Positions 1 to 64,000 of a DNA stretch of 64,000 nt are shown piece after piece (position 1 is the stretch's first letter; the number at the start of each line of letters is the position of its first letter). The DNA is from Jiangella anatolica. Lineage in GTDB: Bacteria; Actinomycetota; Actinomycetes; Jiangellales; Jiangellaceae. Location of the stretch: the NCBI RefSeq assembly GCF_003236295.1, contig NZ_POTW01000022.1:1-64000 (forward strand), in the 5' to 3' direction. The notes below the pieces were generated by a model. That model was not told where the DNA came from. It did no database searches and worked only from the letters and a program-made list of their open reading frames with translations. The position numbers and the translations under genes are program-made.

Positions 1-2
1 CC

Positions 3-509
3 CCCGCACCCCGCCAGACCCCGACGCTGCCGCCGGGCATGCGGGCGCCGGAGCCGGTCGTCGTGCCGGACCCGGCGACCGTCGACGGCGCCGACCCGAC
101 CGCCGTCGCCGTGGCCGTACTGACCGCCGCGTACAGCTTCGACACCACCCGCGACGCGTCGTCGGAGGACGCGATGGAACGGACGCAGGCCTGGCTGGCC
201 GAGCCGTACGACTCCTCCGTCTACGACCTCGACGGCCTGCGGCAGGACGTCGAGCGCGACTGGGAGCAGTGGGCCCAGCACCAGGCGTTCGCCTCGATCA
301 ACGCCATCGAGCCGCACCGCACCGACGTCGACACGCCCGACACCGCCACCCGGGCCGAGCGCCGGTTCTACGTGCGGATGACGCCGGTCGGCCGCGACGC
401 CTGGAACGGCGCGCTGGTCGAGCACCAGTGGTTCGCGTTCCTCGAACGTGCCTCGCCGGACGACCCGTGGCGCGTGGTCGAGCTGCAGACGCCGCTGGCG
501 GACCGGTGA
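3..509 (+). CDS. C-terminal part of a hypothetical protein (start lies upstream of the window)
   Basis: The reading frame is open through the left edge, so the Met at position 39 is probably internal and the true start is outside the window. What is visible is a Pro-rich linker followed by about 140 residues of mixed helix and strand with many acidic residues and no membrane segment. A linker followed by a small globular C-terminal domain resembles the outer domain of VirB8/TcpC-like proteins of actinobacterial secretion or conjugation clusters; that is a guess from layout, not from a motif. The next gene starts 78 nt downstream on the same strand and encodes a membrane FtsK-like protein, so the two may act together. 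Confidence 0.55.
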   Translation, partial: PAPRQTPTLPPGMRAPEPVVVPDPATVDGADPTAVAVAVLTAAYSFDTTRDASSEDAMERTQAWLAEPYDSSVYDLDGLRQDVERDWEQWAQHQAFASINAIEPHRTDVDTPDTATRAERRFYVRMTPVGRDAWNGALVEHQWFAFLERASPDDPWRVVELQTPLADR

Positions 510-587
510 GACCGGCGCGGCCCTTGTCACAACACCGCTCCAGGGCGCACCTTCGAAGGTGCGGACCGACCAACGAGAGGCAGTCCC

Positions 588-2441
588 GTGGCGCCACATG
601 ACCCGGTGGACACCTTCTCCACCTCGTCCGGCCAGCCGGACCCGGACACCGGCGACGACCGGTTCGCGTCGGCGCGTCCGGTCGACCCGACCATCAAGGG
701 CTTCACTCCGTGGCAGCTGTCCGTCAGCGCCATCGCCGTCGTGGTGCTGGCCGTGGCGCTGTGGGCGATCCTCGCCACACTCGGCGCGCCGGTCATCGGC
801 GTGCTGTTCCTGCTCCCGACGCTGGCCTGCGCCGGTGCGCTGTACGCGGTGTCGATGCGGCGACGGCTGCGGCTGGGCGTCATAGCCGACCTGGCCGGCG
901 CACTGGCACGGCACCTCGGCGTGCCCGACGCGGCGTACCTGGACATCGACGCGCGGCAGTGGCAGGGCGGGTGGGTCGGCGTACCTCACGTGTTGAACAT
1001 CCAGTACCCGACGCAGGTCGACGACTCCGCGCCCGACTGGGCCGCCGGCGTCGCCGAGGTGGTGCACGCCGAGCTGGAGCAGCAGTACACCGTCGGACGG
1101 CACAACATCCGTGGGCACCGGCTCACGCTGCGCGACCCGACGCGGACCGCCGGCTCGCTCACCCCGGAGCCGGCCGCGCGCGCCGAGCGGGCCGCCGTCC
1201 GCCGGTCGCTGCCGGACACGATCGCCCGGCCGGTGCCGACGCAGGCCGACCTGTCGTCGTGGCTCATTCCGCTGGGGGTCGACGCGAGCGGCACCCGGGT
1301 CGGCTGGAACCTGGCGGCGCCGCAGGGGCATCTGCTGGTGCTCGGCCGGTCCGGCGCGGGCAAGCGGGTGCTGCTCACCGGCATCGTCGTCGAGGCGGCG
1401 GCGCGCGGCTGGCCGGTGTGGATCATCGACCACCGCCGGGTCGACCTCCTCGGCGTGCGGGACTGGCCCAACGTGCAGATCGTCGCGTCCACGCTGGACG
1501 ACCAGATCGTCGTGCTGAACCAGGCGTGGCGCGAGATGGAGGGCCGGGTCGCGCTGATCGAGTCCGGGTCCAGCCGCAACGACCTCGAGCCGCTGGTCGT
1601 CGTCGTCCACCACTTCCGCGAGTTCGCCACCGCCGTCGCCGACGCCGCCAACCGGGCCGGCCAGGGCGCCGCCGCCGCGTCGCTGGCCCATGACCGCGTC
1701 ACCGACCTGCTCCGCCACGGCCGCCAGGTCAACGTCTACGTCGTCCTCAGCGTCCAGCGCGCCGACGACCAGCTGCTGCGCGAGGAGAACCGCGACGACG
1801 TCGGCGCCGTCGTGGCCCTCGGCCGGCTCGACAGCGGCGTCGCGACCGCGCTGTGGGGCGGCGACCGTCCGTCCGAGCCGGCCGAACCCGTGCCGGGCCG
1901 CGCGGTCGTGCAGACCGGCGACGGCAAGCCGGTGCTGATCCAGTGCTACTGGACGCCCGACCCGCGTGAGGCCCGCCGCGTCAAGGACGAGCAGGACCTC
2001 TATCTGCTCGACGCGCTCCGGCCCAGCCTCGTCACCCACCCGGTCCTGCACGTGCAGCGGTCGCGGGTGATGACCGAAAGTCCCGAGGCGGCCTGGCGGG
2101 TGAACCTCAACGCCGACCTCGCCGAGGGCTACGGCGCCAGCACGTCCGGCCTCGCCGACTGGAGTCGCGCTCGCGGCTCCGGCGGATCGCCCGCGCCCGC
2201 GGTGACGCAGGTCGAGACGACCGGCTGGTCGGAGATGGTCATGGTGTCGCAGCTGCAGGCCGGCAGCCTCGCCCGCCTCGACGACGAGACCGGCTGGGTG
2301 ATCATCGAGCAGGTCGAGGCGGTCCCGAACGACGGGACGAAGCTGCTCATCCACTGGCGCGGCAACGACGGCGCCGGCTCCCAGGTGGTGTCGCGCACCC
2401 GCGCGGTCCGCATCCGGCACCTCAACGACGGCATCTACTAG
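588..2441 (+). CDS. Membrane-anchored FtsK/SpoIIIE-like protein with degenerate ATPase motifs
   Basis: A protein of 617 residues. The GTG start follows a GAGAGG ribosome site. Two hydrophobic helices lie at about residues 45-90. A RecA/FtsK-like core follows, with a P-loop-like GRSGAGKR at about 253-260 where the usual Ser/Thr after Lys is Arg. The strand expected to carry the Walker B acid pair (about residue 335) reads LVVVVHHF, with two His instead of Asp/Glu. A short beta-rich C-terminal domain follows. Both ATP-handling motifs are therefore altered, and the protein may be a non-hydrolysing scaffold or regulator of a DNA or protein pump. It lies 11 nt before a small membrane-protein gene and is likely co-transcribed with it. 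Confidence 0.75.
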   Translation: MAPHDPVDTFSTSSGQPDPDTGDDRFASARPVDPTIKGFTPWQLSVSAIAVVVLAVALWAILATLGAPVIGVLFLLPTLACAGALYAVSMRRRLRLGVIADLAGALARHLGVPDAAYLDIDARQWQGGWVGVPHVLNIQYPTQVDDSAPDWAAGVAEVVHAELEQQYTVGRHNIRGHRLTLRDPTRTAGSLTPEPAARAERAAVRRSLPDTIARPVPTQADLSSWLIPLGVDASGTRVGWNLAAPQGHLLVLGRSGAGKRVLLTGIVVEAAARGWPVWIIDHRRVDLLGVRDWPNVQIVASTLDDQIVVLNQAWREMEGRVALIESGSSRNDLEPLVVVVHHFREFATAVADAANRAGQGAAAASLAHDRVTDLLRHGRQVNVYVVLSVQRADDQLLREENRDDVGAVVALGRLDSGVATALWGGDRPSEPAEPVPGRAVVQTGDGKPVLIQCYWTPDPREARRVKDEQDLYLLDALRPSLVTHPVLHVQRSRVMTESPEAAWRVNLNADLAEGYGASTSGLADWSRARGSGGSPAPAVTQVETTGWSEMVMVSQLQAGSLARLDDETGWVIIEQVEAVPNDGTKLLIHWRGNDGAGSQVVSRTRAVRIRHLNDGIY

Positions 2442-2452
2442 GGGCGCGCGCC

Positions 2453-2761
2453 ATGGCCGACAACGTCTCCGACAACGACGTGTTCGTGATGTTCCTGGCC
2501 GCGCCGCTGGTCCTCCCGGTGGCGGCGCCGCTGGTGTTCAGCTCGTGGGAGGAGGGCCGCGAGTGGATGGTGGAGCGCGGCTTCATCGCCGCACCCGAGG
2601 ACGCCGTGTGGGAGGTGCCGGGCTGGGAGGGCGCCGGGATCAGCGGGGCGCACATCGTCCTGCTGGTCTGCCTGGTGCTGCTGGTGCTGGCCCTCGGCAC
2701 CGTCATGTCCCGGCGGAACCGGAACCGCAAGATCGACACCGAGGGCTGGGGCCAGAGCTAG
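2453..2761 (+). CDS. Small membrane protein, unknown function
   Basis: A protein of 102 residues with two hydrophobic segments, at about 9-26 and 64-84, separated by an acidic and Trp-rich loop of about 35 residues. It ends in a short basic stretch (SRRNRNRK) followed by a hydrophilic tail. The ATG start has an AGGGGCG ribosome site and follows the FtsK-like gene by 11 nt, so the two form an operon. The loop between the helices (EGREWMVERGF and a following VWEVPGWEG) is probably outside the membrane. No family is recognised. Its job is probably tied to the upstream FtsK-like protein. Confidence 0.65.
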   Translation: MADNVSDNDVFVMFLAAPLVLPVAAPLVFSSWEEGREWMVERGFIAAPEDAVWEVPGWEGAGISGAHIVLLVCLVLLVLALGTVMSRRNRNRKIDTEGWGQS

Positions 2762-2771
2762 CCTGCCGAGG

Positions 2772-4001
2772 CTAGAAGACCTCCACCGACACCGGCACGC
2801 GGTGCCAGCCGAACGCCGCCGACACCTGCGCGACGGCGCCGGGCCGGCGCTCGGTGATCAGACCGCCGGCGGCCAGCGTGCCCGCCGAGACGCCGCCCAG
2901 GTAGAGCGAGCCGAGCGCCTTGATGTCCAGTGCCAGGTCCGCGTCGTCGTCGGTGCGGGTGACGTCGGCCTTTGCGCCGTCGACGGTCAGCCGCCAGCGT
3001 CCGGCGTTGCCGGTGAACGACGCGTCGGTGACCTCGAGCACGACGTCGGCGGGCGCGGCGTACTGGCGCGCGGTCAGCGCTCCCGCGACGTCGAGGATGC
3101 GCACCCACAGTGACCCGCCGGCGGTGCCGACCAGTCCGTCGGGATTGTCGACGAGGTGCGGCAGCGGGTCGTCGATCGGGCCGTGCGTGTACTTGACCGT
3201 GCGGACGAGGTCGATCGAGGTGAGGTAGCGCCAGAGGGCGGCGTGCGCCTCGGGCGTCTCGGCCAGCAGTTCGGTGACGCGGACCTCGCCGTCCGGTCCG
3301 CTGGCGCTCCAGTTGTTCTTCAGCCGGTGCCGGGCGTAGCCGCGGACGCCGCCGTCGTCCTCGTAGAGCACGGTCCGCTCGGCGGTCATGCCGTGCCGCC
3401 ACTCCTTGGGGTCCTGGGTCAGGTACTTCCACCAGTTGCCCGGCCGGGTCGAGAGTCCAGGCCGCTCGCTCAGCGCGCGGTCGTACACGGCGACGATCTC
3501 GTCGAGCACGTCGCCGGTGGCCGCCAGCCGCAGCCGGGCGCCGTCGGGCAAGGCACCACCGACGGACGTCTGTGCGGTCGCGATCTCGTACGACACCCGC
3601 CACGACGCCAGCCCGTAGCCGTACCGGCCGTAGATGGCGCCCTCGCTCGCCCACAGCACCGCGAACGGCTCGGTGCCGCGACCGTGCGCCTCGGTCAGCA
3701 TGGCGTTCATCAGCGCCGTCAGCACGCCACGCCGCCGGTGGGTCGACGCGACCCCGACCCCGGTGACGTGGGCGGCCGGAACGACGCCGCCGGGCACGGC
3801 CAGGTCGCGGGTGATGACCAGCCCCGAGCCGACGATCCGCCCGGCGTCGGTCATCAGCTGGGCGCGCTCGGGCTCGTACACCAGCCGGTTCAGCTCGGCG
3901 GTCTCCTCCTCGACGTCGTCGAGGAAGGCGCCGTGGATGTGCGCCTCGAGCTCGGCGTAGTCGTCGTCGGTGGCGGTGCGCAGCACGAGATCGTTCGTCA
4001 C
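2772..4001 (-). CDS. Eis-like GNAT family N-acetyltransferase
   Basis: A protein of 409 residues with the architecture of the Eis (enhanced intracellular survival) family: an N-terminal GNAT domain with the acetyl-CoA loop VASTHRRRGVLTALM at about residues 83-97, a second GNAT-like domain, and a C-terminal sterol-carrier-like domain. Eis enzymes acetylate lysines or aminoglycoside amines; the substrate here is unknown. The protein ends in Phe, and Eis family members use their C-terminal carboxylate in catalysis. The GTG start at 4001 is the only one that keeps the complete first beta strand. The gene runs convergent to the small membrane-protein gene with a 10-nt gap and is not obviously part of either flanking operon. 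Confidence 0.85.
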   Translation of the reverse strand: MTNDLVLRTATDDDYAELEAHIHGAFLDDVEEETAELNRLVYEPERAQLMTDAGRIVGSGLVITRDLAVPGGVVPAAHVTGVGVASTHRRRGVLTALMNAMLTEAHGRGTEPFAVLWASEGAIYGRYGYGLASWRVSYEIATAQTSVGGALPDGARLRLAATGDVLDEIVAVYDRALSERPGLSTRPGNWWKYLTQDPKEWRHGMTAERTVLYEDDGGVRGYARHRLKNNWSASGPDGEVRVTELLAETPEAHAALWRYLTSIDLVRTVKYTHGPIDDPLPHLVDNPDGLVGTAGGSLWVRILDVAGALTARQYAAPADVVLEVTDASFTGNAGRWRLTVDGAKADVTRTDDDADLALDIKALGSLYLGGVSAGTLAAGGLITERRPGAVAQVSAAFGWHRVPVSVEVF

Positions 4002-4084
4002 TGTCTCTGTCTAGCGCATGGCTCCGGGCCAGGCCAGAGGTTTTCGCCCGCCCTGAGCCGCCCCACCCGGGCCGCCGGAGCTCG

Positions 4085-4480
4085 TCACCCCGATCGGTGG
4101 GCGTTCTGCCGCATCAGCCGCTTGGCCTCCTCTCGTCGCTTCAGCTCGCGTTCGGCCTCGTCGAGCTCGTCCTGCACCCGCCGGCAGGCCTTGGTCAGCA
4201 GCCCGACGATCTCGTTCCAGCGTGCCGTCAGCGCCCGCCGCGCGGTCGCGAACGAGGACTCGATCGCCGTGGTGATGCGCTTGCGGATGCCGTCGTCGTG
4301 GGGGAGGGCCTGGTCGGTCTTGGTGATGAGCCGCCGTTGGACGGCCGCGAGGTCGGCGTTGGTGGCCTCGCGGCCGCGTTCGGCCGCCGCGATCGCCTCC
4401 TGCAGCGCGGTCAGTGACTGACGCAGCAGGCGGACCTCGCCCTCGACGTCGCCGCGGGCGCCGGCCGGCGCCGTGGACAC
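4085..4480 (-). CDS. Coiled-coil protein of the FtsK-like operon
   Basis: A protein of 131 residues, almost entirely helical and highly charged, with heptad-like spacing in two long stretches (about 10-50 and 70-125) and a basic C-terminus. It has no signal peptide or membrane segment. The GTG start lies 2 nt after the stop of the preceding coiled-coil gene, so it is the last gene of the operon that begins with the FtsK/EccC-like motor. No family is recognised. A helical adaptor or substrate-like partner of the motor is an inference from position only. Confidence 0.65.
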   Translation of the reverse strand: MSTAPAGARGDVEGEVRLLRQSLTALQEAIAAAERGREATNADLAAVQRRLITKTDQALPHDDGIRKRITTAIESSFATARRALTARWNEIVGLLTKACRRVQDELDEAERELKRREEAKRLMRQNAHRSG

Positions 4481-4482
4481 GG

Positions 4483-5088
4483 CTACCGCCGGGCGACGTT
4501 GACGGCCTCGCGGCCGCGGTCGCGAACGGCTCGGGCGGCGGCCGGGATGATCTGGGCGAGCCGCTTCTTCACCTGCGCGAGACTGGCCGTGACCTGCCCG
4601 GCGCTCCGGGTGATCTGCTCGCCGTGGCTGAGCAGCTGATCGGTGCCCTGGCCGATCTGCTGCGCGCCCTCGGCGACGCTGTCGACGGCGCGTTCGAGCC
4701 GGGTGGCGCTCTGGCGCAGGCTCTCGGTGAACTGGGTCACCTGGGCGGCGATCGGCCGGATCTGCGGCTCGAACGTGGCCGCGAGGTCCGCGTCACCGCG
4801 CTGGAGGTCGTCGCAGGCGGAGTCCACGAGCCGGGCACCGTCCTCGGTGACCGCGGCCGCCCGCTCCAGCTCCTCGAACTTGGTCCGCGCGTTCTCGGCC
4901 CGGGCGCGCAGCCGCTCGGCGGCGGCCTTGGCCTCCTCGGCCGGCGCACGGAGATCGCGCAGCGCCTCGAGGGCCTCATTGGCCTTCTGCTCCAGCTCGG
5001 TGAGCCCACGCGACGTCTCGTCGCCGCCGCGGGTCAGCCCGGCGGCGACCTCGATGAGGATCTCGCCGGATTCCTTGATGCTCGGCAT
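4483..5088 (-). CDS. Coiled-coil protein, unknown function
   Basis: A protein of 201 residues beginning MPSIKESGE. The ATG at 5088 is preceded by AAGGGCGG, so the longer in-frame start at 5193 is unlikely. The protein is helical throughout, with long amphipathic stretches rich in Ala, Glu, Gln and Arg; its layout is reminiscent of the signalling helices of chemotaxis receptors but without membrane segments. The C-terminus is basic. It lies third in the operon, 126 nt after the membrane-protein gene and 2 nt before the next coiled-coil gene. Such long helices suggest an elongated or oligomeric partner. No enzyme motif is visible. Confidence 0.7.
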   Translation of the reverse strand: MPSIKESGEILIEVAAGLTRGGDETSRGLTELEQKANEALEALRDLRAPAEEAKAAAERLRARAENARTKFEELERAAAVTEDGARLVDSACDDLQRGDADLAATFEPQIRPIAAQVTQFTESLRQSATRLERAVDSVAEGAQQIGQGTDQLLSHGEQITRSAGQVTASLAQVKKRLAQIIPAAARAVRDRGREAVNVARR

Positions 5089-5214
5089 GCTGCCGCCCTT
5101 CTGAGGGTCCGTGGCCGCATCCCGCCGGGATCGGGTGGGCCCTTTACCTCCTGTAGGTGGTTCTGAGAGGCCGAATGTGACACCTAGCGGCAACTCAGTG
5201 GCGGGAATCTCGCG

Positions 5215-6159
5215 TCACAGCGCGCCGGCGCCGATGTTGACCGCGGCCAGGGCCAGCAGCGCCACCCCGCCCACCTGCGCGCCGAAGCGGGCCAGCGCCG
5301 GTCCGCTCGGCCGGCGGGCGAGCCCGGCGCCCCGGCAGACGCGGGGGAGCCGCCGGATCGCGGCGACCCCTGTCCCGGTCGCGACGACGGCCAGCGTGCA
5401 GACGACGAGGAGCGCGAGCGCGGTGGCCGCGGACGCCGCCGCGCCGACGACGCCCATGACGGCGGCGCCGGCCAGGCCCGCCACCCCGACGGCCCCGTGC
5501 GTGACGCGCCGGGACCGTTCGTCGTAGGCCTGGAACCAGCGGGTGAACTCCGTCTCGGCCGCGCGGAGCTCGTCGCGCCGGCGGCCGAGCGTGGTCAGGG
5601 CGACGCCGAGGTCGGCGCCACCGGTGCGACGCAGCCGGTCGAGGCCGGGTTCGGCGGCGGTGACGGCGGCCGGCGCGGGCCGGGGGGCGACGGTCACGCG
5701 GCCGGCCGGGTCCCACTCGGAGCGGTCATCGGCGGTGCCGGAGAACCCCGGGCCGGGGTGAGGCTCGGGAGCCAGGCCGATGGCGTGCGGGTCGACCTGG
5801 GTGGCGGCAGGCACGCCCGGGTCACGGACGGCGGCGCCGAGGACGTCGTGGTCCCCCGTGGGCGCGAGGCGGGACTCCGCGGCGGGCAGGCCGTACTCGG
5901 TGCGGACGGTGGCGCACTGGTCGAGTCCGTCGACGGCGGCGGCGCCCGCGCGATCGACGCCGCGCAGCCGGATGGCCGCCGTCTGCTCCCGCTGGTCGGC
6001 GTCCTCGCGCGCGCCCGCGTCGTCGTTGCGCAGCAGTTGCTCGGTGCTCTGCACCGCCGACGTGAAGCGGGCGAGCGTGGCGCAGTACGTCCGCATCGCC
6101 GGGCTGCGGACCGGCGGCCCCGGCACCGGGCGGGCGCCGAACTCCACCTCGGCGGTCAT
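5215..6159 (-). CDS. Membrane protein with C-terminal transmembrane helices, coupled to the FtsK-like gene
   Basis: A protein of 314 residues. The ATG at 6159 overlaps the TGA of the FtsK-like gene as ATGA, which fixes the start and suggests coupled translation. The N-terminal 75 residues look helical, a Pro/Ala-rich region follows, then a helical segment (about 195-225), and the last 90 residues contain three hydrophobic helices. The N-terminal part is therefore probably cytoplasmic and anchored by a C-terminal membrane domain. This would place a membrane anchor next to a motor that lacks membrane segments of its own. No family is recognised. Confidence 0.75.
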   Translation of the reverse strand: MTAEVEFGARPVPGPPVRSPAMRTYCATLARFTSAVQSTEQLLRNDDAGAREDADQREQTAAIRLRGVDRAGAAAVDGLDQCATVRTEYGLPAAESRLAPTGDHDVLGAAVRDPGVPAATQVDPHAIGLAPEPHPGPGFSGTADDRSEWDPAGRVTVAPRPAPAAVTAAEPGLDRLRRTGGADLGVALTTLGRRRDELRAAETEFTRWFQAYDERSRRVTHGAVGVAGLAGAAVMGVVGAAASAATALALLVVCTLAVVATGTGVAAIRRLPRVCRGAGLARRPSGPALARFGAQVGGVALLALAAVNIGAGAL

Positions 6160-8888
6160 GGGAGCTCCCCGACCTGGAGCGGATCGAGCAGCACTGGATC
6201 GGCGTCGCCGGCGAGGTCGTGGAACCAGAGCCGGCCGCGGGTGGCGGGGAACGGCGGGCGGACGCCCAGGAAGGACGTGCTGTCGATGATGTCGCCACCG
6301 GCGTCGGCGCGCAGCTGCAGCCGTTCGCCGTGCTGGCCGAGCTTGCGCTGCCGGTCCGGGGTGTCGAGCCAGATCAGCGGGAACACCGACAGCGAGGGGC
6401 CGGTGCCGCACAGCCAGCCGAGCGGATGCGGCTCGTCGCTGTAGAGCGGCGCCTCGATCGTGGAGTACTGCAGGCCCAGGACCGCGACGAACACCGGTCC
6501 GGCCGCCTGGGTGGCGACGGACGGGAGCCGGTCCAGCCCCTCCTCGTCCAGGACGACGACCCGGTCGCCGAGCCACTGGACGACCTGGTCCAGCGGCCGG
6601 CGTCCCGGAATGCGCGGCGGCAGCAGGTCGACGACGACGAAGCCGGCGTCGTCGCAGCCGGGCTGCAGGGCGAGGCCGGCCAGCATCGCGCTGACGGCGC
6701 CGACGGCGTGCGCCTCGTCGCGGCCGGTGAGCAGCAGGCCGCGACCGTCGCCGGAGCGGGCCGGCACGCCGACCAGCGGCGGCGAGACGCCGACGGGAGC
6801 GCCGACGAAGATGGTGGGCGCCAACGACGACGCCAGGACCGGCGCCGCGTCGGCCAGGTCGATGCCGCCGGTGCCGCGGCTGACCCGGATCCGCGGGTCG
6901 GCGCCGTGCCGGGCGACCACGGCGTCGCGGATGCGGCGGCGCTCGTCGGCGTCGAGCAGGCCGCCCTGGAACAGCTGGTCGGCGTCCTTGTCGCCGCGCG
7001 CCTGGTTGAGCACACCGGAGCCGCGGCGGCCGGTGTCGAGGCGGTCGCGGACGGTGCGGTCGAACAGCAGGCTCAGCTCGTCGGGCTTGCACCGAAGCCC
7101 CACCCGCAGCTCCAGCTGGTCGAACACCGACGCCTTCTGCGCGGACCGCCCGGTGCCGACGGAGTTCAGGCTCTGCGTCGCCAGCAGCACGTGGATGCCC
7201 TGGCTGCGGCCCTGCTTGACCAGCGTGTCGAGGGTGGCCCAGGCGGCGTCCTCGGTCGGTCCGGCGAGCATGAGCTGGAACTCGTCGGCGACGAACAGCA
7301 CGCGCGGCAGCACCTCGCCGGTGACCTCGCGGTACTGCGCGATGTTCTTGATCTCGCGGCCGGATTCAGCGGAGGCCTGCTTGAACAGCTGCTTGCGCTC
7401 CGCGTCGACGTTGGCCAGGTGCTGCAGCACGCCCAGCGCGAACGTGGCGTCTGCCTCGATGCCGACGGCGCGCACGTGCGGCAGCGCGGGCCGGCCGGGC
7501 CGCGGCGCGTACTCGGCGAACTCGACGCCGGCCTTCATGTCCAGCAGGTACAGCTCGAGCTCCGACGGCGGGTACCGGCGGGCGAGTGCGTGGATGAACG
7601 CGTGCAGCAGCGTCGTCTTGCCCGAGCCGGACGGCCCCACGACGATGCCGCCGATGGCCACGCCCTCGTCGTCGCCGACCGCGAGCTCGATCGGCGCGCC
7701 GTCGGCGGACTGGCCCACCACGGCGCCCACCCGCGTCAGGGTCGAGCCGGTCCCGGCCGGCTCCGCGGCCAGCAGGTCGGCGAGCACGACCGGCTTGTTG
7801 ACCCCGCTGCGGACGGCCGGCGCCAGGATCGTGGTGAGGAACCGGTGCTGGGCGGACCCCGGCGGGTTGGGGCAGCGGATGCGGGCGTTGTTCAGCAGCG
7901 TCGGCGGCGCCGACACCCAGGTGGCGCCGCCCTCGTGGTCGACGTGCAGGTGCTCGGCGTTCTCCAGCAGGTCGGCCAGCGCCACGCCCTGCGGCAGCTC
8001 GCGTCCGGCGTCGATGACGGCGACCACCGCGACGCCGCAGCGGTTGCCCGTCCGCGCCAGCGACCAGAGCTGCTGGGCGTCGTCGGCGGTGAGGTTGGGG
8101 CCGAGCCCGGCGGCCAGCACGAGGGAGCACGGGATGCCCTGCGCCGTGCCCTCGTGCCAGCGGGCGACCAGGGAGTCGTCGTCGCCGAGCAGGACCTGGC
8201 TGTTGAGCCGGTGCACGTGCTCGCGCAGCGCCCGCAGCTCGGCCGAGACCTCCTCGTGGGTGGCCCGCACCCCGCCCGCGACCAGCGGCTCGGGCAGCCG
8301 GCTGAGGATGCCGAGGTTCTGGCCCAGCCCGCCGGGGTCGAGCAGGTGCAGCCGCAGCGAGCCGGGCAGCGCGGCCGCGAGCGCGCGGGTGACGAACACC
8401 TGGGCGAGGTTGTGCGCCGGCGCGCGGCCGGCCGGCGCGTGCGTGATGACGACGTTGCCGCCCAGTGCGGGCAGCACGAACGGCAGCTCGACGATATTGT
8501 TCGGCGAGGCCAGCCCGAGGGTGGCGGCCCGCACCACCTGGGTGACGTCGACCGGCTGGTCGTACGGCTCGGCCCAGAGCGGGGAGTCCCAGCCCTCGTG
8601 CGCGTAGCCGGGGCCGCGGCCCAGCAGCTCGGTGATGTCGAGGCGGACGCGGTCGGCGGCGGCGAGCAGCGACGCGTGCGAGCGGGCCTGCCGGCGGCGC
8701 GACTCGCGCGCGATGGACTGCTGGTCCTCGGCCAGCCGGCGGCGCTCCCGCTCGGCGGCGGCGTCGGCGAGGTCGCGCAGGTGGCGGGCGGCGTCCTCGG
8801 TGGCCTGGACGGCGTGTGCCAGAGCGGCGGGGCCGTCGTCGCCGGGACCGGGGCCGCGAAGACCGAGGTGGAGGGCGGAACCGCGCAT
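6156..8888 (-). CDS. Soluble three-module FtsK/SpoIIIE (EccC-like) ATPase
   Basis: A protein of 910 residues. The ATG is preceded by GGAAGGGC. The N-terminal 110 residues are a charged coiled coil. Three RecA-like modules follow. Module 1 (about 120-330) has no P-loop. Module 2 has a canonical P-loop GPSGSGKTT at about 416-424 and a Walker B VLFVADEF at about 530, both typical of FtsK/SpoIIIE. Module 3 (about 670-880) has a broken P-loop region (LLLTGRDEAH) and a Walker-B-like VVVLDEEG. One active module inside a three-module chain recalls EccC of type VII secretion, but there are no transmembrane helices and no WXG100 gene is next to it. The adjacent membrane and coiled-coil genes are likely partners. 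The substrate (DNA or protein) cannot be told. Confidence 0.85.
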   Translation of the reverse strand: MRGSALHLGLRGPGPGDDGPAALAHAVQATEDAARHLRDLADAAAERERRRLAEDQQSIARESRRRQARSHASLLAAADRVRLDITELLGRGPGYAHEGWDSPLWAEPYDQPVDVTQVVRAATLGLASPNNIVELPFVLPALGGNVVITHAPAGRAPAHNLAQVFVTRALAAALPGSLRLHLLDPGGLGQNLGILSRLPEPLVAGGVRATHEEVSAELRALREHVHRLNSQVLLGDDDSLVARWHEGTAQGIPCSLVLAAGLGPNLTADDAQQLWSLARTGNRCGVAVVAVIDAGRELPQGVALADLLENAEHLHVDHEGGATWVSAPPTLLNNARIRCPNPPGSAQHRFLTTILAPAVRSGVNKPVVLADLLAAEPAGTGSTLTRVGAVVGQSADGAPIELAVGDDEGVAIGGIVVGPSGSGKTTLLHAFIHALARRYPPSELELYLLDMKAGVEFAEYAPRPGRPALPHVRAVGIEADATFALGVLQHLANVDAERKQLFKQASAESGREIKNIAQYREVTGEVLPRVLFVADEFQLMLAGPTEDAAWATLDTLVKQGRSQGIHVLLATQSLNSVGTGRSAQKASVFDQLELRVGLRCKPDELSLLFDRTVRDRLDTGRRGSGVLNQARGDKDADQLFQGGLLDADERRRIRDAVVARHGADPRIRVSRGTGGIDLADAAPVLASSLAPTIFVGAPVGVSPPLVGVPARSGDGRGLLLTGRDEAHAVGAVSAMLAGLALQPGCDDAGFVVVDLLPPRIPGRRPLDQVVQWLGDRVVVLDEEGLDRLPSVATQAAGPVFVAVLGLQYSTIEAPLYSDEPHPLGWLCGTGPSLSVFPLIWLDTPDRQRKLGQHGERLQLRADAGGDIIDSTSFLGVRPPFPATRGRLWFHDLAGDADPVLLDPLQVGELP

Positions 8889-8992
8889 GCCTGCCCTTCC
8901 TGTCGAGGTGCCTGTCCTCTAGGAAGGTGTGCGGGATGGCCGGTTTGTGACGGGCCGGGCGAGGTTGTTGTCCGAGGAGGTCTGGCGGTGCG

Positions 8993-9020
8993 GCCGGCCG
9001 ACTCCGGGGCGTCGGCCGGC
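8993..9020 (-). terminator. GC-rich hairpin downstream of the small membrane-protein gene
   Basis: A perfect 9-bp inverted repeat (8993-9001 with 9012-9020, 10-nt loop) lies 45 nt past the stop at 9065, between that gene and the FtsK-like operon on the same strand. There is no T-run, which is common for actinobacterial terminators. It suggests the operon starting at 8888 has its own promoter in the rest of the 176-nt gap; no convincing promoter box was found there. Confidence 0.5.
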
Positions 9021-9064
9021 AGAGGTGCTCGAGGATCGGTCAGGGTCGTCCGAACGGACGGCGG

Positions 9065-9553
9065 TCAGGAGAAATCGTCCTCGCCGGCATCGGGAACTCG
9101 GACAAAACGTTCGAGCAATTCCGCTTCGGTTTCCCATTCGGGATACTTGACCAAGATCGAACTGGTTAGAATTCCGACCATCAGGCCCACACCGAACACC
9201 CAGAGGTCCGCTGAGAACCATCCGAGCACGGCAATGGCGCCCGCCGCGGTGAGCGCGCCCTGGCCGACCACCGTCGCCCATCCCGCGACGTAGTCGTTGT
9301 CGCGGCGCCGGGCGATGAAGTCGACGCCGCCACACGCGAGGCCGACGACGGCTACGGGGATGAAGGCCGCGTGGAGGTCGGAGACGCCCGCCAGGTCGGC
9401 GAGCGTCGCCAGCGCGGCGAAGATGATCGCGACAATCGAGGCGATCATCGTGCCGATGCCGAGAAGCAACAGCTTGGTCTGCCGAACCGCCATCGAGGTG
9501 TATGCCTCGACGGCGGCGTTCTCAGCGTTCACCAAATCGTCTCTGTATTCCAT
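9065..9553 (-). CDS. Small four-helix membrane protein of atypical base composition
   Basis: A protein of 162 residues beginning MEYRDDLVN. The ATG at 9553 is 5 nt from GAGAGG; the GTG at 9559 would abut the ribosome site. A short N-terminal amphipathic helix precedes four hydrophobic helices (about 27-52, 60-80, 92-110 and 114-135), and the C-terminal tail is acidic. Third codon positions include many A/T (AAA, CAA, TTC runs), unlike neighbouring genes, and the 300 nt upstream are even more AT-rich. The gene may have been acquired recently. No family is recognised; its position upstream of the FtsK-like operon is the only functional hint. Confidence 0.65.
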   Translation of the reverse strand: MEYRDDLVNAENAAVEAYTSMAVRQTKLLLLGIGTMIASIVAIIFAALATLADLAGVSDLHAAFIPVAVVGLACGGVDFIARRRDNDYVAGWATVVGQGALTAAGAIAVLGWFSADLWVFGVGLMVGILTSSILVKYPEWETEAELLERFVRVPDAGEDDFS

Positions 9554-9559
9554 GTACAC

Positions 9560-9864
9560 CTCTCGCCTGACGTCCCAGGAGCCCGGTCACTGACACGGTA
9601 GGTGTCCGAGCAAGGACTTCCGTGACGAGATGATCCGGGAGAACTCGGCGCTCGGCAAACGGAGCGGCTTGTTTCTGCGGATACGACATTCAATGTCGTT
9701 TTCGGCCCCGGGGGCAAGAGGTCCGGAGCAAACTAGTACGCGCTACAACGTGTTTTTACGACGATTGTGGCGGTTATGTCCGATTGATTTTTCGTCCGGA
9801 CGGACGAGGGGACGCCGCGTTCGGCTGATGCGGGCCATGTGAGCCGCCGGACGCCGAACACGAC
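9560..9864. other. AT-rich intergenic region without a supported gene
   Basis: This is part of a 363-nt gap between the small membrane-protein gene and trxA. Both flanking genes are on the minus strand, so this is upstream of the former and downstream of the latter. It holds runs of T (around 9751 and 9788), a CGTCCGGACG palindrome near 9800 and no ORF with coding character. It probably contains the promoter of the 9553 gene. Its low GC marks the border between the accessory block and the conserved trx-sigM region. Confidence 0.5.
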
Positions 9865-9909
9865 GGCGCCCGCCGGGCGGACCCTCGAAACGGTCCACCG
9901 GCGGGCGCC
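9865..9909 (-). terminator. Strong terminator hairpin of the trxBA operon
   Basis: A perfect 12-bp inverted repeat (9865-9876 with 9898-9909) contains an inner 5-bp repeat (GGACC 9879-9883 with GGTCC 9892-9896). It begins 13 nt past the trxA stop. The length and GC content make it a convincing intrinsic terminator for trxB-trxA, although the T-run is poor. Confidence 0.75.
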
Positions 9910-9922
9910 GGGAGTGGTGGGA

Positions 9923-10246
9923 TCAGCCGACGAAGTCGGCCAGATCGTTGAGCAGAGCGGCCTTCGGCTTCGCGCCGACGATCTGCTTGACGACCTGACC
10001 GCCGGAGTACACGTTCAGCGCCGGGATCGAGGTGATCCGGTAGCTGGCGGCGATCTCGGGGTTCTCGTCGACGTTGAGCTTGACGATCTCGAGCTTGTCC
10101 TGCGAGCCCGCGATCTCCTCGAGCACGGGGGCGATCATGCGGCACGGCCCGCACCATTCGGCCCAGAAGTCGACGAGAACGGGCTTGTCGCTCTGCAGGA
10201 CCTTCTCGTCGAAGTCGGCGCTGGTGACGTGCTGGATGTTGCCCAT
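9923..10246 (-). CDS. trxA: Thioredoxin
   Basis: A protein of 107 residues, the usual length for a cytoplasmic thioredoxin. The active site is W-C-G-P-C at residues 31-35 (Cys32, Cys35), inside DFWAEWCGPCRMIAP. The conserved cis-Pro loop (SIPAL) follows at about residues 76-80. It reduces disulfides in cytoplasmic proteins and is itself reduced by the product of trxB, 46 nt upstream. The ATG has a GAGGAG ribosome site. The operon is followed by a strong terminator and preceded by a SigR-type promoter. Confidence 0.97.
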   Translation of the reverse strand: MGNIQHVTSADFDEKVLQSDKPVLVDFWAEWCGPCRMIAPVLEEIAGSQDKLEIVKLNVDENPEIAASYRITSIPALNVYSGGQVVKQIVGAKPKAALLNDLADFVG

Positions 10247-10292
10247 GTGTGACTCCTCGATGGTGGGCTGGTGATTCGGTGCGGAGCTCGGG

Positions 10293-11261
10293 TCAGGAGA
10301 CGACGAGCTCGGGCTTGGCGGCGTGGGCGTCGTCGAGGTCGGCGAGGTAGCGCTCGGCGTCGAGGGCGGCCTGGCAGCCGGTGCCGGCGGCCGTGACGGC
10401 CTGCCGGTACGTGTGGTCGACGACGTCGCCGGCGGCGAACACCCCGGCGACCTCGGTCCGGGTGGACGGCGCGTCGACCAGGACGTAGCCCTCCTCGTCG
10501 AGGCGGACCTGCCCCTTGAACAGCTCCGACCGCGGGTCGTGGCCGATGGCGATGAACAGTCCGGTGACGGCCAGCTCGCGCTCGGCCCCGGTGACGGTGT
10601 CGCGCAGCCGCAGCCCGGACACCTTCTCCTCGCCGAGGACGTCGACCACCTCGGTGTTCCAGACGAACTCGATCTTCTCGTTCGCGAACGCCCGCTCCTG
10701 CATGACCTTCGACGCCCGGAGCGCGTCGCGGCGGTGGATCACGTAGACCTTCCGCGCGAACCGGGTGAGGAACGTGGCCTCCTCCATCGCGGAGTCGCCA
10801 CCGCCGACGACGGCGATGTCCTGCTCGCGGAAGAAGAACCCGTCACAGGTGGCACACCAGGAGACGCCGTGGCCGGACAGCCGCTTCTCGTTCGCCAGCC
10901 CGATCTCGCGGTAGCCCGAGCCGGTGGCGATGATGACGGCGCGGGACCGGTACACGGTGCCCTCGCTGTCGGTGACGGACTTCACGTCGCCGGTGAGGTC
11001 GACGTCGATGGCGTCGCGGGTGACGATCTCCGCGCCGAACCGCTCGGCCTGGGCGCGCATCTCGTCCATCAGCGCCGGGCCGAGGATGCCGTCGCGGAAG
11101 CCGGGGTAGTTCTCGACCTCGGTGGTGTTCATCAGGGCGCCGCCCCAGGTGACCTCGCCCTCGAGGAGCAGCGGCTCGAGCCGCGCCCGGGCGGCGTACA
11201 CAGCGGCCGTATATCCGGCCGGCCCGGAACCGATGATGATCAGGTCACGGATGTCTGTCAC
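10293..11261 (-). CDS. trxB: Thioredoxin reductase (NADPH)
   Basis: A protein of 322 residues starting [10 protein letters not shown]. The GTG at 11261 has an AAGGAAGG ribosome site, so the longer frame from 11300 is rejected. The FAD-binding [10 protein letters not shown] is at 11-20 and the redox pair CATC at 136-139. An NADPH-binding [10 protein letters not shown] follows, and a C-terminal FAD motif (AAGDV) is present. It passes electrons from NADPH through FAD to thioredoxin, whose gene follows at once. The -35/-10 elements at 11299-11324 match the oxidative-stress sigma factor SigR/SigH class, consistent with known control of trxBA in actinomycetes. Confidence 0.97.
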
Positions 11262-11298
11262 GCCTGTGCCTTCCTTGGTCCGTTGCTTCATCTGCCCC

Positions 11299-11324
11299 AA
11301 CGGATCCTAGGCGGTCGGCATTCC
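11299..11324 (-). promoter_or_regulatory. SigR/SigH-type promoter of trxBA
   Basis: On the minus strand GGAAT (11324-11320) is followed after exactly 18 nt by GTT (11301-11299), the published consensus spacing for the disulfide-stress sigma factor SigR of Streptomyces and SigH of mycobacteria. The leader to the trxB start would be about 30 nt. trxBA is the classic target of this sigma factor. Confidence 0.75.
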
Positions 11325-11345
11325 CGGCGGGCCGATTGCCGGCGT

Positions 11346-12173
11346 TCACTCCGCCTTGGGCACGGACACGTGCGGCTCTAGCGTCTCGTTGGACCTGGAG
11401 TTGCAGGTCTCGAGCAGCCAGCCGTCGTAAGCGGTGGCGTTGTCGAGGACGACGAGCACACCGGCGCCGACGTTCGCGGTGCCCACCCGCGGCAAGCCCA
11501 GCTCGTCAGCCAGGGCCTCGCCGCAGAAGGCCGGGGTCGCCGTCGGGTTCTGGACGATCTGCTCGACGGCGGCGGTCAGCTCGGCCACCGGGATGTGGTT
11601 CGGGGTGGTCAGCTCCTCATCCTGCACCGACGGCGTGTCGTCATCGGCCGTGGCGGTGCTGCCGGCGGTGCCGGCCCGGTTGCTGCCGGTGCTGTCGTTG
11701 CCGTCGAGTGAGCTGGACAAGGGCTGCTCCGGGGCGCCGGCTGCCGCGGCATCTTCTGCGGACGAGGTGCCGGCGTCCGAGCCGCCGCTGCCGTCGACGG
11801 CGATGTAGCCGGCCAGGCCCAGCACGGCGACGCTCGCGGCGGCGGCCAGTCCCTGCGGCAGCCGGCGCCGGAACCAGGCGACGGTGCCGTTGCCGGAGTC
11901 GGCGCCGGGGCGGGACGGCGCGGCGCCGGACCCGGAGGCCCGCTCGGCGGCCAGCGCATGCGAGATGCGGGCCGCGACGAACTCGGGGACCGGCAGCTCG
12001 GCCGGCAGGGCCTGCAGCGCGACCGTCACCTGGGCCAGCTCGTCCAGCGTGGCCTGGCAGGTGGCGCACCCGTCGACGTGGGCCTGGACCTCACGCGCCG
12101 TGGCGTCGTCGAGGACGCCCTCGGCCAGCTCGGCCAGCACATGGGTAGGCGGATGGGCCTCGGTAGCCGTCAC
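11346..12173 (-). CDS. Zinc-binding anti-sigma factor, partner of SigM
   Basis: A protein of 275 residues. The GTG at 12173 overlaps the sigM stop as GTGA. A cytoplasmic anti-sigma domain of the zinc (ZAS/zf-HC2) type has H32-x3-C36-x2-C39 plus His11 nearby. One transmembrane helix (about 110-130) is followed by a Ser/Thr/Ala-rich extracellular linker and a C-terminal globular domain. It should hold SigM at the membrane until an envelope signal releases it. It lies last in the run NUDIX-DUF6049-murJ-sigM. The intact HxxxCxxC motif could be redox sensitive, and the trxBA operon lies immediately downstream. Confidence 0.88.
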   Translation of the reverse strand: MTATEAHPPTHVLAELAEGVLDDATAREVQAHVDGCATCQATLDELAQVTVALQALPAELPVPEFVAARISHALAAERASGSGAAPSRPGADSGNGTVAWFRRRLPQGLAAAASVAVLGLAGYIAVDGSGGSDAGTSSAEDAAAAGAPEQPLSSSLDGNDSTGSNRAGTAGSTATADDDTPSVQDEELTTPNHIPVAELTAAVEQIVQNPTATPAFCGEALADELGLPRVGTANVGAGVLVVLDNATAYDGWLLETCNSRSNETLEPHVSVPKAE

Positions 12174-12835
12174 CGATGCTCACCTCCTGTTCCCTGTGGC
12201 GTCCCAGATGGGACGTCGCCACCGCCCCCGTGGTTCCCTGTGGCGTTTCCTGTGGCGCTGAGCCGGCCGGGTGCCAGCAGCGGGACCAGCTTGGCGCGGG
12301 CCCGCGCGCACCGGCTCTTGACGGTGCCGACCGGCAGCCCGAGCATCTCCGCGGCCTCGGCGACCGGGAACCCCTCGACATCGACGAGGAGCAGCGGCAG
12401 CCGCTGGTCGGCCGGGAGCGTGGCGAGCGCCTGCTCGAGGTCGACCCGCAGCGCGGTCCGCTCGGCCGGGTCGCTGGAGGGCTCGGTGGCCGGCGCGACG
12501 CCGGGGATCTCGGTGCCGTCGAACGCGACCGGGTCCGCCGGCCGGGCGGCGGCGTGCCGGACCCGGTCGAGGCACGCGTTGACGACGATGCGGTGCAGCC
12601 AGGTGGTGACGGCGGACTCCGAGCGGAACGACCCGGCCCGCCGGAAGGCGTTGATCAACGCGTCCTGCAGCGCGTCGGCGGCGTCGTGCGGATCGCCGAG
12701 CGTGCGCAGCGCGACCGCCCACATCCGGTCCTGGTGGCGTTTGACCAGCTCACCGAAGGCGTCGGGATCACCGTCGACGTGCTGGCGCAGGAGCTCCTCG
12801 TCGGGCACCCGGGGACCGGGCGCGGACTGCGTCAC
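12170..12835 (-). CDS. sigM: ECF RNA polymerase sigma factor SigM
   Basis: A protein of 221 residues. The GTG at 12835 overlaps the murJ stop as GTGA and has a GGAGG site 8 nt upstream; the longer frame from 12907 is rejected. Region 2 (about 27-95) contains DPHDAADALQDALINAF and the -10 recognition segment, a linker follows, and region 4 (about 135-185) has the helix-turn-helix GFPVAEAAEMLGLPVGTVKS. Gene order and neighbours match SigM of Mycobacterium and Streptomyces. It directs RNA polymerase to a small regulon and is controlled by the membrane anti-sigma factor encoded next. Confidence 0.92.
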   Translation of the reverse strand: MTQSAPGPRVPDEELLRQHVDGDPDAFGELVKRHQDRMWAVALRTLGDPHDAADALQDALINAFRRAGSFRSESAVTTWLHRIVVNACLDRVRHAAARPADPVAFDGTEIPGVAPATEPSSDPAERTALRVDLEQALATLPADQRLPLLLVDVEGFPVAEAAEMLGLPVGTVKSRCARARAKLVPLLAPGRLSATGNATGNHGGGGDVPSGTPQGTGGEHR

Positions 12836-15800
12836 CCGAGAACCTCCGCTTCGGCTATTCCGCTCCGGTAGTTGCCGTCGTCGGCCCGGGGCAACTGAGT
12901 GAACCACACGAGGAGATACCGGGTGCTCACCGGCTCGTCAAGTGTGCGGGTGACATTCTGCTCAGCGCCCTCGACGGTGTCGACGGCGGTCCAGCCGTCG
13001 AGATCGGCCGGCGCCTGGCTGGCGTCCTCGGGCGCGACCCGCAACTCGAACGCCGCGCCGGCGTTGATCAGCGCCAGCTGGACCTCGCGCACCGACACCG
13101 TCTGGCCCAGGTCGAGGTAGACGCCGACGCCGGCCTTCTGCGCCTCGAGCGGGTCGTAGTAGTTGACGGTGGTCCAGGCGCTCTCGGGATCGTCGTCGAA
13201 GACGTTCTCGACGTCGCTCGGGTTCTCCTCTCCGTTGCCGGCCGGGTCGAAGTCGGTGGCGGCGGCGACGGCGTGCGGGGTGGGGTCGGCGGCCGGCGTG
13301 TCCTCCGGCGGCGTCGTCGCGCCCTCGGTCGCGCTGGTCGTGGGCGTCGGATCGTCGCCGGCGTCGTCGATCGCGCCGAGCAGCAGCTGCAGGCCGACCA
13401 GCGTGGCGCCGACCAGCAGCAGCATCGCCGCCATGACGCCGAGCAGCCGGGCGGTGCGGCCGGACCGGCGCCGCTCCCGCAGCTGCTCGACCCGGCTGGG
13501 CGGCGGCGGGGTGCCCGGCTCGTCCAGCAGCGCGGGCCGGGCCGCGACGACCGCCTCGTCGGCGACCACGGTGCGGTGATGGTTGCGTGCCCCGTTGGCC
13601 AGCTCGGTCGCGACCTGCAGCGGCGTCGTGAGCGGGGTCGCGTGGTGCCGGCGGGCCAGCCCGATGGAGCGGTCGGTGACGGCGTCGAGCTGCCGCGGTA
13701 CGCCGGGCCGGACCTGCCGCGGCGAGGCAAGCCGGCCGTCGATGAGCGGCGCCGGCGGCAGCCCGCCGGGCGTGCCGACCGGCCAGCGCGCCGTCAGCGC
13801 GGCGTAGAGGACGCCGCCGATGCCGATCGCGTCCAGCTCGGCCGGGCTCGGCCGGACCTCCGGGTCGTCCGGCGGGCACGGCGTCTGCGCGGCGCCGCGC
13901 AGCGCGTACTCCGTCTCCAGCCCGGCGATCTTCACCGAGCCGTCGGCGGTGACGAAGACCAGCGTCGGGTCGAGGTGCCGGTGCGCCAGCCCTTGCGCGT
14001 GTGCCGTGGCCAGCGCCTCGGCCACCTCACGTCCGACCGCGCCGGCCTGCTCCGGATGGAACGCGCCGGCGTGCGCCAGCAGGTCGGCCAGGCTCTGCCC
14101 CGGCGTCCACTCGCGCACGACGTAGGCGACCTCGTCGCTGCCGACGTCGAGGATGCGCAGGAACCGCGGGTCGGAGACGGTCGAGGAGACCCGGGCCGCG
14201 GTGGCGAACCCCGGCGCCCGCGGGTCGTCGAGCGCGACGGCCTGGACGAACACGGCGCGCCGCAGCACGTCGTCGACCGCCTGCCAGGACTGGATGCCGT
14301 CGGCGTCCTGCAGCAGCCGCTCGAACCGGTACCGTCCGGCGACCGTGCGCCGCTGTCCCAGCAGCGGCCCGCGCGGAGCCGGTTCGGCCGGCAGGTCCGG
14401 CCGCAGGCCCGGCAGCGGCTGGACCACCCGCGCGGCGGCGGCCGGGTCCATCCCGACGGCGGGCGCGGGCCGGCCGCGGTACTGGCCGGCGGCCGTGTCG
14501 AAGAAGCTCGGGACGCCGGGCATGGTCTCGTCGAGGAAGAACTCCGACGTCATGTCGGCGTCGACCGGGCGGCGGAAGATGCTGAGCGTGCCGGTCTCGA
14601 CCGGGATGTTGTACTCGGCGGTGTCCTCGAGCAGGTCGCCGGGGTCGACGGCGGGCGCCGTGCCGCCGCCGCGCAGCCGGCCCAGGATCATCGCCACGGC
14701 CGTGCGGACCTCGGCCACCCGGAACGCGTAGGCCAGGCCGACGAACGTCGCGACGCCGACCGTCCCGCCGACGAGCAGCTCGATCATCCGGGCCAGCAGC
14801 GACGGCAGCGCGTCGCCGACGCCCAGCGAGCTCCAGCCGCGCCACACCAGCCAGGCGAGTCCACCGGCCACCAGCGAGTGCATCAGCAGCCGGATGACGT
14901 GCTGCACCAGCTGCGCGCCGCCGAGGGCGCCGATGCGCTGCTGCAGCCGGACCGCGCCGACGGTCGCGCCGACGACGTACGCCACGCTGTAGCCGGCGGC
15001 CAGCGCCATCGTGACGTACTGGTCGCCGGGCGCGATGACGGCGACGGCGACCGCGCCGACCATGATGACCGCGGAGACCCAGATCTGCGTGTAGAACGGC
15101 GTCTTGGTGTCCTGCAGCGCGTAGAAGCCGCGCAGCACGAGGTAGTGGACGGTGAACGCGACCAGCCCGGGCATCAGCACGACCAGCGTCAACGCCAGCC
15201 GGCCGGTCTGCCCGCCGGCGGACCCGTGGTCGAAGATCATCGCCGTCAGCGGGAACGCCAGCGCCGCCATCAGCGCCCCGAGCGGGATGATCACCGCCAG
15301 GCACATCCGCAGCGCGGCGGTCAGCTTGTCGCGGACGTCGTCGAGGTGGCCGTCGGCGGCGAGATCGGACAGCCGCGGCAGCAGCGCCGTCGCCAGCGAC
15401 ACCGTGATGATGGCGTGCGGCACCATCATGATCAGCATCGCGTTCGCGTACACCGAGTAGCCGGCGCCCGCGTCGCCGGCGCTCACGCTGCTGGCGCCCG
15501 AGGCGACCTTCACGACCACCAGGTAGGCCAGCTGGTTCACCACGACGAACGCGACCGTCCACAGGCCCAGCCGGACCGACTCGCCGAGTCCCTGGCCGCG
15601 CCAGTCGGTGCGGAACCGCAGCGAGAAGCCGGTCTTGCGCAGCACCGGGATCAGCACGACCGCCTGCGCCAGGACGCCGACGGTGGAGCCCAGCCCGAGC
15701 AGCATGGTCTGCGTGGTCGTGAACGGCTCGAAGCCCTGCGTGCCGTACACGACGAGGAACAGCGCGAACACCGCGATCGAGACCAGGTTGTTCAGGATCG

Positions 15801-16329
15801 GCGACCACATCATCGGGCCGAACCGGCCCTTGGCGTTGAGCATCTGGCCGATCAGCACGTACAGCCCGTAGAAGAAGATCTGCGGCAGGCAGAACCGGGC
15901 GAACATGACCATGTTGTCGAAGTACGGCCGCATCTCCGGCTCGAGATAGCGGTCGTCGACGATCAGCTGCATCAGCCAGGGCGCGGCCAGCACCGCCAGC
16001 AGCGTCGCCAGCCCCAGCACCGCAACGGCCAGGCTGAACAGGCGCTGCGAGAACGCCTCGCCGCCGTCGGCGTCGTTCTTGATCGCCCGCACCAGCACCG
16101 GGACGAGGACGGAGTTCAGCACGCCGCCGCCGACCAGGATGTAGATCATGTTCGGCAGCACGTTCGGCACGTTGAACACGTCGGCCGTGGCCGCGGTCAG
16201 GCCGATGGCGGCCGCGATCACCGCGGCGCGGGCGAAGCCGGTCAGCCGCGAGACGACGGTCCCCGCGGCCATGATGGCGCTGGAGCCCAGCAGCCCGGAG
16301 CTGCGGGGTGGCTCTTGCGTGGCCGTCAC
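12832..16329 (-). CDS. murJ: Lipid II flippase MurJ fused to a pseudokinase and an extracellular beta domain
   Basis: A protein of 1165 residues. The GTG at 16329 overlaps the upstream stop as GTGA. Residues about 15-545 are a MurJ/MviN core with 14 helices that moves lipid II across the membrane. A long linker leads to a protein-kinase fold (about 690-940) in which the VAIK Lys is replaced (FVQAV), the HRD region reads HRHLDP and the DFG motif is replaced by AGL, so it cannot be an active kinase. A single helix (about 985-1010), a Thr/Pro/Asp-rich spacer and a discoidin-like (F5/8 type C-like) domain follow outside the cell. Mycobacterial MviN (Rv3910) has the same layout, and its phosphorylated pseudokinase recruits FhaA to regulate cell-wall synthesis. 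Confidence 0.93.
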   Translation of the reverse strand: MTATQEPPRSSGLLGSSAIMAAGTVVSRLTGFARAAVIAAAIGLTAATADVFNVPNVLPNMIYILVGGGVLNSVLVPVLVRAIKNDADGGEAFSQRLFSLAVAVLGLATLLAVLAAPWLMQLIVDDRYLEPEMRPYFDNMVMFARFCLPQIFFYGLYVLIGQMLNAKGRFGPMMWSPILNNLVSIAVFALFLVVYGTQGFEPFTTTQTMLLGLGSTVGVLAQAVVLIPVLRKTGFSLRFRTDWRGQGLGESVRLGLWTVAFVVVNQLAYLVVVKVASGASSVSAGDAGAGYSVYANAMLIMMVPHAIITVSLATALLPRLSDLAADGHLDDVRDKLTAALRMCLAVIIPLGALMAALAFPLTAMIFDHGSAGGQTGRLALTLVVLMPGLVAFTVHYLVLRGFYALQDTKTPFYTQIWVSAVIMVGAVAVAVIAPGDQYVTMALAAGYSVAYVVGATVGAVRLQQRIGALGGAQLVQHVIRLLMHSLVAGGLAWLVWRGWSSLGVGDALPSLLARMIELLVGGTVGVATFVGLAYAFRVAEVRTAVAMILGRLRGGGTAPAVDPGDLLEDTAEYNIPVETGTLSIFRRPVDADMTSEFFLDETMPGVPSFFDTAAGQYRGRPAPAVGMDPAAAARVVQPLPGLRPDLPAEPAPRGPLLGQRRTVAGRYRFERLLQDADGIQSWQAVDDVLRRAVFVQAVALDDPRAPGFATAARVSSTVSDPRFLRILDVGSDEVAYVVREWTPGQSLADLLAHAGAFHPEQAGAVGREVAEALATAHAQGLAHRHLDPTLVFVTADGSVKIAGLETEYALRGAAQTPCPPDDPEVRPSPAELDAIGIGGVLYAALTARWPVGTPGGLPPAPLIDGRLASPRQVRPGVPRQLDAVTDRSIGLARRHHATPLTTPLQVATELANGARNHHRTVVADEAVVAARPALLDEPGTPPPPSRVEQLRERRRSGRTARLLGVMAAMLLLVGATLVGLQLLLGAIDDAGDDPTPTTSATEGATTPPEDTPAADPTPHAVAAATDFDPAGNGEENPSDVENVFDDDPESAWTTVNYYDPLEAQKAGVGVYLDLGQTVSVREVQLALINAGAAFELRVAPEDASQAPADLDGWTAVDTVEGAEQNVTRTLDEPVSTRYLLVWFTQLPRADDGNYRSGIAEAEVLG

Positions 16330-18509
16330 CGCGCCGCCTCCTGGGTCGGCCTCGCCTCCGCGGGCGGCCGATCGTCGAGGATGCTGCCGACGCCGGGGGG
16401 CGCGGGCGGCAGCTCGGAGCCGCGACGACGACGGCGGCGCGGCCGGCGGTTGCGCATGGTCTTGCGGACGATCGCGGCCAGGAACAGCGCGCCGGCCCCG
16501 CCGACGATGACCCAGCCGATGGTGCCGTACTCGGTGGCGTTGACGACGGTGGACACCGGCGGCCCGATCGGCCGGCCGTCGGCGGTGGTCAGCTGCACCT
16601 CGATCGGCACCCGGCCGTTGGCGACCGCCTCCGCGGTCACCTCGACCAGCTTCTGCTCGCCGGCGGCCATCTCCTGTGTCTCGACCTCGGAGATGCGCAG
16701 CCGGTCGGGGTTGTCGGCCCGCACCTGGAGCCGGACGTCGACGGCCTCGGGCAGCTCGTTGGTGACGGTGAGCGGGAACGAGCCGGCCCGGCTGGACAGC
16801 GTCACCGACTCGGGCGCGTTGATGCTGACCCGCCCGAGCAGCCCGGTGAGCTGGTCGGCGATGCCGCCGGCGTAGGCGACGCCGCCGTCGGGGTCGTCGC
16901 GCCAGCCGGTGGACGCGGCGCGCAGCGTGGCCTGGCCGAGCGTGGCGCCGACGTCGTCGGGCTCGGCCAGCAGCGTCGTGTACTGGGCGGCGTCGTCGCT
17001 GAGCCGGGCGGTCGCGGCGACGTTGGCCTCGGGCAGCAGGGCGCCGTCGCCGGACGGCATGGCCACGACCTCCGGCGCCTCGCCGGCGCCCTGCTGGCCG
17101 GCCAGGTCGACCGGCTCGATCCACGAGGTGGTCGTCCAGGTCCCGACGAGGCTCTGCGGGAGGGAGTCGGCCGGGCGCCAGCGCAGCGGCGGTGCGGCGA
17201 CCAGCAGCGGCGGCTCGGTGTCCTCGTCGGCGGCGGCCAGCGCGACCATCGCGGTCTCGGCGATCCACCGCTGCCGCAGGCCGGCGGCGCCGACCGCGGG
17301 GTCGTCGGCCGCGACGGCGTCGGCGATGGCCGAGCTCAGCCCGCCATCGGCGGCGACGACACGCAGCGTGCGGTCGCCGACGGCGATCCGGCCGAGCGCG
17401 CCACTCTCGTCCTCGTCGACCGGCTCGACCGAGCCGGACGGGACCACGACGGTCTCGGCGCCGGCGTCGGCCAGCGTGGTCAGCACGTCGTCGGTGACCG
17501 AGGCGCCGTCGAGCCAGGCGACGCCGGACGTGGCCGACGGCAGCGCCTCGGCCGCGGCGCCGCTGGCCGTCAGCGACTGCTCGGTCAGCTCGGCCGCCAG
17601 CGATCGGTCGTGCTTGGTCAGCGCGCCGGCGTCGGGCACCGCGTACGGCAGCATCCACACGTCGTTGTCCTGCGTGACCTGGTCGAACCGCTCCCGCCAG
17701 GTGCGGGCGGCGTCGGCGTTGGCCTGCGTCCCGTCGATGGGCCCGTCCGGGGAGGCGACCTGGTAGCCCTCGGCCAGGATCGCGGCGGTGTCGAGCAGGT
17801 CGGGGTCGACGGCCCAGGTGACGGGTGCGTCGGCGCCGGCCTCGAGGACGGCGGACAGCGGCTGGCCGGCGGCGAGCTGCTCGGGCAGCGCCTCGTCGGT
17901 GACGGTGCCGTCGGGCAGCAGCGACGGCCGGGCGGCCAGCGGCCAGAGCATCGCGACCGGCACCGCCGGCAGCTCGTCGGTGCTCTCGACCCACGGCACG
18001 ACGGTGCGCGAGGTGGTGACGCGGACCCGCTCGCCGCTGTCCGGCGGCGACGCCAGGATGTCGACGCCGACGGCGTAGACGCCGGCCGGGTCGGACTCCA
18101 GCAGTTCGGTGCTGAGCCTGACGGTGAACGTGCCGGTCTCGCCCGGCTCCAGCAGGTCGTCGACCGGGTCGTAGCCGTCGTCGTAGCGGGCGCCCCAGTA
18201 CAGCTCCTCGTCGGTGCCGATGTCGCGGATCTCGGTGCGCGCCTCGATCCGGTTGCCGCTGAACCGGGGCAGCGCCTGGACGTTGGCCAGCGGCGCGTCG
18301 CCGGTGTTGCGGACCGTGCCGGTGAGCGTGAGGACGTCGTCGCTCGGGGTGAGGACGCCCGGCTCGACGGCGGTGAGGGCGCTCTCGGCGGTGACGTTCT
18401 CGGGCGCGGCCTCCTCGGCCGCGGCCGTGCCCGGGGCCAGCAGCCCGACGGCGGCGACGGCGGCGGGTGCGGAGACGGCGGCCAGTGCTCGGAGGCCGGT
18501 CAGCCTCAT
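16326..18509 (-). CDS. DUF6049-type secreted, membrane-anchored protein
   Basis: A protein of 727 residues, the counterpart of Rv3909/SCO3894-type proteins that always precede murJ. The ATG at 18509 overlaps the NUDIX stop as ATGA and opens a clear signal peptide ([15 protein letters not shown], cleavage near residue 30). The body is extracytoplasmic with immunoglobulin-like beta regions near both ends and an alpha/beta middle domain. A transmembrane helix (about 668-690) and a very basic tail ([11 protein letters not shown]) end the protein. The stop overlaps the murJ start. Its function is unknown; the fixed linkage suggests a role with the flippase. Confidence 0.85.
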
Positions 18510-19051
18510 GACCCGTCCTTCCGGACGGCGGGCAGGGTGGGAAGCAGCTCGCGCAGCCGTCGCGCCAGCCGCCGCTCGGACGCATAGCGCATCCGCCCGG
18601 CCAGCTCGTCCAGCGGCACCCATGCCACTTCGCTCACCTCCACGTCGTCGGTGCTCAGACTCCCACCGGTGGCCTCGAGGAGAAAGTGGTGCACCGTCTT
18701 GTGGATCCTCCGATTGTCCGCCACGAACCAGTAGTCGATGTCGCCGACCGGGGTGACGACTCTCGACAGCAGACCAGTTTCCTCCGATACTTCCCGCACC
18801 GCAGCTTCCTCGGGCGTTTCACCTGCCTCGACGTGTCCCTTGGGCAGCACCCACTCCAGCCGTCCGCGCCGGTCGATGCGGCCGATGAGCGCGACGCTCG
18901 ACGGGTGCTCGTAGCGGTCGACCACCAGGCCCCCCGCTGAGGTCTCGCGGACCGTGCGCAGCCGCGGCCGGCTGGCCTTCCGCCGTCGCCTCGCCCCCCG
19001 ACGTCGCCGATGGTGCGGACCGTCGGCTGGCGAGGACGGCGAGCCGGGCAT
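18506..19051 (-). CDS. NUDIX hydrolase (MutT4-like)
   Basis: A protein of 181 residues from the ATG at 19051. A basic N-terminal tail ([16 protein letters not shown]) precedes a NUDIX fold with an intact box: Gly72, Glu78, Arg86-Glu87, Glu90-Glu91 and Gly93 ([20 protein letters not shown]). This class hydrolyses nucleoside diphosphates linked to another group; mycobacterial MutT4 occupies the same position. The start was chosen because a -10 box TACTCT lies 6 nt upstream, giving a leaderless mRNA; the ATG at 19081 has no ribosome site and lies beyond that box. It heads the operon NUDIX-DUF6049-murJ-sigM-anti-sigma and diverges from pcnA. Confidence 0.88.
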
Positions 19052-19057
19052 ACGTCC

Positions 19058-19063
19058 AGAGTA
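19058..19063 (-). promoter_or_regulatory. -10 box for leaderless NUDIX-murJ-sigM operon
   Basis: TACTCT on the minus strand ends 6 nt before the ATG at 19051, the distance expected if transcription starts at the start codon. It fits the repeated pattern seen at other genes of this window. Confidence 0.5.
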
Positions 19064-19102
19064 GCGGGGATGCCGTCGCATCCCGTGCTGCTGCGAAAGC
19101 GG

Positions 19103-19133
19103 TTGGGATCCCGGGGGTGTCGCCCCTTAGGCT
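19103..19133 (+). promoter_or_regulatory. Promoter of pcnA (leaderless)
   Basis: TTGGGA (19103-19108) and TAGGCT (19128-19133) are 19 nt apart. The GTG start of pcnA begins 8 nt after the -10 box, so the transcript would have little or no leader. Confidence 0.5.
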
Positions 19134-19141
19134 GGTCCGTC

Positions 19142-20608
19142 GTGATCGGAACGAAGGAAGCGGCGGACCACGTGCTCTCGAAGGCCCAGCGGCAGGCGGT
19201 GCGGCAACTGCTGCGCATCGCGCCCGTGGCCGACGAGCTGGGCGCCCGTTTCCAGGCCGCCGGCCACGAGCTGGCGCTGGTCGGCGGCTCGGTCCGCGAC
19301 GCGCTGCTGGACCGGCTGGGCCAGGACCTCGACTTCACCACGTCCGCGCGCCCCGAGGAGACGAAGCGCCTGCTCAACGGGTGGGTCGACAGCCTGTGGG
19401 ACGTCGGGCAGAAGTTCGGCACGATCGGCGGCACCAAGGACGGCTTCCAGATCGAGATCACCACCTACCGCGCCGACAGCTACGACCCCACCAGTCGCAA
19501 GCCCGCGGTCGCGTACGGCGAGTCGATCGCCGAGGACCTCGTCCGCCGCGACTTCACGATCAACGCGATGGCGGTGCTGCTGCCGGGCCGCGAGTTCGTC
19601 GACCCGCACGGCGGGCTGGCCGACCTCGGCCGGCGTGTCATCCGCACCCCCGGCACGCCGGAGCAGTCGTTCTCCGACGACCCGCTGCGGATGATGCGGG
19701 CCGCCCGGTTCGCGTCGCAGCTGGGCTTCGAGGTGGCGCCCGAGGTGGTCGCCGCGATGACCGGCATGGCCGGGCGGATCGACATCGTGTCGGCCGAGCG
19801 GGTCCGCGACGAGCTGACCAAGGTGCTGCTGTCGCCGGCGCCGCGGACCGGGCTGACGCTGCTGGTCGACACCGGCATCGCCGACCGCGTGCTGCCGGAG
19901 CTGCCGGCGCTGCGGCTGGAGATCGACGAGCACCACCGTCACAAGGACGTCTACGAGCACTCGCTGACGGTGCTCGAGCAGGCCATCGAGCTGGAGCCGC
20001 GGCTGCCCGGCGGCGGACCGGACCTGGTGATCCGGCTGGCGGCGCTGCTGCACGACATCGGCAAGCCGCGCACCCGCAAGTTCGAGCCCGGCGGCGGCGT
20101 GAGCTTCCACCACCACGACGTCGTCGGCGCGAAGCTGGCCCGCAAGCGGCTGACGGCGCTGCGCTTCCCGTCCGCCGTCATCGACAGCGTGGCCCAGCTC
20201 ATCCAGCTGCACCTGCGCTTCCACGGCTACGGCGGCGGCGAGTGGACCGACTCCGCGGTGCGCCGCTACGTCCGCGACGCCGGCGCCGAGGTAGAGCGGC
20301 TGCACGTGCTGACCCGCGCCGACAGCACGACGCGCAACCGGCGCAAGGCACTGGCCTTGCAGCAGTCGTACGACAATCTGGAGGACCGCATCTCCCGGCT
20401 GGCCGAGGAGGAGGAGCTGGCCTCGATCCGGCCCGACCTCGACGGCAACCAGATCATGGGGATCCTCGGCATCGGCCCGGGCCCGCTCGTCGGCCGCGCC
20501 TATCACCATCTGCTGGAGCTGCGGCTGGACCGTGGCGTGCTGCCCGAGGACGAGGTCCGCGCCGAGCTGCTGCGGTGGTGGTCCGAGCAGCCGGAGTCCT
20601 CGGCGTGA
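19142..20608 (+). CDS. pcnA: CCA tRNA nucleotidyltransferase / poly(A) polymerase family
   Basis: A protein of 488 residues. The nucleotidyltransferase head has the GGSVRDALL motif and the catalytic Asp pair DLDFTT, followed by RRDFTINAMA. An HD domain (LLHDIGKPRT and HHHDVVGA, about 300-345) gives phosphohydrolase ability. It adds or repairs the 3'-CCA end of tRNAs. The GTG at 19142 is chosen over the start at 19010 because the extra 44 residues are not protein-like and a -10 box lies 8 nt upstream. Its stop overlaps the next start (GTGA). It is divergent from the NUDIX-murJ operon, as in mycobacteria. Confidence 0.95.
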   Translation: MIGTKEAADHVLSKAQRQAVRQLLRIAPVADELGARFQAAGHELALVGGSVRDALLDRLGQDLDFTTSARPEETKRLLNGWVDSLWDVGQKFGTIGGTKDGFQIEITTYRADSYDPTSRKPAVAYGESIAEDLVRRDFTINAMAVLLPGREFVDPHGGLADLGRRVIRTPGTPEQSFSDDPLRMMRAARFASQLGFEVAPEVVAAMTGMAGRIDIVSAERVRDELTKVLLSPAPRTGLTLLVDTGIADRVLPELPALRLEIDEHHRHKDVYEHSLTVLEQAIELEPRLPGGGPDLVIRLAALLHDIGKPRTRKFEPGGGVSFHHHDVVGAKLARKRLTALRFPSAVIDSVAQLIQLHLRFHGYGGGEWTDSAVRRYVRDAGAEVERLHVLTRADSTTRNRRKALALQQSYDNLEDRISRLAEEEELASIRPDLDGNQIMGILGIGPGPLVGRAYHHLLELRLDRGVLPEDEVRAELLRWWSEQPESSA

Positions 20609-20997
20609 GCCGCTGGGCGGCCGTGGCCGCCGACGCCGTCCTGGTGCTGGTGTTCGTGCTGATCGGACGGCGCACGCACGACGATCCGCTGGCGCTGGCC
20701 GGTGTCGCCCGGACGGCCTGGCCGTTCCTCGCGGGGCTGGCCGTCGGCTGGGCGGTGACGCTGCTTGGGGCGCCGCGAGGACGGGAGGACGCCGGCCCCG
20801 CCCGCCCTCGCGGCTGGCTGGCCGCCGGAGTCACGGTGTGGGCGGCGACGGTGATCGTCGGCATGCTGCTGCGCGCCGCGTCCGGCCAGGGCACCGCCGC
20901 GTCGTTCGTCGTGGTTGCGACGGTGGTACTGGGCGCTCTCCTGGTCGGCTGGCGGCTGGTCGCCGCACTGACGGGCCGGCGCCGCTTTGTCACCTGA
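20605..20997 (+). CDS. DUF3054 family membrane protein
   Basis: A protein of 130 residues with four hydrophobic helices (about 3-22, 30-52, 70-90 and 98-120) separated by short basic loops, the usual size and layout of DUF3054 proteins. The GTG at 20605 overlaps the pcnA stop as GTGA, so the two are translationally coupled. Function is unknown. An 11-bp inverted repeat overlaps the stop codon and probably ends the transcript. Confidence 0.8.
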   Translation: MSRWAAVAADAVLVLVFVLIGRRTHDDPLALAGVARTAWPFLAGLAVGWAVTLLGAPRGREDAGPARPRGWLAAGVTVWAATVIVGMLLRAASGQGTAASFVVVATVVLGALLVGWRLVAALTGRRRFVT

Positions 20998-21024
20998 TCC
21001 ACTTCCAGAGAACGATCAGGTGAC
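20989..21024 (+). terminator. 11-bp inverted repeat at the end of the pcnA operon
   Basis: GTCACCTGATC (20989-20999) pairs perfectly with GATCAGGTGAC (21014-21024) across a 14-nt loop. The left arm contains the DUF3054 stop codon. The epimerase gene ends convergently 46 nt further on, so it could serve both directions. Its moderate GC content is unlike the other terminators here. Confidence 0.5.
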
Positions 21025-21069
21025 GTAGCGCGCCGTTGCCGGGGCGTGCCCGTAGAATCGCCGCCGGGC

Positions 21070-22104
21070 CTAGACGGCGCCGAGGAGCTCGTCCTCGGCG
21101 GCGAAGTCGTCCATCGAGTCGCCGTAGTAGGTGGCCAGCAGCGGGAACGCCTCCCGCCAGGGCCGCTCCGCCAGCCGCTCTCGCAGCCAGGCCGACGTGT
21201 CGACGACGGCGTCGGCGTAGGTCGTCACCGGCGCGTAGCCCAGCTCGGTCGCGGCCGCCGTCATGTCCAGGACGAACGGCCGCGGCACCGACCACGGGGT
21301 CCGGCCGGCGCCGCTCGGTGGCGCGGCGCCGTCGATCGGCACCAGCTCGGGCTCGTGGCCGACGGTGGCGCTGACCGTCCGGACGATCTCGGCGACCGCC
21401 GGCGGCTCCGGGTCGCCGGCGTTGAGCACCCGGGTGCCCGGCCGCTGCGCCGCCAGCCGGATCAGCTCGCCGAGGTTCGGCGCGCTCGTGGTGTGGAACC
21501 GGCTCTCGCCGCGGTAGGCCAGCGGCACCTTCGGCCGCCGGGCCAGCGCCCGCAGCAGCGGCCACACCTCGCGCGGGCTGCTGCTGCCCGGCCCGTGGAT
21601 CGCGCCCGGCCGCAGGATCGTGACCGGCGCCCGCGCGCCGTTGAGCAGGGCGATCTCCAGCAGCCGCTTCTTCGTCGAGTACGTGGCCGGCCCGGCCGGC
21701 AGCGTGGCCTGCGTCTCCGGCACCGGCCCGGCGAAGCGCGGGAAGTCCTCCGGCCCGGTCGCCGAGTCCAGCGTGCGGCCGGCGTCGTCGGCGTACACCG
21801 AGGCGCTGGAGACGACGATCAGCGAGCCGGCGTCGCCGGCCAGGTCGAGCAGCAGCCGCGCGTCGGCGTCGTCGTAGGCGATCGTGTCGACGATCGCGTC
21901 GGAACCGCCGGTCTCCTTCACCACGGACGCGAGCTCGGCGCGGTCGGCCCGCCGCTCGACGACGCCGAGCCGGGCCCAGCCGCGCGGCTGCGGCGTGCCG
22001 CCCCGGTGCACGGCGGTGACGGTCCACCCGTCGTCGAGCAGGGACTCCACGGCGGCCCGGCCGATCTGGCCGGTGCTGCCGACGACGATCGCGTGACGGC
22101 TCAT
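21070..22104 (-). CDS. NAD(P)-dependent epimerase/dehydratase (extended SDR)
   Basis: A protein of 344 residues with a Rossmann start GSTGQIGRAA at about 9-18, the catalytic region VVSSASVYAD and the YSTKK (Tyr-x3-Lys) pair, all typical of extended short-chain dehydrogenases acting on nucleotide sugars or related substrates. The substrate is not evident. It is transcribed alone, and a -10 box TAGCGT lies 8 nt before the ATG, so the mRNA is probably leaderless. Confidence 0.85.
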   Translation of the reverse strand: MSRHAIVVGSTGQIGRAAVESLLDDGWTVTAVHRGGTPQPRGWARLGVVERRADRAELASVVKETGGSDAIVDTIAYDDADARLLLDLAGDAGSLIVVSSASVYADDAGRTLDSATGPEDFPRFAGPVPETQATLPAGPATYSTKKRLLEIALLNGARAPVTILRPGAIHGPGSSSPREVWPLLRALARRPKVPLAYRGESRFHTTSAPNLGELIRLAAQRPGTRVLNAGDPEPPAVAEIVRTVSATVGHEPELVPIDGAAPPSGAGRTPWSVPRPFVLDMTAAATELGYAPVTTYADAVVDTSAWLRERLAERPWREAFPLLATYYGDSMDDFAAEDELLGAV

Positions 22105-22112
22105 GTCGTCCG

Positions 22113-22118
22113 ACGCTA
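22113..22118 (-). promoter_or_regulatory. -10 box of the epimerase gene
   Basis: TAGCGT on the minus strand, 8 nt upstream of the ATG at 22104. There is no ribosome-binding sequence between them, consistent with a leaderless transcript. Confidence 0.5.
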
Positions 22119-22152
22119 GTCAGCCGGCCGGGCCGTCGTCACGACGATTCTG

Positions 22153-23049
22153 CTAGGAGCCGACCGGACGCAGCGCGGCGCTGACCCGGATCAGGCCCTC
22201 GCCGTACTGCTCGTCCAGCCGCTCCTGCAGGCCGTCGTCGACGATGACGTCCACCACGATCGTGCCGGTGGTGACGTCGGTGCCGCCGCCGCTGGCCTGG
22301 TCGCCCAGCTCGGCGAGCACCTCCTCCTGGATCTCCAGCAGCTCCTGCTCGGTGTGCTCGGCCGCGCTGACGCACAGCGCACCGCCCCAGATGGCACGGA
22401 GCTCGGCCTCGTGTCGCTCGAGGTCGCCGGTGAACCGCACGTTCAGCACGAGCTGCGTGGGGTCGTTCATCGCGCCCTCGTCCGGCGTCTCCTGGCCGCT
22501 GGCCGGGTTGATCGACTGGTCGATCCAGGCGCCGGCGTAGTCGGGCTGCTCGGCGGCGTGCGCCAGGGCGGCATCCTGCGCCGCCTGGGTGGCGGTGGCG
22601 GCGTCGACGACGGCCCAGCCGCCGGCCGGCGGCTCGCACGGCGACGTGAAGTCGGGCACGGTGCCGTCGGGGACGACCGGCGAGGTGGCCGCGCCGTCCA
22701 GCGGCGGCTCGGTGAGCGTCAGCGCGGTGCCGTCCCAGGTGCCCGTCACCGCGTAGTACCCCCAGGTGACGCCGCTCTCCGACGTCACGTTCGGCGCCTC
22801 GTCCCAGTTCCAGCCGAGGACGTCGGGGCCACCGCACTGCGGCGGGAACGACTCGGCCACGACGGAGCACAGCTGCGGGCCGTGCTCGGCGTTCTCCAGC
22901 ACGGTGAAGAAGCCGGTGTAGGCCTGGCCGGGGTCGGCGGACGCCGGCGGGTCCGACGGCGAGGCGCTCACGGGCGCCTCCTCTTCGCCGCAAGCGGCGA
23001 GCAACAGGGCCGCGACCGGCGCGGCGACGATCCACCCGAAGTGACGCAT
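22153..23049 (-). CDS. Lipoprotein, unknown function
   Basis: A protein of 298 residues with a lipoprotein signal: positive start, hydrophobic stretch and the lipobox LLAAC (Cys20), then an acidic Ser/Pro linker. The mature part is acidic, with three or four Cys that could form disulfides outside the cell, and a C-terminal segment (DVTTGTIVVDVIVDDGLQER) like a beta strand with helix. No known family is recognised. It is transcribed towards the epimerase gene, with a 48-nt gap between its stop and the epimerase start, and follows the conservon by 37 nt on the same strand, so read-through from cvnD is possible. Confidence 0.7.
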   Translation of the reverse strand: MRHFGWIVAAPVAALLLAACGEEEAPVSASPSDPPASADPGQAYTGFFTVLENAEHGPQLCSVVAESFPPQCGGPDVLGWNWDEAPNVTSESGVTWGYYAVTGTWDGTALTLTEPPLDGAATSPVVPDGTVPDFTSPCEPPAGGWAVVDAATATQAAQDAALAHAAEQPDYAGAWIDQSINPASGQETPDEGAMNDPTQLVLNVRFTGDLERHEAELRAIWGGALCVSAAEHTEQELLEIQEEVLAELGDQASGGGTDVTTGTIVVDVIVDDGLQERLDEQYGEGLIRVSAALRPVGS

Positions 23050-23086
23050 GCCACTTGGACGGCGCTCGCGGTGGCCGCGTTCCGCG

Positions 23087-23683
23087 TCAGGTCTGCTGGA
23101 TCAGCGACATCGCGTGCTCGACCAGCGTGACGAGCACGACCTTCACCGACTCGCGGTCGCGGGCGTCGGTGACGACGAACGGGACCTCGGGGCCGACCTG
23201 CAGCGCGTCACGCACGTCCTCGACGTCGTGCTCCTGGACGCCGTTGAACGCGTTGAGCGCGACGACGAACGGGATGCCGCGCTGCTCGACGTAGTCGATG
23301 GCGCCGAAGCAGTCGGCCAGCCGGCGGGTGTCGACCAGCACGACGGCGCCGATCGCGCCGCGGGTGATGTCGTCCCACATGAACCAGAAGCGGTTCTGGC
23401 CGGGCGTGCCGAACAGGTAGAGGACGAGGTCCTCGGCCAGCGTGATGCGGCCGAAGTCCATGGCCACCGTCGTGGTCCGCTTCTCCGGCAGCATCGACAG
23501 GTCGTCGACGCTGGTCGACGCCTCGGTCATCAGCGCCTCAGTACGCAGCGGCTCGATCTCGCTGACCGCGCCGACGAACGTCGTCTTGCCCACGCCGAAG
23601 CCGCCGGCCACGACGATCTTGACCGACAGTGCGTCTTGGTCGGCCTGTGTGCCGCCAGACACCTCAGAGTCGACGAAGGCCAT
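23087..23683 (-). CDS. Conservon GTPase (CvnD-type, MglA-like)
   Basis: A protein of 198 residues. The P-loop is GGFGVGKTT (about 29-37), the G3 region reads LYLFGTPGQ and the G4-like region is ALNAFNG, as in CvnD proteins of Streptomyces conservons. It is the last gene of a cvnA-B-C-D set and its start overlaps cvnC by 20 nt. CvnD is thought to be a small GTPase switch working with the roadblock (CvnB) and DUF742 (CvnC) proteins and the sensor kinase CvnA at the membrane, in a eukaryote-like G-protein-coupled complex. Confidence 0.92.
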   Translation of the reverse strand: MAFVDSEVSGGTQADQDALSVKIVVAGGFGVGKTTFVGAVSEIEPLRTEALMTEASTSVDDLSMLPEKRTTTVAMDFGRITLAEDLVLYLFGTPGQNRFWFMWDDITRGAIGAVVLVDTRRLADCFGAIDYVEQRGIPFVVALNAFNGVQEHDVEDVRDALQVGPEVPFVVTDARDRESVKVVLVTLVEHAMSLIQQT

Positions 23684-24026
23684 CCCTCACCCTTTCCAGC
23701 ACGCTCAGATTTCGCGCCGGCTCCGCGGAGCCGGCGAATGCCGCCAGCGGGTCGGCGACCCGCACGAGTCCCTCGGTCTCGAGGTCCGCGACGAGCACGC
23801 GGGCCACGCCGAGCGGCATCGAGACGATCGCGGCCACCTCCGCGACGGATCGCGGCGAGTGGCACAGCCGGAGGATGCGTTCCCGCTCCGGCTCGGGATC
23901 GGAGCCGTGCGTGCGGCCGTCCTTCGTGGTGGAGACGAGTGCCTCGATGGCGATGTCCTGCACCGGGCGCGTGCGTCCACGCGTCGCGAGGTACGGCCGT
24001 ACGCGCCGGCCGTCAGGTGCCGCCAT
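23664..24026 (-). CDS. DUF742 conservon protein (CvnC-type)
   Basis: A protein of 120 residues belonging to DUF742, which has a winged-helix-like fold: a basic N-terminus (APDGRRVRPYLATRGRT), a central helix-turn-helix-like stretch (SVAEVAAIVSMPLGVARVLVADL) and a variable C-terminus. The ATG at 24026 has GGAGG 5 nt upstream. It overlaps cvnD by 20 nt and follows cvnB by 83 nt. Its role in the complex is adaptor-like. Confidence 0.92.
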   Translation of the reverse strand: MAAPDGRRVRPYLATRGRTRPVQDIAIEALVSTTKDGRTHGSDPEPERERILRLCHSPRSVAEVAAIVSMPLGVARVLVADLETEGLVRVADPLAAFAGSAEPARNLSVLERVRDGLRRL

Positions 24027-24109
24027 CGTTACCTCCAGACCATCGTCGGAACATGGGTCGTCGTTCTGACCCGATCCCTACCACATCCGGTGCCCGTGCA
24101 CGTCGTTTC

Positions 24110-24505
24110 TCATCCCACTCGCGTGGCCGGGTTGAGCACGGCGCCCACCCGCTCGACGAGCAGGGCCATCTCGTAGCCGACCTGTCCCAGGTCCGCGCTG
24201 GAGGCCGCCAGGACGGCCAGGTGCGCGCCGTCGCCGACCGCCATGACCAGCAGGAAGCCGTTGCTCATCTCGACGAGGGTCTGCTGGACCTCGCCCGCGC
24301 CCAGGATCAGCGAGGCGCCGACCGTGAGACTGGCAAGGCCCGACACCACCGCGGCGAGCTGCTCGCCACGCTCCCGCGGCATGCCCGTAGAGCCGGCCAG
24401 GTGCAGACCGTCCGCCGACACCACGACCGCGTGCGCGGCTCCCGTGGTGCGGTCGACGAATCGGTCGAGCAGCCAGCCGAGCTCGTCGCTGGAGGCGTTG
24501 GTCAC
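24110..24505 (-). CDS. Roadblock/LC7 domain protein (CvnB-type)
   Basis: A protein of 131 residues made of one roadblock/LC7 domain, with the typical start (ELGWLLDRFVDRTTGAAHAV) and the segment MSNGFLLVMAVGDGAHLAVL. Such proteins act as GTPase-activating or scaffold partners of the MglA/CvnD GTPase. The GTG at 24505 overlaps the cvnA stop as GTGA. Confidence 0.93.
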   Translation of the reverse strand: MTNASSDELGWLLDRFVDRTTGAAHAVVVSADGLHLAGSTGMPRERGEQLAAVVSGLASLTVGASLILGAGEVQQTLVEMSNGFLLVMAVGDGAHLAVLAASSADLGQVGYEMALLVERVGAVLNPATRVG

Positions 24506-27500
24506 GAATCGCTCCTCTCGGGGTCACTGGGCCGCTTCGGTACCCAGCCACCGGTTTCCTCCCGGCCTCGCCCGACCCCTCGCTGCAGGCTGGCCAGTGT
24601 CGAGGCCACGTTACTCGCGTCCTTGGCCGCGGCAGCAGGCCGCCGGGTCCGTTCCGTGGTCTCGTTCAGCTCGCCGATCGAACCGGGCACCAGCGAGGCG
24701 CCACGCCGCCGCAGCGGCAGGCCGGACGCGCTGAGCGCGGGCTCGGCCTCGGCGACCGGCTCCGGCACCGGCGGCGTCTCGCGCGCGGCCCAGCCGGACC
24801 CCGTCTGCGGCGCCGTCGAGATCGGCTCGGTGTCGCGCTGACCGGCCCGGGCGCTGGCGGCCTCCTCGGCCGAGCGCAGCGCCTCGGCGGCTCGCCGCCA
24901 GCCCTCGTCGGCAGGGCTGGACCAGTCGTTCGACGCGCTGCCGGACCGGCTGAACCAGGCCGAGGCGACGGAGTCATAGATCGGCGAGTCGCTCTCGGGC
25001 AACGTCGGCTCCGGTGCCCGCAGCGAGGACCGGGCGGCCGCGGGCACCGGGGCGGCCGGCGGCGGGGCGGCCGGCGGGCGGACCTCGGGACGCGTCTCCT
25101 GGCGCTCGCGGGTGGGCAACGGCGGCCGGGCCGGCTCGCCGGCGCCGAACCGGCGCTCGCCGGTGTCGCTGAGGCGGCGCTCGCCGGTCTCGGTGAGCCG
25201 GCCGTCGGCCAGCCGCCGGGAGCCGGTGTCGGTGAGCCGCTGCTCGCCGGTGTCGCCCGGCGCGTAGCGGGTCTCACCCGTGATCGGCGCGATGCGCGAC
25301 TCACCGGTGTCGGCACGCAGCCGCGACTCCTCCGGGCTGGGCCAGGTGGGCCGGCCGGCGTCCATGGCCGGCGCCGGGTCGACCGGCTGCGAGTCGCCGG
25401 CGCGGCCGGGGGTCTCGGCCGGGAAGCGGGTCTCGTCGGAGCGCTCGTCGCGCCGCGGCAGCGCCGACGACGTGACCGGGAGCGCCGGCGAGGAGTCCTC
25501 GCGGCGGAACGGCGCCGGGCTCGGGTCCAGGCTCCAGGTGTCGCCGAGAGCGGCGGACGGCTGGGCGACCGGCTCGGCCGGCACCGGCGGGATGACGCCC
25601 TCGCTGGTGTCCAGCGGCGACAGGATCAGATGCGCCGGCAGATCGACCTGCGCGGCGGTGCCGCCCTCGGGGACCGCCTCGAGACGCACCTGGATGCCGT
25701 GCTTGGCCGCCAGCCGGGCGACCACGTAGAGGCCCAGGGTGCGCGACGCCGCGACGTCGATGTCGCCGACGTTGCGCAGCCGCTCGTTCAGCTCGTCCAG
25801 CTGCCCGGCCGGGATGCCCAGGCCGGAGTCGGTGACCTGCAGCCGCAGCCCGCCGCCGAGCAGCGGCTGGCTGGTCACCCGGACCGGCGTGGCCGGCGCG
25901 GAGAACTCGGTCGCGTTGTCGATCAGCTCGGCCAGCAGGTGGGCGATGTCGTCGACGGCGCCGGCGGTGATGAGGTCCGTGGGCATGACGCCGAACTTCA
26001 CCCGCGGGTACTGCTCGACCTCGCCGACCGCGGTGCGGACGACGTCGAGGACGCCGGCCGCGCTGGTGTGCTTGCGCATCTCGTCGACGCCGGCGAGGAC
26101 CAGGAGGCTCTCGGCGTGCCGCCGGACGCGGGTGGCCATGTGGTCGATGCGGAACAGCGTGCTCAGCTGGTCGGGGTCGCGCTCGCGCTGCTCCAGGCCC
26201 TCGATCTCGCCGAGCTGGCGGTCGACGAGCGACTGCGTGCGGCGGGAGAGGTTGACGACGATCGTGTCGAGGTTCTGCCGCAGCAGGGCCTGCTCGGCGG
26301 CGACCCGGACGGCCGTGGAGTGGACGTCGTTGAACGCCGTGGCGACCTGGCCGATCTCGTCGCGGCCCTCGGCCTGGACGGCGTCGGGCAGGTTGCGCGC
26401 CACCACCGGCCCGTCCTTGTGCACCCGCTCGACCAGCGCCGGCAGCTGCGTCTGCGCGGTCTCCAGGGCCGAGGCGCGCAGCCGGCGCAGCGGTCCGATG
26501 ATGGAGCGCGCCACGACGATGGCGAGGTAGACGGTGAGTCCGAGGACGGCCAGCACGGCGAGCGCGCTGAACAGCGCGGTCACGCGGGAGCTGTCGGTGC
26601 GGTCGGCGGCCAGTGTGAGGACGGTGTTGCCGGCCTCCTGCTGGATGTCACGCAGGGCGTCGAGCCGGTTCGTCGACGCCGTCCACCACTCCTCCTTGGA
26701 GGTCCGGGCGTTGGCGCTGGCGGCGATGTCGTCGCGCGTCTCGGTGATCTCGCGGTCGCCGATGAAGATCTGGTTGGAGTAGATGCGGGCCTGCTCGGTG
26801 AAGCCGAGGCCGCGCAGGAACCGGCCGTTGAGCAGCAGGTCCTGCTCACCCTGCAGGACGATGGCCTGGTCGCGCTGGGTGTCGTCGGCGGCCTCGCCGG
26901 GCGTGAGGAAGTATGCGACGATGCCGCGCTCCATCGAGGCGGACTCGACCGCCTGCGCGATGTCGGCCAGCGCCGAGATGCGGCGGGCCAGCGTCGGGTC
27001 GTCGGTGCCGGCGGCGGACGCGGTGGCCAGCCGCTGCAGGACCTCGGCGAAGCGGTGGTAGCCGCTGGTGCCGCCGGCGTCGAACGGCGGGTCGTTGAGG
27101 TCGCGCTGGGTGCGGTAGTTCGACTCGTTCGCGCTCAGCCGCGCGACCTCGCGCTCGTAGGCCTCGACGGCGCTCTCGTAGCTGCTGCCGAGGTCGTCGC
27201 CGCGGCGCTCGTCGATCTCCGACGTCAGCGCGGCGAGCGCGGCGTCGGTGTTCTCGCGCGCGGCGGTGACCGAGCCGTCGGCGACGGTGTCGGCGCTGAT
27301 GGCCAGGCCGGTGGTGTCGCGCTCGTCCTGGAGGGCCTCGAGCGCCGTCAGCGCCACCATGCCGACCTCGGCCAGGCTCTCGGTGCGCGACGCGGAAGAC
27401 GCCTCGTCGAGGGCGTTCTTGAAGAACAGCGTGCCCAGCACCAGGGTGCCGAGCAGCGGAAGGAGGACCAGTGCCGCGACCCGTGAACGGACGCTGCGGT

Positions 27501-27663
27501 CGTGCAGGAAGGAATGCCAGAACGACTGCGAGCGCTCCCCGTCGCCGCCCTCCTTCGCACGACCGGACTTCACGGCTGGGCGTTGGTCGGCTGGGCGCTG
27601 GGTCGCGCGCGCCCGCTTCGTGGCGCCGTCGTTGCTACGGCGTCCTCGGGCGGTCCGCGTCAT
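24502..27663 (-). CDS. Conservon sensor histidine kinase-like protein (CvnA-type) with nitrate/nitrite-sensing domain
   Basis: A protein of 1053 residues. The ATG at 27663 has a GAGGAAGGAT site, so the frame from 27753 is too long. A basic cytoplasmic tail, a first membrane helix (about 64-84), an extracytoplasmic helical NIT-type domain (about 85-360), a second helix (about 362-385), HAMP-like and helical segments and a GHKL ATPase domain with the N-box ELIDNATEF (about 585) follow. No clear phospho-acceptor H-box is evident, as usual for CvnA. The last 380 residues are disordered, Pro/Arg-rich and contain six TG-x-x-R repeats. It heads cvnABCD. Confidence 0.92.
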   Translation of the reverse strand: MTRTARGRRSNDGATKRARATQRPADQRPAVKSGRAKEGGDGERSQSFWHSFLHDRSVRSRVAALVLLPLLGTLVLGTLFFKNALDEASSASRTESLAEVGMVALTALEALQDERDTTGLAISADTVADGSVTAARENTDAALAALTSEIDERRGDDLGSSYESAVEAYEREVARLSANESNYRTQRDLNDPPFDAGGTSGYHRFAEVLQRLATASAAGTDDPTLARRISALADIAQAVESASMERGIVAYFLTPGEAADDTQRDQAIVLQGEQDLLLNGRFLRGLGFTEQARIYSNQIFIGDREITETRDDIAASANARTSKEEWWTASTNRLDALRDIQQEAGNTVLTLAADRTDSSRVTALFSALAVLAVLGLTVYLAIVVARSIIGPLRRLRASALETAQTQLPALVERVHKDGPVVARNLPDAVQAEGRDEIGQVATAFNDVHSTAVRVAAEQALLRQNLDTIVVNLSRRTQSLVDRQLGEIEGLEQRERDPDQLSTLFRIDHMATRVRRHAESLLVLAGVDEMRKHTSAAGVLDVVRTAVGEVEQYPRVKFGVMPTDLITAGAVDDIAHLLAELIDNATEFSAPATPVRVTSQPLLGGGLRLQVTDSGLGIPAGQLDELNERLRNVGDIDVAASRTLGLYVVARLAAKHGIQVRLEAVPEGGTAAQVDLPAHLILSPLDTSEGVIPPVPAEPVAQPSAALGDTWSLDPSPAPFRREDSSPALPVTSSALPRRDERSDETRFPAETPGRAGDSQPVDPAPAMDAGRPTWPSPEESRLRADTGESRIAPITGETRYAPGDTGEQRLTDTGSRRLADGRLTETGERRLSDTGERRFGAGEPARPPLPTRERQETRPEVRPPAAPPPAAPVPAAARSSLRAPEPTLPESDSPIYDSVASAWFSRSGSASNDWSSPADEGWRRAAEALRSAEEAASARAGQRDTEPISTAPQTGSGWAARETPPVPEPVAEAEPALSASGLPLRRRGASLVPGSIGELNETTERTRRPAAAAKDASNVASTLASLQRGVGRGREETGGWVPKRPSDPERSDS
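25138..25320 (-). repeat. Coding repeat: TG-(E/S)-x-R units in CvnA tail
   Basis: Within the disordered C-terminal tail of the CvnA-type protein six copies of a short unit, TGESR, TGETR, TGEQR, TGSRR, TGERR and TGERR, occur at 8-13-residue intervals, with matching DNA similarity. The regular Thr-Gly-acid-Arg pattern suggests a short linear motif present in multiple copies. Confidence 0.7.
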
Positions 27664-27958
27664 CGATGATCCTTCCTCTGTCGTCCCCCTTGGTCGCTCG
27701 CCAATGAGCGACTCGGGCCCCTCGTGGCCGCCGTCGTGCTCCGGGACGCACACGCGCCGCTAGACGACGCTTGCTGCCCGGCAGCGTTCTGTCAATAGGC
27801 GACCGATGGGTGAAACACCTCAATCTGGCACACGATCCCACCGGAGCATGACGGAAATGGTAGACGAGCCACGTCAAACTGCCGCATCGCTGATGGGATT
27901 CTCATCCCGTTCGGCCGATCCGGGCTCGTCTCAACGCCCGGTCCGCCGGAACGCGAGG
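27664..27958. other. Intergenic region upstream of the conservon
   Basis: This is 295 nt of the gap between cvnA and ino1, both on the minus strand. It must hold the conservon promoter. A GCTGCCCGGCAGC inverted repeat lies at about 27770-27782 and a TTGACG-like -35 on the minus strand near 27873-27878, but no matching -10 box is convincing. No coding sequence is supported. Confidence 0.4.
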
Positions 27959-27987
27959 GAGCCGGCACCCCGTGGGGGCGCCGGCTC
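27959..27987 (-). terminator. Terminator of the padR-ino1 operon
   Basis: GAGCCGGC (27959-27966) pairs with GCCGGCTC (27980-27987), with further C/G pairing inside the loop. It lies 22 nt past the ino1 stop on the minus strand. Confidence 0.65.
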
Positions 27988-28008
27988 CTGTCACCCGTGC
28001 GAGGCGCG

Positions 28009-29088
28009 TCAGCGCTCGGTCTCGCCGCGGATGAACTGCTCGACCTTCTCGCGGCAGACGTCGTCGGAGTACTGCTCCGGCGGCGACTTCATGAAGTAGG
28101 ACGACGCGGAGAGGATCGGGCCGCCGACGCCGCGGTCCAGGGCGATCTTGGCCGCACGGATCGCGTCGATGACGATGCCGGCCGAGTTCGGCGAGTCCCA
28201 CACCTCGAGCTTGTACTCCAGGCTCAGCGGGATGTCGCCGAAGTTGCGGCCCTCGAGCCGGATGAACGCCCACTTGCGGTCGTCGAGCCACGCGACGTAG
28301 TCCGACGGGCCGATGTGGACGTTGCGCGGCTCCAGGCCCTCGGCCAGCTGCGACGTGACCGACTGCGTCTTGGAGATCTTCTTGGACTCCAGCCGCTCGC
28401 GCTCGAGCATGTTCTTGAAGTCCATGTTGCCGCCGACGTTGAGCTGGTAGGTCCGGTCGACGGTGACGCCGCGGTCCTCGAACAGCTTGGCCAGCACGCG
28501 GTGCGTGATGGTCGCGCCGATCTGCGACTTGATGTCGTCGCCGACGATCGGGACGCCGGCCGCGGTGAACTTGTCCGCCCACTCCTGGGTGCCGGCGATG
28601 AACACCGGCAGGCAGTTGACGAACGCGACACCGGCGTCGATGGCGGCCTGCGCGTAGAACTTGGCCGCCTGCTCCGAGCCGACCGGCAGGTAGCAGACCA
28701 GCACGTCGACCTTCGCGGCCTTCAGCGCGGCGACGACGTCGACCGGCTGGCTCTCGTCCTCGACGATGGTCTCGCGGTAGTACTTGCCCAGGCCGTCCAG
28801 GGTGTGGCCGCGCTGGACGACGACGCCCGTCGGCGGGACGTCGCAGATCTTGATGGTGTTGTTCTCGCTGGCGCCGATGGCGTCGGCGAGATCCTGTCCG
28901 ACCTTCTTGGCGTCGACGTCGAACGCGGCGACGAACTCGACGTCACGGACGTGGTAGTCGCCGAACTGAACGTGCATCAGACCGGGGACCTTCGTCGCCG
29001 GGTCGGCGTCACGGTAATAGTGCACGCCCTGCACGAGCGAGGCGGCGCAGTTACCCACGCCGACGATGCCAACACGTACCGAGCTCAT
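28009..29088 (-). CDS. ino1: Inositol-3-phosphate synthase
   Basis: A protein of 359 residues, the length of the actinobacterial enzyme. The NAD-binding motif [15 protein letters not shown] is at the N-terminus and the conserved catalytic segments ([33 protein letters not shown]) are present. It isomerises glucose-6-phosphate to 1L-myo-inositol 3-phosphate, which feeds mycothiol and phosphatidylinositol synthesis. The ATG overlaps the stop of the PadR gene as ATGA, the same pairing as Rv0046c-Rv0047c, so the regulator probably controls ino1 through its own promoter. Confidence 0.96.
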
Positions 29089-29732
29089 CGGCCGATCTCT
29101 CCTTCGTTTCCGGTGGGGGGCGCCGGTGGCTCACCGGCCCCTGGGGTGGGCATGGCGCCCGGTGGCGCGTCGATCGAGCGCCGTTCCGCGCTGATCAGGT
29201 CGTCGAGCCACTTGACCTCGCGCTCGACCGACTCCAGGCCGTGTCGCTGGAGCTCCAGCGTGTAGGCGTCGAGTCGTTCACGGGTGCGCGACAGCGCCGA
29301 GCGGAACTGGTCGAGCTTGTCCTGCAGCCGGCCACGCCGGCCGATGAGGATCCGCATGCGGGTATCGGCGTCGGCCTTGCCGAAGAACGCGAAGTGCACG
29401 CCGAAGTGCTCGTCCTCCCAGGCCGAGGGCCCGGTGTGGGTGAGCAGCTCGGCGAATCGCTCCTTGCCCTCCGGTGTGAGCCGGTAGGCGATGCGGCCGC
29501 GGCGCCCGCTGCGGTGCGGGCCCGGCGTCACCAGGGTGCCGGCGGGCTCGTCCTCAGCCAGGTAGTTCTGCCGGACCATCGCCTTGAGGGTCGGATACAA
29601 GGTGCCGTACGAGAAGGCTCGCCCCCACCCCAGCAGCGAGTTCACCCTCTTGCGCAACTCGTAGCCGTGCAGCGGCGCGTCATGGAGCAGGCCCAGGATG
29701 GCCAGCTCCAACGCCTCTGCCCGCTTGCCCAC
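29085..29732 (-). CDS. PadR family transcriptional regulator
   Basis: A protein of 215 residues with a winged helix ([20 protein letters not shown], then [13 protein letters not shown], about 7-60) typical of PadR, and a C-terminal helical dimerisation domain of the Vir-C type. The GTG start has an AAGGGAG site. It is coupled to ino1 by a 4-nt overlap. A perfect 9-bp inverted repeat with the PadR ATGT/ACAT signature lies 32 nt upstream of its start, so autoregulation of padR-ino1 is likely. The last 30 residues are a disordered Pro/Gly tail. Confidence 0.92.
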
Positions 29733-29763
29733 GAGGTACGCTCCCTTGCATCATTGTCAGCTC

Positions 29764-29784
29764 GATGTATCGAACCGATACATC
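29764..29784. promoter_or_regulatory. PadR-type operator upstream of padR-ino1
   Basis: GATGTATCG (29764-29772) and CGATACATC (29776-29784) form a perfect inverted repeat with a 3-nt spacer (AAC). It contains the ATGT-N11-ACAT arrangement known for PadR binding sites. It lies between padR and ponA, much closer to padR. Confidence 0.75.
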
Positions 29785-29934
29785 AGGACGATAGGGCGTC
29801 CCGGGCGCGAAGTGCAAGTGACCGGTCCGCATCGGTGTGACCGGTGTGACGGGTGGGTCGATTTGTGCGGGTTTGAACCGGCTGGGACGAGAGCAGGATT
29901 GGCGTGATCGACCATGGAGCGTCGTAGGCTCTGC

Positions 29935-30003
29935 ATGAATCCGGGGCGCGTCAGCGCGCGCACCGGGCTGCCGATGTCCCCGACCCGACCGGGAACTCAG
30001 TGA
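29935..30003 (+). CDS. Possible 22-codon leader peptide ahead of ponA
   Basis: ATG at 29935 opens a frame of 22 codons whose TGA (30001-30003) overlaps the GTG start of ponA as GTGA. A TAGGCT -10-like box is at 29925-29930. The ponA start has only a weak ribosome site, so translational coupling to this peptide is possible. The peptide sequence itself shows no motif. A chance ORF cannot be excluded. Confidence 0.3.
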   Translation: MNPGRVSARTGLPMSPTRPGTQ

Positions 30004-32411
30004 CCAACCAAGGGCGACGACGCGCGGGTGACCGCGCGCGCAACGCCGCGTCCAAGACGGCGCGTCCGCGGACGGCCGCGTCTGCCGGCGCGGTGCCGTC
30101 GGCGACCCCGGAACGCGGCGCGCGCCGCTACGCCGCCGGTCGCAACGGCAAGAAGGACGGCAAGGGCCGCCGCAGGGGCTGGCGCCGATTCGTCTCCTGG
30201 AAGGCATTCGGCCTCTACGCGCTCGGCATGATGCTGCTCGGCGTCGCCGGCGTCAGCATCGCCTACGCGATGACGGACATCCCGGAGGCCAACGCGTTCG
30301 CCCGGTCCGAGGCGTCCATCGTCTACTGGAACGACGGCGAGACCGAGCTGGGCCGGTTCAGCGCCGAGAACCGCGAGACCGTCGACATCTCCGAGATCCC
30401 GCAGGCCTGCCAGGACGCCGTGGTGGCGGCCGAGGACCGCAGCTTCTACGAGAACAGCGGCTTCGACCCGGTCGGCATCGTCCGCGCGGGCATCGGCTAC
30501 ATCCGCAACAACGGGTCGACGGCGGCCGGCGGCGGCTCGACCATCACGCAGCAGTACGTCAAGAACTACTACCTGACGCAGGAACAGACGCCGACCCGCA
30601 AGATCCAGGAGATCTTCATCTCGGTGAAGATCGACCGGCAGATGGACAAGGACGACATCCTCGCCGCGTACCTCAACACGATCTGGTTCGGCCGCAGCGG
30701 CCTCTACGGCATTCAGACCGCGTCGCGCTCGTACTACGGCAAGCCGGTTTCCGAGCTCAACGTCGCCGAGTGCGCCGGGCTGGCCGGCATCCTGCGTTCG
30801 CCGCCGCGCTACGACCCGACGGTCGGCCCGGAGAACACCGAGCGGTTCAACAACCGGTTCCAGTACGTCGTCGACGGCATGGTCGAGATCGGCGCGCTGG
30901 ACGAGGCGACGGCGGCGACGCTGGTCCCGCCGGCCGTCGTGCCCGAGCAGAGCACCAACCGCTACGGCGGCCCCAACGGCTACCTGCTGCGGCAGGTCCG
31001 CGAGGAGCTGCTCGACAACGGCTTCACCGAGGAGCAGATCGACACCGGCGGCCTGCGCATCACCACGACGTTCGACCCGCAGGCCCAGGCCGCGGCGATC
31101 GCCGCGGTCGACGCGGAGCGGCCGAAGGAGAACGCCGAGGGCGTGCGGGTCGGTCTCGCGGCGGTGACGCCCGGCGACGGCGCCGTCGTCGCGATGTACG
31201 GCGGGCCGGACTACGTCGCGCAGCCGTTCAACGACGCCATCGCCGCCTCCGTCCAGGGCGGGTCGGCGGTGAAGCCATTCACGCTGGCTGCGGCGCTGGA
31301 GCAGGGCATCTCGCTGGAGAGCCGGTACTCCGGCAACACGCTCACCGACCCGATCCTCGGCCCGCCGGTGCACAACCAGGGCGACGAGGAGTATGGCGAG
31401 GCGGTCGACCTCGTCACCGCGACCGAGAGCTCGATGAACACCGCCTTCGTCGACCTCGCGATGGACATCGGCCCCGACACCATCGTCGACACCCAGTTGG
31501 CCGCCGGCCTGTCCTACGCGGCCGACGAGGAGGCGGACCTGCGGCAGAACCCGCGCGTCACCATCGGCATCGGGCACGTCCGGCCGATCGACATGGCCGA
31601 GTCGTACGCCACGCTCGCGGCCGGCGGGCGGCACGCCGACTGGTACACCGTCCGCTCGGTCAGCGAGCCCGGCGGCAACGTCCCCTACCGCGTCGAGCCG
31701 GCCCCCGAGTCGGTGCTCGATCCCGGGGTCGTCGCCGACACCACCTACGCGCTGACGCAGGTGGTCGAGAACGGCAGCGGCAGCGAGGCGCAGGAGCTGG
31801 GCCGGCCGGCCGCCGGCAAGACCGGGACGCACGAGGACCTGACCGCGTGGTTCTCCGGCTACACGCCGCAGCTCGCGGCGAGCGTCGCGATCTTCCGCGG
31901 CGACGGCGAGACCGCCGGGACCGTGTCTCTCGACGGCGTCGAGGGCTTCGAGACGTTCACCGGTGGCCGCTTCCCGGCCCGCATCTGGACCGCGTTCATG
32001 CGCGGCGCGCTGGAGGGCATGGAGGTCGAGGAGTTCCCCGAGCCGGCCGAGGTCGGCGAGCCGGTCAACCCGACGCCGACCCCCACGCCCACGCCGACGC
32101 CGACCGAGGACTCCGGCGACGAGAACGGCGACAACGGCGACGGCAACGGCGACGGTGGCGACGGCAACGGCGATGAGAACGGTGGCGACGGCAACGGCGA
32201 CGGCGGCGGCGGCGACGACGAGAGCGGCAACGAGTGGGGCGGCGTCGACCCCGAGGAGCCCTCGCCGGAGCCATCGGAGACCCCGTCCGACGAGCCGACC
32301 GAGGAGCCCTCGCCCACGGAGGACCCGCCCGGCAACGAGTGGGGCGACGCCAACGGTGGCGGAGGCGGCGGTGGCGGCGGTGGCGGGCCCGGCGGGGATC
32401 GCTCACCGTAG
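30000..32411 (+). CDS. ponA: Class A penicillin-binding protein (transglycosylase/transpeptidase)
   Basis: A protein of 803 residues: basic cytoplasmic tail (1-68), one membrane helix (about 70-91), GT51 transglycosylase with catalytic Glu145 in AAEDRSFYEN and GGGSTITQQ at 177-185, then a transpeptidase with Ser422-x-x-Lys425 (SAVK), Ser478-x-Asn480 and Lys607-Thr-Gly. It polymerises and cross-links peptidoglycan. The C-terminal 115 residues are a Thr-Pro run followed by Gly/Asp/Asn repeats and Gly-rich sequence outside the cell. Its place between padR-ino1 and the GT87 gene matches mycobacterial ponA1. No earlier in-frame start exists past the stop codon at 29925. Confidence 0.95.
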   Translation: MTNQGRRRAGDRARNAASKTARPRTAASAGAVPSATPERGARRYAAGRNGKKDGKGRRRGWRRFVSWKAFGLYALGMMLLGVAGVSIAYAMTDIPEANAFARSEASIVYWNDGETELGRFSAENRETVDISEIPQACQDAVVAAEDRSFYENSGFDPVGIVRAGIGYIRNNGSTAAGGGSTITQQYVKNYYLTQEQTPTRKIQEIFISVKIDRQMDKDDILAAYLNTIWFGRSGLYGIQTASRSYYGKPVSELNVAECAGLAGILRSPPRYDPTVGPENTERFNNRFQYVVDGMVEIGALDEATAATLVPPAVVPEQSTNRYGGPNGYLLRQVREELLDNGFTEEQIDTGGLRITTTFDPQAQAAAIAAVDAERPKENAEGVRVGLAAVTPGDGAVVAMYGGPDYVAQPFNDAIAASVQGGSAVKPFTLAAALEQGISLESRYSGNTLTDPILGPPVHNQGDEEYGEAVDLVTATESSMNTAFVDLAMDIGPDTIVDTQLAAGLSYAADEEADLRQNPRVTIGIGHVRPIDMAESYATLAAGGRHADWYTVRSVSEPGGNVPYRVEPAPESVLDPGVVADTTYALTQVVENGSGSEAQELGRPAAGKTGTHEDLTAWFSGYTPQLAASVAIFRGDGETAGTVSLDGVEGFETFTGGRFPARIWTAFMRGALEGMEVEEFPEPAEVGEPVNPTPTPTPTPTPTEDSGDENGDNGDGNGDGGDGNGDENGGDGNGDGGGGDDESGNEWGGVDPEEPSPEPSETPSDEPTEEPSPTEDPPGNEWGDANGGGGGGGGGGGPGGDRSP
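32071..32220 (+). repeat. Thr-Pro and Gly-Asp/Asn coding repeats in the PonA tail
   Basis: Six TP units (32071-32106) are followed by imperfect 6-nt units GGCGAC/GGCAAC encoding GD and GN dipeptides. The DNA is prone to slippage and the length probably varies between strains. Confidence 0.8.
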
Positions 32412-32451
32412 CGCGCGGCCCGTCGCTGTGACCCGCGGCACGGGCGCCGTC

Positions 32452-32457
32452 TAGGCT
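32452..32457 (+). promoter_or_regulatory. -10 box of the mannosyltransferase pair
   Basis: TAGGCT ends 8 nt before the GTG at 32466, with no ribosome site between. The same hexamer and spacing occur at pcnA. Confidence 0.45.
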
Positions 32458-32465
32458 GTCGCAAC

Positions 32466-33851
32466 GTGTCCGAGTCGCCCGCCGCGCCGAGCCGGGACGA
32501 CCCCGTCGTCAGAGGGCTGAGCGAGGCGGTCGGTGGGCCGTTGGGCCGCCGGGCTGCCGCGCGGCGGCGCTGGTGGGGCCCGGTGCGCATCGCGCTGCTG
32601 GTCGCCGTCGTCGTGCTGGCCGTCGGCTTCCTGGCCGACGAGCCGTGCCGGTCGGCGGGCTGGGCCGACCGCGCGGACCGGTCGATGTGGACGTCGCTGT
32701 GCTACAGCGACGTCGCGTTCCTGTACCGCGAGCGCGGCCTGGTCGACGGGCTGGTGGTGTACCGCGACAGCCTGCTGGAGTACCCGGTGCTCACCGGCGC
32801 GGTCATGCAGGCGACGGCGGCCGCGGCGGCGGGGCTGTACGACGCGTTCGGCGGCGACGGCGGCCTGCCGCCGGCGATCGCGGAGAGCGTCGTGTTCTTC
32901 GACCTCACCGCCGTGCTGATGGCAATCTGCGCCATCGGCGTCGTGGTCGCGACGGCCCGGACGGTGCCGCGCCGCCCCTGGGACGGCGTGCTGGTGGCGG
33001 CGTCGCCGTTGCTGCTGCTCAGCGCGTACGTGAACTGGGACCTGCTCGCGGTGCTCGCGACGTCGCTGGCGATCTGGGCGTGGTCGCGTGAGCGGCCGGT
33101 GCTGGCCGGCGTGCTGATCGGACTCGGCGCCGCGCTGAAGCTGTACCCGGCGCTGCTGCTCGGCGTGCTGGTGCTGGTGGCGCTGCGGTCGCCGGAACGA
33201 CGGGCGGCGCTGCGCGACGCCGCGCTGGCCGTCGTCGCCGCCGTCGCCGCGTGGTCGGCGACGAACCTGCCGGTGGCGTGGTGGGCGCCGGACGGCTGGC
33301 GGGAGTTCTTCACGTTCAACGCCGACCGCGCCGCCGACTTCGGCTCCACCTGGTTCGCGGTGGACCTGCTGGCGCCGGACCTGCTGCCGGAGTTCATCGA
33401 CTCGCTCGTGGTGCTGGCCGCGGCGGTGGCGCTGCTGCTGATCGCCGCGCTGGCCCTGACGGCGCCGGCCCCGCCCCGCGTCGCCCAGCTGGCCTTTCTC
33501 GCCGTCGCCGCGTTCCTGCTGGTGAACAAGGTGTGGTCGCCGCAGTACTCACTGTGGCTGCTGCCGCTGGCGGTGCTGGCGCGGCCGCGGGTGCGCGACC
33601 TGGCGGTCTGGCAGGTCGCCGAGGTCGTCTACTTCGTGCTCGTCTGGCGCTTCCTGGCCACGCTCTACGACCCGTCGGCGCCGCTGCTGACCAACGACCA
33701 GTACGCGCTGGCCATCCTGCTGCGGATCGCTGGGCTGCTCTGGCTCGTTGGGATGGTCGTGCGCGACATCCGCCGTCCCGAGGAGGACCCCGTCCGCCCG
33801 TTCCTGGCGCTGTACGGTGCGCGGCACCGCCGGCGGGTGGTGCCGGCATGA
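32466..33851 (+). CDS. GT87-like polyprenol-phosphate-mannose-dependent glycosyltransferase
   Basis: A protein of 461 residues with about ten hydrophobic helices. After the first helix there is an extracytoplasmic loop with Asp/Glu residues (DSLLEYPVLTGAVMQ), the signature region of GT87 (DUF2029) enzymes that add mannose or arabinose to envelope glycolipids from polyprenyl phosphate donors. The mycobacterial counterpart (Rv0051) also lies directly after ponA. The stop overlaps the next start (ATGA), so the pair is an operon. Confidence 0.82.
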   Translation: MSESPAAPSRDDPVVRGLSEAVGGPLGRRAAARRRWWGPVRIALLVAVVVLAVGFLADEPCRSAGWADRADRSMWTSLCYSDVAFLYRERGLVDGLVVYRDSLLEYPVLTGAVMQATAAAAAGLYDAFGGDGGLPPAIAESVVFFDLTAVLMAICAIGVVVATARTVPRRPWDGVLVAASPLLLLSAYVNWDLLAVLATSLAIWAWSRERPVLAGVLIGLGAALKLYPALLLGVLVLVALRSPERRAALRDAALAVVAAVAAWSATNLPVAWWAPDGWREFFTFNADRAADFGSTWFAVDLLAPDLLPEFIDSLVVLAAAVALLLIAALALTAPAPPRVAQLAFLAVAAFLLVNKVWSPQYSLWLLPLAVLARPRVRDLAVWQVAEVVYFVLVWRFLATLYDPSAPLLTNDQYALAILLRIAGLLWLVGMVVRDIRRPEEDPVRPFLALYGARHRRRVVPA

Positions 33852-34990
33852 CGGCGCGCACGCCGGCCGAGCGGCTGCTGCCGGTCGACCGCGACTCGCT
33901 GGGCGTCTGGCTGGCCAGCCGGGTCTCGCTGTGGGTGATCGCCGCCGCCTCCGGCTGGATGTTCGTCGCCCAGGGCCAGGACGTCGTCCCGGCGCTGGAC
34001 CGATGGCAGCAGTGGGACTTCTGGCACTACGCCGGCATCGCGATCCACGGCTACGGCGGCCAGCCCACCGGTGTGCCGAACGAGGCGTTCTTCCCCGGCT
34101 TCCCGGCGCTGCTGTGGTTCGGCGCCGAGCTGGGCCTGCGTCACGTCACCGCCGGGTTGATCGTGTCGCTGCTGGCCGGCGCCGTGGCCGCGGTGGCGCT
34201 GGGGCGCATCGGCGAACTCGAGGGCGGCCAGCGGATCGGCCGGCTCACCGTCCTGGTGTGGGCGGTCTCGCCCTCGGCGGTGTTCCTCGCCGCGCCGTAC
34301 ACCGAGTCGCTCTTCCTCGCCTGCGCGTTCCCGGCCTGGCTGGCAGCGCGGCGGCAGCACTGGCTGGCCGCCGGCGTGCTGACGGCGCTGTCGTGCACCG
34401 TGCGCGTCAGCGGGCTGTTCCTGGCCGCCGCGATCGCCGTCCAGTGGCTGACGACGCGGCGCGAGGCGATCGAGCGGTCCGGGCAGCCGTGGTGGTCGGG
34501 CCTGGGCTGGCTGTTCCTGCCGTTGGTCCCGCTGCTGGCGTGGTCGGTGTACCTGGAGTCCGAGACCGGCGACTGGCTGGCCTGGCTGCATGCCCAGGCC
34601 GAGGGCTGGGACCGGCACTTCAGCTGGCCGTGGACGGCGTTCGACACGACCTGGCAGGCGGCCTACGGCGGCACCCAGACACCCGGGTTCGCCTGGATGT
34701 TCCGCGCCGAGCTGGTCGCCATGCTGGTCGGCGTCGTGCTGACCGCCGCGCTGCTGTGGTGGCGCCGCTGGGGCGAGGCGACCTGGGTCGGCCTGCAGGT
34801 CGTCGCGTTCGGCACGTCGACGTGGTTCTTCTCGGTCCCGCGGGCGACGCTGCTGTGGTGGCCGCTGTGGGTGACGATCGCCCTGCTGGCGGCGCGCCGT
34901 CGCTGGGTGCTGTGGGCCTATCTCGCGGTTTCGGTGCCGTTGATGTCGGTGTGGGCCGCTGCCTATCTGACCGGGCGCTGGGCCGGCTGA
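33848..34990 (+). CDS. PIG-V-like membrane mannosyltransferase
   Basis: A protein of 380 residues with about eight to nine membrane helices. The first extracytoplasmic loop carries DRWQQWDFWHYAGIA, which places an acidic pair as in GT-C mannosyltransferases of the PIG-V/GPI mannosyltransferase 2 type, followed by EAFFPGFPALLW. It probably transfers mannose from polyprenyl-phosphate mannose to an envelope lipid or protein. ATGA coupling to the GT87 gene suggests both act on the same pathway. Confidence 0.8.
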   Translation: MTARTPAERLLPVDRDSLGVWLASRVSLWVIAAASGWMFVAQGQDVVPALDRWQQWDFWHYAGIAIHGYGGQPTGVPNEAFFPGFPALLWFGAELGLRHVTAGLIVSLLAGAVAAVALGRIGELEGGQRIGRLTVLVWAVSPSAVFLAAPYTESLFLACAFPAWLAARRQHWLAAGVLTALSCTVRVSGLFLAAAIAVQWLTTRREAIERSGQPWWSGLGWLFLPLVPLLAWSVYLESETGDWLAWLHAQAEGWDRHFSWPWTAFDTTWQAAYGGTQTPGFAWMFRAELVAMLVGVVLTAALLWWRRWGEATWVGLQVVAFGTSTWFFSVPRATLLWWPLWVTIALLAARRRWVLWAYLAVSVPLMSVWAAAYLTGRWAG

Positions 34991-35000
34991 CCCCCGAGCC

Positions 35001-35033
35001 GTTCACCCACGCGTGCCGGAGGGTTCACCCCGC
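35001..35033 (+). promoter_or_regulatory. PHO-box-like direct repeats upstream of phoD
   Basis: GTTCACCCACG (35001-35011) and GTTCACCCCGC (35023-35033) match the 11-nt direct repeat unit of Streptomyces PhoP sites, and their starts are exactly 22 nt (two units) apart. A TAATGT -10 box lies at 35056-35061, so PhoP bound here would sit at the -35 region. The downstream gene is an alkaline phosphatase, a typical Pho regulon member. Confidence 0.7.
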
Positions 35034-35097
35034 ACACCAATATCGGCCATGACCGTAATGTTGCCTGCACGAGAAGCACCCGACCAGGGAGGTTCTC

Positions 35098-36651
35098 GTG
35101 TCCGATACCCCGCGCACAGTCAACCGCCGCTCGATCCTGCTCGGTGGCACCGCCGCCGTCGGCCTCGGCCTGGCGGGTCTGGCCGCCAGGCCGGCAGCGG
35201 CCGCCGGACGCGCCCCGCTGACGGCGAACCCGTTCACCCTCGGCGTGGCGTCCGGGGATCCGTGGGCCGACAGCGTCGTGCTCTGGACCCGCCTGGCCAT
35301 CGACCCGCACGCCGAGAGCGGACTCGGCGGCATGCCCGACCGCGACCTCGTCGTTCAGTGGCAGATCGCCGCGGACGAGCGCTTCGGGCAGGTCGTGCGC
35401 GCCGGGACGACGACCGCACGATCCGCGGACGCGCACAGCGTGCACGTCGAGGCCGGTGACCTGCGCCCGGGGACGGAGTACTTCTACCGCTTCCGAACCG
35501 AACGCCACCTCTCGCCGGTCGGCCGGACGATCACCATGCCGGCGCCGGGCACGATGCCGGACCTGACCATGTGCTTCGCGTCCTGTGCGGACTATGGCGA
35601 CGGCTACTTCACCGCGTATCGACGCCTCGCCGAGGACCACCCCGACCTCGTCCTGCACCTCGGCGACTACATCTACGAGTACCCCGCCAACTCCGGCGAC
35701 ATCCGTGCCGTCCTCGGCCCGGAGATCCGCACGCTGGCTCAGTACCGCCAGCGCTACGCCCAGTACAAGGCCGACCCGGACCTGCAGCTGGCCCATGCCA
35801 CAGCGCCCTGGCTGGTGATCTGGGACGACCACGAGATCGAGAACAACTGGGCCGGCGAGACGCCCGAGGCGCCGGACCCGGCGTTCCCGGACCGGCGTGC
35901 GGCGGCCTTCCGGGCCTACTACGAGAACATGCCGCTGCGCCGGACCGCCCGCCCGCGCGGCACCGACATGCGGCTCTATCGCCGGTTCGCCTGGGGCGAC
36001 CTGGCCACCTTCCACATGCTCGACACCCGTCAGTACCGCGACGACCAGGCCTGCGGCGACGGCCTGCGCGTCGACTGCGCGGAGCGGCTGGACCCGAACC
36101 GCACCATGACCGGCGTCGAGCAGGAGCGTTGGCTCGTCAACGGGTTCCACCGCTCCCGGGCCCGTTGGGACGTGCTCGGCCAGCAGGTGTTCTTCGCCCA
36201 GCGCGACCGGACCTACGGCGAGCAGCAAGGCTTCGACATGGACTCCTGGGACGGCTACCGGGCCAGCCGCGACCGGATCGCCGCCGCCATGGGCAACAGC
36301 GGGGTGCGCAATGGTGTCGTGCTCACCGGCGACGTGCACCGGCACTGGGCCGCCGACCTCAGGGAGAACCCCGACCGGCCCGATTCCGCGCGCGTCGGTG
36401 TCGAGCTGGTCACCACGTCGGTCACCAGCACCGGCGACGGCAACGAGAACACCAACTCCCGCGAGCTCTCGGAGAACCCGCACATCAGGTACTTCAAGAA
36501 CCGCCGCGGCTACGTCCGCACCCGGTTCACCCAGGGCGAGCTGCGCGCGGACTTCCGCATCCTTCCCTACGTCACCGTTCCGGGCGCCGAGGCGCAGACG
36601 GCGGCGACCTTCGTCGTCGAGGACGGGGACCCGGCGCTGTACCCCGGCTGA
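35098..36651 (+). CDS. phoD: Secreted alkaline phosphatase PhoD
   Basis: A protein of 517 residues. A Tat signal (NRRSILLG with hydrophobic stretch, cleavage after AAAAG near residue 37) exports the folded enzyme. An N-terminal beta domain is followed by the metallophosphatase core with CFASCADYGDG, HLGDYIYEY, WDDHEIENNW and LTGDVHRHW, which carry the Fe/Ca ligands. It frees phosphate from diesters and monoesters outside the cell. The GTG start has a GGGAGG site. A PHO-box-like repeat upstream predicts induction by phosphate starvation. Confidence 0.93.
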   Translation: MSDTPRTVNRRSILLGGTAAVGLGLAGLAARPAAAAGRAPLTANPFTLGVASGDPWADSVVLWTRLAIDPHAESGLGGMPDRDLVVQWQIAADERFGQVVRAGTTTARSADAHSVHVEAGDLRPGTEYFYRFRTERHLSPVGRTITMPAPGTMPDLTMCFASCADYGDGYFTAYRRLAEDHPDLVLHLGDYIYEYPANSGDIRAVLGPEIRTLAQYRQRYAQYKADPDLQLAHATAPWLVIWDDHEIENNWAGETPEAPDPAFPDRRAAAFRAYYENMPLRRTARPRGTDMRLYRRFAWGDLATFHMLDTRQYRDDQACGDGLRVDCAERLDPNRTMTGVEQERWLVNGFHRSRARWDVLGQQVFFAQRDRTYGEQQGFDMDSWDGYRASRDRIAAAMGNSGVRNGVVLTGDVHRHWAADLRENPDRPDSARVGVELVTTSVTSTGDGNENTNSRELSENPHIRYFKNRRGYVRTRFTQGELRADFRILPYVTVPGAEAQTAATFVVEDGDPALYPG

Positions 36652-36659
36652 GCGGGGCG

Positions 36660-37703
36660 TCAGTCCCAGGCGAGGGCGTCGAACGTGGTGGTCGTGAAGC
36701 GGACCTCGACGTCGACCTCGTCGCCGACGGCGGGTAGGTCGACGTCGGCGGGGAGCCAGATCATCGAGCACTGCATGTGCGGCGGCTCGGCGAACCAGCG
36801 CTGCTTCCCGCCGACGCGGAACGGGGACAGGGCCCGCCCACCCGCCTCCAGCCCGCCGCGGGCCAGCGCCGACGCCCGTTGCCGCAGCGTTCCGGCTGCG
36901 GTCGGAGCCTGCAGGGCGACGCCGTGGGCCGTCCCGCCGGCGAGCACCACGACGGCGCCGTCGCGGCGGGCCCGGCGCTGCCGGTAGCCGTACGTCTCGC
37001 CGCGGCGCACCCGGTGCACGTCGAGCACCGTCGCCTTCGGGGTCAGCCCGGACCGGTCGCCGAGCCAGAGCGCCGTCGCCACCCGCAGCCGCACCTCGGC
37101 GGACGTCGCCTGGCCGACGGTCGCGGCACGCGCGGGACTGAGGTGGCTCACCCACACCGTGCGGGCGGCCGCCGGCACCGCCTCGAACGCCCGCCGGGCC
37201 AGCGTCGTCGCCTCGGTGGTGTGGTCGCCGGTCAGCGGCAGGTGCAGCGCGAACCCCTCGAACCGGACGCCGTCGAGCAGCTTGCCGACCTCGGCCAGGT
37301 CGCCGGGGTCGATGCCGTGCCGGCGCATGCTCGTCAGCACCTCGACGACGACCCGCGGCCGGGTGTCGCCGTCGGACAGCCGGCGCAGGTCGTCCAGGCG
37401 CGAGACGGTGTGCAGCACGCGGTCGTCGGAGAGACCGCCGGTCAGCCAGGGCCGCCACGGGGTCAGCACCAGCACGTCGCCGCCGAACGTCGCAGCGACC
37501 GCCGGGACCTCCTCGTACGTCCCGGCGGCGAGCGTCGGCACCGTCAGCCGGGCCGCCTCCGCCGCGAGCACGGCGTTGCCGAAGCCGTAGCCGTTGCCCT
37601 TCGCGACCGGCACGACGGTGACGCCGGCGGCGGTCGCGTCCTCGACGTAGCGGCGGACCCGGCCGTGCCACTGGTCCGCGGCGATGTGCAGGGTGAGGGA
37701 CAC
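36660..37703 (-). CDS. Alanine-racemase-family PLP protein
   Basis: A protein of 347 residues of the fold-III alanine racemase family. The PLP lysine is in VAKGNGYGFGN (about residue 34), and the beta/alpha barrel continues to about 240 with a C-terminal beta domain containing RRGETYGYRQRR and MQCSMIWLP. It is close to but not a standard Alr. The gene starts 4 nt after the femX stop, in the order YceI-FemX-this gene. Pairing with a peptidoglycan-bridge enzyme suggests it makes or modifies an amino acid for the cell wall, or supplies a D-amino acid; that is inference. Confidence 0.85.
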   Translation of the reverse strand: MSLTLHIAADQWHGRVRRYVEDATAAGVTVVPVAKGNGYGFGNAVLAAEAARLTVPTLAAGTYEEVPAVAATFGGDVLVLTPWRPWLTGGLSDDRVLHTVSRLDDLRRLSDGDTRPRVVVEVLTSMRRHGIDPGDLAEVGKLLDGVRFEGFALHLPLTGDHTTEATTLARRAFEAVPAAARTVWVSHLSPARAATVGQATSAEVRLRVATALWLGDRSGLTPKATVLDVHRVRRGETYGYRQRRARRDGAVVVLAGGTAHGVALQAPTAAGTLRQRASALARGGLEAGGRALSPFRVGGKQRWFAEPPHMQCSMIWLPADVDLPAVGDEVDVEVRFTTTTFDALAWD

Positions 37704-37707
37704 GCGC

Positions 37708-38844
37708 TCAGCTCCGGCGCTTCATGTACAGGTCGAAGGCAGAGTAGAGGACGCGGGAGATGGGCAGGTCCCACTCGCCGAGGTACTCCACCGCCTCGCC
37801 GCCGGTGCCCAGCTTGAACCGGATCAGCCCCGCGTGCGGGTCGTCCTCGGACAGCGTGTCGGTGATGCCGCGCAGGTCGTAGACGGAGCACCCCTCGGCC
37901 AGCGCGTCCTGCATCATCCGCCACTGGATCGCGTTGGAGCCGCGGACGTCGCGCTTGGCCGTCGTCGAGGCGCCGTAGGAGTACCAGGCGTGGGTGCCGA
38001 CGCGGGTCATGGTGGCGGCCGCGACGAGGTCGCCCTCGTGGTGGGCGAGGTACAGCCGCAGCCGCTCCGGCGCCTCGGCCGTCATCGCGGCCCACATGCC
38101 CTCGAAGTACGACAGCGGCCGCGGCGTGAACGCGTCGCGCTGCGCGGTCTCGGCGTAGATGCGGTGGAACTCCGGCAGGTCGGCGGCCGTGCCCAGCGTG
38201 ACGACGACGCCGGACTTGTCCGCCTTCTTGATGTTGCGCCGCCACAGTTGGTTGAAGCCCTTGAGGACGTCGTCGGTGTCGCGGCCCTTCAGCGGCAGCT
38301 GGAACAGGTGCCGTGGCTGGCCGGCGGCGAAGCCTTCGGTGTCGGCCGGCGGACGCCAGCCCAGCGCCGTCAGCTGCTCGGCCAGCGCCGCGCCGGTCGC
38401 GGTGGTCTCGTCGGCGGCGACGTCGCGCAGGCGGCTGACGCCGGGGTCGGCCAGCGCGGCCTTGAGCGTCGCGTTGGACCACCGGCGGGTCACCGCCATC
38501 GGGCCCATGCGCAGGCCGAACGCGCCCTGCGACTTCACGTGCTCGGCCAGCGGGGCCAGCCAGCGCTGCAGGTCGCCGGCGGCCGCGGCGCCGTCCCAGT
38601 CGATGCTCGGGCCCTCGGGGACGTAGGCGAGGTAGCGGCGCACGCGCGGCGCCTGGCGGTAGAGCACGAGCGCGACGCCGACCAGCTGGTCGCCGTCGAA
38701 CCAGCCGACCGAGCGGGACCGCCAGTCCCGTTTGACCACGCCCCACGCCGGTGTCTGGAGGAAGCTGACCGAGGGCCGCTCGGCGATCGCGGCGAGATGC
38801 TGCTCGCTCGTGATCTCACGGACGGCGAGGGGGGAGCGGGTCAC
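37708..38844 (-). CDS. femX: FemAB/FemX-type peptidoglycan bridge aminoacyltransferase
   Basis: A protein of 378 residues with two GNAT-like halves (about 10-150 and 190-360) and the typical Fem features: LFQLPLKGRDTDDVLKGF, RRNIKKADKSG and a C-terminal GGEAVEYLGEWDLPISR. These enzymes use aminoacyl-tRNA to add the first residue of the interpeptide bridge to lipid II. The GTG at 38844 overlaps the YceI stop as GTGA, and the alanine-racemase-like gene follows 4 nt after its stop. Confidence 0.9.
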   Translation of the reverse strand: MTRSPLAVREITSEQHLAAIAERPSVSFLQTPAWGVVKRDWRSRSVGWFDGDQLVGVALVLYRQAPRVRRYLAYVPEGPSIDWDGAAAAGDLQRWLAPLAEHVKSQGAFGLRMGPMAVTRRWSNATLKAALADPGVSRLRDVAADETTATGAALAEQLTALGWRPPADTEGFAAGQPRHLFQLPLKGRDTDDVLKGFNQLWRRNIKKADKSGVVVTLGTAADLPEFHRIYAETAQRDAFTPRPLSYFEGMWAAMTAEAPERLRLYLAHHEGDLVAAATMTRVGTHAWYSYGASTTAKRDVRGSNAIQWRMMQDALAEGCSVYDLRGITDTLSEDDPHAGLIRFKLGTGGEAVEYLGEWDLPISRVLYSAFDLYMKRRS

Positions 38845-39458
38845 GGGGCGAGGTTACCCGTTTCGCGGGCGGATCCGGCCGGCCGGTTGAACTCGGCGTC
38901 GATCTCCAGCACGACCGTCTTGCCGATCAGCACGCCGCCGGTCTCCAGCGCCCGGTTCCAGGTGAGGCCCCAGCGCTCGCGGTCGATCTCGGTGCGCGCG
39001 CTGAGCCCGACGACCTGCGCGCCCCACGGGTCGAAGCCGACGCCGTCGAAGCTGGCGCCGAACTCCACCGGCCGGGTGGTCCCGCGGATCGTCAGGTCGC
39101 CGGCCAGCACGAACTCGTTGCCGCGGACGTGCGTGATGCGGGTGGACCGGAACGTCAGCTCCGGGTGACGGGCGACGTCGAAGAAGTCGGCCGAGCGCAG
39201 CCGCTGGTCGCGGTCGTCCTCGCCGGTGGCCAGGCTCGCCGTCCCGACGACGACCTCGACGTGCGACGCCGTGGGGTCCTCGCCAAGCGTCAGCGTCGCC
39301 CTGACGTCGCCGAAGCGGCCCTTGATCTGCGTGACCATGAGGTAGCGGACGGCGAACGTGACGTCGGCGTGCTCGGGGTCGAGCGTGAAGTCGCCGGCGG
39401 CCGGCACCGTGAGCCCGTTCCACGGGTGCACGTTGCGATCGGTGTCCGACTCAGCCAT
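38841..39458 (-). CDS. YceI family lipid-binding-like protein
   Basis: A protein of 205 residues with the YceI beta-barrel pattern (DPEHADVTFAVRYLMVTQIKG, GEDDRDQRLRSADFFDVARHP, GDLTIRGTTRPVEF). YceI proteins bind polyprenoids or other long lipids. No signal peptide is present, so it is cytoplasmic. The ATG at 39458 with AAAGGGCAGG is preferred to the upstream start at 39497. It diverges from a marR gene with 76 nt between and probably is controlled by it. Its stop overlaps the femX start. Confidence 0.9.
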   Translation of the reverse strand: MAESDTDRNVHPWNGLTVPAAGDFTLDPEHADVTFAVRYLMVTQIKGRFGDVRATLTLGEDPTASHVEVVVGTASLATGEDDRDQRLRSADFFDVARHPELTFRSTRITHVRGNEFVLAGDLTIRGTTRPVEFGASFDGVGFDPWGAQVVGLSARTEIDRERWGLTWNRALETGGVLIGKTVVLEIDAEFNRPAGSARETGNLAP

Positions 39459-39520
39459 GGCCTGCCCTTTCTCTGGCGTCAGTGCTTCAACGTTCAATAT
39501 TTTGCGCCGTCAACCATTGT

Positions 39521-39526
39521 TAGCAT
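39521..39526 (+). promoter_or_regulatory. -10 box of marR, in a 76-nt divergent promoter region
   Basis: TAGCAT ends 8 nt before the ATG of marR and no ribosome site is present, so the mRNA is likely leaderless. The shared region to the YceI gene is AT-rich and contains TTGACG (minus strand, near 39507-39512) and two TTGAA half-sites (minus strand, TTGAACGTTGAA) that could be the regulator's operator. Confidence 0.45.
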
Positions 39527-39534
39527 CAGCATCT

Positions 39535-40050
39535 ATGGCGACGACGCGAATCATCGACGACGACCGGCTCACCGCCGTCGGCCTGCTCGTCGAGGTGCAC
39601 CGGGGGCTGACCAACAAGTTCGCCGCCCGCCTGGGCCGCCACGGCCTGTCCGAGAACGAGCTGGAGATCCTGCTGCGGCTGGGCCGCACGCCCAACTGCC
39701 AGTTGCGCATGAGCGACCTCGCCGCGCAGACCAGCCTGACCACCAGCGGCGTGACCCGCGTGGTCGACCGGCTGGAGCGCGCCGGCCTGGTGGTGCGGGC
39801 CAGCTGCGACACCGACCGCCGCGGCACCTGGGCCGTGCTCACCGACGCCGGCCTGGAGCGGGTGACGGCCGCCGTCGAGGAACACCTCGAGGACGTCGAC
39901 CGCTGGTACACCGGCCTGCTGACGCCGGAGCAGCTGAACGCGCTGCTCGAGGCGCTGCGCATCGTCCGCGACACCGTACGGCCCGAGGCCGTCGCCGGCG
40001 TCGCGGAGGCGGCCCGTGCCCGGCCGCGCATCGCCGCTACCTCGCCTTGA
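39535..40050 (+). CDS. MarR family transcriptional regulator
   Basis: A protein of 171 residues. The winged helix-turn-helix (RMSDLAAQTSLTTSGVTRVV, wing CDTDRRGTWAVLT) lies in the middle and the flanking helices form the dimer. The ATG at 39535 is chosen because a -10 box lies 8 nt upstream; the frame from 39358 runs through the YceI gene on the other strand. It is divergent from the YceI-femX operon and likely represses it. Its last 14 nt overlap the end of the convergent nfo gene. Confidence 0.9.
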   Translation: MATTRIIDDDRLTAVGLLVEVHRGLTNKFAARLGRHGLSENELEILLRLGRTPNCQLRMSDLAAQTSLTTSGVTRVVDRLERAGLVVRASCDTDRRGTWAVLTDAGLERVTAAVEEHLEDVDRWYTGLLTPEQLNALLEALRIVRDTVRPEAVAGVAEAARARPRIAATSP

Positions 40051-40825
40051 CGCGGTCCAGCAGATAGGCGACGTCGGCGTCCTGGCCCTCGGCCGGGGTC
40101 TCGACGATCGCGTCGGTGCCGGCCGCCTCGATGACAGCGACGATGGCGTCACCGCCGATGCTGCCGGTGCCGATGGTGGCGTGCCGGTCGGCGCCGGAGT
40201 CGAACGGGTCGCGGCTGTCGTTGGCGTGCACGAGGTCGATCCGCCCGGTGATCGCCCGGGTCTTCTCCACCATGTCCTCCGCCGCGATGCCGGCCGAGAA
40301 CGCGTGACAGGTGTCGAGGCAGAAGCCGAACCCGAACTCGCCGACGGCGTCCCAGAGCGCGGCCAGCCGGTCCAGCTTGCGGGCCATCGCGAAGTCGCCG
40401 CCGGCGGTGTTCTCGATGAACACCGGCACCTTGGCGTCCAACTGCTCGGCCGCCTTGCGCCAGTTGTCGACGCCGGTCTGCGGGTCGTCGCCCTTGAGCA
40501 CGTGGCCCCCGTGCACCACGAGGCCGGCCGCGCCGACCTGCGCCGCCACGTCGACGTGCTGCTGCAGGATCTTGCGGCTGGGGATGCGGATGCGGTTGTT
40601 CGTCGTGGCGACGTTGACGACGTACGGCGCGTGCACGTACACCGTCAGCCCGGCCGCCTCGGCGTCGGCCTTCAGCCCCTCGGCGCCGCCCGGATACGTC
40701 AGCTTCGGCGCCTTCCAGTCCTGCGGGTCGCCGAGGAAGATCTGCACCGCCCCGGCCCCGGTCGACTTGGACACGGCGATGGGGTCGCCCTGCTTCACGT
40801 GGGCTCCGATGCGCTGCACAGCCAT
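40037..40825 (-). CDS. nfo: Endonuclease IV (AP endonuclease)
   Basis: A protein of 262 residues with the AP endonuclease 2 barrel and its zinc ligands: HAPYVVN, VVHGGHVLKG, FIENTAGG, GFCLDTCHAFSAG, VHANDS and ATIGTG. It cuts DNA 5' of abasic sites in base excision repair. The ATG at 40825 is preferred over the GTG at 40831 because TAGCGT lies 8 nt upstream, giving a leaderless transcript. The gene ends inside the 3' end of the convergent marR gene. Confidence 0.94.
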   Translation of the reverse strand: MAVQRIGAHVKQGDPIAVSKSTGAGAVQIFLGDPQDWKAPKLTYPGGAEGLKADAEAAGLTVYVHAPYVVNVATTNNRIRIPSRKILQQHVDVAAQVGAAGLVVHGGHVLKGDDPQTGVDNWRKAAEQLDAKVPVFIENTAGGDFAMARKLDRLAALWDAVGEFGFGFCLDTCHAFSAGIAAEDMVEKTRAITGRIDLVHANDSRDPFDSGADRHATIGTGSIGGDAIVAVIEAAGTDAIVETPAEGQDADVAYLLDRVKAR

Positions 40826-40833
40826 GCTCACAG

Positions 40834-40839
40834 ACGCTA
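40834..40839 (-). promoter_or_regulatory. -10 box of nfo
   Basis: TAGCGT on the minus strand, 8 nt upstream of the ATG at 40825; no ribosome site between. Confidence 0.5.
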
Positions 40840-41011
40840 CCGCGCCGGTCCGACAGGTGCCTCGCTCGTTCCTCGCTCGGACGCCCGCAGCCTACCCCTG
40901 CTGGCATCCCCCGGCCCCCGCACGCTGTTGCGGTCCGCTCGGGGGTCCACGCGCAGGTGCGGTGCGGGCGGTGGCGTCCGTGGTCAGGGCTGGCCGCGCA
41001 GGTCGCCCACG

Positions 41012-41017
41012 TAAAGT
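41012..41017 (+). promoter_or_regulatory. -10 box of the gene at 41024
   Basis: TAAAGT ends 6 nt before the GTG start, matching the leaderless pattern seen elsewhere in the window. Confidence 0.45.
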
Positions 41018-41023
41018 GCAGGG

Positions 41024-41446
41024 GTGGGTGAGGGGAGCTGGCGGGAGCAGCGGCGCGAGGTGGTGCGGGCGCAGGCCGAGGCGCTGGCCCGGAAGAAGGC
41101 GGCCGAGACCACACGGGCGCGGGAGCTGGTCGCACAGTTCGTCGCCGCCATGAGGTCCGCCGGCATCGAGCCCGGGCCGCTGCGGGCCAGGGCCGGCGAG
41201 GGGGCCGTCACGTACCGGACCGGGCTGCGCGGCTGGTACGTGCGCCGCAACCACGCGATGGCGGTCGGCGACGACGGCGAGTTCTACCTGCTCGACGTGC
41301 CACGGTCGGCGGCCGCCCGGCTGACCGGCGTCCGGCCGGCCCCGTCCGACCCGCCGCTGCAGGCCGGGGTGGGCGGCCGCGACGGCGAGTCGATGCCGCT
41401 GGAGCAGTTGCTGCGGCAGCGACTGGAGGCCGGGTCCGATTTCTGA
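41024..41446 (+). CDS. Hypothetical protein with charged N-terminal helix
   Basis: A protein of 140 residues. An N-terminal helix rich in Arg, Glu, Gln and Ala (about 1-45) leads to a small alpha/beta domain (GLRGWYVRRNHAMAVGDDGEFYLLD, about 67-92) and a polar C-terminus. There is no signal or membrane segment. The central strand region with Trp-Tyr and a GEFYLLD ending is the most conserved-looking part. No function can be assigned. It stands alone between nfo (divergent) and the amidase gene. Confidence 0.75.
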   Translation: MGEGSWREQRREVVRAQAEALARKKAAETTRARELVAQFVAAMRSAGIEPGPLRARAGEGAVTYRTGLRGWYVRRNHAMAVGDDGEFYLLDVPRSAAARLTGVRPAPSDPPLQAGVGGRDGESMPLEQLLRQRLEAGSDF

Positions 41447-41514
41447 CCTTTCGTAACCCCGTCGGGCGCCGGCCGAAACCGCGCCGTCACGGCGGCACGC
41501 TGGCATGAGTGGCC

Positions 41515-42894
41515 ATGAGCCGGTTCGGGACTCCAGAGGACGACATCGCCGCGTACGTCGGAGCCAGGCTGGTGGGTCGCCTCGGCCGGCGCGGACTGCT
41601 GCGCGCGCTGGCCGCGGTCGGGACGGCCGCCGCGGCGGCGGTGCCACTGGCGGGCCAGGCGGCCGCCGGCGCGGCGGCGCCCGCGTCACGGGTGCGGCTG
41701 CCCGGACGCGTCCTGCAGCCGGGCACCGGGCCGATCGACGGCCGGCACTACCTGCGCAGTGACCCGGACCAGGTGCTGTGGGGATACCTGCCTCGCGTCG
41801 GCGACGAGCCGGTGCTGCGCATGCGCTCCGGCGAGACCGTCACCATCGACACCGTCTCGCACGAGGGGATCCTCGAGGACCAGGGTCGTGACCCGGTCGC
41901 CTACTTCGCGAGCAAGGGTGTGCGCCGCCGCGACGTGCTCGACGACGCCGTCGCGATCGCCGGCGGGTACGACCGCACGCCGCGCGACTTCGACGTCGAC
42001 GGGCCGCACGTCGTCACCGGGCCGGTGTTCGTCGAGGGCGCCGAGCCCGGCGACGTCCTCAAGGTCGAGACGCTGTCGGCGCTGCCGCGGGTGCCGTACG
42101 GCGTCGTCTCCAGCCGGCACGGCAAGGGCGCGCTGTCCGCCGCGTTCGCCGACCTCGCCCGCTCCGAGGTGATGCCGCCCGTCGAGACCGACGGGCGCGC
42201 CACCGGCGACCCCGAGCGCTACGGCAACGTCTCGACGTTCACGCCGGTGACCACTCGGCGCGGCCGGGCCGTCGGCCGGCTCCCGGTGGGCCGCACCGGC
42301 GAGGTCACGTTCCCGATCGAGCCGTTCGCCGGCCTCATGGGTGTGGCCACCACGGGCGCGACGTCGGCCACCGATCCGTCGGTCAACTCGATCCCGCCCA
42401 CGCGAGGTGGCGGCAACATCGACATCAACCTGCTCGGTGTCGACTCCGCGTTCTATCTGCCGGTGGTGGCCGAGGGCGCGTTGTTCCACGTCGGCGACCC
42501 GCACTTCGCCATGGGCGACGGCGAGGTGGCGCTGACGGCGCTGGAGGGGTCGCTGCGGCTGACGTTCCGGCTGACCGTGTGCAAGCGCGGCGACGGCCGT
42601 GCTCCGGGCGTCGCGTTCGGGTATCCGTTCGCGGAGACCCCGGAGGCGTGGGTCCCGATCGGGCTGTCCGACCCCGACGGCGCCATCGGCGGCCAGGTGA
42701 GCGATCTCGACGTCGCCATGCGCCGGGCGGTCGTGAACGCACTCGACTTCCTGCAGGATGACCTGGGGATGGACCGCCCGACGGCGTACGCCTACCTGTC
42801 CGCCGGTGCCGACTTCGCCGTCTCCCAGGTGGTGGACCGTACCGTCGGTGTGCACGGAATCATCCGGAAGGAGCATTTCCGCGGGCGTGCTTGA
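41515..42894 (+). CDS. Secreted acetamidase/formamidase family protein
   Basis: A protein of 459 residues. A twin-arginine-like signal (RLGRRGLLRALAAVG, hydrophobic, cleavage near residue 50) precedes an acetamidase/formamidase domain with VTIDTVSHEG, GPVFVEGAEPGDVL, GGNIDINLLG and HFAMGDGEVALTALE. The family hydrolyses short amides to ammonia and acid; an exported form is less common and its substrate is unknown. A GTG at 41509 is an alternative start. No ribosome site is evident for either. Confidence 0.85.
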   Translation: MSRFGTPEDDIAAYVGARLVGRLGRRGLLRALAAVGTAAAAAVPLAGQAAAGAAAPASRVRLPGRVLQPGTGPIDGRHYLRSDPDQVLWGYLPRVGDEPVLRMRSGETVTIDTVSHEGILEDQGRDPVAYFASKGVRRRDVLDDAVAIAGGYDRTPRDFDVDGPHVVTGPVFVEGAEPGDVLKVETLSALPRVPYGVVSSRHGKGALSAAFADLARSEVMPPVETDGRATGDPERYGNVSTFTPVTTRRGRAVGRLPVGRTGEVTFPIEPFAGLMGVATTGATSATDPSVNSIPPTRGGGNIDINLLGVDSAFYLPVVAEGALFHVGDPHFAMGDGEVALTALEGSLRLTFRLTVCKRGDGRAPGVAFGYPFAETPEAWVPIGLSDPDGAIGGQVSDLDVAMRRAVVNALDFLQDDLGMDRPTAYAYLSAGADFAVSQVVDRTVGVHGIIRKEHFRGRA

Positions 42895-42912
42895 GACGCG
42901 CAGGTCAAGCCC

Positions 42913-42921
42913 TGTGGACAA
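42913..42921 (-). promoter_or_regulatory. Perfect DnaA box upstream of rpsF-ssb
   Basis: The 9-mer on the minus strand is TTGTCCACA, the consensus DnaA box of high-GC actinomycetes. It lies 29 nt upstream of the proposed rpsF -10 box, where bound DnaA could affect transcription of rpsF-ssb-rpsR-rplI. Confidence 0.6.
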
Positions 42922-42946
42922 CCGAATCGGTGTTTCGGCGCAACGC

Positions 42947-42955
42947 TGGTAACCT
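42947..42955 (+). promoter_or_regulatory. Extended -10 promoter of the rpsF operon
   Basis: TGGTAACCT matches the extended -10 pattern TGnTAnnnT. A convincing -35 is not visible, as expected for extended -10 promoters. It predicts a leader of about 105 nt. Confidence 0.5.
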
Positions 42956-43023
42956 TGCCTGCGGCCTGGTCGAGCACGGACCTGTGTGCACCCGACCGGG
43001 CCATCGACGTTCAAGCCCTCCTG

Positions 43024-43040
43024 CCACGGAGAGACCGTGG
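43024..43040 (+). promoter_or_regulatory. Hairpin in the rpsF leader, possible S6:S18 binding site
   Basis: CCACGG (43024-43029) and CCGTGG (43035-43040) form a perfect stem with loop AGAGA, followed by CCG. Leaders of rpsF operons in many bacteria bind the S6:S18 complex through a stem with a nearby CCG; the match here is by position and those three bases only. Confidence 0.3.
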
Positions 43041-43068
43041 CCGCGAAGACCACAGGAGGTGATCCGGC

Positions 43069-43359
43069 ATGCGTCGCTATGAGGTCATGGTGATCCTGGA
43101 CCCCGAGTCCGAGGAGCGCACCGTGCAGCCCAGCCTCGAGAACTACCTCGGGGTCGTACGTGAGTCCGGTGGCTCGGTCGAGAAGATCGACATCTGGGGC
43201 CGCCGCAAGCTCTCGTACGAGATCGGCAAGAAGAGCGAGGGCATCTACGCGGTGCTCGACGTCACGTGCGAGGCCGACACGGTGGCTGAGCTCGACCGCC
43301 AGCTCGGACTGTCCGAGACGGTGCTGCGTACCAAGGTCGTTCGGCCGGAAGCCCACTGA
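43069..43359 (+). CDS. rpsF: 30S ribosomal protein S6
   Basis: A protein of 96 residues with the S6 ferredoxin-like fold ([19 protein letters not shown] at the start, [20 protein letters not shown] in the middle). It binds S18 in the platform of the small subunit. The ATG is preceded by a 12-nt sequence (43054-43065) fully complementary to the 3' end of 16S rRNA, an exceptionally strong ribosome site. It heads rpsF-ssb-rpsR-rplI. Confidence 0.98.
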
Positions 43360-43371
43360 GAGGGACCAGCA

Positions 43372-43896
43372 ATGGCAGGCGAGACCGTCATCACGGTTGT
43401 CGGCAACTTGACCGACGACCCTGAGCTGCGCTTCACGCCCAGCGGCGCCGCGGTCGCGAACTTCCGCGTCGCGTCCACGCCGCGCACGTTCAACCGGCAG
43501 ACCAGCACGTGGGAGGACGGCGAAGCGCTGTTCCTGTCGTGCTCGGTGTGGCGCCAGGCGGCCGAGAACGCCGCCGAGTCGCTGCAGCGCGGTATGCGGG
43601 TGGTCGTGACGGGGCGGCTCAAGCAGCGCTCGTACGAGACCCGCGAGGGTGAGAAGCGCACGGTCATCGAGCTCGATGTCGACGAGATCGGCCCGAGCCT
43701 GCGCTACGCCACGGCCAAGGTCACCCGGACCCAGCGGTCCGGCGGTGGCGGCGGCTTCGGTGGCGGCGGCCAGCCCGCCGGCGGTGGCAACGACCCGTGG
43801 GCTACCCCGTCCGGCGGCGGACAGCCGCAGGGCGGCGGCGGCAACGACCCGTGGGGCGCTCCGGCCGGTCCGCCGTCCGACGAGCCCCCGTTCTGA
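43372..43896 (+). CDS. ssb: Single-stranded DNA-binding protein
   Basis: A protein of 174 residues. The OB fold (about 1-115: [44 protein letters not shown]) is followed by a Gly-rich disordered tail with two NDPW-containing units and the acidic tip DEPPF that binds partner proteins. It protects single-stranded DNA during replication, repair and recombination. It starts 12 nt after rpsF. A hairpin separates it from rpsR. Confidence 0.98.
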
Positions 43897-43911
43897 TCAC
43901 GAAGTAACCCA

Positions 43912-43952
43912 GCGTTCCGGGGCGGCTCTGGAGGCCGCCCCGCACGGAACGC
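43912..43952 (+). terminator. Two-tier hairpin between ssb and rpsR
   Basis: GCGTTCC (43912-43918) pairs with GGAACGC (43946-43952), and inside it GGGGCGGC (43919-43926) pairs with GCCGCCCC (43934-43941) around a 7-nt loop. No T-run follows, so it may attenuate or protect rather than fully stop transcription into rpsR-rplI. Confidence 0.5.
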
Positions 43953-44021
43953 GCCCGTCAACCCATCCCGGTCAGCCGCGGCCAGCGAGGCGACCGGGCT
44001 CCCCGAAGGAGGAGCACCACG

Positions 44022-44258
44022 ATGGCAAAGCCCCCGCTGCGCAAGCCGAAGAAGAAGGTTTGCGCCTTCTGCAAGGACAAGGTCGACTACGTCGACTACA
44101 AGGACACTTCGCTGCTGCGCAAGTACATCTCCGACCGCGGCAAGATCCGCGCGCGTCGCGTCACCGGCAACTGCACCCGCCACCAGCGCGACGTCGCCAC
44201 CGCGATCAAGAACGCCCGCGAGATGGCGCTGCTGCCGTACACCTCGACGGCTCGCTGA
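44022..44258 (+). CDS. rpsR: 30S ribosomal protein S18 (zinc-binding form)
   Basis: A protein of 78 residues with the S18 core ([40 protein letters not shown]). Two N-terminal Cys (CAFC, residues 12 and 15), plus a third Cys in GNCTRHQ with a nearby His, fit a zinc-binding (C+) S18. It pairs with S6 on the small subunit. The ATG has a GGAGGAG site. It lies 14 nt before rplI. Confidence 0.97.
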
Positions 44259-44272
44259 GGGGAGACGACGCG

Positions 44273-44719
44273 ATGAAGCTGATTCTCACCCAGGAGGTCC
44301 CGGGCCTCGGCGCCGCCGGCGACGTGGTCGAGGTCAAGGACGGCTATGGCCGCAACTACCTCGTGCCGCGTGGCTTCGCGATGGCGTGGACGAAGGGCGG
44401 GCAGAAGGAGATCGACTCCATCCGCCGCGCCCGCTCGGCCCGCGAGTTCGCCGACCTCGACTCCGCCCGCGCCGTGAAGGCGCAGCTGGAGGGCACCGCG
44501 GTCCGGCTGTCGGCCAAGGCCGGCGACACCGGCCGGCTGTTCGGCGCCGTCACGTCGGCCGACATCGCGTCGGCGGTCACGGCGTCCGGTGGCCCGGCCA
44601 TCGACAAGCGCCGCATCGAGGTGGGCAGCCCGATCAAGACGGTCGGCACCCACAGCGTCGTCGTGCGCCTGCACCCCGAGGTGGCGGCCAACGTCAACCT
44701 CGAGGTCGTCCCGGCCTGA
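44273..44719 (+). CDS. rplI: 50S ribosomal protein L9
   Basis: A protein of 148 residues, usual length. The N-terminal rRNA-binding domain has [21 protein letters not shown], a long connecting helix follows, and the C-terminal domain begins near 80 ([16 protein letters not shown]). The ATG at 44273 has a GGGGAG site; the frame from 43649 is an artefact running through ssb. A 15-bp hairpin past the stop ends the operon. Confidence 0.97.
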
Positions 44720-44736
44720 CGTCCGTTCCACCCGAG

Positions 44737-44771
44737 GGCCCGCGCGCCGGCACCAGGCCGGCCCGCGGGCC
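44737..44771 (+). terminator. Terminator of the rpsF-ssb-rpsR-rplI operon
   Basis: The arms 44737-44751 and 44757-44771 pair over 15 positions with one mismatch around a 5-nt loop, 17 nt past the rplI stop. Stem stability is very high; a short TT follows. Confidence 0.7.
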
Positions 44772-44860
44772 TTCGTGCGTCCCGGCCAGATCGTTGACGT
44801 GGAACCTTTCTCGCATCGGGGTACGTTCACTGCACGACCCCCCACGATCGACGGAGTCCC

Positions 44861-45424
44861 ATGCTCGACCGAGACCCCAGCAGCACGCGGGCGCGCATCC
44901 AGCGCGTGGCGCTGGAGCTGTTCGCCCAGCAGGGGTACGACCAGACGTCGCTGCGGGAGATCTCCGAGCGCCTCGGCATGACGAAGGCGTCGCTCTACTA
45001 CTACTTCAAGAGCAAGGACGACATCGTCCACAGCCTGGTGGACGACCTGCTGACGGCCGTCGACGAGGTGGTCGGCTGGGCCGCCGAGCAGGACCGCACG
45101 CCGGAGAACCGGCGCGAGCTGATCGAGCGGTACGGCAAGGCGATCCGCGGCCAGGGTGCGCAACTGCTGCGGTTCCTGATGGAGAACCAGCCGGCGCTGC
45201 GCTCGCACGAGTCCGGCGACGCGCTGCGCGACCGGCTGCGGGTGCTGGTCGACTTCGTCGTCGACCCGGGCGACCCGCTGCCGGTGCAGCTGTGCGGCCG
45301 GATGGCGTTCTACACGCTGCTCGGCGGCCCGATGATCATGAGCGACGTCGACGCGACCTCCGACGAGATCTTCGACGCCGCCTGCGCGGTCGCCGTGTCG
45401 ATGCTGCCGGAGGACGCCGGCTGA
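44861..45424 (+). CDS. TetR family transcriptional regulator
   Basis: A protein of 187 residues. The N-terminal helix-turn-helix is canonical (ALELFAQQGYDQTSLREISE, then LGMTKASLYYYFKSKDDI, about 13-55). The C-terminal ligand domain is helical and not assignable. The ATG has a GGAG site and a TACGTT -10-like box lies about 36 nt upstream. It stands just before a two-component system, but a separate promoter for the kinase is suggested by a GACAAT box, so the two may be independent. Confidence 0.9.
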   Translation: MLDRDPSSTRARIQRVALELFAQQGYDQTSLREISERLGMTKASLYYYFKSKDDIVHSLVDDLLTAVDEVVGWAAEQDRTPENRRELIERYGKAIRGQGAQLLRFLMENQPALRSHESGDALRDRLRVLVDFVVDPGDPLPVQLCGRMAFYTLLGGPMIMSDVDATSDEIFDAACAVAVSMLPEDAG

Positions 45425-45434
45425 GGCCGGCTGC

Positions 45435-45440
45435 GACAAT
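45435..45440 (+). promoter_or_regulatory. Possible -10 box of the two-component operon
   Basis: GACAAT ends 7 nt before the GTG start at 45448. It deviates from TANNNT at the first base, so support is modest. Confidence 0.35.
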
Positions 45441-45447
45441 CGGCTCC

Positions 45448-46704
45448 GTGGGAGCGCTGCGCAGCATCGTCGCGCCGCTGGCCGGGCGCCGGCTGGCCCG
45501 CCGCGGCATCCACCTGTTGCTCGGCGGCGTGATCCTGCTGCCCTACGTGTTGCTGATCGTCGCGTTCGTGCGGCTGTTCACCGACCCGGGCACGCCGTAC
45601 GTCCCGGCCGCGGTGCTGGCGGCGGTCACGTTCGTCATCGCGACGGTGCCGCCGTTCCTGCCGGCGATGCGGGCGCTGGAGATCACCGCGACCCGCGCCC
45701 TGCTCGACGTCGACCTGCCCGATCCGGCCGCCGACCCGCCCTGGGAGAGCCGGCTGTTCGGCGCCGGCTGGTACGTGCTGCACCTGCTCAGCGGCGGCGT
45801 GGCGATGGCGGCGGTGCTGTTCTCCGCGCCGACGGCGGTGCTGCTGGTGGCGCGCGGGCTCGGCTTCGACGACGGCGGCGGCATCGCCGGGCTGGGCTTC
45901 CTCGACGAGGTCGGCGGCGGCTGGGCGGTGCTGTTCGGGCTCGGGCTGGTCGTCGCGACGGCGTGCCTGGTGGCCGGGCTCGGCGCGCTGCTGGCGTGGT
46001 TCGCGCCGCTGCTGCTGGGGCCGTCGCCGGCGGAGCTGCGGCTGGCGATGGAGGAGCAGGCCCGGGAGTTCGCCGAGCGCAACCGGCTGGCCCGCGAGCT
46101 GCACGACTCCGTCGGCCACGCGCTGACGGTGACGACGCTGCAGGCGGCCGCGGCGCGCCGGGTGCTCGACTCCGACCCCGAGTTCGCCCGCCGGGCGCTG
46201 CTCGCCGTCGAGGAGGCCGGCCGGACGGCGATGGAGGACCTCGACCACGTGCTCGGCGTGCTGCGCGCGGGCGGCGCCGGACCCGGTGACGGCGCGTCGC
46301 CGCAGCGCACGCTGGCCGACCTGGACCGTCTCGTCGACGACGCGCGGACCGCCGGCATGGACCTGGAGGCGACGGTCGACGGCGATCTCGCGGCCGTGCC
46401 GCCGGTGCTGTCGCGGGAGGCGTACCGGATCGTGCAGGAGGGCCTGACGAACGCGGCCCGGCACGCGGCGCGGGTGCCGGTCCGGCTGCGGGTGGTGGCG
46501 ACGGCGGACGGACTGGACATCGACGTGTCGAACCCGCTGCCCGGTGGTGTCGCCGGCTCCGGCTCCGGCTCCCGGGCGAACGGTGGCCGCGGCCTGCGCG
46601 GGATGCGGGAGCGGGTCCGGCTGCTGCGCGGCGAGCTGTCCGCGCAGGCCGCGGACGGGGTGTGGCGGGTGCGGGTGCACCTGCCGGGACGGGAGGACCG
46701 GTGA
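45448..46704 (+). CDS. Sensor histidine kinase (HisKA_3 type)
   Basis: A protein of 418 residues with four membrane helices (about 20-75 and 105-190), a dimerisation helix with the phospho-acceptor His in RELHDSVGHALTV (about residue 220), and a HATPase domain (EAYRIVQEGLTNAARHA, GGRGLRGMRERVRLL). It is a NarL/DesK-class kinase whose signal is probably sensed in or near the membrane. The GTG at 45448 is chosen because the preceding frame is non-coding. The stop overlaps the response regulator start as GTGA. Confidence 0.9.
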   Translation: MGALRSIVAPLAGRRLARRGIHLLLGGVILLPYVLLIVAFVRLFTDPGTPYVPAAVLAAVTFVIATVPPFLPAMRALEITATRALLDVDLPDPAADPPWESRLFGAGWYVLHLLSGGVAMAAVLFSAPTAVLLVARGLGFDDGGGIAGLGFLDEVGGGWAVLFGLGLVVATACLVAGLGALLAWFAPLLLGPSPAELRLAMEEQAREFAERNRLARELHDSVGHALTVTTLQAAAARRVLDSDPEFARRALLAVEEAGRTAMEDLDHVLGVLRAGGAGPGDGASPQRTLADLDRLVDDARTAGMDLEATVDGDLAAVPPVLSREAYRIVQEGLTNAARHAARVPVRLRVVATADGLDIDVSNPLPGGVAGSGSGSRANGGRGLRGMRERVRLLRGELSAQAADGVWRVRVHLPGREDR

Positions 46705-47351
46705 CCGGGCAGATCACGGTGCTGCTGGTGGACGACGAGCCGCTGGTGCGGGCCGGGCTGCGGGCGATCATCGACGCGGAGCCGGACCTGCGCGTCGTCG
46801 GTGAGGCGTCCGACGGCGCCGAGGTCGGGCCACTGGTGGCCCGGTCCCGCCCGGACGTCGTGCTGATGGACGTGCGGATGCCCGCCGTCGACGGGATCCA
46901 GGCGACCCGGCTGCTCGCCCGGCACGACGACCCGCCGCGCATCCTCGTCGTCACGACGTTCGAGAACGACGACTACGTGTACGAGGCGCTGCGCGCCGGC
47001 GCGCACGGGTTCCTGCTCAAGCGGGCCCGGCCGGAGCAGATCGTGCAGGCGGTCCGGACGGTGGCCAGCGGCGACTCGCTGCTGTTCCCGGCCGCCATCC
47101 GCGGACTCGCCGCGGCGCACGCGGGCAACGGCGGCGACGCGCTGGCCGGCGCCGGGCTGAGCGAGCGGGAGGCCGAGGTGCTGCGGCTGATGGCAGCCGG
47201 CCGGTCCAACGCCGAGATCGCCGGCGACCTCGTGGTCGGCGTCGAGACAGTGAAGACCCACGTCGGCAACGTCCTCACCAAGCTCGGCGTCCGCGACCGC
47301 ACCCAGGCCGTCATCGCCGCCTATGAGTCCGGTTTCATCACCCCGCGCTGA
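46701..47351 (+). CDS. LuxR/NarL-type response regulator
   Basis: A protein of 216 residues. The receiver domain has Asp11-Asp12, the phospho-acceptor Asp57 (VVLMDVRMP) and Lys near 106 (FLLKRARP). The C-terminal LuxR helix-turn-helix is SEREAEVLRLMAAGRSNAEI followed by VGVETVKTHVGNVLTKLGVR. GTGA coupling to the kinase gene shows it is the cognate partner. Targets are not evident; the next gene encodes a membrane protein. Confidence 0.93.
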   Translation: MTGQITVLLVDDEPLVRAGLRAIIDAEPDLRVVGEASDGAEVGPLVARSRPDVVLMDVRMPAVDGIQATRLLARHDDPPRILVVTTFENDDYVYEALRAGAHGFLLKRARPEQIVQAVRTVASGDSLLFPAAIRGLAAAHAGNGGDALAGAGLSEREAEVLRLMAAGRSNAEIAGDLVVGVETVKTHVGNVLTKLGVRDRTQAVIAAYESGFITPR

Positions 47352-47424
47352 TCCCCCTGGCGAGGGACCCGTCTCACCGAGCGGCGGGAGGCCGGAGCGG
47401 TGCGCCGCGGGCGAGAGTCGGGGT

Positions 47425-48510
47425 ATGGAACTGACGATGACGGCCGCACCGGTGCGGCTCAGCTGGTGGCGGCGCTGGCCGGACTGGGCGCCCTGGGCGG
47501 CGACGGTGTGGGCGCTCGGCTACGGGCTGACGGCGCTGGGCTGGACGCTGACCGGCGCCGGCTACCCGATCGACCCGGCCGACCCGAACAGCGAGCTCTC
47601 GCTGCTCGGCGACGTGCCGGCCGACGTCGGCGCGCCGCTGTTCGCCGCGGTCGCGTTGGCCGGCGCCGGGACCGGTGCGGTGATGGCGCGGTACCGGCCG
47701 GGCGCGAGGGTGCCGCGCTGGTGGCGGCGGTTCGCCGTCGGGTTCGGCGGGTCGCTGGCGCTGGTGCTGCTGATCGTGGTGCCGACGACGCGGATGCTGG
47801 CGCTCGTGGGCTACCTGCCGATGATCGTGGTCCTCGGGCCGTTCGACGCCGGGCTGCGGGCCGACGTCGCCAGTGCGCTCGGCGTCGATCACGTGCACCA
47901 GCTGGTCGCGCTGATCGGCGGCTTCCTCTGGGCGGCGGCGACGGTTGCCTACGCACGGCGCACCGCCGGCTCCTGCGCCAGGTGCGGCCGGCCGGATCGG
48001 GCGGCCTCGGTCGCGGTGGTGCGGCGCTGGGGCCGTCCGGCGGTCTACGTGGCGGCGGCGATCCCGGCGCTGTACGCGGCGACCCGGTGGCTGTGGGTCG
48101 CCGGCGTGCCGATCGGCATGAGCGAGCGGGAGCTGGACGAGCTGGCCGCCGACGGCGCACTGCTGGCGGCTGCCTGGCTGGGCTCGTTCGCGCTGGTGGG
48201 CACCGTGCTGACGCTGGGCCTGGTGCAGCGCTGGGGCGAGGTGTGCCCGCGCTGGATGCCCGGGCTGGGCGGCCGCCGGGTGCCGGTCGGGCTGGCCGTC
48301 GTGCCGGCGTCGGTGGTGGCGGTGCTGGTGACCTCCGGCGGGCTCGGGCTGATCAAGGGCGGCCTCTCCGAGGGCCTGATCGGCGCCGAGGACTGGGCCG
48401 CCGTCGGGCCGGCGCTGCTCTGGCCACTGTGGGGCGTCGCGCTGGGCTGGGGGACGCTGGCGTACTGGCTGCGCCGCCGCGGCCGGTGCACGGACTGCGG
48501 CCTACGATGA
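47425..48510 (+). CDS. Polytopic membrane protein with cytoplasmic CxxC pairs
   Basis: A protein of 361 residues with about eight to nine hydrophobic helices. A loop near residues 183-190 carries CARC, and the last residues carry CTDC, a possible split zinc-ribbon-like or redox pair. No transporter motif is recognised. The ATG at 47425 (MELTM) is preferred over the start at 47323, which overlaps the response regulator. It follows the two-component system by 73 nt and could be its target. Confidence 0.75.
   Translation: MELTMTAAPVRLSWWRRWPDWAPWAATVWALGYGLTALGWTLTGAGYPIDPADPNSELSLLGDVPADVGAPLFAAVALAGAGTGAVMARYRPGARVPRWWRRFAVGFGGSLALVLLIVVPTTRMLALVGYLPMIVVLGPFDAGLRADVASALGVDHVHQLVALIGGFLWAAATVAYARRTAGSCARCGRPDRAASVAVVRRWGRPAVYVAAAIPALYAATRWLWVAGVPIGMSERELDELAADGALLAAAWLGSFALVGTVLTLGLVQRWGEVCPRWMPGLGGRRVPVGLAVVPASVVAVLVTSGGLGLIKGGLSEGLIGAEDWAAVGPALLWPLWGVALGWGTLAYWLRRRGRCTDCGLR
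48503..48508 (+). promoter_or_regulatory. -10 box of the thiamine-binding-like gene
   Basis: TACGAT ends 6 nt before the ATG at 48515 and overlaps the end of the preceding gene; no ribosome site is present, suggesting a leaderless mRNA. Confidence 0.45.
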
Positions 48511-48514
48511 CGCC

Positions 48515-48820
48515 ATGCTCATCGCGTTCTCCGTCGCACCGTCCGGCACCGGCGACTCCGTCGCCGAGGCGGTGGCCGACGCCGTCGCCGTCGTCCGCGA
48601 GTCCGGCCTGCCGAACAGCACCGACTCCATGTTCACCACCATCGAGGGTGAGTGGGACGAGTGCATGGACGTCGTCAAGCGCGCCACCGAGGCGGTCGGC
48701 CGGCACGGCCACCGGGTCAGCCTGGTGCTCAAGGCCGACATCCGGCCCGGCCACACCGGCGAGATCACCGGCAAGGTGGAGCGCCTGGAGGCCGCGCTGG
48801 CCCGCAAGCGGGATCAGTAG
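48515..48820 (+). CDS. MTH1187/YkoF-family thiamine-binding-like protein
   Basis: A protein of 101 residues with the ferredoxin-like fold of the DUF77/MTH1187 family: an N-terminal strand (MLIAFSVAPSGTGDSVAEAV), the segment TDSMFTTIEGEWDECMDVVK and a C-terminal strand-helix (HRVSLVLKADIRPGH). Members bind thiamine or related pyrimidines in a dimer interface. It is transcribed alone and its last 7 nt overlap the end of the convergent glutamate decarboxylase gene. Confidence 0.85.
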   Translation: MLIAFSVAPSGTGDSVAEAVADAVAVVRESGLPNSTDSMFTTIEGEWDECMDVVKRATEAVGRHGHRVSLVLKADIRPGHTGEITGKVERLEAALARKRDQ

Positions 48821-50187
48821 CCGGTCCCCGACTTGACCCGGCTGCGTTCGCGCTCGTGCAGCCCGCCCTTCGCCTCCAGCGTGTGCAGGGCGTGCGCGAG
48901 ATCGTCGGCCAAGGTGTCGGCGAGCGAGCGGCCCAGCGTCTGCTTGACCAGCGCGCGCAGGATCGTCACGTCCTGCGCGTCGGGCGGCAGCGAGTAGGCC
49001 GGCAGCATCCAGCCGTGCTCGCCGGCCAGCTGGCCGGCCACGTCGAACTCGTCGTAGTCGTGCTCGCCGGCCAGCCGGAACGCGACGAGCGGCAACTGCT
49101 CCGCGCCGGGCTCGCCGACCAGCTCGAAGTCGCCGGCCGCGACGATCCGCTCGGCCAGGTCGGCGGTGTTGGCCTGCATGGTCCGCATGATCGCCTGGTA
49201 GCCGGCGTGTCCGTAGCGGACGAAGTTGTAGTACTGCGCGAGCACCATGCTGGCGTTGGTGGAGAAGTTCAGCGTGAACGTCGCGTCGCGCTTGCCCAGG
49301 TAGTTCTCGTAGAAGACGAGGTCCTCGGCGAGGTCGTCGGTGGTGCGGAACACCAGCCAGCCGATGCCGGGATAGACCAGGCCGTACTTGTGCCCGGAGA
49401 CGTTGATCGAGCGGACCTGTTCGAGACGGAAGTCCCACTTCGTGTCCGGGTAGAGGAACGGCCAGACGAAGCCCCCGCTGGCGGCGTCGACGTGCAGCGG
49501 GACGTCCAGGCCGCGCTCGTCGCGCAGTCGGACCAGCAGGGCGTCGATGCCGGCGATGTCGTCGGCGTGCCCGGTGAACGTCGTGCCGAGCACGGCGGCG
49601 ACGCCGATCGTGTTCTCGTCGACGTGCGGCTCGACGTCCTCGGGGCCGATGGTGAGCCGGTCCGGCCGCAGCGGGATGATCCGCGGCTCGACGTCGAAGT
49701 AGCGGCAGAACTTCTCCCACACGACGTGGACGTCGCCGCCGAACACCAGGTTCGGCCGGTCGGCGCTCTGCCGCGCCGCCTCACGCCGCTGCCGCCACCT
49801 CCACTTCAGCGACAGCGCGCCGAGCATGATCGCCTCGGACGAGCCCTGGGTGCGGGTCCCGGTGGTGGGGCCGGGCGCGTGGAAGAGGTCGGCCAGCATC
49901 CGGATGCAGCGTTGCTCGATCAGCGCGGTCTGCGGGTACTCGGCGTGGTCGATGTAGTTGCGGTGCAGGTTCTCGGCGATGACCCGCTGCGCCTCGGGCT
50001 CCATCCACGTCGTGACGAACGTGGCGAGGTTGCGCATCGGGATGCCGTCGAGGACCAGCTCCTCGCCGAGCAGTCGCATCGCGTCCACGGCCGGCATGCC
50101 CTGCCGCGGCAGCCGGTCGTCGGGCGCCGGCCGCTGCAGGAACCCGGTGCCGTAGCGGTCGTCATAGCCGTTCGCATGCCGCGCCAT
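48814..50187 (-). CDS. gadB: Glutamate decarboxylase
   Basis: A protein of 457 residues of the group II PLP decarboxylases. Conserved features include TRTQGSSEAIMLG, HVDAASGGFVWPF and the PLP-lysine motif SGHKYGLVYPG (about residue 265). It converts glutamate to GABA, consuming a proton, and serves acid resistance or GABA metabolism. No antiporter gene is adjacent. TAGCGT lies 6 nt before the ATG at 50187, so the transcript is probably leaderless. Confidence 0.94.
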   Translation of the reverse strand: MARHANGYDDRYGTGFLQRPAPDDRLPRQGMPAVDAMRLLGEELVLDGIPMRNLATFVTTWMEPEAQRVIAENLHRNYIDHAEYPQTALIEQRCIRMLADLFHAPGPTTGTRTQGSSEAIMLGALSLKWRWRQRREAARQSADRPNLVFGGDVHVVWEKFCRYFDVEPRIIPLRPDRLTIGPEDVEPHVDENTIGVAAVLGTTFTGHADDIAGIDALLVRLRDERGLDVPLHVDAASGGFVWPFLYPDTKWDFRLEQVRSINVSGHKYGLVYPGIGWLVFRTTDDLAEDLVFYENYLGKRDATFTLNFSTNASMVLAQYYNFVRYGHAGYQAIMRTMQANTADLAERIVAAGDFELVGEPGAEQLPLVAFRLAGEHDYDEFDVAGQLAGEHGWMLPAYSLPPDAQDVTILRALVKQTLGRSLADTLADDLAHALHTLEAKGGLHERERSRVKSGTGY

Positions 50188-50193
50188 GGCTCG

Positions 50194-50199
50194 ACGCTA
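50194..50199 (-). promoter_or_regulatory. -10 box of gadB
   Basis: TAGCGT on the minus strand, 6 nt upstream of the ATG; same hexamer as at nfo, the epimerase and the DinB gene. Confidence 0.5.
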
Positions 50200-50249
50200 G
50201 AGACGGCGCGGCCGTCCGGGGTCCCCCGGAGCGGGTGAGAGTGGCGCCG

Positions 50250-52232
50250 TCAGCCGCGCCGGAAGATCTGAGCCAGCACCCGAAGCGCCAGGATCGCGCT
50301 GATCACCAGCATGTTGTAGCCGATCAGCTCGTACAGGCCGACGGCGTCGGTGAGCTGCGGCCCGCCGCCGGTGCCGATGAGCAGCACGGCCATGATGCCG
50401 GTGGTCGCGGCGAGGACGGTCAGCAGCACCTCGTGCAGCATGGTCGTCAGCACCGCGCGGTCGCGCTCGTCGGCGAGCAGCCGGACGTTGATGCCGAGCC
50501 GGCCGTGCTCGGCGGCGCTGGCGATGCGCTCGACCCGGCGCGGCAGCCGGCGCAGGATCGGCAGCAGCGCGGCCAGCTCCTCGGTGACCGCCTGCTTGAG
50601 GTGCTCGGGCCCGTACTGCTCCTCGACGTAGCCGCTGGCCAGCGCGCGGGCGCCGCCGATGAGGTCGAACCGGGGCGTGAGCCGGGTCAGCGTGCCCTCG
50701 GCCGTCGCCAGCGCCCGGAAGACCGCGGCGATCTCCGGCGGGATGGCCAGACCGTGGTCGGCGACGACGCGGAACAGGTCGCCGAACATGCGGGCGCCCG
50801 TGCTGACCGTGCCGGTCGTGTGCCTGGCCATGAACCGGCCGATGTCGCGCTCCAGCGCCTGCTGGTCGATCTCGTCCGGCCGCGGCACCAGCTCCAGCAG
50901 TGCGTCGCTGACGGCAAGTGGGTCGCCCCGGTCGACGCCGACGAGCAGCCGCTGCAGGGCGTCGCGCAAGGCGCCGTCGAGCCGGCCGACGGAGCCGAAG
51001 TCGAGCAGGCCGAGGCGGCCGTCGTCGAGCAGGAAGATGTTGCCGCCGTGCGGGTCGGCGTGGAAGATCCCGTCCAGCACGATCTGGCGCAGCAGGCAGT
51101 CCAGCAGCGTTGTCGCCAGCGCGTCGCGGTCGACGCCGCGCTCCTCGATGACGGCGCCGGCCCGGTTCAGCGGCGTGCCATGCAGCCGGTCCATCACCAG
51201 CACCCGCTCGGTGCACAGCGCCAGGTGCGGCTCGGGCAGGACGACGTCGGGCTGGCGGCTCGGCGCGGACGCGACGGCGGTGATGTTGTCCGCCTCGATC
51301 CGGTAGTCCAGCTCCTCGCGGATCGCGTCGGCCAGCCCGGCCGCCAGCGTCCGCACGCCCATCCGCCGGCCCCACCGGGTCCCGCTCTCCAGCCGGTTGG
51401 CCAGCCGCGCGGCGATGTCGAGGTCGCGCTCGACCACGGGCCGGATGCCGGGCCGCTGCACCTTGACGACGACCTCGGCGCCGTCGTGCAGCCGGGCGAC
51501 GTGCACCTGGCCGACGGACGCGGCCGCCAGCGGCTCCCGGGCGAACTCGGCGAACACCTCGTCGACCGGCGCGCCCAGCTCGGCGACGAGCACCCGCTCG
51601 ATCTGCGGCCACGGCACCGGGCTGGCGTCGTCCTGCAGCCGGGCCAGCTCGTCGGCGATCTCGGCCGGCAGCACGTCGCGGCGGGTGGCGAGGATCTGGC
51701 CGAGCTTCACGAACGTGACGCCGCCGGCGTTCAGCGTGTTCGTCAGCGCGCGGCCCAGCTGGGCCCGGCCGGACGGGACGTCCAGCGCCCGGTCGCGGGT
51801 GCCGCGCAGGTACGAGCCGAGGCCGTGCCGCACCGCGATGCCGATGATCTGCCAGTACCGGCGGGCCCGCCGCAGCCGGCCGAGCAGCCCGCGTCCCCAC
51901 ACCAGCGCCGGCGGCAGCGAGCCCAGGGGCACGAACGCCTCGATGATCACCAGCAGCACCATCGAGGCGAGGATCGTCAGCACCCCGGCCAGCAGCGCGA
52001 ACCAGAACGCGACCGCTCCCTCGCTCCGGTCGGTCAGCCCGGACGGTGTCAGCGTGAACTGGTCCATCAGCGCATACATGATCAGCGGGCCGACGATGAT
52101 CGCGAACCCACCGGTCAGCAGCAGCCGGAACAGCCCCAGGCGCAGGCCGAGCAGGCGCTGCGCGATCAGCCCGAAGATCAGCGCGGTCAGGACCGAGAAG
52201 GTCGCGACGAACGGGAACGTCAAGACATCCAT
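50250..52232 (-). CDS. ABC1/AarF/UbiB-type atypical kinase, membrane protein
   Basis: A protein of 660 residues. Three membrane helices lie at the N-terminus (about 5-25, 35-55 and 75-100), the ABC1 kinase-like domain spans about 150-480 (KLGQILATR, AAASVGQVHVARL, VVKVQRPG, FHADPHGGNIF, LLDFGSVG), and two helices lie at the C-terminus. UbiB-family proteins support quinone or isoprenoid lipid metabolism; menaquinone would be the likely quinone here. The ATG at 52232 is chosen because the ORF further upstream is a shadow of the MATE gene. Confidence 0.92.
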   Translation of the reverse strand: MDVLTFPFVATFSVLTALIFGLIAQRLLGLRLGLFRLLLTGGFAIIVGPLIMYALMDQFTLTPSGLTDRSEGAVAFWFALLAGVLTILASMVLLVIIEAFVPLGSLPPALVWGRGLLGRLRRARRYWQIIGIAVRHGLGSYLRGTRDRALDVPSGRAQLGRALTNTLNAGGVTFVKLGQILATRRDVLPAEIADELARLQDDASPVPWPQIERVLVAELGAPVDEVFAEFAREPLAAASVGQVHVARLHDGAEVVVKVQRPGIRPVVERDLDIAARLANRLESGTRWGRRMGVRTLAAGLADAIREELDYRIEADNITAVASAPSRQPDVVLPEPHLALCTERVLVMDRLHGTPLNRAGAVIEERGVDRDALATTLLDCLLRQIVLDGIFHADPHGGNIFLLDDGRLGLLDFGSVGRLDGALRDALQRLLVGVDRGDPLAVSDALLELVPRPDEIDQQALERDIGRFMARHTTGTVSTGARMFGDLFRVVADHGLAIPPEIAAVFRALATAEGTLTRLTPRFDLIGGARALASGYVEEQYGPEHLKQAVTEELAALLPILRRLPRRVERIASAAEHGRLGINVRLLADERDRAVLTTMLHEVLLTVLAATTGIMAVLLIGTGGGPQLTDAVGLYELIGYNMLVISAILALRVLAQIFRRG

Positions 52233-52264
52233 CGCCGCCAGTGTCGCAGGCGTACCGAGCCGGC

Positions 52265-53602
52265 TCAGCGGACCGCGCCGGTGACCATCCAGGTGTCGCT
52301 GCGTTCCCGCAGCGCCAGCGTGACCAGGCGGACCAGCATCCAGAGGCCGATCGCGCCCCACAGCCACATCAGGCCGGCCCGCCCCGACACATCGGCGACG
52401 GAGACCGCCCAGGCCGCCGGCAGGAACGCGGCGACCGACAGCACCGACGCCCACGCCAGGTAGCGCCCGTCGCCGGCGCCGATCAGCACGCCGTCGAGCA
52501 CGAACACCCAGCCGGCGATCGGCTGCATCGCCGCGGCCACCACCAGTGCGGCGAACAGCAGCGAGCGCACGTCCGGGTCGGATGTGAACAGCCGCGCGTA
52601 GCCGCTGCCGATCACCAGCAGCAGCACCGCCAGCGCGACCCCGGACAGCACGCCCCACTGGACCATCCGCCGGGTGATCGACCGCGCGCCGTCCACGTCG
52701 CCGGCGCCGAGCGCCCGGCCGACCAGCGCCTGCGCGGCGATCGCGACGGCGTCGAGGATCAGCGCCAGCAGCGTCCACGTCGTGAACGCGACCTGGTGCG
52801 CCGCCAGCGCCGCCGTCCCCAGCCCGGCCGCCACCACGGTGATCACGATGAGCGCGACCCGCATCGCGACCGTCCGCACGATCAGCGGCACGCCGGCGCC
52901 GAACGCCTGCGCGACGCCGCGCCCGTCCGGCCGGATCGGGACGCCGGCGCGCCGGGCGCCGCGCACCACGACCCGGGCGAAGACCGCCGCCATGCCCGTC
53001 TGCGCGAGGACGGTGCCCAGCGCCGAGCCGCCGATGCCGAGGTCCAGCCCGTACACCAGCACGACGTTGAGGACGACGTTCGCGACCGCCCCCGTCACCG
53101 CGACGTACAGCGGGGTCCGCGTGTCCTGCAGGCCGCGCAGCACGCCGGTGGCGGCGAGGACGAGCAGCATCGACGGGATGCCGAGGAGGCTGATGCGCAG
53201 GTACGTCTCCGCATGACCGGCCACGTCGTCGTCCGGGCCGAACAGCGACACCACCCACGGTGCCAGCGGCCAGCCGGCCGCGACGGTGCCGAGGCCGATC
53301 AGCACCGCCAGCCAGCAGCCGTCGATGCCCGAGCGCAGCGCGCCGGCCTGGTCGCCCGCGCCCAGCCGCCGCGCCACCGCCGCTGTCGTGCCGTAGGCCA
53401 GGAAGATCGACACGTTCACCAGCGTGCCGAGCACCGCCGACGCGATGCCCAGGCCGGCGAGCTCCGGTGTGCCGAGATGGCCGATGATGGCGGAGTCGGT
53501 GAGCAGGAACAGCGGCTCGGCGACCAGCGCGCCCAGGGCGGGCAACGCGAGCCGCAGGATCTCACCGTCGGCCGGGTGCCGGCGGAACGGATGTCGAATC
53601 AT
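52265..53602 (-). CDS. MATE family efflux transporter (DinF-like)
   Basis: A protein of 445 residues with twelve hydrophobic helices in two similar halves and the MATE-typical segments LALPALGALVAEPLFLLTDSA and GLQDTRTPLYVA. It exports cationic drugs or metabolites by H+ or Na+ antiport. The ATG at 53602 is preferred to the start at 53821, which would add a sequence lacking protein character and cover the DnaA-box cluster. It diverges from dnaB; the same MATE-dnaB neighbourhood occurs in Streptomyces. Confidence 0.92.
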   Translation of the reverse strand: MIRHPFRRHPADGEILRLALPALGALVAEPLFLLTDSAIIGHLGTPELAGLGIASAVLGTLVNVSIFLAYGTTAAVARRLGAGDQAGALRSGIDGCWLAVLIGLGTVAAGWPLAPWVVSLFGPDDDVAGHAETYLRISLLGIPSMLLVLAATGVLRGLQDTRTPLYVAVTGAVANVVLNVVLVYGLDLGIGGSALGTVLAQTGMAAVFARVVVRGARRAGVPIRPDGRGVAQAFGAGVPLIVRTVAMRVALIVITVVAAGLGTAALAAHQVAFTTWTLLALILDAVAIAAQALVGRALGAGDVDGARSITRRMVQWGVLSGVALAVLLLVIGSGYARLFTSDPDVRSLLFAALVVAAAMQPIAGWVFVLDGVLIGAGDGRYLAWASVLSVAAFLPAAWAVSVADVSGRAGLMWLWGAIGLWMLVRLVTLALRERSDTWMVTGAVR

Positions 53603-53671
53603 GGCAGCACCGACGGTAGAGGTGACACCTGTCATCGCGTGACCGTTGTCTCGCCATCTGAGATCGTGCCC

Positions 53672-53836
53672 TGTGGATCTCCGTCCACACCCCGTGGACG
53701 ACGAATGTCGCTCGTGACCTGGGGTGACGTTCGAGCTGTGAACAACTCGCCGAGGCGCTGTCCCCAGGGTTGTCCACAGTTGGGGATGATCGTTTACGCG
53801 GTGCCTCCACAGCTCCTCCACAGCACCTGTGGATCA
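53672..53836. promoter_or_regulatory. Cluster of DnaA-box-like 9-mers upstream of dnaB
   Basis: Within 165 nt there are two perfect boxes, TTGTTCACA (53737-53745, minus) and TTGTCCACA (53770-53778, plus). Near-matches are CCGTCCACA (53681-53689), TCCTCCACA (53814-53822), TGATCCACA (53828-53836, minus), AGATCCACA (53672-53680, minus) and a weak GCCTCCACA (53803-53811). They fill the gap between the MATE gene and the dnaB promoter. DnaA regulation of dnaB, or DnaA titration, is the likely meaning; there is no dnaA/dnaN pair here, so it is not oriC by position. Confidence 0.65.
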
Positions 53837-53841
53837 TCGAC

Positions 53842-53871
53842 TTGGCGACGCGCCGACGCGGGCCATAGGTT
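53842..53871 (+). promoter_or_regulatory. Proposed promoter of dnaB
   Basis: TTGGCG (53842-53847) and TAGGTT (53866-53871) are 18 nt apart. The leader to the GTG start would be about 55 nt. The last DnaA-box-like site ends 5 nt before the -35, so DnaA could interact with polymerase here. Confidence 0.45.
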
Positions 53872-53932
53872 CGCCAAACAGCGGTGGCTGTTAGAACATA
53901 TGTATGGACGACCCGGTGCCGGAGGTGTGTGC

Positions 53933-56752
53933 GTGAGCGTCGCGGAGCTGCCGGATCGCCGGGAGGAAGCCCCGGCCGACTACGGCCGCACGCCCCCGCA
54001 GGACGTCGCCGCCGAGCAGTCGGTGCTGGGCGGCATGCTGCTGTCCAAGGACGCCATCGCCGACGTCGTCGAGATCCTCCGCGGCCACGACTTCTACCGG
54101 CCGGCGCACGAGGCGGTCTACGAGGCGATCATCGACCTCTACGGCCGCGGCGAGCCCGCCGACGCCGTCACCGTCGCAGCCCAGCTGCAGAAGCGCGGCG
54201 AGCTCGGCCGGGTCGGCGGCGCGCCGTACCTGCACACCCTGGTCTCCTCCGTCCCGTCGGCCGCGAACGCCGGCTTCTACGCCGACATCGTCCGCGAGCG
54301 GGCCATCCTGCGCCGCCTGGTCGAGGCCGGCACCCGCATCGTCCAGCTCGGCTACAGCGACGACGGCGACGCCGACGCCATCGTCGACCGCGCCCAGGCC
54401 GAGGTCTACGCCGTCACCGAGAAGCGGGCCTCCGAGGACTACCACCCGCTGTCGGAGATCATGGAGGGCACCCTCGACGAGATCGAGGCGATCGGCTCCC
54501 GCGGCGGCCAGATGGTCGGCGTCCCCACCGGCTTCACCGACCTCGACGCGCTGACCAACGGCCTGCACCCCGGCCAGCTGATCATCCTCGCCGCCAGACC
54601 GGCCGTCGGGAAGGCGCTGGCACTGGACACCCCCCTGCCGACGCCGACCGGCTGGACGACCATGGGCGAGGTCCGGGCCGGCGACCTGCTGATCGGCGCC
54701 GACGGCCGGCCCACCAGGGTCGTCGCGGCGACCGACGTCATGACCGACCGGCCCTGTTACGAGGTCGAGTTCTCCGACGGCACGGTCATCGTGGCCGACG
54801 CCCAGCACCAGTGGGCGACGACCACCCGGGCGGGACGGCGTGCGGCCGCGGAGCGTCGTCCGCGCCGGTACTACTGGCCCGACGCGTCGGTGGCCAGGGC
54901 CTGCGCCATCGCCCACCGCGCCGAGCACGAGGCCGACCGCCTCGTCACCGCGGCGCAGGCGGTCGCCGAGGTCGGCAGCGAGTTCCGGCACGCCATCCAC
55001 GGCGCGGTCGAGGCGGTCCGGGCCGGCGCCCCGACCTCGGGCACGACGTACTCACGTCGCCGACTGCTCGGCGAGCTGGCGAGCCGGGTGTCCCGGCCGG
55101 TGGGCAGTTGGTCCGCCGCCGAGCATCCCGGCATCGTGACGACCGAGGAGCTGGCCCGGACCCTGCGCTCCGCGGGCGGCGACCGCCGGCTCAACCACGC
55201 GGTGCGGCTGGCCGAGCCGTTCGAGCTGCCCGACCGTGACCTGCCGCTGCCGCCGTACGCCCTTGGTGTCTGGCTCGGCGACGGCCACAGCGCGTCGGCC
55301 CGGTTCACGTCCGACGATCCCGAGATCGCCGCCGAGATCCGCCGCGCGGGTCTGCGGGTCGAGCCGCGCGGCCCCCGGCTCTACTCGCTGCGGCTACCTG
55401 AGCCGGCGCCGATCGCCGAGCGTGACTGCGTGGTCTGCGGCGCCTCGTTCGTGCCGAAGACCAGTCAGGTCCGCACGTGCGGACGGCGCTGCGGTGGACG
55501 GGTCCGCGGCCTGCCCGGAGCGGGCGCGGCACCGACGTGCCCCGACTGTGGCCGCCCCTCCTCGGGGATGCGCCGCTGCGACGCCTGCCACCGTGACCAC
55601 GGCACCGTCCAGGCCCTGCTGCGGACCATGGGCGTTCTCGGCGACAAGCACATCCCGGCCGAGTACCTGCGTGCCTCGATCCGGCAGCGCCGCGACCTCC
55701 TCGCCGGCTTGCTCGACACCGACGGCTACGTGAACCCGAACGGCGTGGTGCAGTTCGCCGTCACCAACCGCCGGCTGGCAGAGGACACGCTCGAGCTCGT
55801 CCACTCGCTGGGCTACCGGGCCCGCATGACCACCAAGCGGGTCCCTGGCCGCAGCGAAGCCACGTCGACGTCGTACTGCATCACCTTCACCCCGCGCGAC
55901 CCGGTGTTCCGGTTGCGGCGCAAGCTGGAGCGGCAGCGTCTCGGCAGTGGCCCGACCGCCCGCATGGTGGTCGACGTCCGTCCGGTGCCTTCCGTCCCGG
56001 TCCGCTGTGTCGAGGTCGACAACGCCGACCACCTGTACCTGGCCGGCCGTTCCTGCATCCCGACGCACAACTCGACCCTGGGACTCGATCTGGCCCGGGC
56101 GGCGTCGATCAAGAACGGGCTGACCTCGGTCATCTACTCGCTGGAGATGGGCCGCAACGAGATCACCATGCGGCTGCTCTCCGCCGAGGCCAAGGTCCCG
56201 CTGCACCACATGCGCTCCGGCCAGATGACCGACGACGACTGGAACCGGATCGCCCGCAGCACCGGCGAGGTCTCCAGCGCGCCGCTCTACATCGACGACT
56301 CGCCGAACATGACGATGATGGAGATCCGGGCCAAGTGCCGGCGGCTCAAGCAGCGCAACGATCTCCGCCTGGTGATCATCGACTACCTGCAGCTGATGTC
56401 CAGCGGCAAGCGGGTCGAGAGCCGGCAGCAGGAGGTCGCGGAGTTCTCCCGGGCGCTCAAGCTGCTGGCCAAGGAGCTCGAGGTCCCGGTCATCGCGATG
56501 AGCCAGCTCAACCGTGGTCCCGAGCAGCGCCAGGACAAGAAGCCCATGCTCTCTGACCTGCGCGAATCGGGCAGCATCGAGCAAGATGCCGACATGGTGA
56601 TCCTGCTGCACCGCGAGGACGCCTACGAGAAGGAGTCGCCGCGGGCGGGGGAGGCCGACTTCATCGTGGCCAAGCACCGCAACGGGCCGACCGCCACCAT
56701 CACCGTCGCGTTCCAGGGCCACTACAGCCGCTTCGTCGACATGGCCCAGTGA
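53933..56752 (+). CDS. dnaB: Replicative DNA helicase DnaB, interrupted by an in-frame intein
   Basis: The precursor has 939 residues; after removal of a 486-residue intein the helicase would have 453, the normal length. The N-terminal domain begins DVAAEQSVLGGMLLSKDAI. The P-loop RPAVGK/ST is split: the intein lies between Lys (codon ending 54613) and Ser (56072). Walker B reads LVIIDYLQLM and the C-terminal DnaB motifs (MSQLNRGPEQR, RESGSIEQDADMVILLHR) are intact. It unwinds DNA at the fork. The GTG at 53933 follows GGAGG by 7 nt; the ATG at 53900 is an alternative. Because the P-loop is split, activity depends on splicing. Confidence 0.97.
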   Translation: MSVAELPDRREEAPADYGRTPPQDVAAEQSVLGGMLLSKDAIADVVEILRGHDFYRPAHEAVYEAIIDLYGRGEPADAVTVAAQLQKRGELGRVGGAPYLHTLVSSVPSAANAGFYADIVRERAILRRLVEAGTRIVQLGYSDDGDADAIVDRAQAEVYAVTEKRASEDYHPLSEIMEGTLDEIEAIGSRGGQMVGVPTGFTDLDALTNGLHPGQLIILAARPAVGKALALDTPLPTPTGWTTMGEVRAGDLLIGADGRPTRVVAATDVMTDRPCYEVEFSDGTVIVADAQHQWATTTRAGRRAAAERRPRRYYWPDASVARACAIAHRAEHEADRLVTAAQAVAEVGSEFRHAIHGAVEAVRAGAPTSGTTYSRRRLLGELASRVSRPVGSWSAAEHPGIVTTEELARTLRSAGGDRRLNHAVRLAEPFELPDRDLPLPPYALGVWLGDGHSASARFTSDDPEIAAEIRRAGLRVEPRGPRLYSLRLPEPAPIAERDCVVCGASFVPKTSQVRTCGRRCGGRVRGLPGAGAAPTCPDCGRPSSGMRRCDACHRDHGTVQALLRTMGVLGDKHIPAEYLRASIRQRRDLLAGLLDTDGYVNPNGVVQFAVTNRRLAEDTLELVHSLGYRARMTTKRVPGRSEATSTSYCITFTPRDPVFRLRRKLERQRLGSGPTARMVVDVRPVPSVPVRCVEVDNADHLYLAGRSCIPTHNSTLGLDLARAASIKNGLTSVIYSLEMGRNEITMRLLSAEAKVPLHHMRSGQMTDDDWNRIARSTGEVSSAPLYIDDSPNMTMMEIRAKCRRLKQRNDLRLVIIDYLQLMSSGKRVESRQQEVAEFSRALKLLAKELEVPVIAMSQLNRGPEQRQDKKPMLSDLRESGSIEQDADMVILLHREDAYEKESPRAGEADFIVAKHRNGPTATITVAFQGHYSRFVDMAQ
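54614..56071 (+). other. Class 3 intein with LAGLIDADG endonuclease and two Cys4 clusters
   Basis: A segment of 486 residues starting ALALDTPLPTPTGW, with Ala instead of Cys/Ser at position 1, and ending CIPTHN before Ser+1. Trp67 (QHQW), Cys465 (VRCVEVDNADHLYLAG) and Thr484 form the W-C-T triplet of class 3 inteins, in which the block F Cys makes the first thioester. LAGLIDADG motifs are at about 216-225 (ALGVWLGDGH) and 362-371 (LLAGLLDTDG). Between them are C272-x2-C275-x13-C289-x3-C293 and C309-x2-C312-x9-C322-x2-C325, which look like two zinc-binding units. Splicing should restore the DnaB P-loop. Confidence 0.9.
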
Positions 56753-56756
56753 GCGC

Positions 56757-57602
56757 TCAGGCGTTCGTGCGGAAGTCCTGAGTGCCGATCACCCGCAGCA
56801 ACTGCAGTTTCTCGGCGGCGTCGGTGCCCTCGAGCGGGAAGTACGCCAGCAGCTGGACGTCCTCGTCGGGCGTGAGCAGGACCTCGCAGTGCACGCGGAT
56901 CGGCCCGACCTCGGGATGGACGAAGGTCTTCACGTCGGAGCGGCGCACCGCGACCTCGTGCTGCTCCCACAGTTCCCGGAACTCGGCGCTGTGCTCGAGC
57001 AGATCGCGGACGAGCTCGGTGACGTCGCGGTCGCCGGCCCGGCGCGAGTGCGTCGCCCGCAGGTCGCTGACGTGCGCCGCGGACAGCCGCGGCCGATCCT
57101 CCTCCGGGGCCGGCTCGCGGCTCGCGGGATCGGTGAACCAGCGCCAGTAGACGTTGCCCTCGCGGCCGGGCCGGACGTCCCGCTCACCCACGAGCGCCGC
57201 CAGCAGATCGTTGCGCCACAGCACCTCGCCCACATCGCTGAGGATGCAGACGGGCACGTCGACGAGGCGGCCGGCGAGCTGGATCAGGCCGGGACGGACG
57301 TGGCCGCCGGCGCGGCGCGGCGGCGCGGACAGCCCGGCCAGGTGGAACAGGTGGTCGCGCTGGTCCAGATCGCAGCGCAGCGCCCGGGCCAGCGCCGCCA
57401 CCACGCCGTCGGACGGCGCGGAGCCGCGGGCCTGCTCCAGCCGGGTGTAGTGGTCGGCGGACACGCCCGCGAGCTGCGCCACCTCCTCGCGCCGCAGCCC
57501 GGGGGTGCGGCGGCGGATGCCGTCGGGCAGGCCGACGTCGGCCGGGCGGAGCAGCTCACGCCGGCGACGCAGGAAGTCGGCGAGACCGGCACGGTCGATC
57601 AC
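56757..57602 (-). CDS. XRE-family regulator with MmyB-like ligand domain
   Basis: A protein of 281 residues. The helix-turn-helix (TPGLRREEVAQLAGVSADHY followed by TRLEQARG, about 27-60) and the C-terminal PAS-like MmyB domain (DVGEVLWRNDLLAALVG, VGPIRVHCEVLLTPDED) are typical of a large actinobacterial group that controls a neighbouring oxidoreductase. The GTG at 57602 is chosen because the extra residues from 57710 cross the operator. It diverges from an aldo/keto reductase gene with a perfect 11-bp inverted repeat between them. It ends 4 nt after the convergent dnaB stop. Confidence 0.9.
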   Translation of the reverse strand: MIDRAGLADFLRRRRELLRPADVGLPDGIRRRTPGLRREEVAQLAGVSADHYTRLEQARGSAPSDGVVAALARALRCDLDQRDHLFHLAGLSAPPRRAGGHVRPGLIQLAGRLVDVPVCILSDVGEVLWRNDLLAALVGERDVRPGREGNVYWRWFTDPASREPAPEEDRPRLSAAHVSDLRATHSRRAGDRDVTELVRDLLEHSAEFRELWEQHEVAVRRSDVKTFVHPEVGPIRVHCEVLLTPDEDVQLLAYFPLEGTDAAEKLQLLRVIGTQDFRTNA

Positions 57603-57630
57603 GCCTCTATCGTGCAACGCCGCGGCGACG

Positions 57631-57659
57631 GTATCCAGGGAGAGGCCGTCCCTGGATAC
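57631..57659. promoter_or_regulatory. Operator between the XRE regulator and the aldo/keto reductase
   Basis: GTATCCAGGGA (57631-57641) and TCCCTGGATAC (57649-57659) form a perfect 11-bp inverted repeat with a 7-nt spacer, centred in the 101-nt divergent gap. This is the probable binding site of the MmyB-like regulator for both genes. Confidence 0.75.
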
Positions 57660-57703
57660 GCCGGGCCTGCACAGGCGGCCCGGCCGCGCCGACGCTGGAG
57701 AGC

Positions 57704-58696
57704 ATGACAACCAAGCTCGACACCCGCACCCTCGGCCGCACCGGCCCTGCCGTCACATCGCCCGGACTGGGCGGCCTGGGCCTGTCCGGCGCCTACGGCC
57801 GCACCGACGACGACCACAGCGTCCGGGTCATCCACAGCTACCTCGACGCCGGCGGCACCCTGCTGGACACCGCCGACTTCTACGGCGCCGGCCACAACGA
57901 GCAACTGATCGCCCGCGCCCTGCGCGACCGCCGCCGCGACGACGTCGTGCTGTCGGTGAAGTTCGGCGCCCTGCTCGCGCCCGGCCGCCCGCCGGGCGGG
58001 TTCGACGGCCGCCCGGCGGCGGTCCGCAGCTCGCTCGCCTACTCGCTGCAGCGGCTGGGCACCGATCACGTGGACGTCTACCGGCCGGCGCGGCTGGACC
58101 GCGGCGTGCCGATCGAGGAGACCGTCGGCGCGATCGCCGAGCTGGTGGAGCAGGGCCACGTCCGCCACATCGGGCTGAGCGAGGTCGGCGCCGAGACGAT
58201 CCGCCGAGCGGCGGCGGTCGCGCCCATCTGCGACCTGCAGATCGAGTACTCGCTGCTCAGCCGCGGTATCGAGGACGAGATCCTGGCCACCTGCCGGGAG
58301 CTCGGCATCGGCATCACCGCCTACGGCGTGCTCGCGCGCGGCCTGATCGGCGGCAGCGGCACGGCCGACGGCGCCCGTGCGATCTCGCCGCGGTTCCAGG
58401 GCGCCAACCGCGAGCACAACGAGGCGCTGGTCGCCCGGCTCCAGGGCATCGCCGACGCGAAGGGCGCGACGGTGGCGCAGCTGGCGATCGCCTGGGTCGC
58501 GGCGCAGGGCGACGACATCGTCCCGGTCGTCGGGCCGCGGCGGCTCGACCAGGTGGCGTCGATGATCGGCAGCACCGGCATCACCCTGACCGACGACGAC
58601 CTGGCCGGCCTCGACGAGCTCATCCCGGCCGGCTCCGCCCGCGGCGACCGCTACCCGGCGCCGTTCATGGCCGACCTCGACAGCGAGCGGCCTTAG
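57704..58696 (+). CDS. Aldo/keto reductase
   Basis: A protein of 330 residues with the AKR barrel. The catalytic Asp-Tyr-Lys set is visible (LLDTADFYGAGHNE, then VLSVKFG), while the position usually held by His in the next strand motif reads VDVYRPARLD, an Ala seen in some AKR13-like members. It should reduce aldehydes or ketones with NADPH; the substrate is unknown. It is paired with a divergent XRE regulator across a perfect inverted repeat. Its stop overlaps the end of the convergent WYL gene by 4 nt. Confidence 0.9.
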   Translation: MTTKLDTRTLGRTGPAVTSPGLGGLGLSGAYGRTDDDHSVRVIHSYLDAGGTLLDTADFYGAGHNEQLIARALRDRRRDDVVLSVKFGALLAPGRPPGGFDGRPAAVRSSLAYSLQRLGTDHVDVYRPARLDRGVPIEETVGAIAELVEQGHVRHIGLSEVGAETIRRAAAVAPICDLQIEYSLLSRGIEDEILATCRELGIGITAYGVLARGLIGGSGTADGARAISPRFQGANREHNEALVARLQGIADAKGATVAQLAIAWVAAQGDDIVPVVGPRRLDQVASMIGSTGITLTDDDLAGLDELIPAGSARGDRYPAPFMADLDSERP

Positions 58697-59661
58697 AGCC
58701 CGGACGCGGCGACCAGGCGCTGGCCGACGGCGTGGGCGGTGTGCTGGAGCTCCGTGCACCCGACGATGCGGAACGGGACCGGCAGCACGGCCAGCTGCTC
58801 GGCGTACCACCAGGGGTTGCTGGTGCTGCCGGTCAGCCGGGTCGTCTCCGCGTCGACGGCCTCCAGGGCGCCGAGCGTGCGCGGCAGGTACCCGCGCACC
58901 TTCTCCAGCGGCCCGTCGACGATCACCTCGGTCTCGAACTCCCAGCCGCGGGCCAGGTGTGCCTCAAGTTCGGCGACGGCGTCCAGGCCGGCCGGCGGCG
59001 AGAACGACCCCGGAAGCGCCGACGCCGACGTGACGCGGTCGATCCGGTAGGCGCGCCGCGCGGACGAGCCGTGCGACCAGCACAGCAGGTACCAGCGGCC
59101 GTGCCGGACGACGACGGCCCAGGGCTCGACGTCGGCGGACCACTCCGAGCCGGCCTCGGAGCGGTAGCCGAGGTGGACGAGGCGGCGGTCGGCGCAGGCC
59201 TGCACGAGCGTCGTCGCGATGGACGGGTCGGGGCGGGCGGCGGCGCGGTCCGGCGCCGGCGCCGTCGTCCGGCGGACCGCCTCGGCCTGCTGCGCGATCG
59301 GCTCGGGGAGCGCCCGCAGCAGCTTCCCCAGCGCGCTGCCGACCGGGTCCGCGGCGTCGGCCGCGTCGTGGTGACCGTCGAGCACGGCCATGACCAGGCC
59401 CAGCACCTCGGCCTCGGAGAACAGCAGCGGCGGCAGCCGGACCCCGCGGCCGACGCGGTACCCGCCGTAGGGTCCGCGCACGGAGTCGATCGGCAGGCCG
59501 GCCTCGCGCAGGATGGCGACGTAGCGCCGGGCGGCCCGCTCGGTGACGCCCAGCGCGTCGGCCAGCCGCTCGGCGGTGATGCCGGGGCTGGCCTGGATCA
59601 GCTCGAGCGCCAGCAGCGCCCGCGCCGTCGGGCTGGCGTCGATCGACACGGCATTTCTCAC
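58693..59661 (-). CDS. WYL-domain transcriptional regulator (HTH_11 type)
   Basis: A protein of 322 residues. An N-terminal helix-turn-helix (TAERLADALGVTERAARRYV, wing GGYRVGRGVRL), a WYL domain (about 140-220: VHLGYRSEAG, RHGRWYLLCWSH, RAYRIDRV) and a C-terminal WCX-type extension are present. WYL proteins bind nucleotides or nucleic acids and regulate neighbouring genes. It diverges from a DinB-GNAT pair with only 44 nt between, which holds TCCGGAA repeats that may be its operator. The GTG at 59661 is used; a GTG at 59649 is possible. Confidence 0.9.
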   Translation of the reverse strand: MRNAVSIDASPTARALLALELIQASPGITAERLADALGVTERAARRYVAILREAGLPIDSVRGPYGGYRVGRGVRLPPLLFSEAEVLGLVMAVLDGHHDAADAADPVGSALGKLLRALPEPIAQQAEAVRRTTAPAPDRAAARPDPSIATTLVQACADRRLVHLGYRSEAGSEWSADVEPWAVVVRHGRWYLLCWSHGSSARRAYRIDRVTSASALPGSFSPPAGLDAVAELEAHLARGWEFETEVIVDGPLEKVRGYLPRTLGALEAVDAETTRLTGSTSNPWWYAEQLAVLPVPFRIVGCTELQHTAHAVGQRLVAASGL

Positions 59662-59663
59662 AA

Positions 59664-59685
59664 TCCGGAAGCGGAACGTCCGGAA
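59664..59685. repeat. TCCGGAA direct repeats in the WYL/DinB divergent region
   Basis: TCCGGAA occurs at 59664-59670 and 59679-59685, starts 15 nt apart, with a further GCGGAA between them. They lie just upstream of the WYL gene start and 8 nt before the DinB -10 box, a suitable place for an operator. Confidence 0.4.
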
Positions 59686-59692
59686 CAGACTC

Positions 59693-59698
59693 TAGCGT
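59693..59698 (+). promoter_or_regulatory. -10 box of the DinB-GNAT operon
   Basis: TAGCGT ends 7 nt before the ATG at 59706, again pointing to a leaderless transcript. Confidence 0.5.
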
Positions 59699-59705
59699 GC
59701 CTCCC

Positions 59706-60266
59706 ATGGACCTTCAGGACATGACCGTCATCAAGGAGTCGATGGCCGGCGACGAGGTCGAGATGCTGACGTTCGCGCTCGACCGCGCCCGGGCGCAGTT
59801 CGCCTGGAAGTGCGACGGCCTCGACGCGAAGGCGCTGAGCACGCCGCTCCCGCCGTCGACCATGACGCTCGGCGGAATGCTCAAGCACATGGCGCTGGCC
59901 GAGGACATGCGCATCGCCGAGTTCATCACCGGCGACCCCATGCCCGAGCCGTGGAAGCAGGAGAACTTCGACGCCGACCCCGACTGGGAGTGGCACTCGG
60001 CGGCGAACGACACCCCGGACGAGCTGTACGGGCTGTGGCGCGCGTCGGTGGAGCGGTCCCGCGCGGCGTGGGCGACGGTACTGGCGAACGGCGCCGGCCT
60101 GGACCAGCCGTCGATCTTCACGACGGAGTCCGGCCAGCACCCCAACCTGCGCCGGGTGCTGGTCGACGCCGTTGAGCACTACATCCGCCACGCCGGGCAC
60201 GCCGACCTGCTGCGCGAGAACATCGACGGCCGCGTCGGGGAGGACCCGCCGCAGCCGGCGTCGTGA
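59706..60266 (+). CDS. DinB family protein (DUF664)
   Basis: A protein of 186 residues, a four-helix bundle of the DinB superfamily. Metal-ligand-like His residues lie in MLKHMALAEDMR and in EHYIRHAGHADLLRE near the C-terminus. Relatives include mycothiol-dependent transferases such as MST; the function here is unknown but thiol transfer is possible. The ATG at 59706 is chosen from the -10 box position rather than the GTG at 59697. Its stop overlaps the GNAT gene start (GTGA). Confidence 0.88.
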   Translation: MDLQDMTVIKESMAGDEVEMLTFALDRARAQFAWKCDGLDAKALSTPLPPSTMTLGGMLKHMALAEDMRIAEFITGDPMPEPWKQENFDADPDWEWHSAANDTPDELYGLWRASVERSRAAWATVLANGAGLDQPSIFTTESGQHPNLRRVLVDAVEHYIRHAGHADLLRENIDGRVGEDPPQPAS

Positions 60267-60889
60267 CGGAGCCGATCCGCGCGGAGCAGGTGACGGTCGT
60301 CCCGGCGAACGAGGCCAGCTGGACCGACCTCTCCGCGGTGTTCGGGACGGCCGGCGACGCGGCTCGCTGCCGCTGCCAGTGGTTCAAGGTCGAGGGCTGG
60401 ATGTGGCGCGACTCCACGTTCGACCAGCGAGTCGAGCGGCAGCGCGCGCAGACCGGGTGCGACGAGCCGGACGCCGGGCACACCAGCGGGCTGGTCGCCT
60501 ACGTCGACGGCGAGCCGGCCGGCTGGGCGGCGGTCGAGCCGCGGGTCGCGTACCCGAAGCTGACCAGAGGCCGCAGCCGGGTGACGTGGGGCGGCCGGGA
60601 CGAGGACCGCGATGATCCGGGCGTGTGGGCGGTGACCTGCATGATCGTGCGGCACGGCTATCGCGGCCGCGGCTTGACCTACCATTTGGCCGCGGCCGCC
60701 GTCGGCCACGCCCGCGACCGCGGCGCCCGGGCGCTGGAGGCGTACGCGATGCTCACCGAGCCGGGCAAGGAGATCACCTGGGGCGAGCTGTACGTCGGCG
60801 CCCGGCAGGTGTACGAGGCTTCCGGGTTCACCGAGGTCAGCCACCCCACGAAGCGCCGCGTCGTGATGCGGGTGGAATTCGGCGCGTAG
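60263..60889 (+). CDS. GNAT family N-acetyltransferase
   Basis: A protein of 208 residues. The acetyl-CoA loop RHGYRGRGLTYHLAAA lies at about 128-143, after a Cys-containing segment RCRCQWFKVEG near residue 36 that is typical of a GNAT subgroup found with DinB proteins. The acceptor is not evident. It is coupled to the DinB gene by a GTGA overlap, so the two probably act on the same small molecule. Confidence 0.88.
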   Translation: MTEPIRAEQVTVVPANEASWTDLSAVFGTAGDAARCRCQWFKVEGWMWRDSTFDQRVERQRAQTGCDEPDAGHTSGLVAYVDGEPAGWAAVEPRVAYPKLTRGRSRVTWGGRDEDRDDPGVWAVTCMIVRHGYRGRGLTYHLAAAAVGHARDRGARALEAYAMLTEPGKEITWGELYVGARQVYEASGFTEVSHPTKRRVVMRVEFGA

Positions 60890-60968
60890 CTGTGTCGGAT
60901 CCGGGCCGGCCCGTTCGTCGTGGGGGCGTCACCGCGAAGATGACACCATCCAGCGAAGGAGAAGCCCC

Positions 60969-61307
60969 ATGAGGTACCTGATGCTCGTCGGCACCGACCC
61001 GGACCACACCGAGGCCGACGCCGCGGCCGCGCCCGACATCGAGGAATGGTTCGGCTACGTCACCGGCGCCGGGAAGCACGTCATCGGCGACCGGCTCCGC
61101 CCGTCCTCCGCCGCGACGACGGTGCGCGTGCGCGGCGGTGAGCTGCTGGTCACCGACGGCCCGTTCGCCGAGACCAACGAGTGGATCGTCGGCTTCGACG
61201 TGCTCGACTGCGAGGACCTGGACGAGGCGATCGAGATCGCGTCGAAGCACTCGATGGCCTACACCGGACGGCTGGAACTGCGGCCGTTCTGGCCCCTCGA
61301 CGGGTGA
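60969..61307 (+). CDS. YCII/DGPF-domain protein
   Basis: A protein of 112 residues with the ferredoxin-like YCII fold and the signature TDGPFAETNEWIVGF. The ATG has a GAAGGAG site 5 nt away. It is translationally coupled (GTGA) to an ECF sigma factor gene, the standard arrangement for the ECF42 group, where DGPF proteins are the conserved neighbours. Its biochemical role is unknown, and it may be regulated by the sigma factor rather than inhibit it. Confidence 0.92.
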   Translation: MRYLMLVGTDPDHTEADAAAAPDIEEWFGYVTGAGKHVIGDRLRPSSAATTVRVRGGELLVTDGPFAETNEWIVGFDVLDCEDLDEAIEIASKHSMAYTGRLELRPFWPLDG

Positions 61308-62539
61308 CGGACGCCCGCCGCCCGGTCGCGGCGGCGGTCGCCGGCGCCGTCGCCGCCGAGCGGCTGCGCATCGTCGCCGCGTTGATCCGGGTCACCGGCG
61401 ACTTCGACCTCGCCGAGGACTGCCTCCAGGACGCCATCGAGCGGGCGCTGCAGCGCTGGCCCGCCGACGGCGTCCCGGAGAATCCCGGCGCCTGGCTGAC
61501 GACGACGGCCCGGCGCCGCGCGCTCGACGTCCTCCGACGCCGGCAGACGGAGCGGACGAAGCTGCGCGAGGCGCAGGCGCTGGCCGAGCTGGCCCGCGAC
61601 GCCACCGCCGACGAGCCCGGCCCGTACGCCGACGACCGGCTGAAGCTGCTGTTCACCTGCTGCCATCCGGCGCTGCCGATGGCCGGCCGGGTCGCGCTGA
61701 CGCTGAAGTCGGTGGCCGGGCTGTCGACGCGGCAGATCGCCCGGGCGTTCCTGGTCAGCGAGGCGACGATGGGGCAGCGGCTGCTGCGCACGAAGAACAA
61801 GATAGAGCACGCCGGCATCGGCTTCCGGGTGCCGGAGCCGCACCGGCTGGCCGCCCGCGTCGACGCCGTCCTCGCCGTCGTCTACCTGATCTTCACCGAG
61901 GGCTACGCGACGGTGCACGACGACCTCGCCGCCGAGGCGATCCAGCTGTCCGGCCTGCTCACGCAGCTGCTCCCCGACGACGACGAGGTGCTCGGCCTGC
62001 ACGCCCTGCTGCTGCTGCAGCACGCCCGCCGCCCGGCCCGCACCGACGCCGCCGGGGAGCTGATCACCCTGGAGGACCAGGACCGCGACCGGTGGGACGG
62101 CGCGGCGATCGAGGCCGGCCTGACGACGCTCGCGGCGGCCCGGGCGACCGGCCGGCCGCCCGGCTACTACCGGCTGCAGGCGGAGATCGCCGCGCTGCAC
62201 ACGACCGCCGCCGGCCCCGGCGAGACCGACTGGCCGCGCATCGTCATCGCCTACGACGCGCTGCTCGCGCTGCGCCCGTCGCCGTCGATCGCGCTGAACC
62301 GGGCCGTGGCGGTCGGCTTCCGCGACGGGCCCGCGGCCGGGCTGGCCGCCGTCGAGGCGATCGGCGCGGACCACCCGCTGCTGCCCGCCGTCCGGGCCGA
62401 CCTGCTGCGCCGGGCCGGACGGCGTCAGGAGGCGGCCGCCGCCTACCGGGACGCCGTCGCCGCCGCCCGGACCGAGCCCGAGCGGCGGCTGCTGGAACGA
62501 CGGCTCAGCGAGGTCAGCGATCCAGCCGGCGATACGTGA
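61304..62539 (+). CDS. ECF42-type RNA polymerase sigma factor with C-terminal extension
   Basis: A protein of 411 residues. Sigma regions 2 and 4 fill the first 180 residues (FDLAEDCLQDAIERALQRWP, LKSVAGLSTRQIARAFLVSE), and the remaining 220 residues are a helical TPR-like extension (DUF6596 region with YLIFTEGYATVHDDLAAEAI, ALLLLQHARRPARTDAAGEL). In ECF42 proteins this extension is needed for activity and no anti-sigma factor is encoded. The GTG at 61304 overlaps the YCII stop. The last 26 nt overlap the convergent gene. Confidence 0.92.
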   Translation: MTDARRPVAAAVAGAVAAERLRIVAALIRVTGDFDLAEDCLQDAIERALQRWPADGVPENPGAWLTTTARRRALDVLRRRQTERTKLREAQALAELARDATADEPGPYADDRLKLLFTCCHPALPMAGRVALTLKSVAGLSTRQIARAFLVSEATMGQRLLRTKNKIEHAGIGFRVPEPHRLAARVDAVLAVVYLIFTEGYATVHDDLAAEAIQLSGLLTQLLPDDDEVLGLHALLLLQHARRPARTDAAGELITLEDQDRDRWDGAAIEAGLTTLAAARATGRPPGYYRLQAEIAALHTTAAGPGETDWPRIVIAYDALLALRPSPSIALNRAVAVGFRDGPAAGLAAVEAIGADHPLLPAVRADLLRRAGRRQEAAAAYRDAVAAARTEPERRLLERRLSEVSDPAGDT

Positions 62540-62984
62540 CGGCGAAGTCGGTCGCCCACGTCCGGCCGTCGGACGACGCCTCCCAGCGCCCGTCGATCGT
62601 CGCGCCGTCCGCCGCGACGGTGCCCTCGAAGCGCTGATGGAAGTCCTCGCCAGGGCGCGACGTCATCGTCCAGCGGCGGTCGTCGTCGAAGGCCATCCGG
62701 TAGACGCGGCCGACGCCACGGGCGTCGCTGAGGAGCATCGTGTAGGCGCCGGAGTAGTCGTCGACGCCGATGACGGTCTCGGTCCACTCCGGGGCCGCCC
62801 CCTCCCACTCCGGGACGAGGAACGTCTGCGGGTCGGTCCGCTGGGCGAGGAGCCCGCCGTCGCCCTGCCAGCGGAACGTCGTGCGGGCCCGGCTCATCAC
62901 CCGGTCGTCGATGGTCGCGGTCAGCTCCCAGGCGCCCACCAGAACGTCGAGGCGGGCCAGCCGAGGATTCATGGTTCGGTCCAT
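62514..62984 (-). CDS. DUF1579-like hypothetical protein
   Basis: A protein of 156 residues, predicted as an all-beta lipocalin-like barrel with many Trp/Arg (LDVLVGAWELTATIDDR, RARTTFRWQGDGGLL, TIDGRWEASSDG). The pattern is typical of DUF1579-like proteins, whose ligands are unknown. The ATG at 62984 is chosen; ATGs at 63017 and 62972 are alternatives. It overlaps the end of the convergent ECF42 gene by 26 nt. No signal peptide. Confidence 0.75.
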   Translation of the reverse strand: MDRTMNPRLARLDVLVGAWELTATIDDRVMSRARTTFRWQGDGGLLAQRTDPQTFLVPEWEGAAPEWTETVIGVDDYSGAYTMLLSDARGVGRVYRMAFDDDRRWTMTSRPGEDFHQRFEGTVAADGATIDGRWEASSDGRTWATDFAVTYRRLDR

Positions 62985-63024
62985 GATCCTCAGACTGGCC
63001 CACCCGGCGGAATTCATCGAGTGG

Positions 63025-64000
63025 TCAGCGCACCAGCGCGGGCTCCCGCTGCATCCGTGCCTCGGCCGACTCCGGCTCGGGCGCCGACTCGGTGAGGGCG
63101 ATGCGCTCGTGCACCCGGCGCAGCGGCCGCGGCAGCCACCAGTTCCACCGGCCGAGCAACGTCATCGTCGCCGGGACCAGCAGCATCCGGACCACGACGG
63201 CGTCCAGCGCGATCGCCAGCACCAGCCCCACGCCGATCGCCTTGATCGGCGCGAACCCGCCGAACACGAACCCGGCGAACACGACGCCGATGATCAGCGC
63301 GGCCGCGGTGACGATGCCGCCGGTGCGCTGCAGCCCGGCGACCACCGAGCCGGAGGCGCCGTCGCCGGCCAGCCAGCGCTCCCGGATCCGCGACAGCAGG
63401 AACACCTCGTAGTCCACCGACAGCCCGAACGCGATCGCGCCGACCAGGATCGGGACGGTCAGCTGCAGGTAGCCCAGGCCGTCGGTGCCGAGCAGCCCGG
63501 CGAGGTGGCCCTGCTGGAACACCCAGACGACCACGCCGAGCGCCGCGCCGATGCTCAGCAGGTTGGTGAGGATCGCCTTGACCGGCAGCAGGATCGAGCC
63601 GGTGAACGCGAACAGCAGGGCCAGCGTTCCGATCGCGACCAGTGCGATCGCCCACGGCAGCCGGTCGGCCAGCATCGCCTGGTAGTCGACCAGCGTCGCG
63701 GTGTCGCCGCCCACCTGCACGTCGTACGGCAGGTCCAGCGCCCGGATCGAGCGGACGGCGTCCTGGGCGGTGTCGCCCTCGGCGTCGCCGGACGGGGTCG
63801 CGGCCAGCCCGGTGAGCTCGTCGGTGAGCGGGACGACCTCGACCGACGCGATGCCGGGCAGGTCCGCGACCGTGGCCCGCAGATCCTCGACCGACGCGGC
63901 CGGCGCCGATGCCACGATCTCGATGTCGCCGGCCCAGCGGGCCTGCTCGGGGAAGTCGGCGGTGAGCCGGTCCCACAGCTCGCGGGTGTCCGTCGACGCC
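63025..64000 (-). CDS. C-terminal part of an MMPL/RND-family transporter (runs off the right edge)
   Basis: The frame is open to the right edge and encodes at least 324 residues. An extracytoplasmic segment is followed by six hydrophobic helices with the MMPL signature AIAFGLSVDYEVFLLSRIRE, then FGGFAPIKAIGVGLVLAIALDAVVVRMLLVPA and a basic tail. This is the second half of an actinobacterial MMPL lipid or drug exporter, usually about 700-1000 residues. The GTG at 63915 is internal. Confidence 0.92.
   Translation of the reverse strand, partial: ASTDTRELWDRLTADFPEQARWAGDIEIVASAPAASVEDLRATVADLPGIASVEVVPLTDELTGLAATPSGDAEGDTAQDAVRSIRALDLPYDVQVGGDTATLVDYQAMLADRLPWAIALVAIGTLALLFAFTGSILLPVKAILTNLLSIGAALGVVVWVFQQGHLAGLLGTDGLGYLQLTVPILVGAIAFGLSVDYEVFLLSRIRERWLAGDGASGSVVAGLQRTGGIVTAAALIIGVVFAGFVFGGFAPIKAIGVGLVLAIALDAVVVRMLLVPATMTLLGRWNWWLPRPLRRVHERIALTESAPEPESAEARMQREPALVR

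Follow-up and report, generated by a model that had tools for sequence, protein, structure and literature searches.

The window, that is, the whole stretch of DNA analysed here, spans positions 1–64,000 of contig C143 in a 7.0-Mb draft genome of Jiangella anatolica, and the region of interest within it separates a gene for a MATE-family transporter from the divergently transcribed dnaB, which encodes the replicative helicase. The GC fraction of this intergenic region is 0.618, compared with 0.732 for the whole window. DnaA boxes were predicted from sequence by using the actinobacterial consensus TTRTCCACA, and the number of invariant columns in each box was taken from an alignment of 12 Jiangella genomes. 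The features of the locus, one per line, are as follows.

52265–53602, minus strand: MATE-family transporter gene, divergent, start codon at 53602 (Pfam MatE, 7.5e-52)
53603–53932, no strand: MATE-dnaB divergent intergenic region of 330 bp, carrying the DnaA-box array
53672–53680, minus strand: DnaA-like box AGATCCACA of the distal inverted pair; core match, 2 mismatches; 5/9 columns invariant
53681–53689, plus strand: DnaA-like box CCGTCCACA; core match, 2 mismatches; 8/9 columns invariant
53693–53701, minus strand: weak box TCGTCCACG; 4/9 columns invariant
53737–53745, minus strand: TTGTTCACA, 1 mismatch to TTRTCCACA; 0/9 columns invariant
53758–53766, plus strand: weak box CTGTCCCCA, 12 nt ahead of the strong box; 5/9 columns invariant
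53770–53778, plus strand: strong DnaA box TTGTCCACA, exact match; 8/9 columns invariant
53781–53789, minus strand: weak box TCATCCCCA; 9/9 columns invariant in the 12 genomes
53803–53811, plus strand: core-match box GCCTCCACA; 6/9 columns invariant
53814–53822, plus strand: core-match box TCCTCCACA, 11 nt after the 53803 box; 6/9 columns invariant
53828–53836, minus strand: promoter-proximal DnaA box TGATCCACA, 1 mismatch, 5 nt ahead of the -35
53842–53871, plus strand: predicted dnaB promoter, TTGGCG (53842–53847), 18 nt, TAGGTT (53866–53871); conserved in the genus alignment
53893–53906, no strand: LexA/SOS-box-like AGAACATATGTATG, 2 mismatches to CGAACRNRYGTTYG, between the dnaB promoter and start
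53921–53925, plus strand: GGAGG, likely ribosome-binding site of dnaB, from the sequence
53933–56752, plus strand: dnaB, replicative helicase, GTG start at 53933 (Pfam DnaB and DnaB_C; TIGR00665 above cut-off)

The dnaB gene is interrupted by an intein-like insert with a LAGLIDADG endonuclease domain (Pfam LAGLIDADG_3, Hom_end), which runs from about 54614 to about 56030 and sits in the Walker A motif. Its first residue is Ala and, by eye, it has Trp, Cys and Thr at what we take to be the class 3 intein places.

Composition and density of the box array

The 165 nt from 53672 to 53836 contain the core TCCACA six times, and nine sites there match the consensus with no more than two mismatches. 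The initial annotation had counted two perfect boxes among them; the strong box at 53770 is the sole exact match, and the boxes at 53737 and 53828 have one mismatch each. Since none of its columns is invariant, the box at 53737 is probably a chance match, and the earlier count therefore probably includes one such match. The weak box at 53781 belongs to the module TGTCCCCA-ggg-TTGTCCACA-gt-TGGGGATGA and is also present in the nine Jiangellaceae sequences compared, and TTGTCCCCA placed 12 nt ahead of a box is found again in other genera. Of the 90 box columns 63% are invariant, as opposed to 24% of the 76 non-box columns between 53700 and 53840 (Fisher p 4e-7), although the box columns stand out less against all 240 intergenic non-box columns (37.5% invariant), since conservation extends to the promoter and to the MATE end of the region.

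A distal pair resembling that at 53672/53681 was seen by eye in other families. The distal pair (53672–53701) and its counterparts are followed by a CAGGTCA-like sequence in several families (8/58 by a strict pattern), and an AT-rich ACTTTCTT-like stretch often lies ahead of the inverted pair, as judged by eye. No classical DnaA-trio was recognised by eye beside the boxes.

All three box counts for these 165 nt equal the maximum of the 64,000-base window. A wider comparison in 330-bp windows covered 464.6 kb of the genome, a non-random sample made up of the window, the locus of oriC and 20 other stretches. When no more than one mismatch is allowed, the best of these 330-bp windows contain 5 boxes at oriC, 3 upstream of dnaB and 3 at the dnaA promoter, and at most 2 elsewhere; the region upstream of dnaB ranks first in TCCACA cores with 6, followed by oriC and the dnaA promoter with 4 each and all others with at most 2. 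When two mismatches are allowed, oriC, the dnaB upstream region and the dnaA promoter reach 10, 9 and 7, respectively, and the next window 6. Thus, in these 464.6 kb, a comparable density occurs only at oriC and the dnaA promoter, and the earlier description of a dense array in the MATE-dnaB intergenic region, adjoining a predicted promoter, agrees with both the coordinates and this comparison. Over the whole genome, 513 matches with at most one mismatch were found versus 487 for the reversed pattern; single matches therefore mean little, and only clustering and conservation carry weight.

The predicted dnaB promoter rests on conservation; a generic sigma-70 scan reported none at dnaB. Relative to it, the distance of 5 nt between the last box and the -35 given in the initial annotation is correct, with the box ending at 53836 and TTGGCG starting at 53842.

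Conservation and helical phase in front of dnaB

Sixty relatives were searched, dnaB was present in 59 and the upstream region was obtained from 58, as G024 gave no match and the contig of G037 begins at the gene. The 500 bp upstream of dnaB in these 58 actinomycete genomes contain 171 boxes with at most one mismatch, in comparison to 7.45 in shuffles and 26 for the reversed pattern in the same regions, and only 5 boxes lie between −1000 and −500 of dnaB (57 loci). At least one box is present in 56 of the genomes, at least two in 50 and at least three in 35; taking one genome per genus, the first two figures become 34/36 and 29/36. The initial annotation had named conservation of the cluster in front of orthologous dnaB genes as a check, and the boxes are kept there, with only G028 and G050 (2/58) having no box with at most one mismatch in the 500 bp. 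The best 80 named loci of a longer list, 60 from Streptomyces and 20 from other genera including Jiangella, Kribbella, Actinomadura and Cellulomonas, all have at least one box, 77 of them at least two and 73 at least three. Outside the class, 134 genomes gave a match, and 40 of these, from 33 families, were examined; they contain 22 boxes, whereas shuffles give 3.25 and the reversed pattern gives 3, with at least one box in 16/40 and at least two in 5/40. Judged by predicted boxes, the array characterises the class Actinomycetes and has sporadic counterparts elsewhere.

The spacing of the boxes was analysed together with their number. The start positions of the plus-strand boxes in the window are 53681, 53758, 53770, 53803 and 53814, which gives steps of 77, 12, 33 and 11 nt. 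For one genome from each of 36 genera, and counting as boxes all sites that have a TCCACA/TCCCCA core or no more than one mismatch, the same-strand distances show a period of 10.9 bp with an R of 0.73 (206 pairs), a value not reached in any of 2000 random placements, and restricting the analysis to boxes with one mismatch or none gives an R of 0.72 (83 pairs, 0/2000); pair distances from homologous arrays are dependent via shared ancestry, which is answered only in part by the distinct spacings alone, for which R is 0.54 (70 values, 0/2000). The distances between boxes vary among genera yet stay near phase, a pattern to be expected if the DnaA molecules need a common orientation. A limited literature search found no title or abstract opening on helical phasing of DnaA boxes at actinomycete dnaB.

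The contact between the last box and the -35 is distributed differently from the array. A box-like sequence accompanies TTGGCG at the offset of the 53828 box in 12/12 Jiangella genomes, and the arrangement reversed box-5 nt-TTGG is found in the same 12/12 and in G035 and G053. Followed by TANNNT, it recurs in 58 of the 60 Streptomyces loci among the best 80 named loci, whereas among the 20 others in that set the contact is seen in three (two Jiangella, one Actinacidiphila) and is absent from 17. The gap between box and -35 is 4 nt in G034 and G052, from one other family, and in the Jiangellaceae G012, G013 and G014 the last box lies 30–40 nt from the predicted -35. On these sequence comparisons, the -35 contact is a trait of some groups and the phased array a trait of most.

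DnaA as a candidate regulator of dnaB

Binding of DnaA upstream of dnaB has been reported for M. tuberculosis in vitro and for M. smegmatis by ChIP-seq, in the part of PMC7738170 accessible to us, where the site is one of five main DnaA sites; the DnaA I282T variant binds less at this site and its strain under-expresses dnaB. Both this site and ours place DnaA at the upstream region of an actinomycete dnaB, but binding is shown for mycobacteria whereas the Jiangella site is known from sequence alone. The accessible part of PMC7738170 describes neither phasing nor conservation beyond mycobacteria. A DnaA-bound dnaB upstream region is hence of a kind already known in mycobacteria, while its class-wide conservation and phasing are what the present comparison adds. 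In Caulobacter crescentus, predicted DnaA boxes lie upstream of dnaB, the expression of which is DnaA-dependent as a member of the DnaA regulon, as stated in the accessible part of PMC8203912, although this is an unrelated phylum and the likeness of the arrays is not a claim of homology. Within the Jiangella genome itself, the inverted box pair TCCACACCCYGTGGACGA is common to the dnaB upstream region (53684–53701) and to the dnaA promoter on contig C183 (L034); the latter has three boxes no further than about 250 nt from the dnaA start, whereas the dnaB array is larger and lies upstream of a predicted -35. Streptomyces clusters of DnaA boxes outside oriC, near oriC as here and likewise from an actinomycete, were reportedly described by Smulczyk-Krawczyszyn et al. 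in 2006, the effect for which PMC4585315 cites them being on initiation.

In light of these data, we consider it probable that this region controls dnaB in response to DnaA, which is predicted to bind there in Jiangella. This explanation is favoured because conservation, phase and the mycobacterial binding data carry it, and for the same reason our confidence in it is unchanged by the restriction of the -35 contact to a few groups. DnaA would occupy the strong box and several weak ones, placed at intervals of about 11 bp along one side of the helix, and would assemble, presumably cooperatively, ahead of the dnaB promoter; the last DnaA molecule in Jiangella and Streptomyces would stand next to RNA polymerase at the -35. 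Activation would be the likeliest effect, through a feed-forward loop: the initiator would increase the supply of the helicase that has to be loaded after it. If the promoter is indeed controlled by DnaA, activation seems rather likelier to us than repression. Sites upstream of a -35 suit activation over blockage in general, and the position of this array would accordingly fit activation better. The sign is also suggested by analogy with one M. tuberculosis mutant allele and with Caulobacter. A point against control of the promoter by DnaA is the length of the array, which exceeds what a simple activator site would require. The initial annotation had offered three readings, of which a coupling between DnaA level and helicase supply has the best support, with boxes that are class-wide, independent of the MATE gene, adjacent to the -35 in two groups and matched by published mycobacterial binding; taken as a whole, its interpretation stands in part.

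The independence from the MATE gene follows from a search of up to 1.5 kb upstream of dnaB (500 bp for G035), which found such a gene in 32 genomes and detected none within the searched stretch in 26. The mean number of boxes is 2.94 with the neighbour (n=32) and 2.96 without a detected one (n=26), and the predicted boxes are conserved with dnaB and not with the neighbour. The boxes might instead serve the divergent MATE gene, as the divergent layout and the position of the distal inverted pair (53672–53701) nearer to that gene could suggest, but we regard this as very improbable given that 24 of the 26 genomes without a detected MATE neighbour, in the limited stretch searched, keep at least one box. 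Sites of the datA/DDAH type promote, with IHF, the hydrolysis of DnaA-bound ATP, and an array whose main role is to sequester or inactivate DnaA close to the origin, standing at dnaB by happenstance, would account for the many boxes and for their origin-proximal location, dnaB being about 26–143 kb from dnaA in 12 genomes (four of these distances cross contig ends and assume a circle). It would also be in line with a passage on S. coelicolor and B. subtilis in the accessible part of PMC4585315, where origin-near DnaA-box clusters of S. coelicolor are cited as restraining initiation. However, a pure sink needs neither a box number that is equal with or without a detected MATE neighbour nor the box that abuts the -35 in two groups, and we judge titration unlikely as the main role; the two functions are compatible, and titration may be a side effect of a DnaA-controlled promoter.

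The density of boxes and their in-phase layout also recall an origin, and the initial annotation had raised a secondary loading site. Apart from box density this has no positive support, and we find a secondary origin or helicase-loading site scarcely credible. In actinomycetes oriC lies between dnaA and dnaN, and this genome has a separate dnaA-dnaN region on C183, with dnaA and boxes in the next intergenic region. The cluster has no AT-rich stretch, its best 30 nt being 50% AT as compared with 60% in the intergenic region and 57% in the presumed oriC, which AT content does not separate either. By the usual GC-skew rule for origins, the change near 52 kb (4-kb tiles, about +0.04 to −0.06 to −0.01) is weak and of the opposite sense. 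Another protein may read the same word, since TTGTCCACA-like pairs at a 29-nt distance, of the form TGTCCACA-N20-TTRTCCACA, lie in front of several genes of this genome, among them recA, an SSB-domain gene and a DUF4192 gene. Nevertheless, their spacing differs from that at dnaB, 29 nt falling outside the 11-bp phase of multiples of about 11, and mycobacterial DnaA has been reported to occupy the region upstream of dnaB (accessible part of PMC7738170), so that binding of a different regulator with this recognition word is very improbable in our view.

The LexA/SOS-like sequence downstream of the promoter was scored against the LexA consensus CGAACRNRYGTTYG. Counterparts without mismatch occur in G029, G034 and G052, from two other families, and in the last 150 nt before dnaB the best LexA match has at most two mismatches in 27/58 genomes, of which 12 are Jiangella, versus 31/1160 single-base shuffles and 0/57 stretches further upstream. 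For M. tuberculosis strains, the accessible part of PMC8151990 notes that dnaB is preceded by a putative SOS box and is over-expressed on mitomycin treatment. More speculatively, and with considerable doubt, we propose that the array is an ancestral feature of Actinomycetes, phased like an origin sub-complex, on which a DnaA filament at the dnaB promoter would act as a switch that reads active DnaA and gives a burst of helicase when initiation is possible; together with the LexA-type box, the initiation cycle and DNA damage would then both set helicase supply.

We know of no DnaC/DnaI helicase loaders in actinomycetes, and how these bacteria match helicase to initiator is therefore the question that such a circuit addresses. 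With a phased array before dnaB in most genera sampled, an initiator-to-helicase circuit becomes directly testable, and the published mycobacterial peak would, as the data suggest, be one case of an old arrangement.

Paired boxes elsewhere in the genome

Eight pairs of the 29-nt type are present in the Jiangella genome, all with one spacing although 6–36 nt were allowed, and the reversed control gave none. Their positions, by contig, are as follows.

C16:724–760, 29-nt pair
C20:8070–8106, 29-nt pair
C87:3–39, 29-nt pair
C165:23895–23931, 29-nt pair
C192:12881–12917, 29-nt pair
C198:5001–5037, 29-nt pair
C232:377–413, 29-nt pair
C242:14505–14541, 29-nt pair

Each of the other 11 Jiangella genomes has 2–12 such pairs; a few exceed this spacing by 1 nt and one by 14 nt. 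The downstream sequence was read for seven of the eight pairs, and six of the genes there were compared with Pfam; besides the three named above, one has a below-cut-off match of MinD/ParA type and two have no Pfam match. From their sequences, the 29-nt pairs look like an unnamed regulon, perhaps of DNA repair or uptake.
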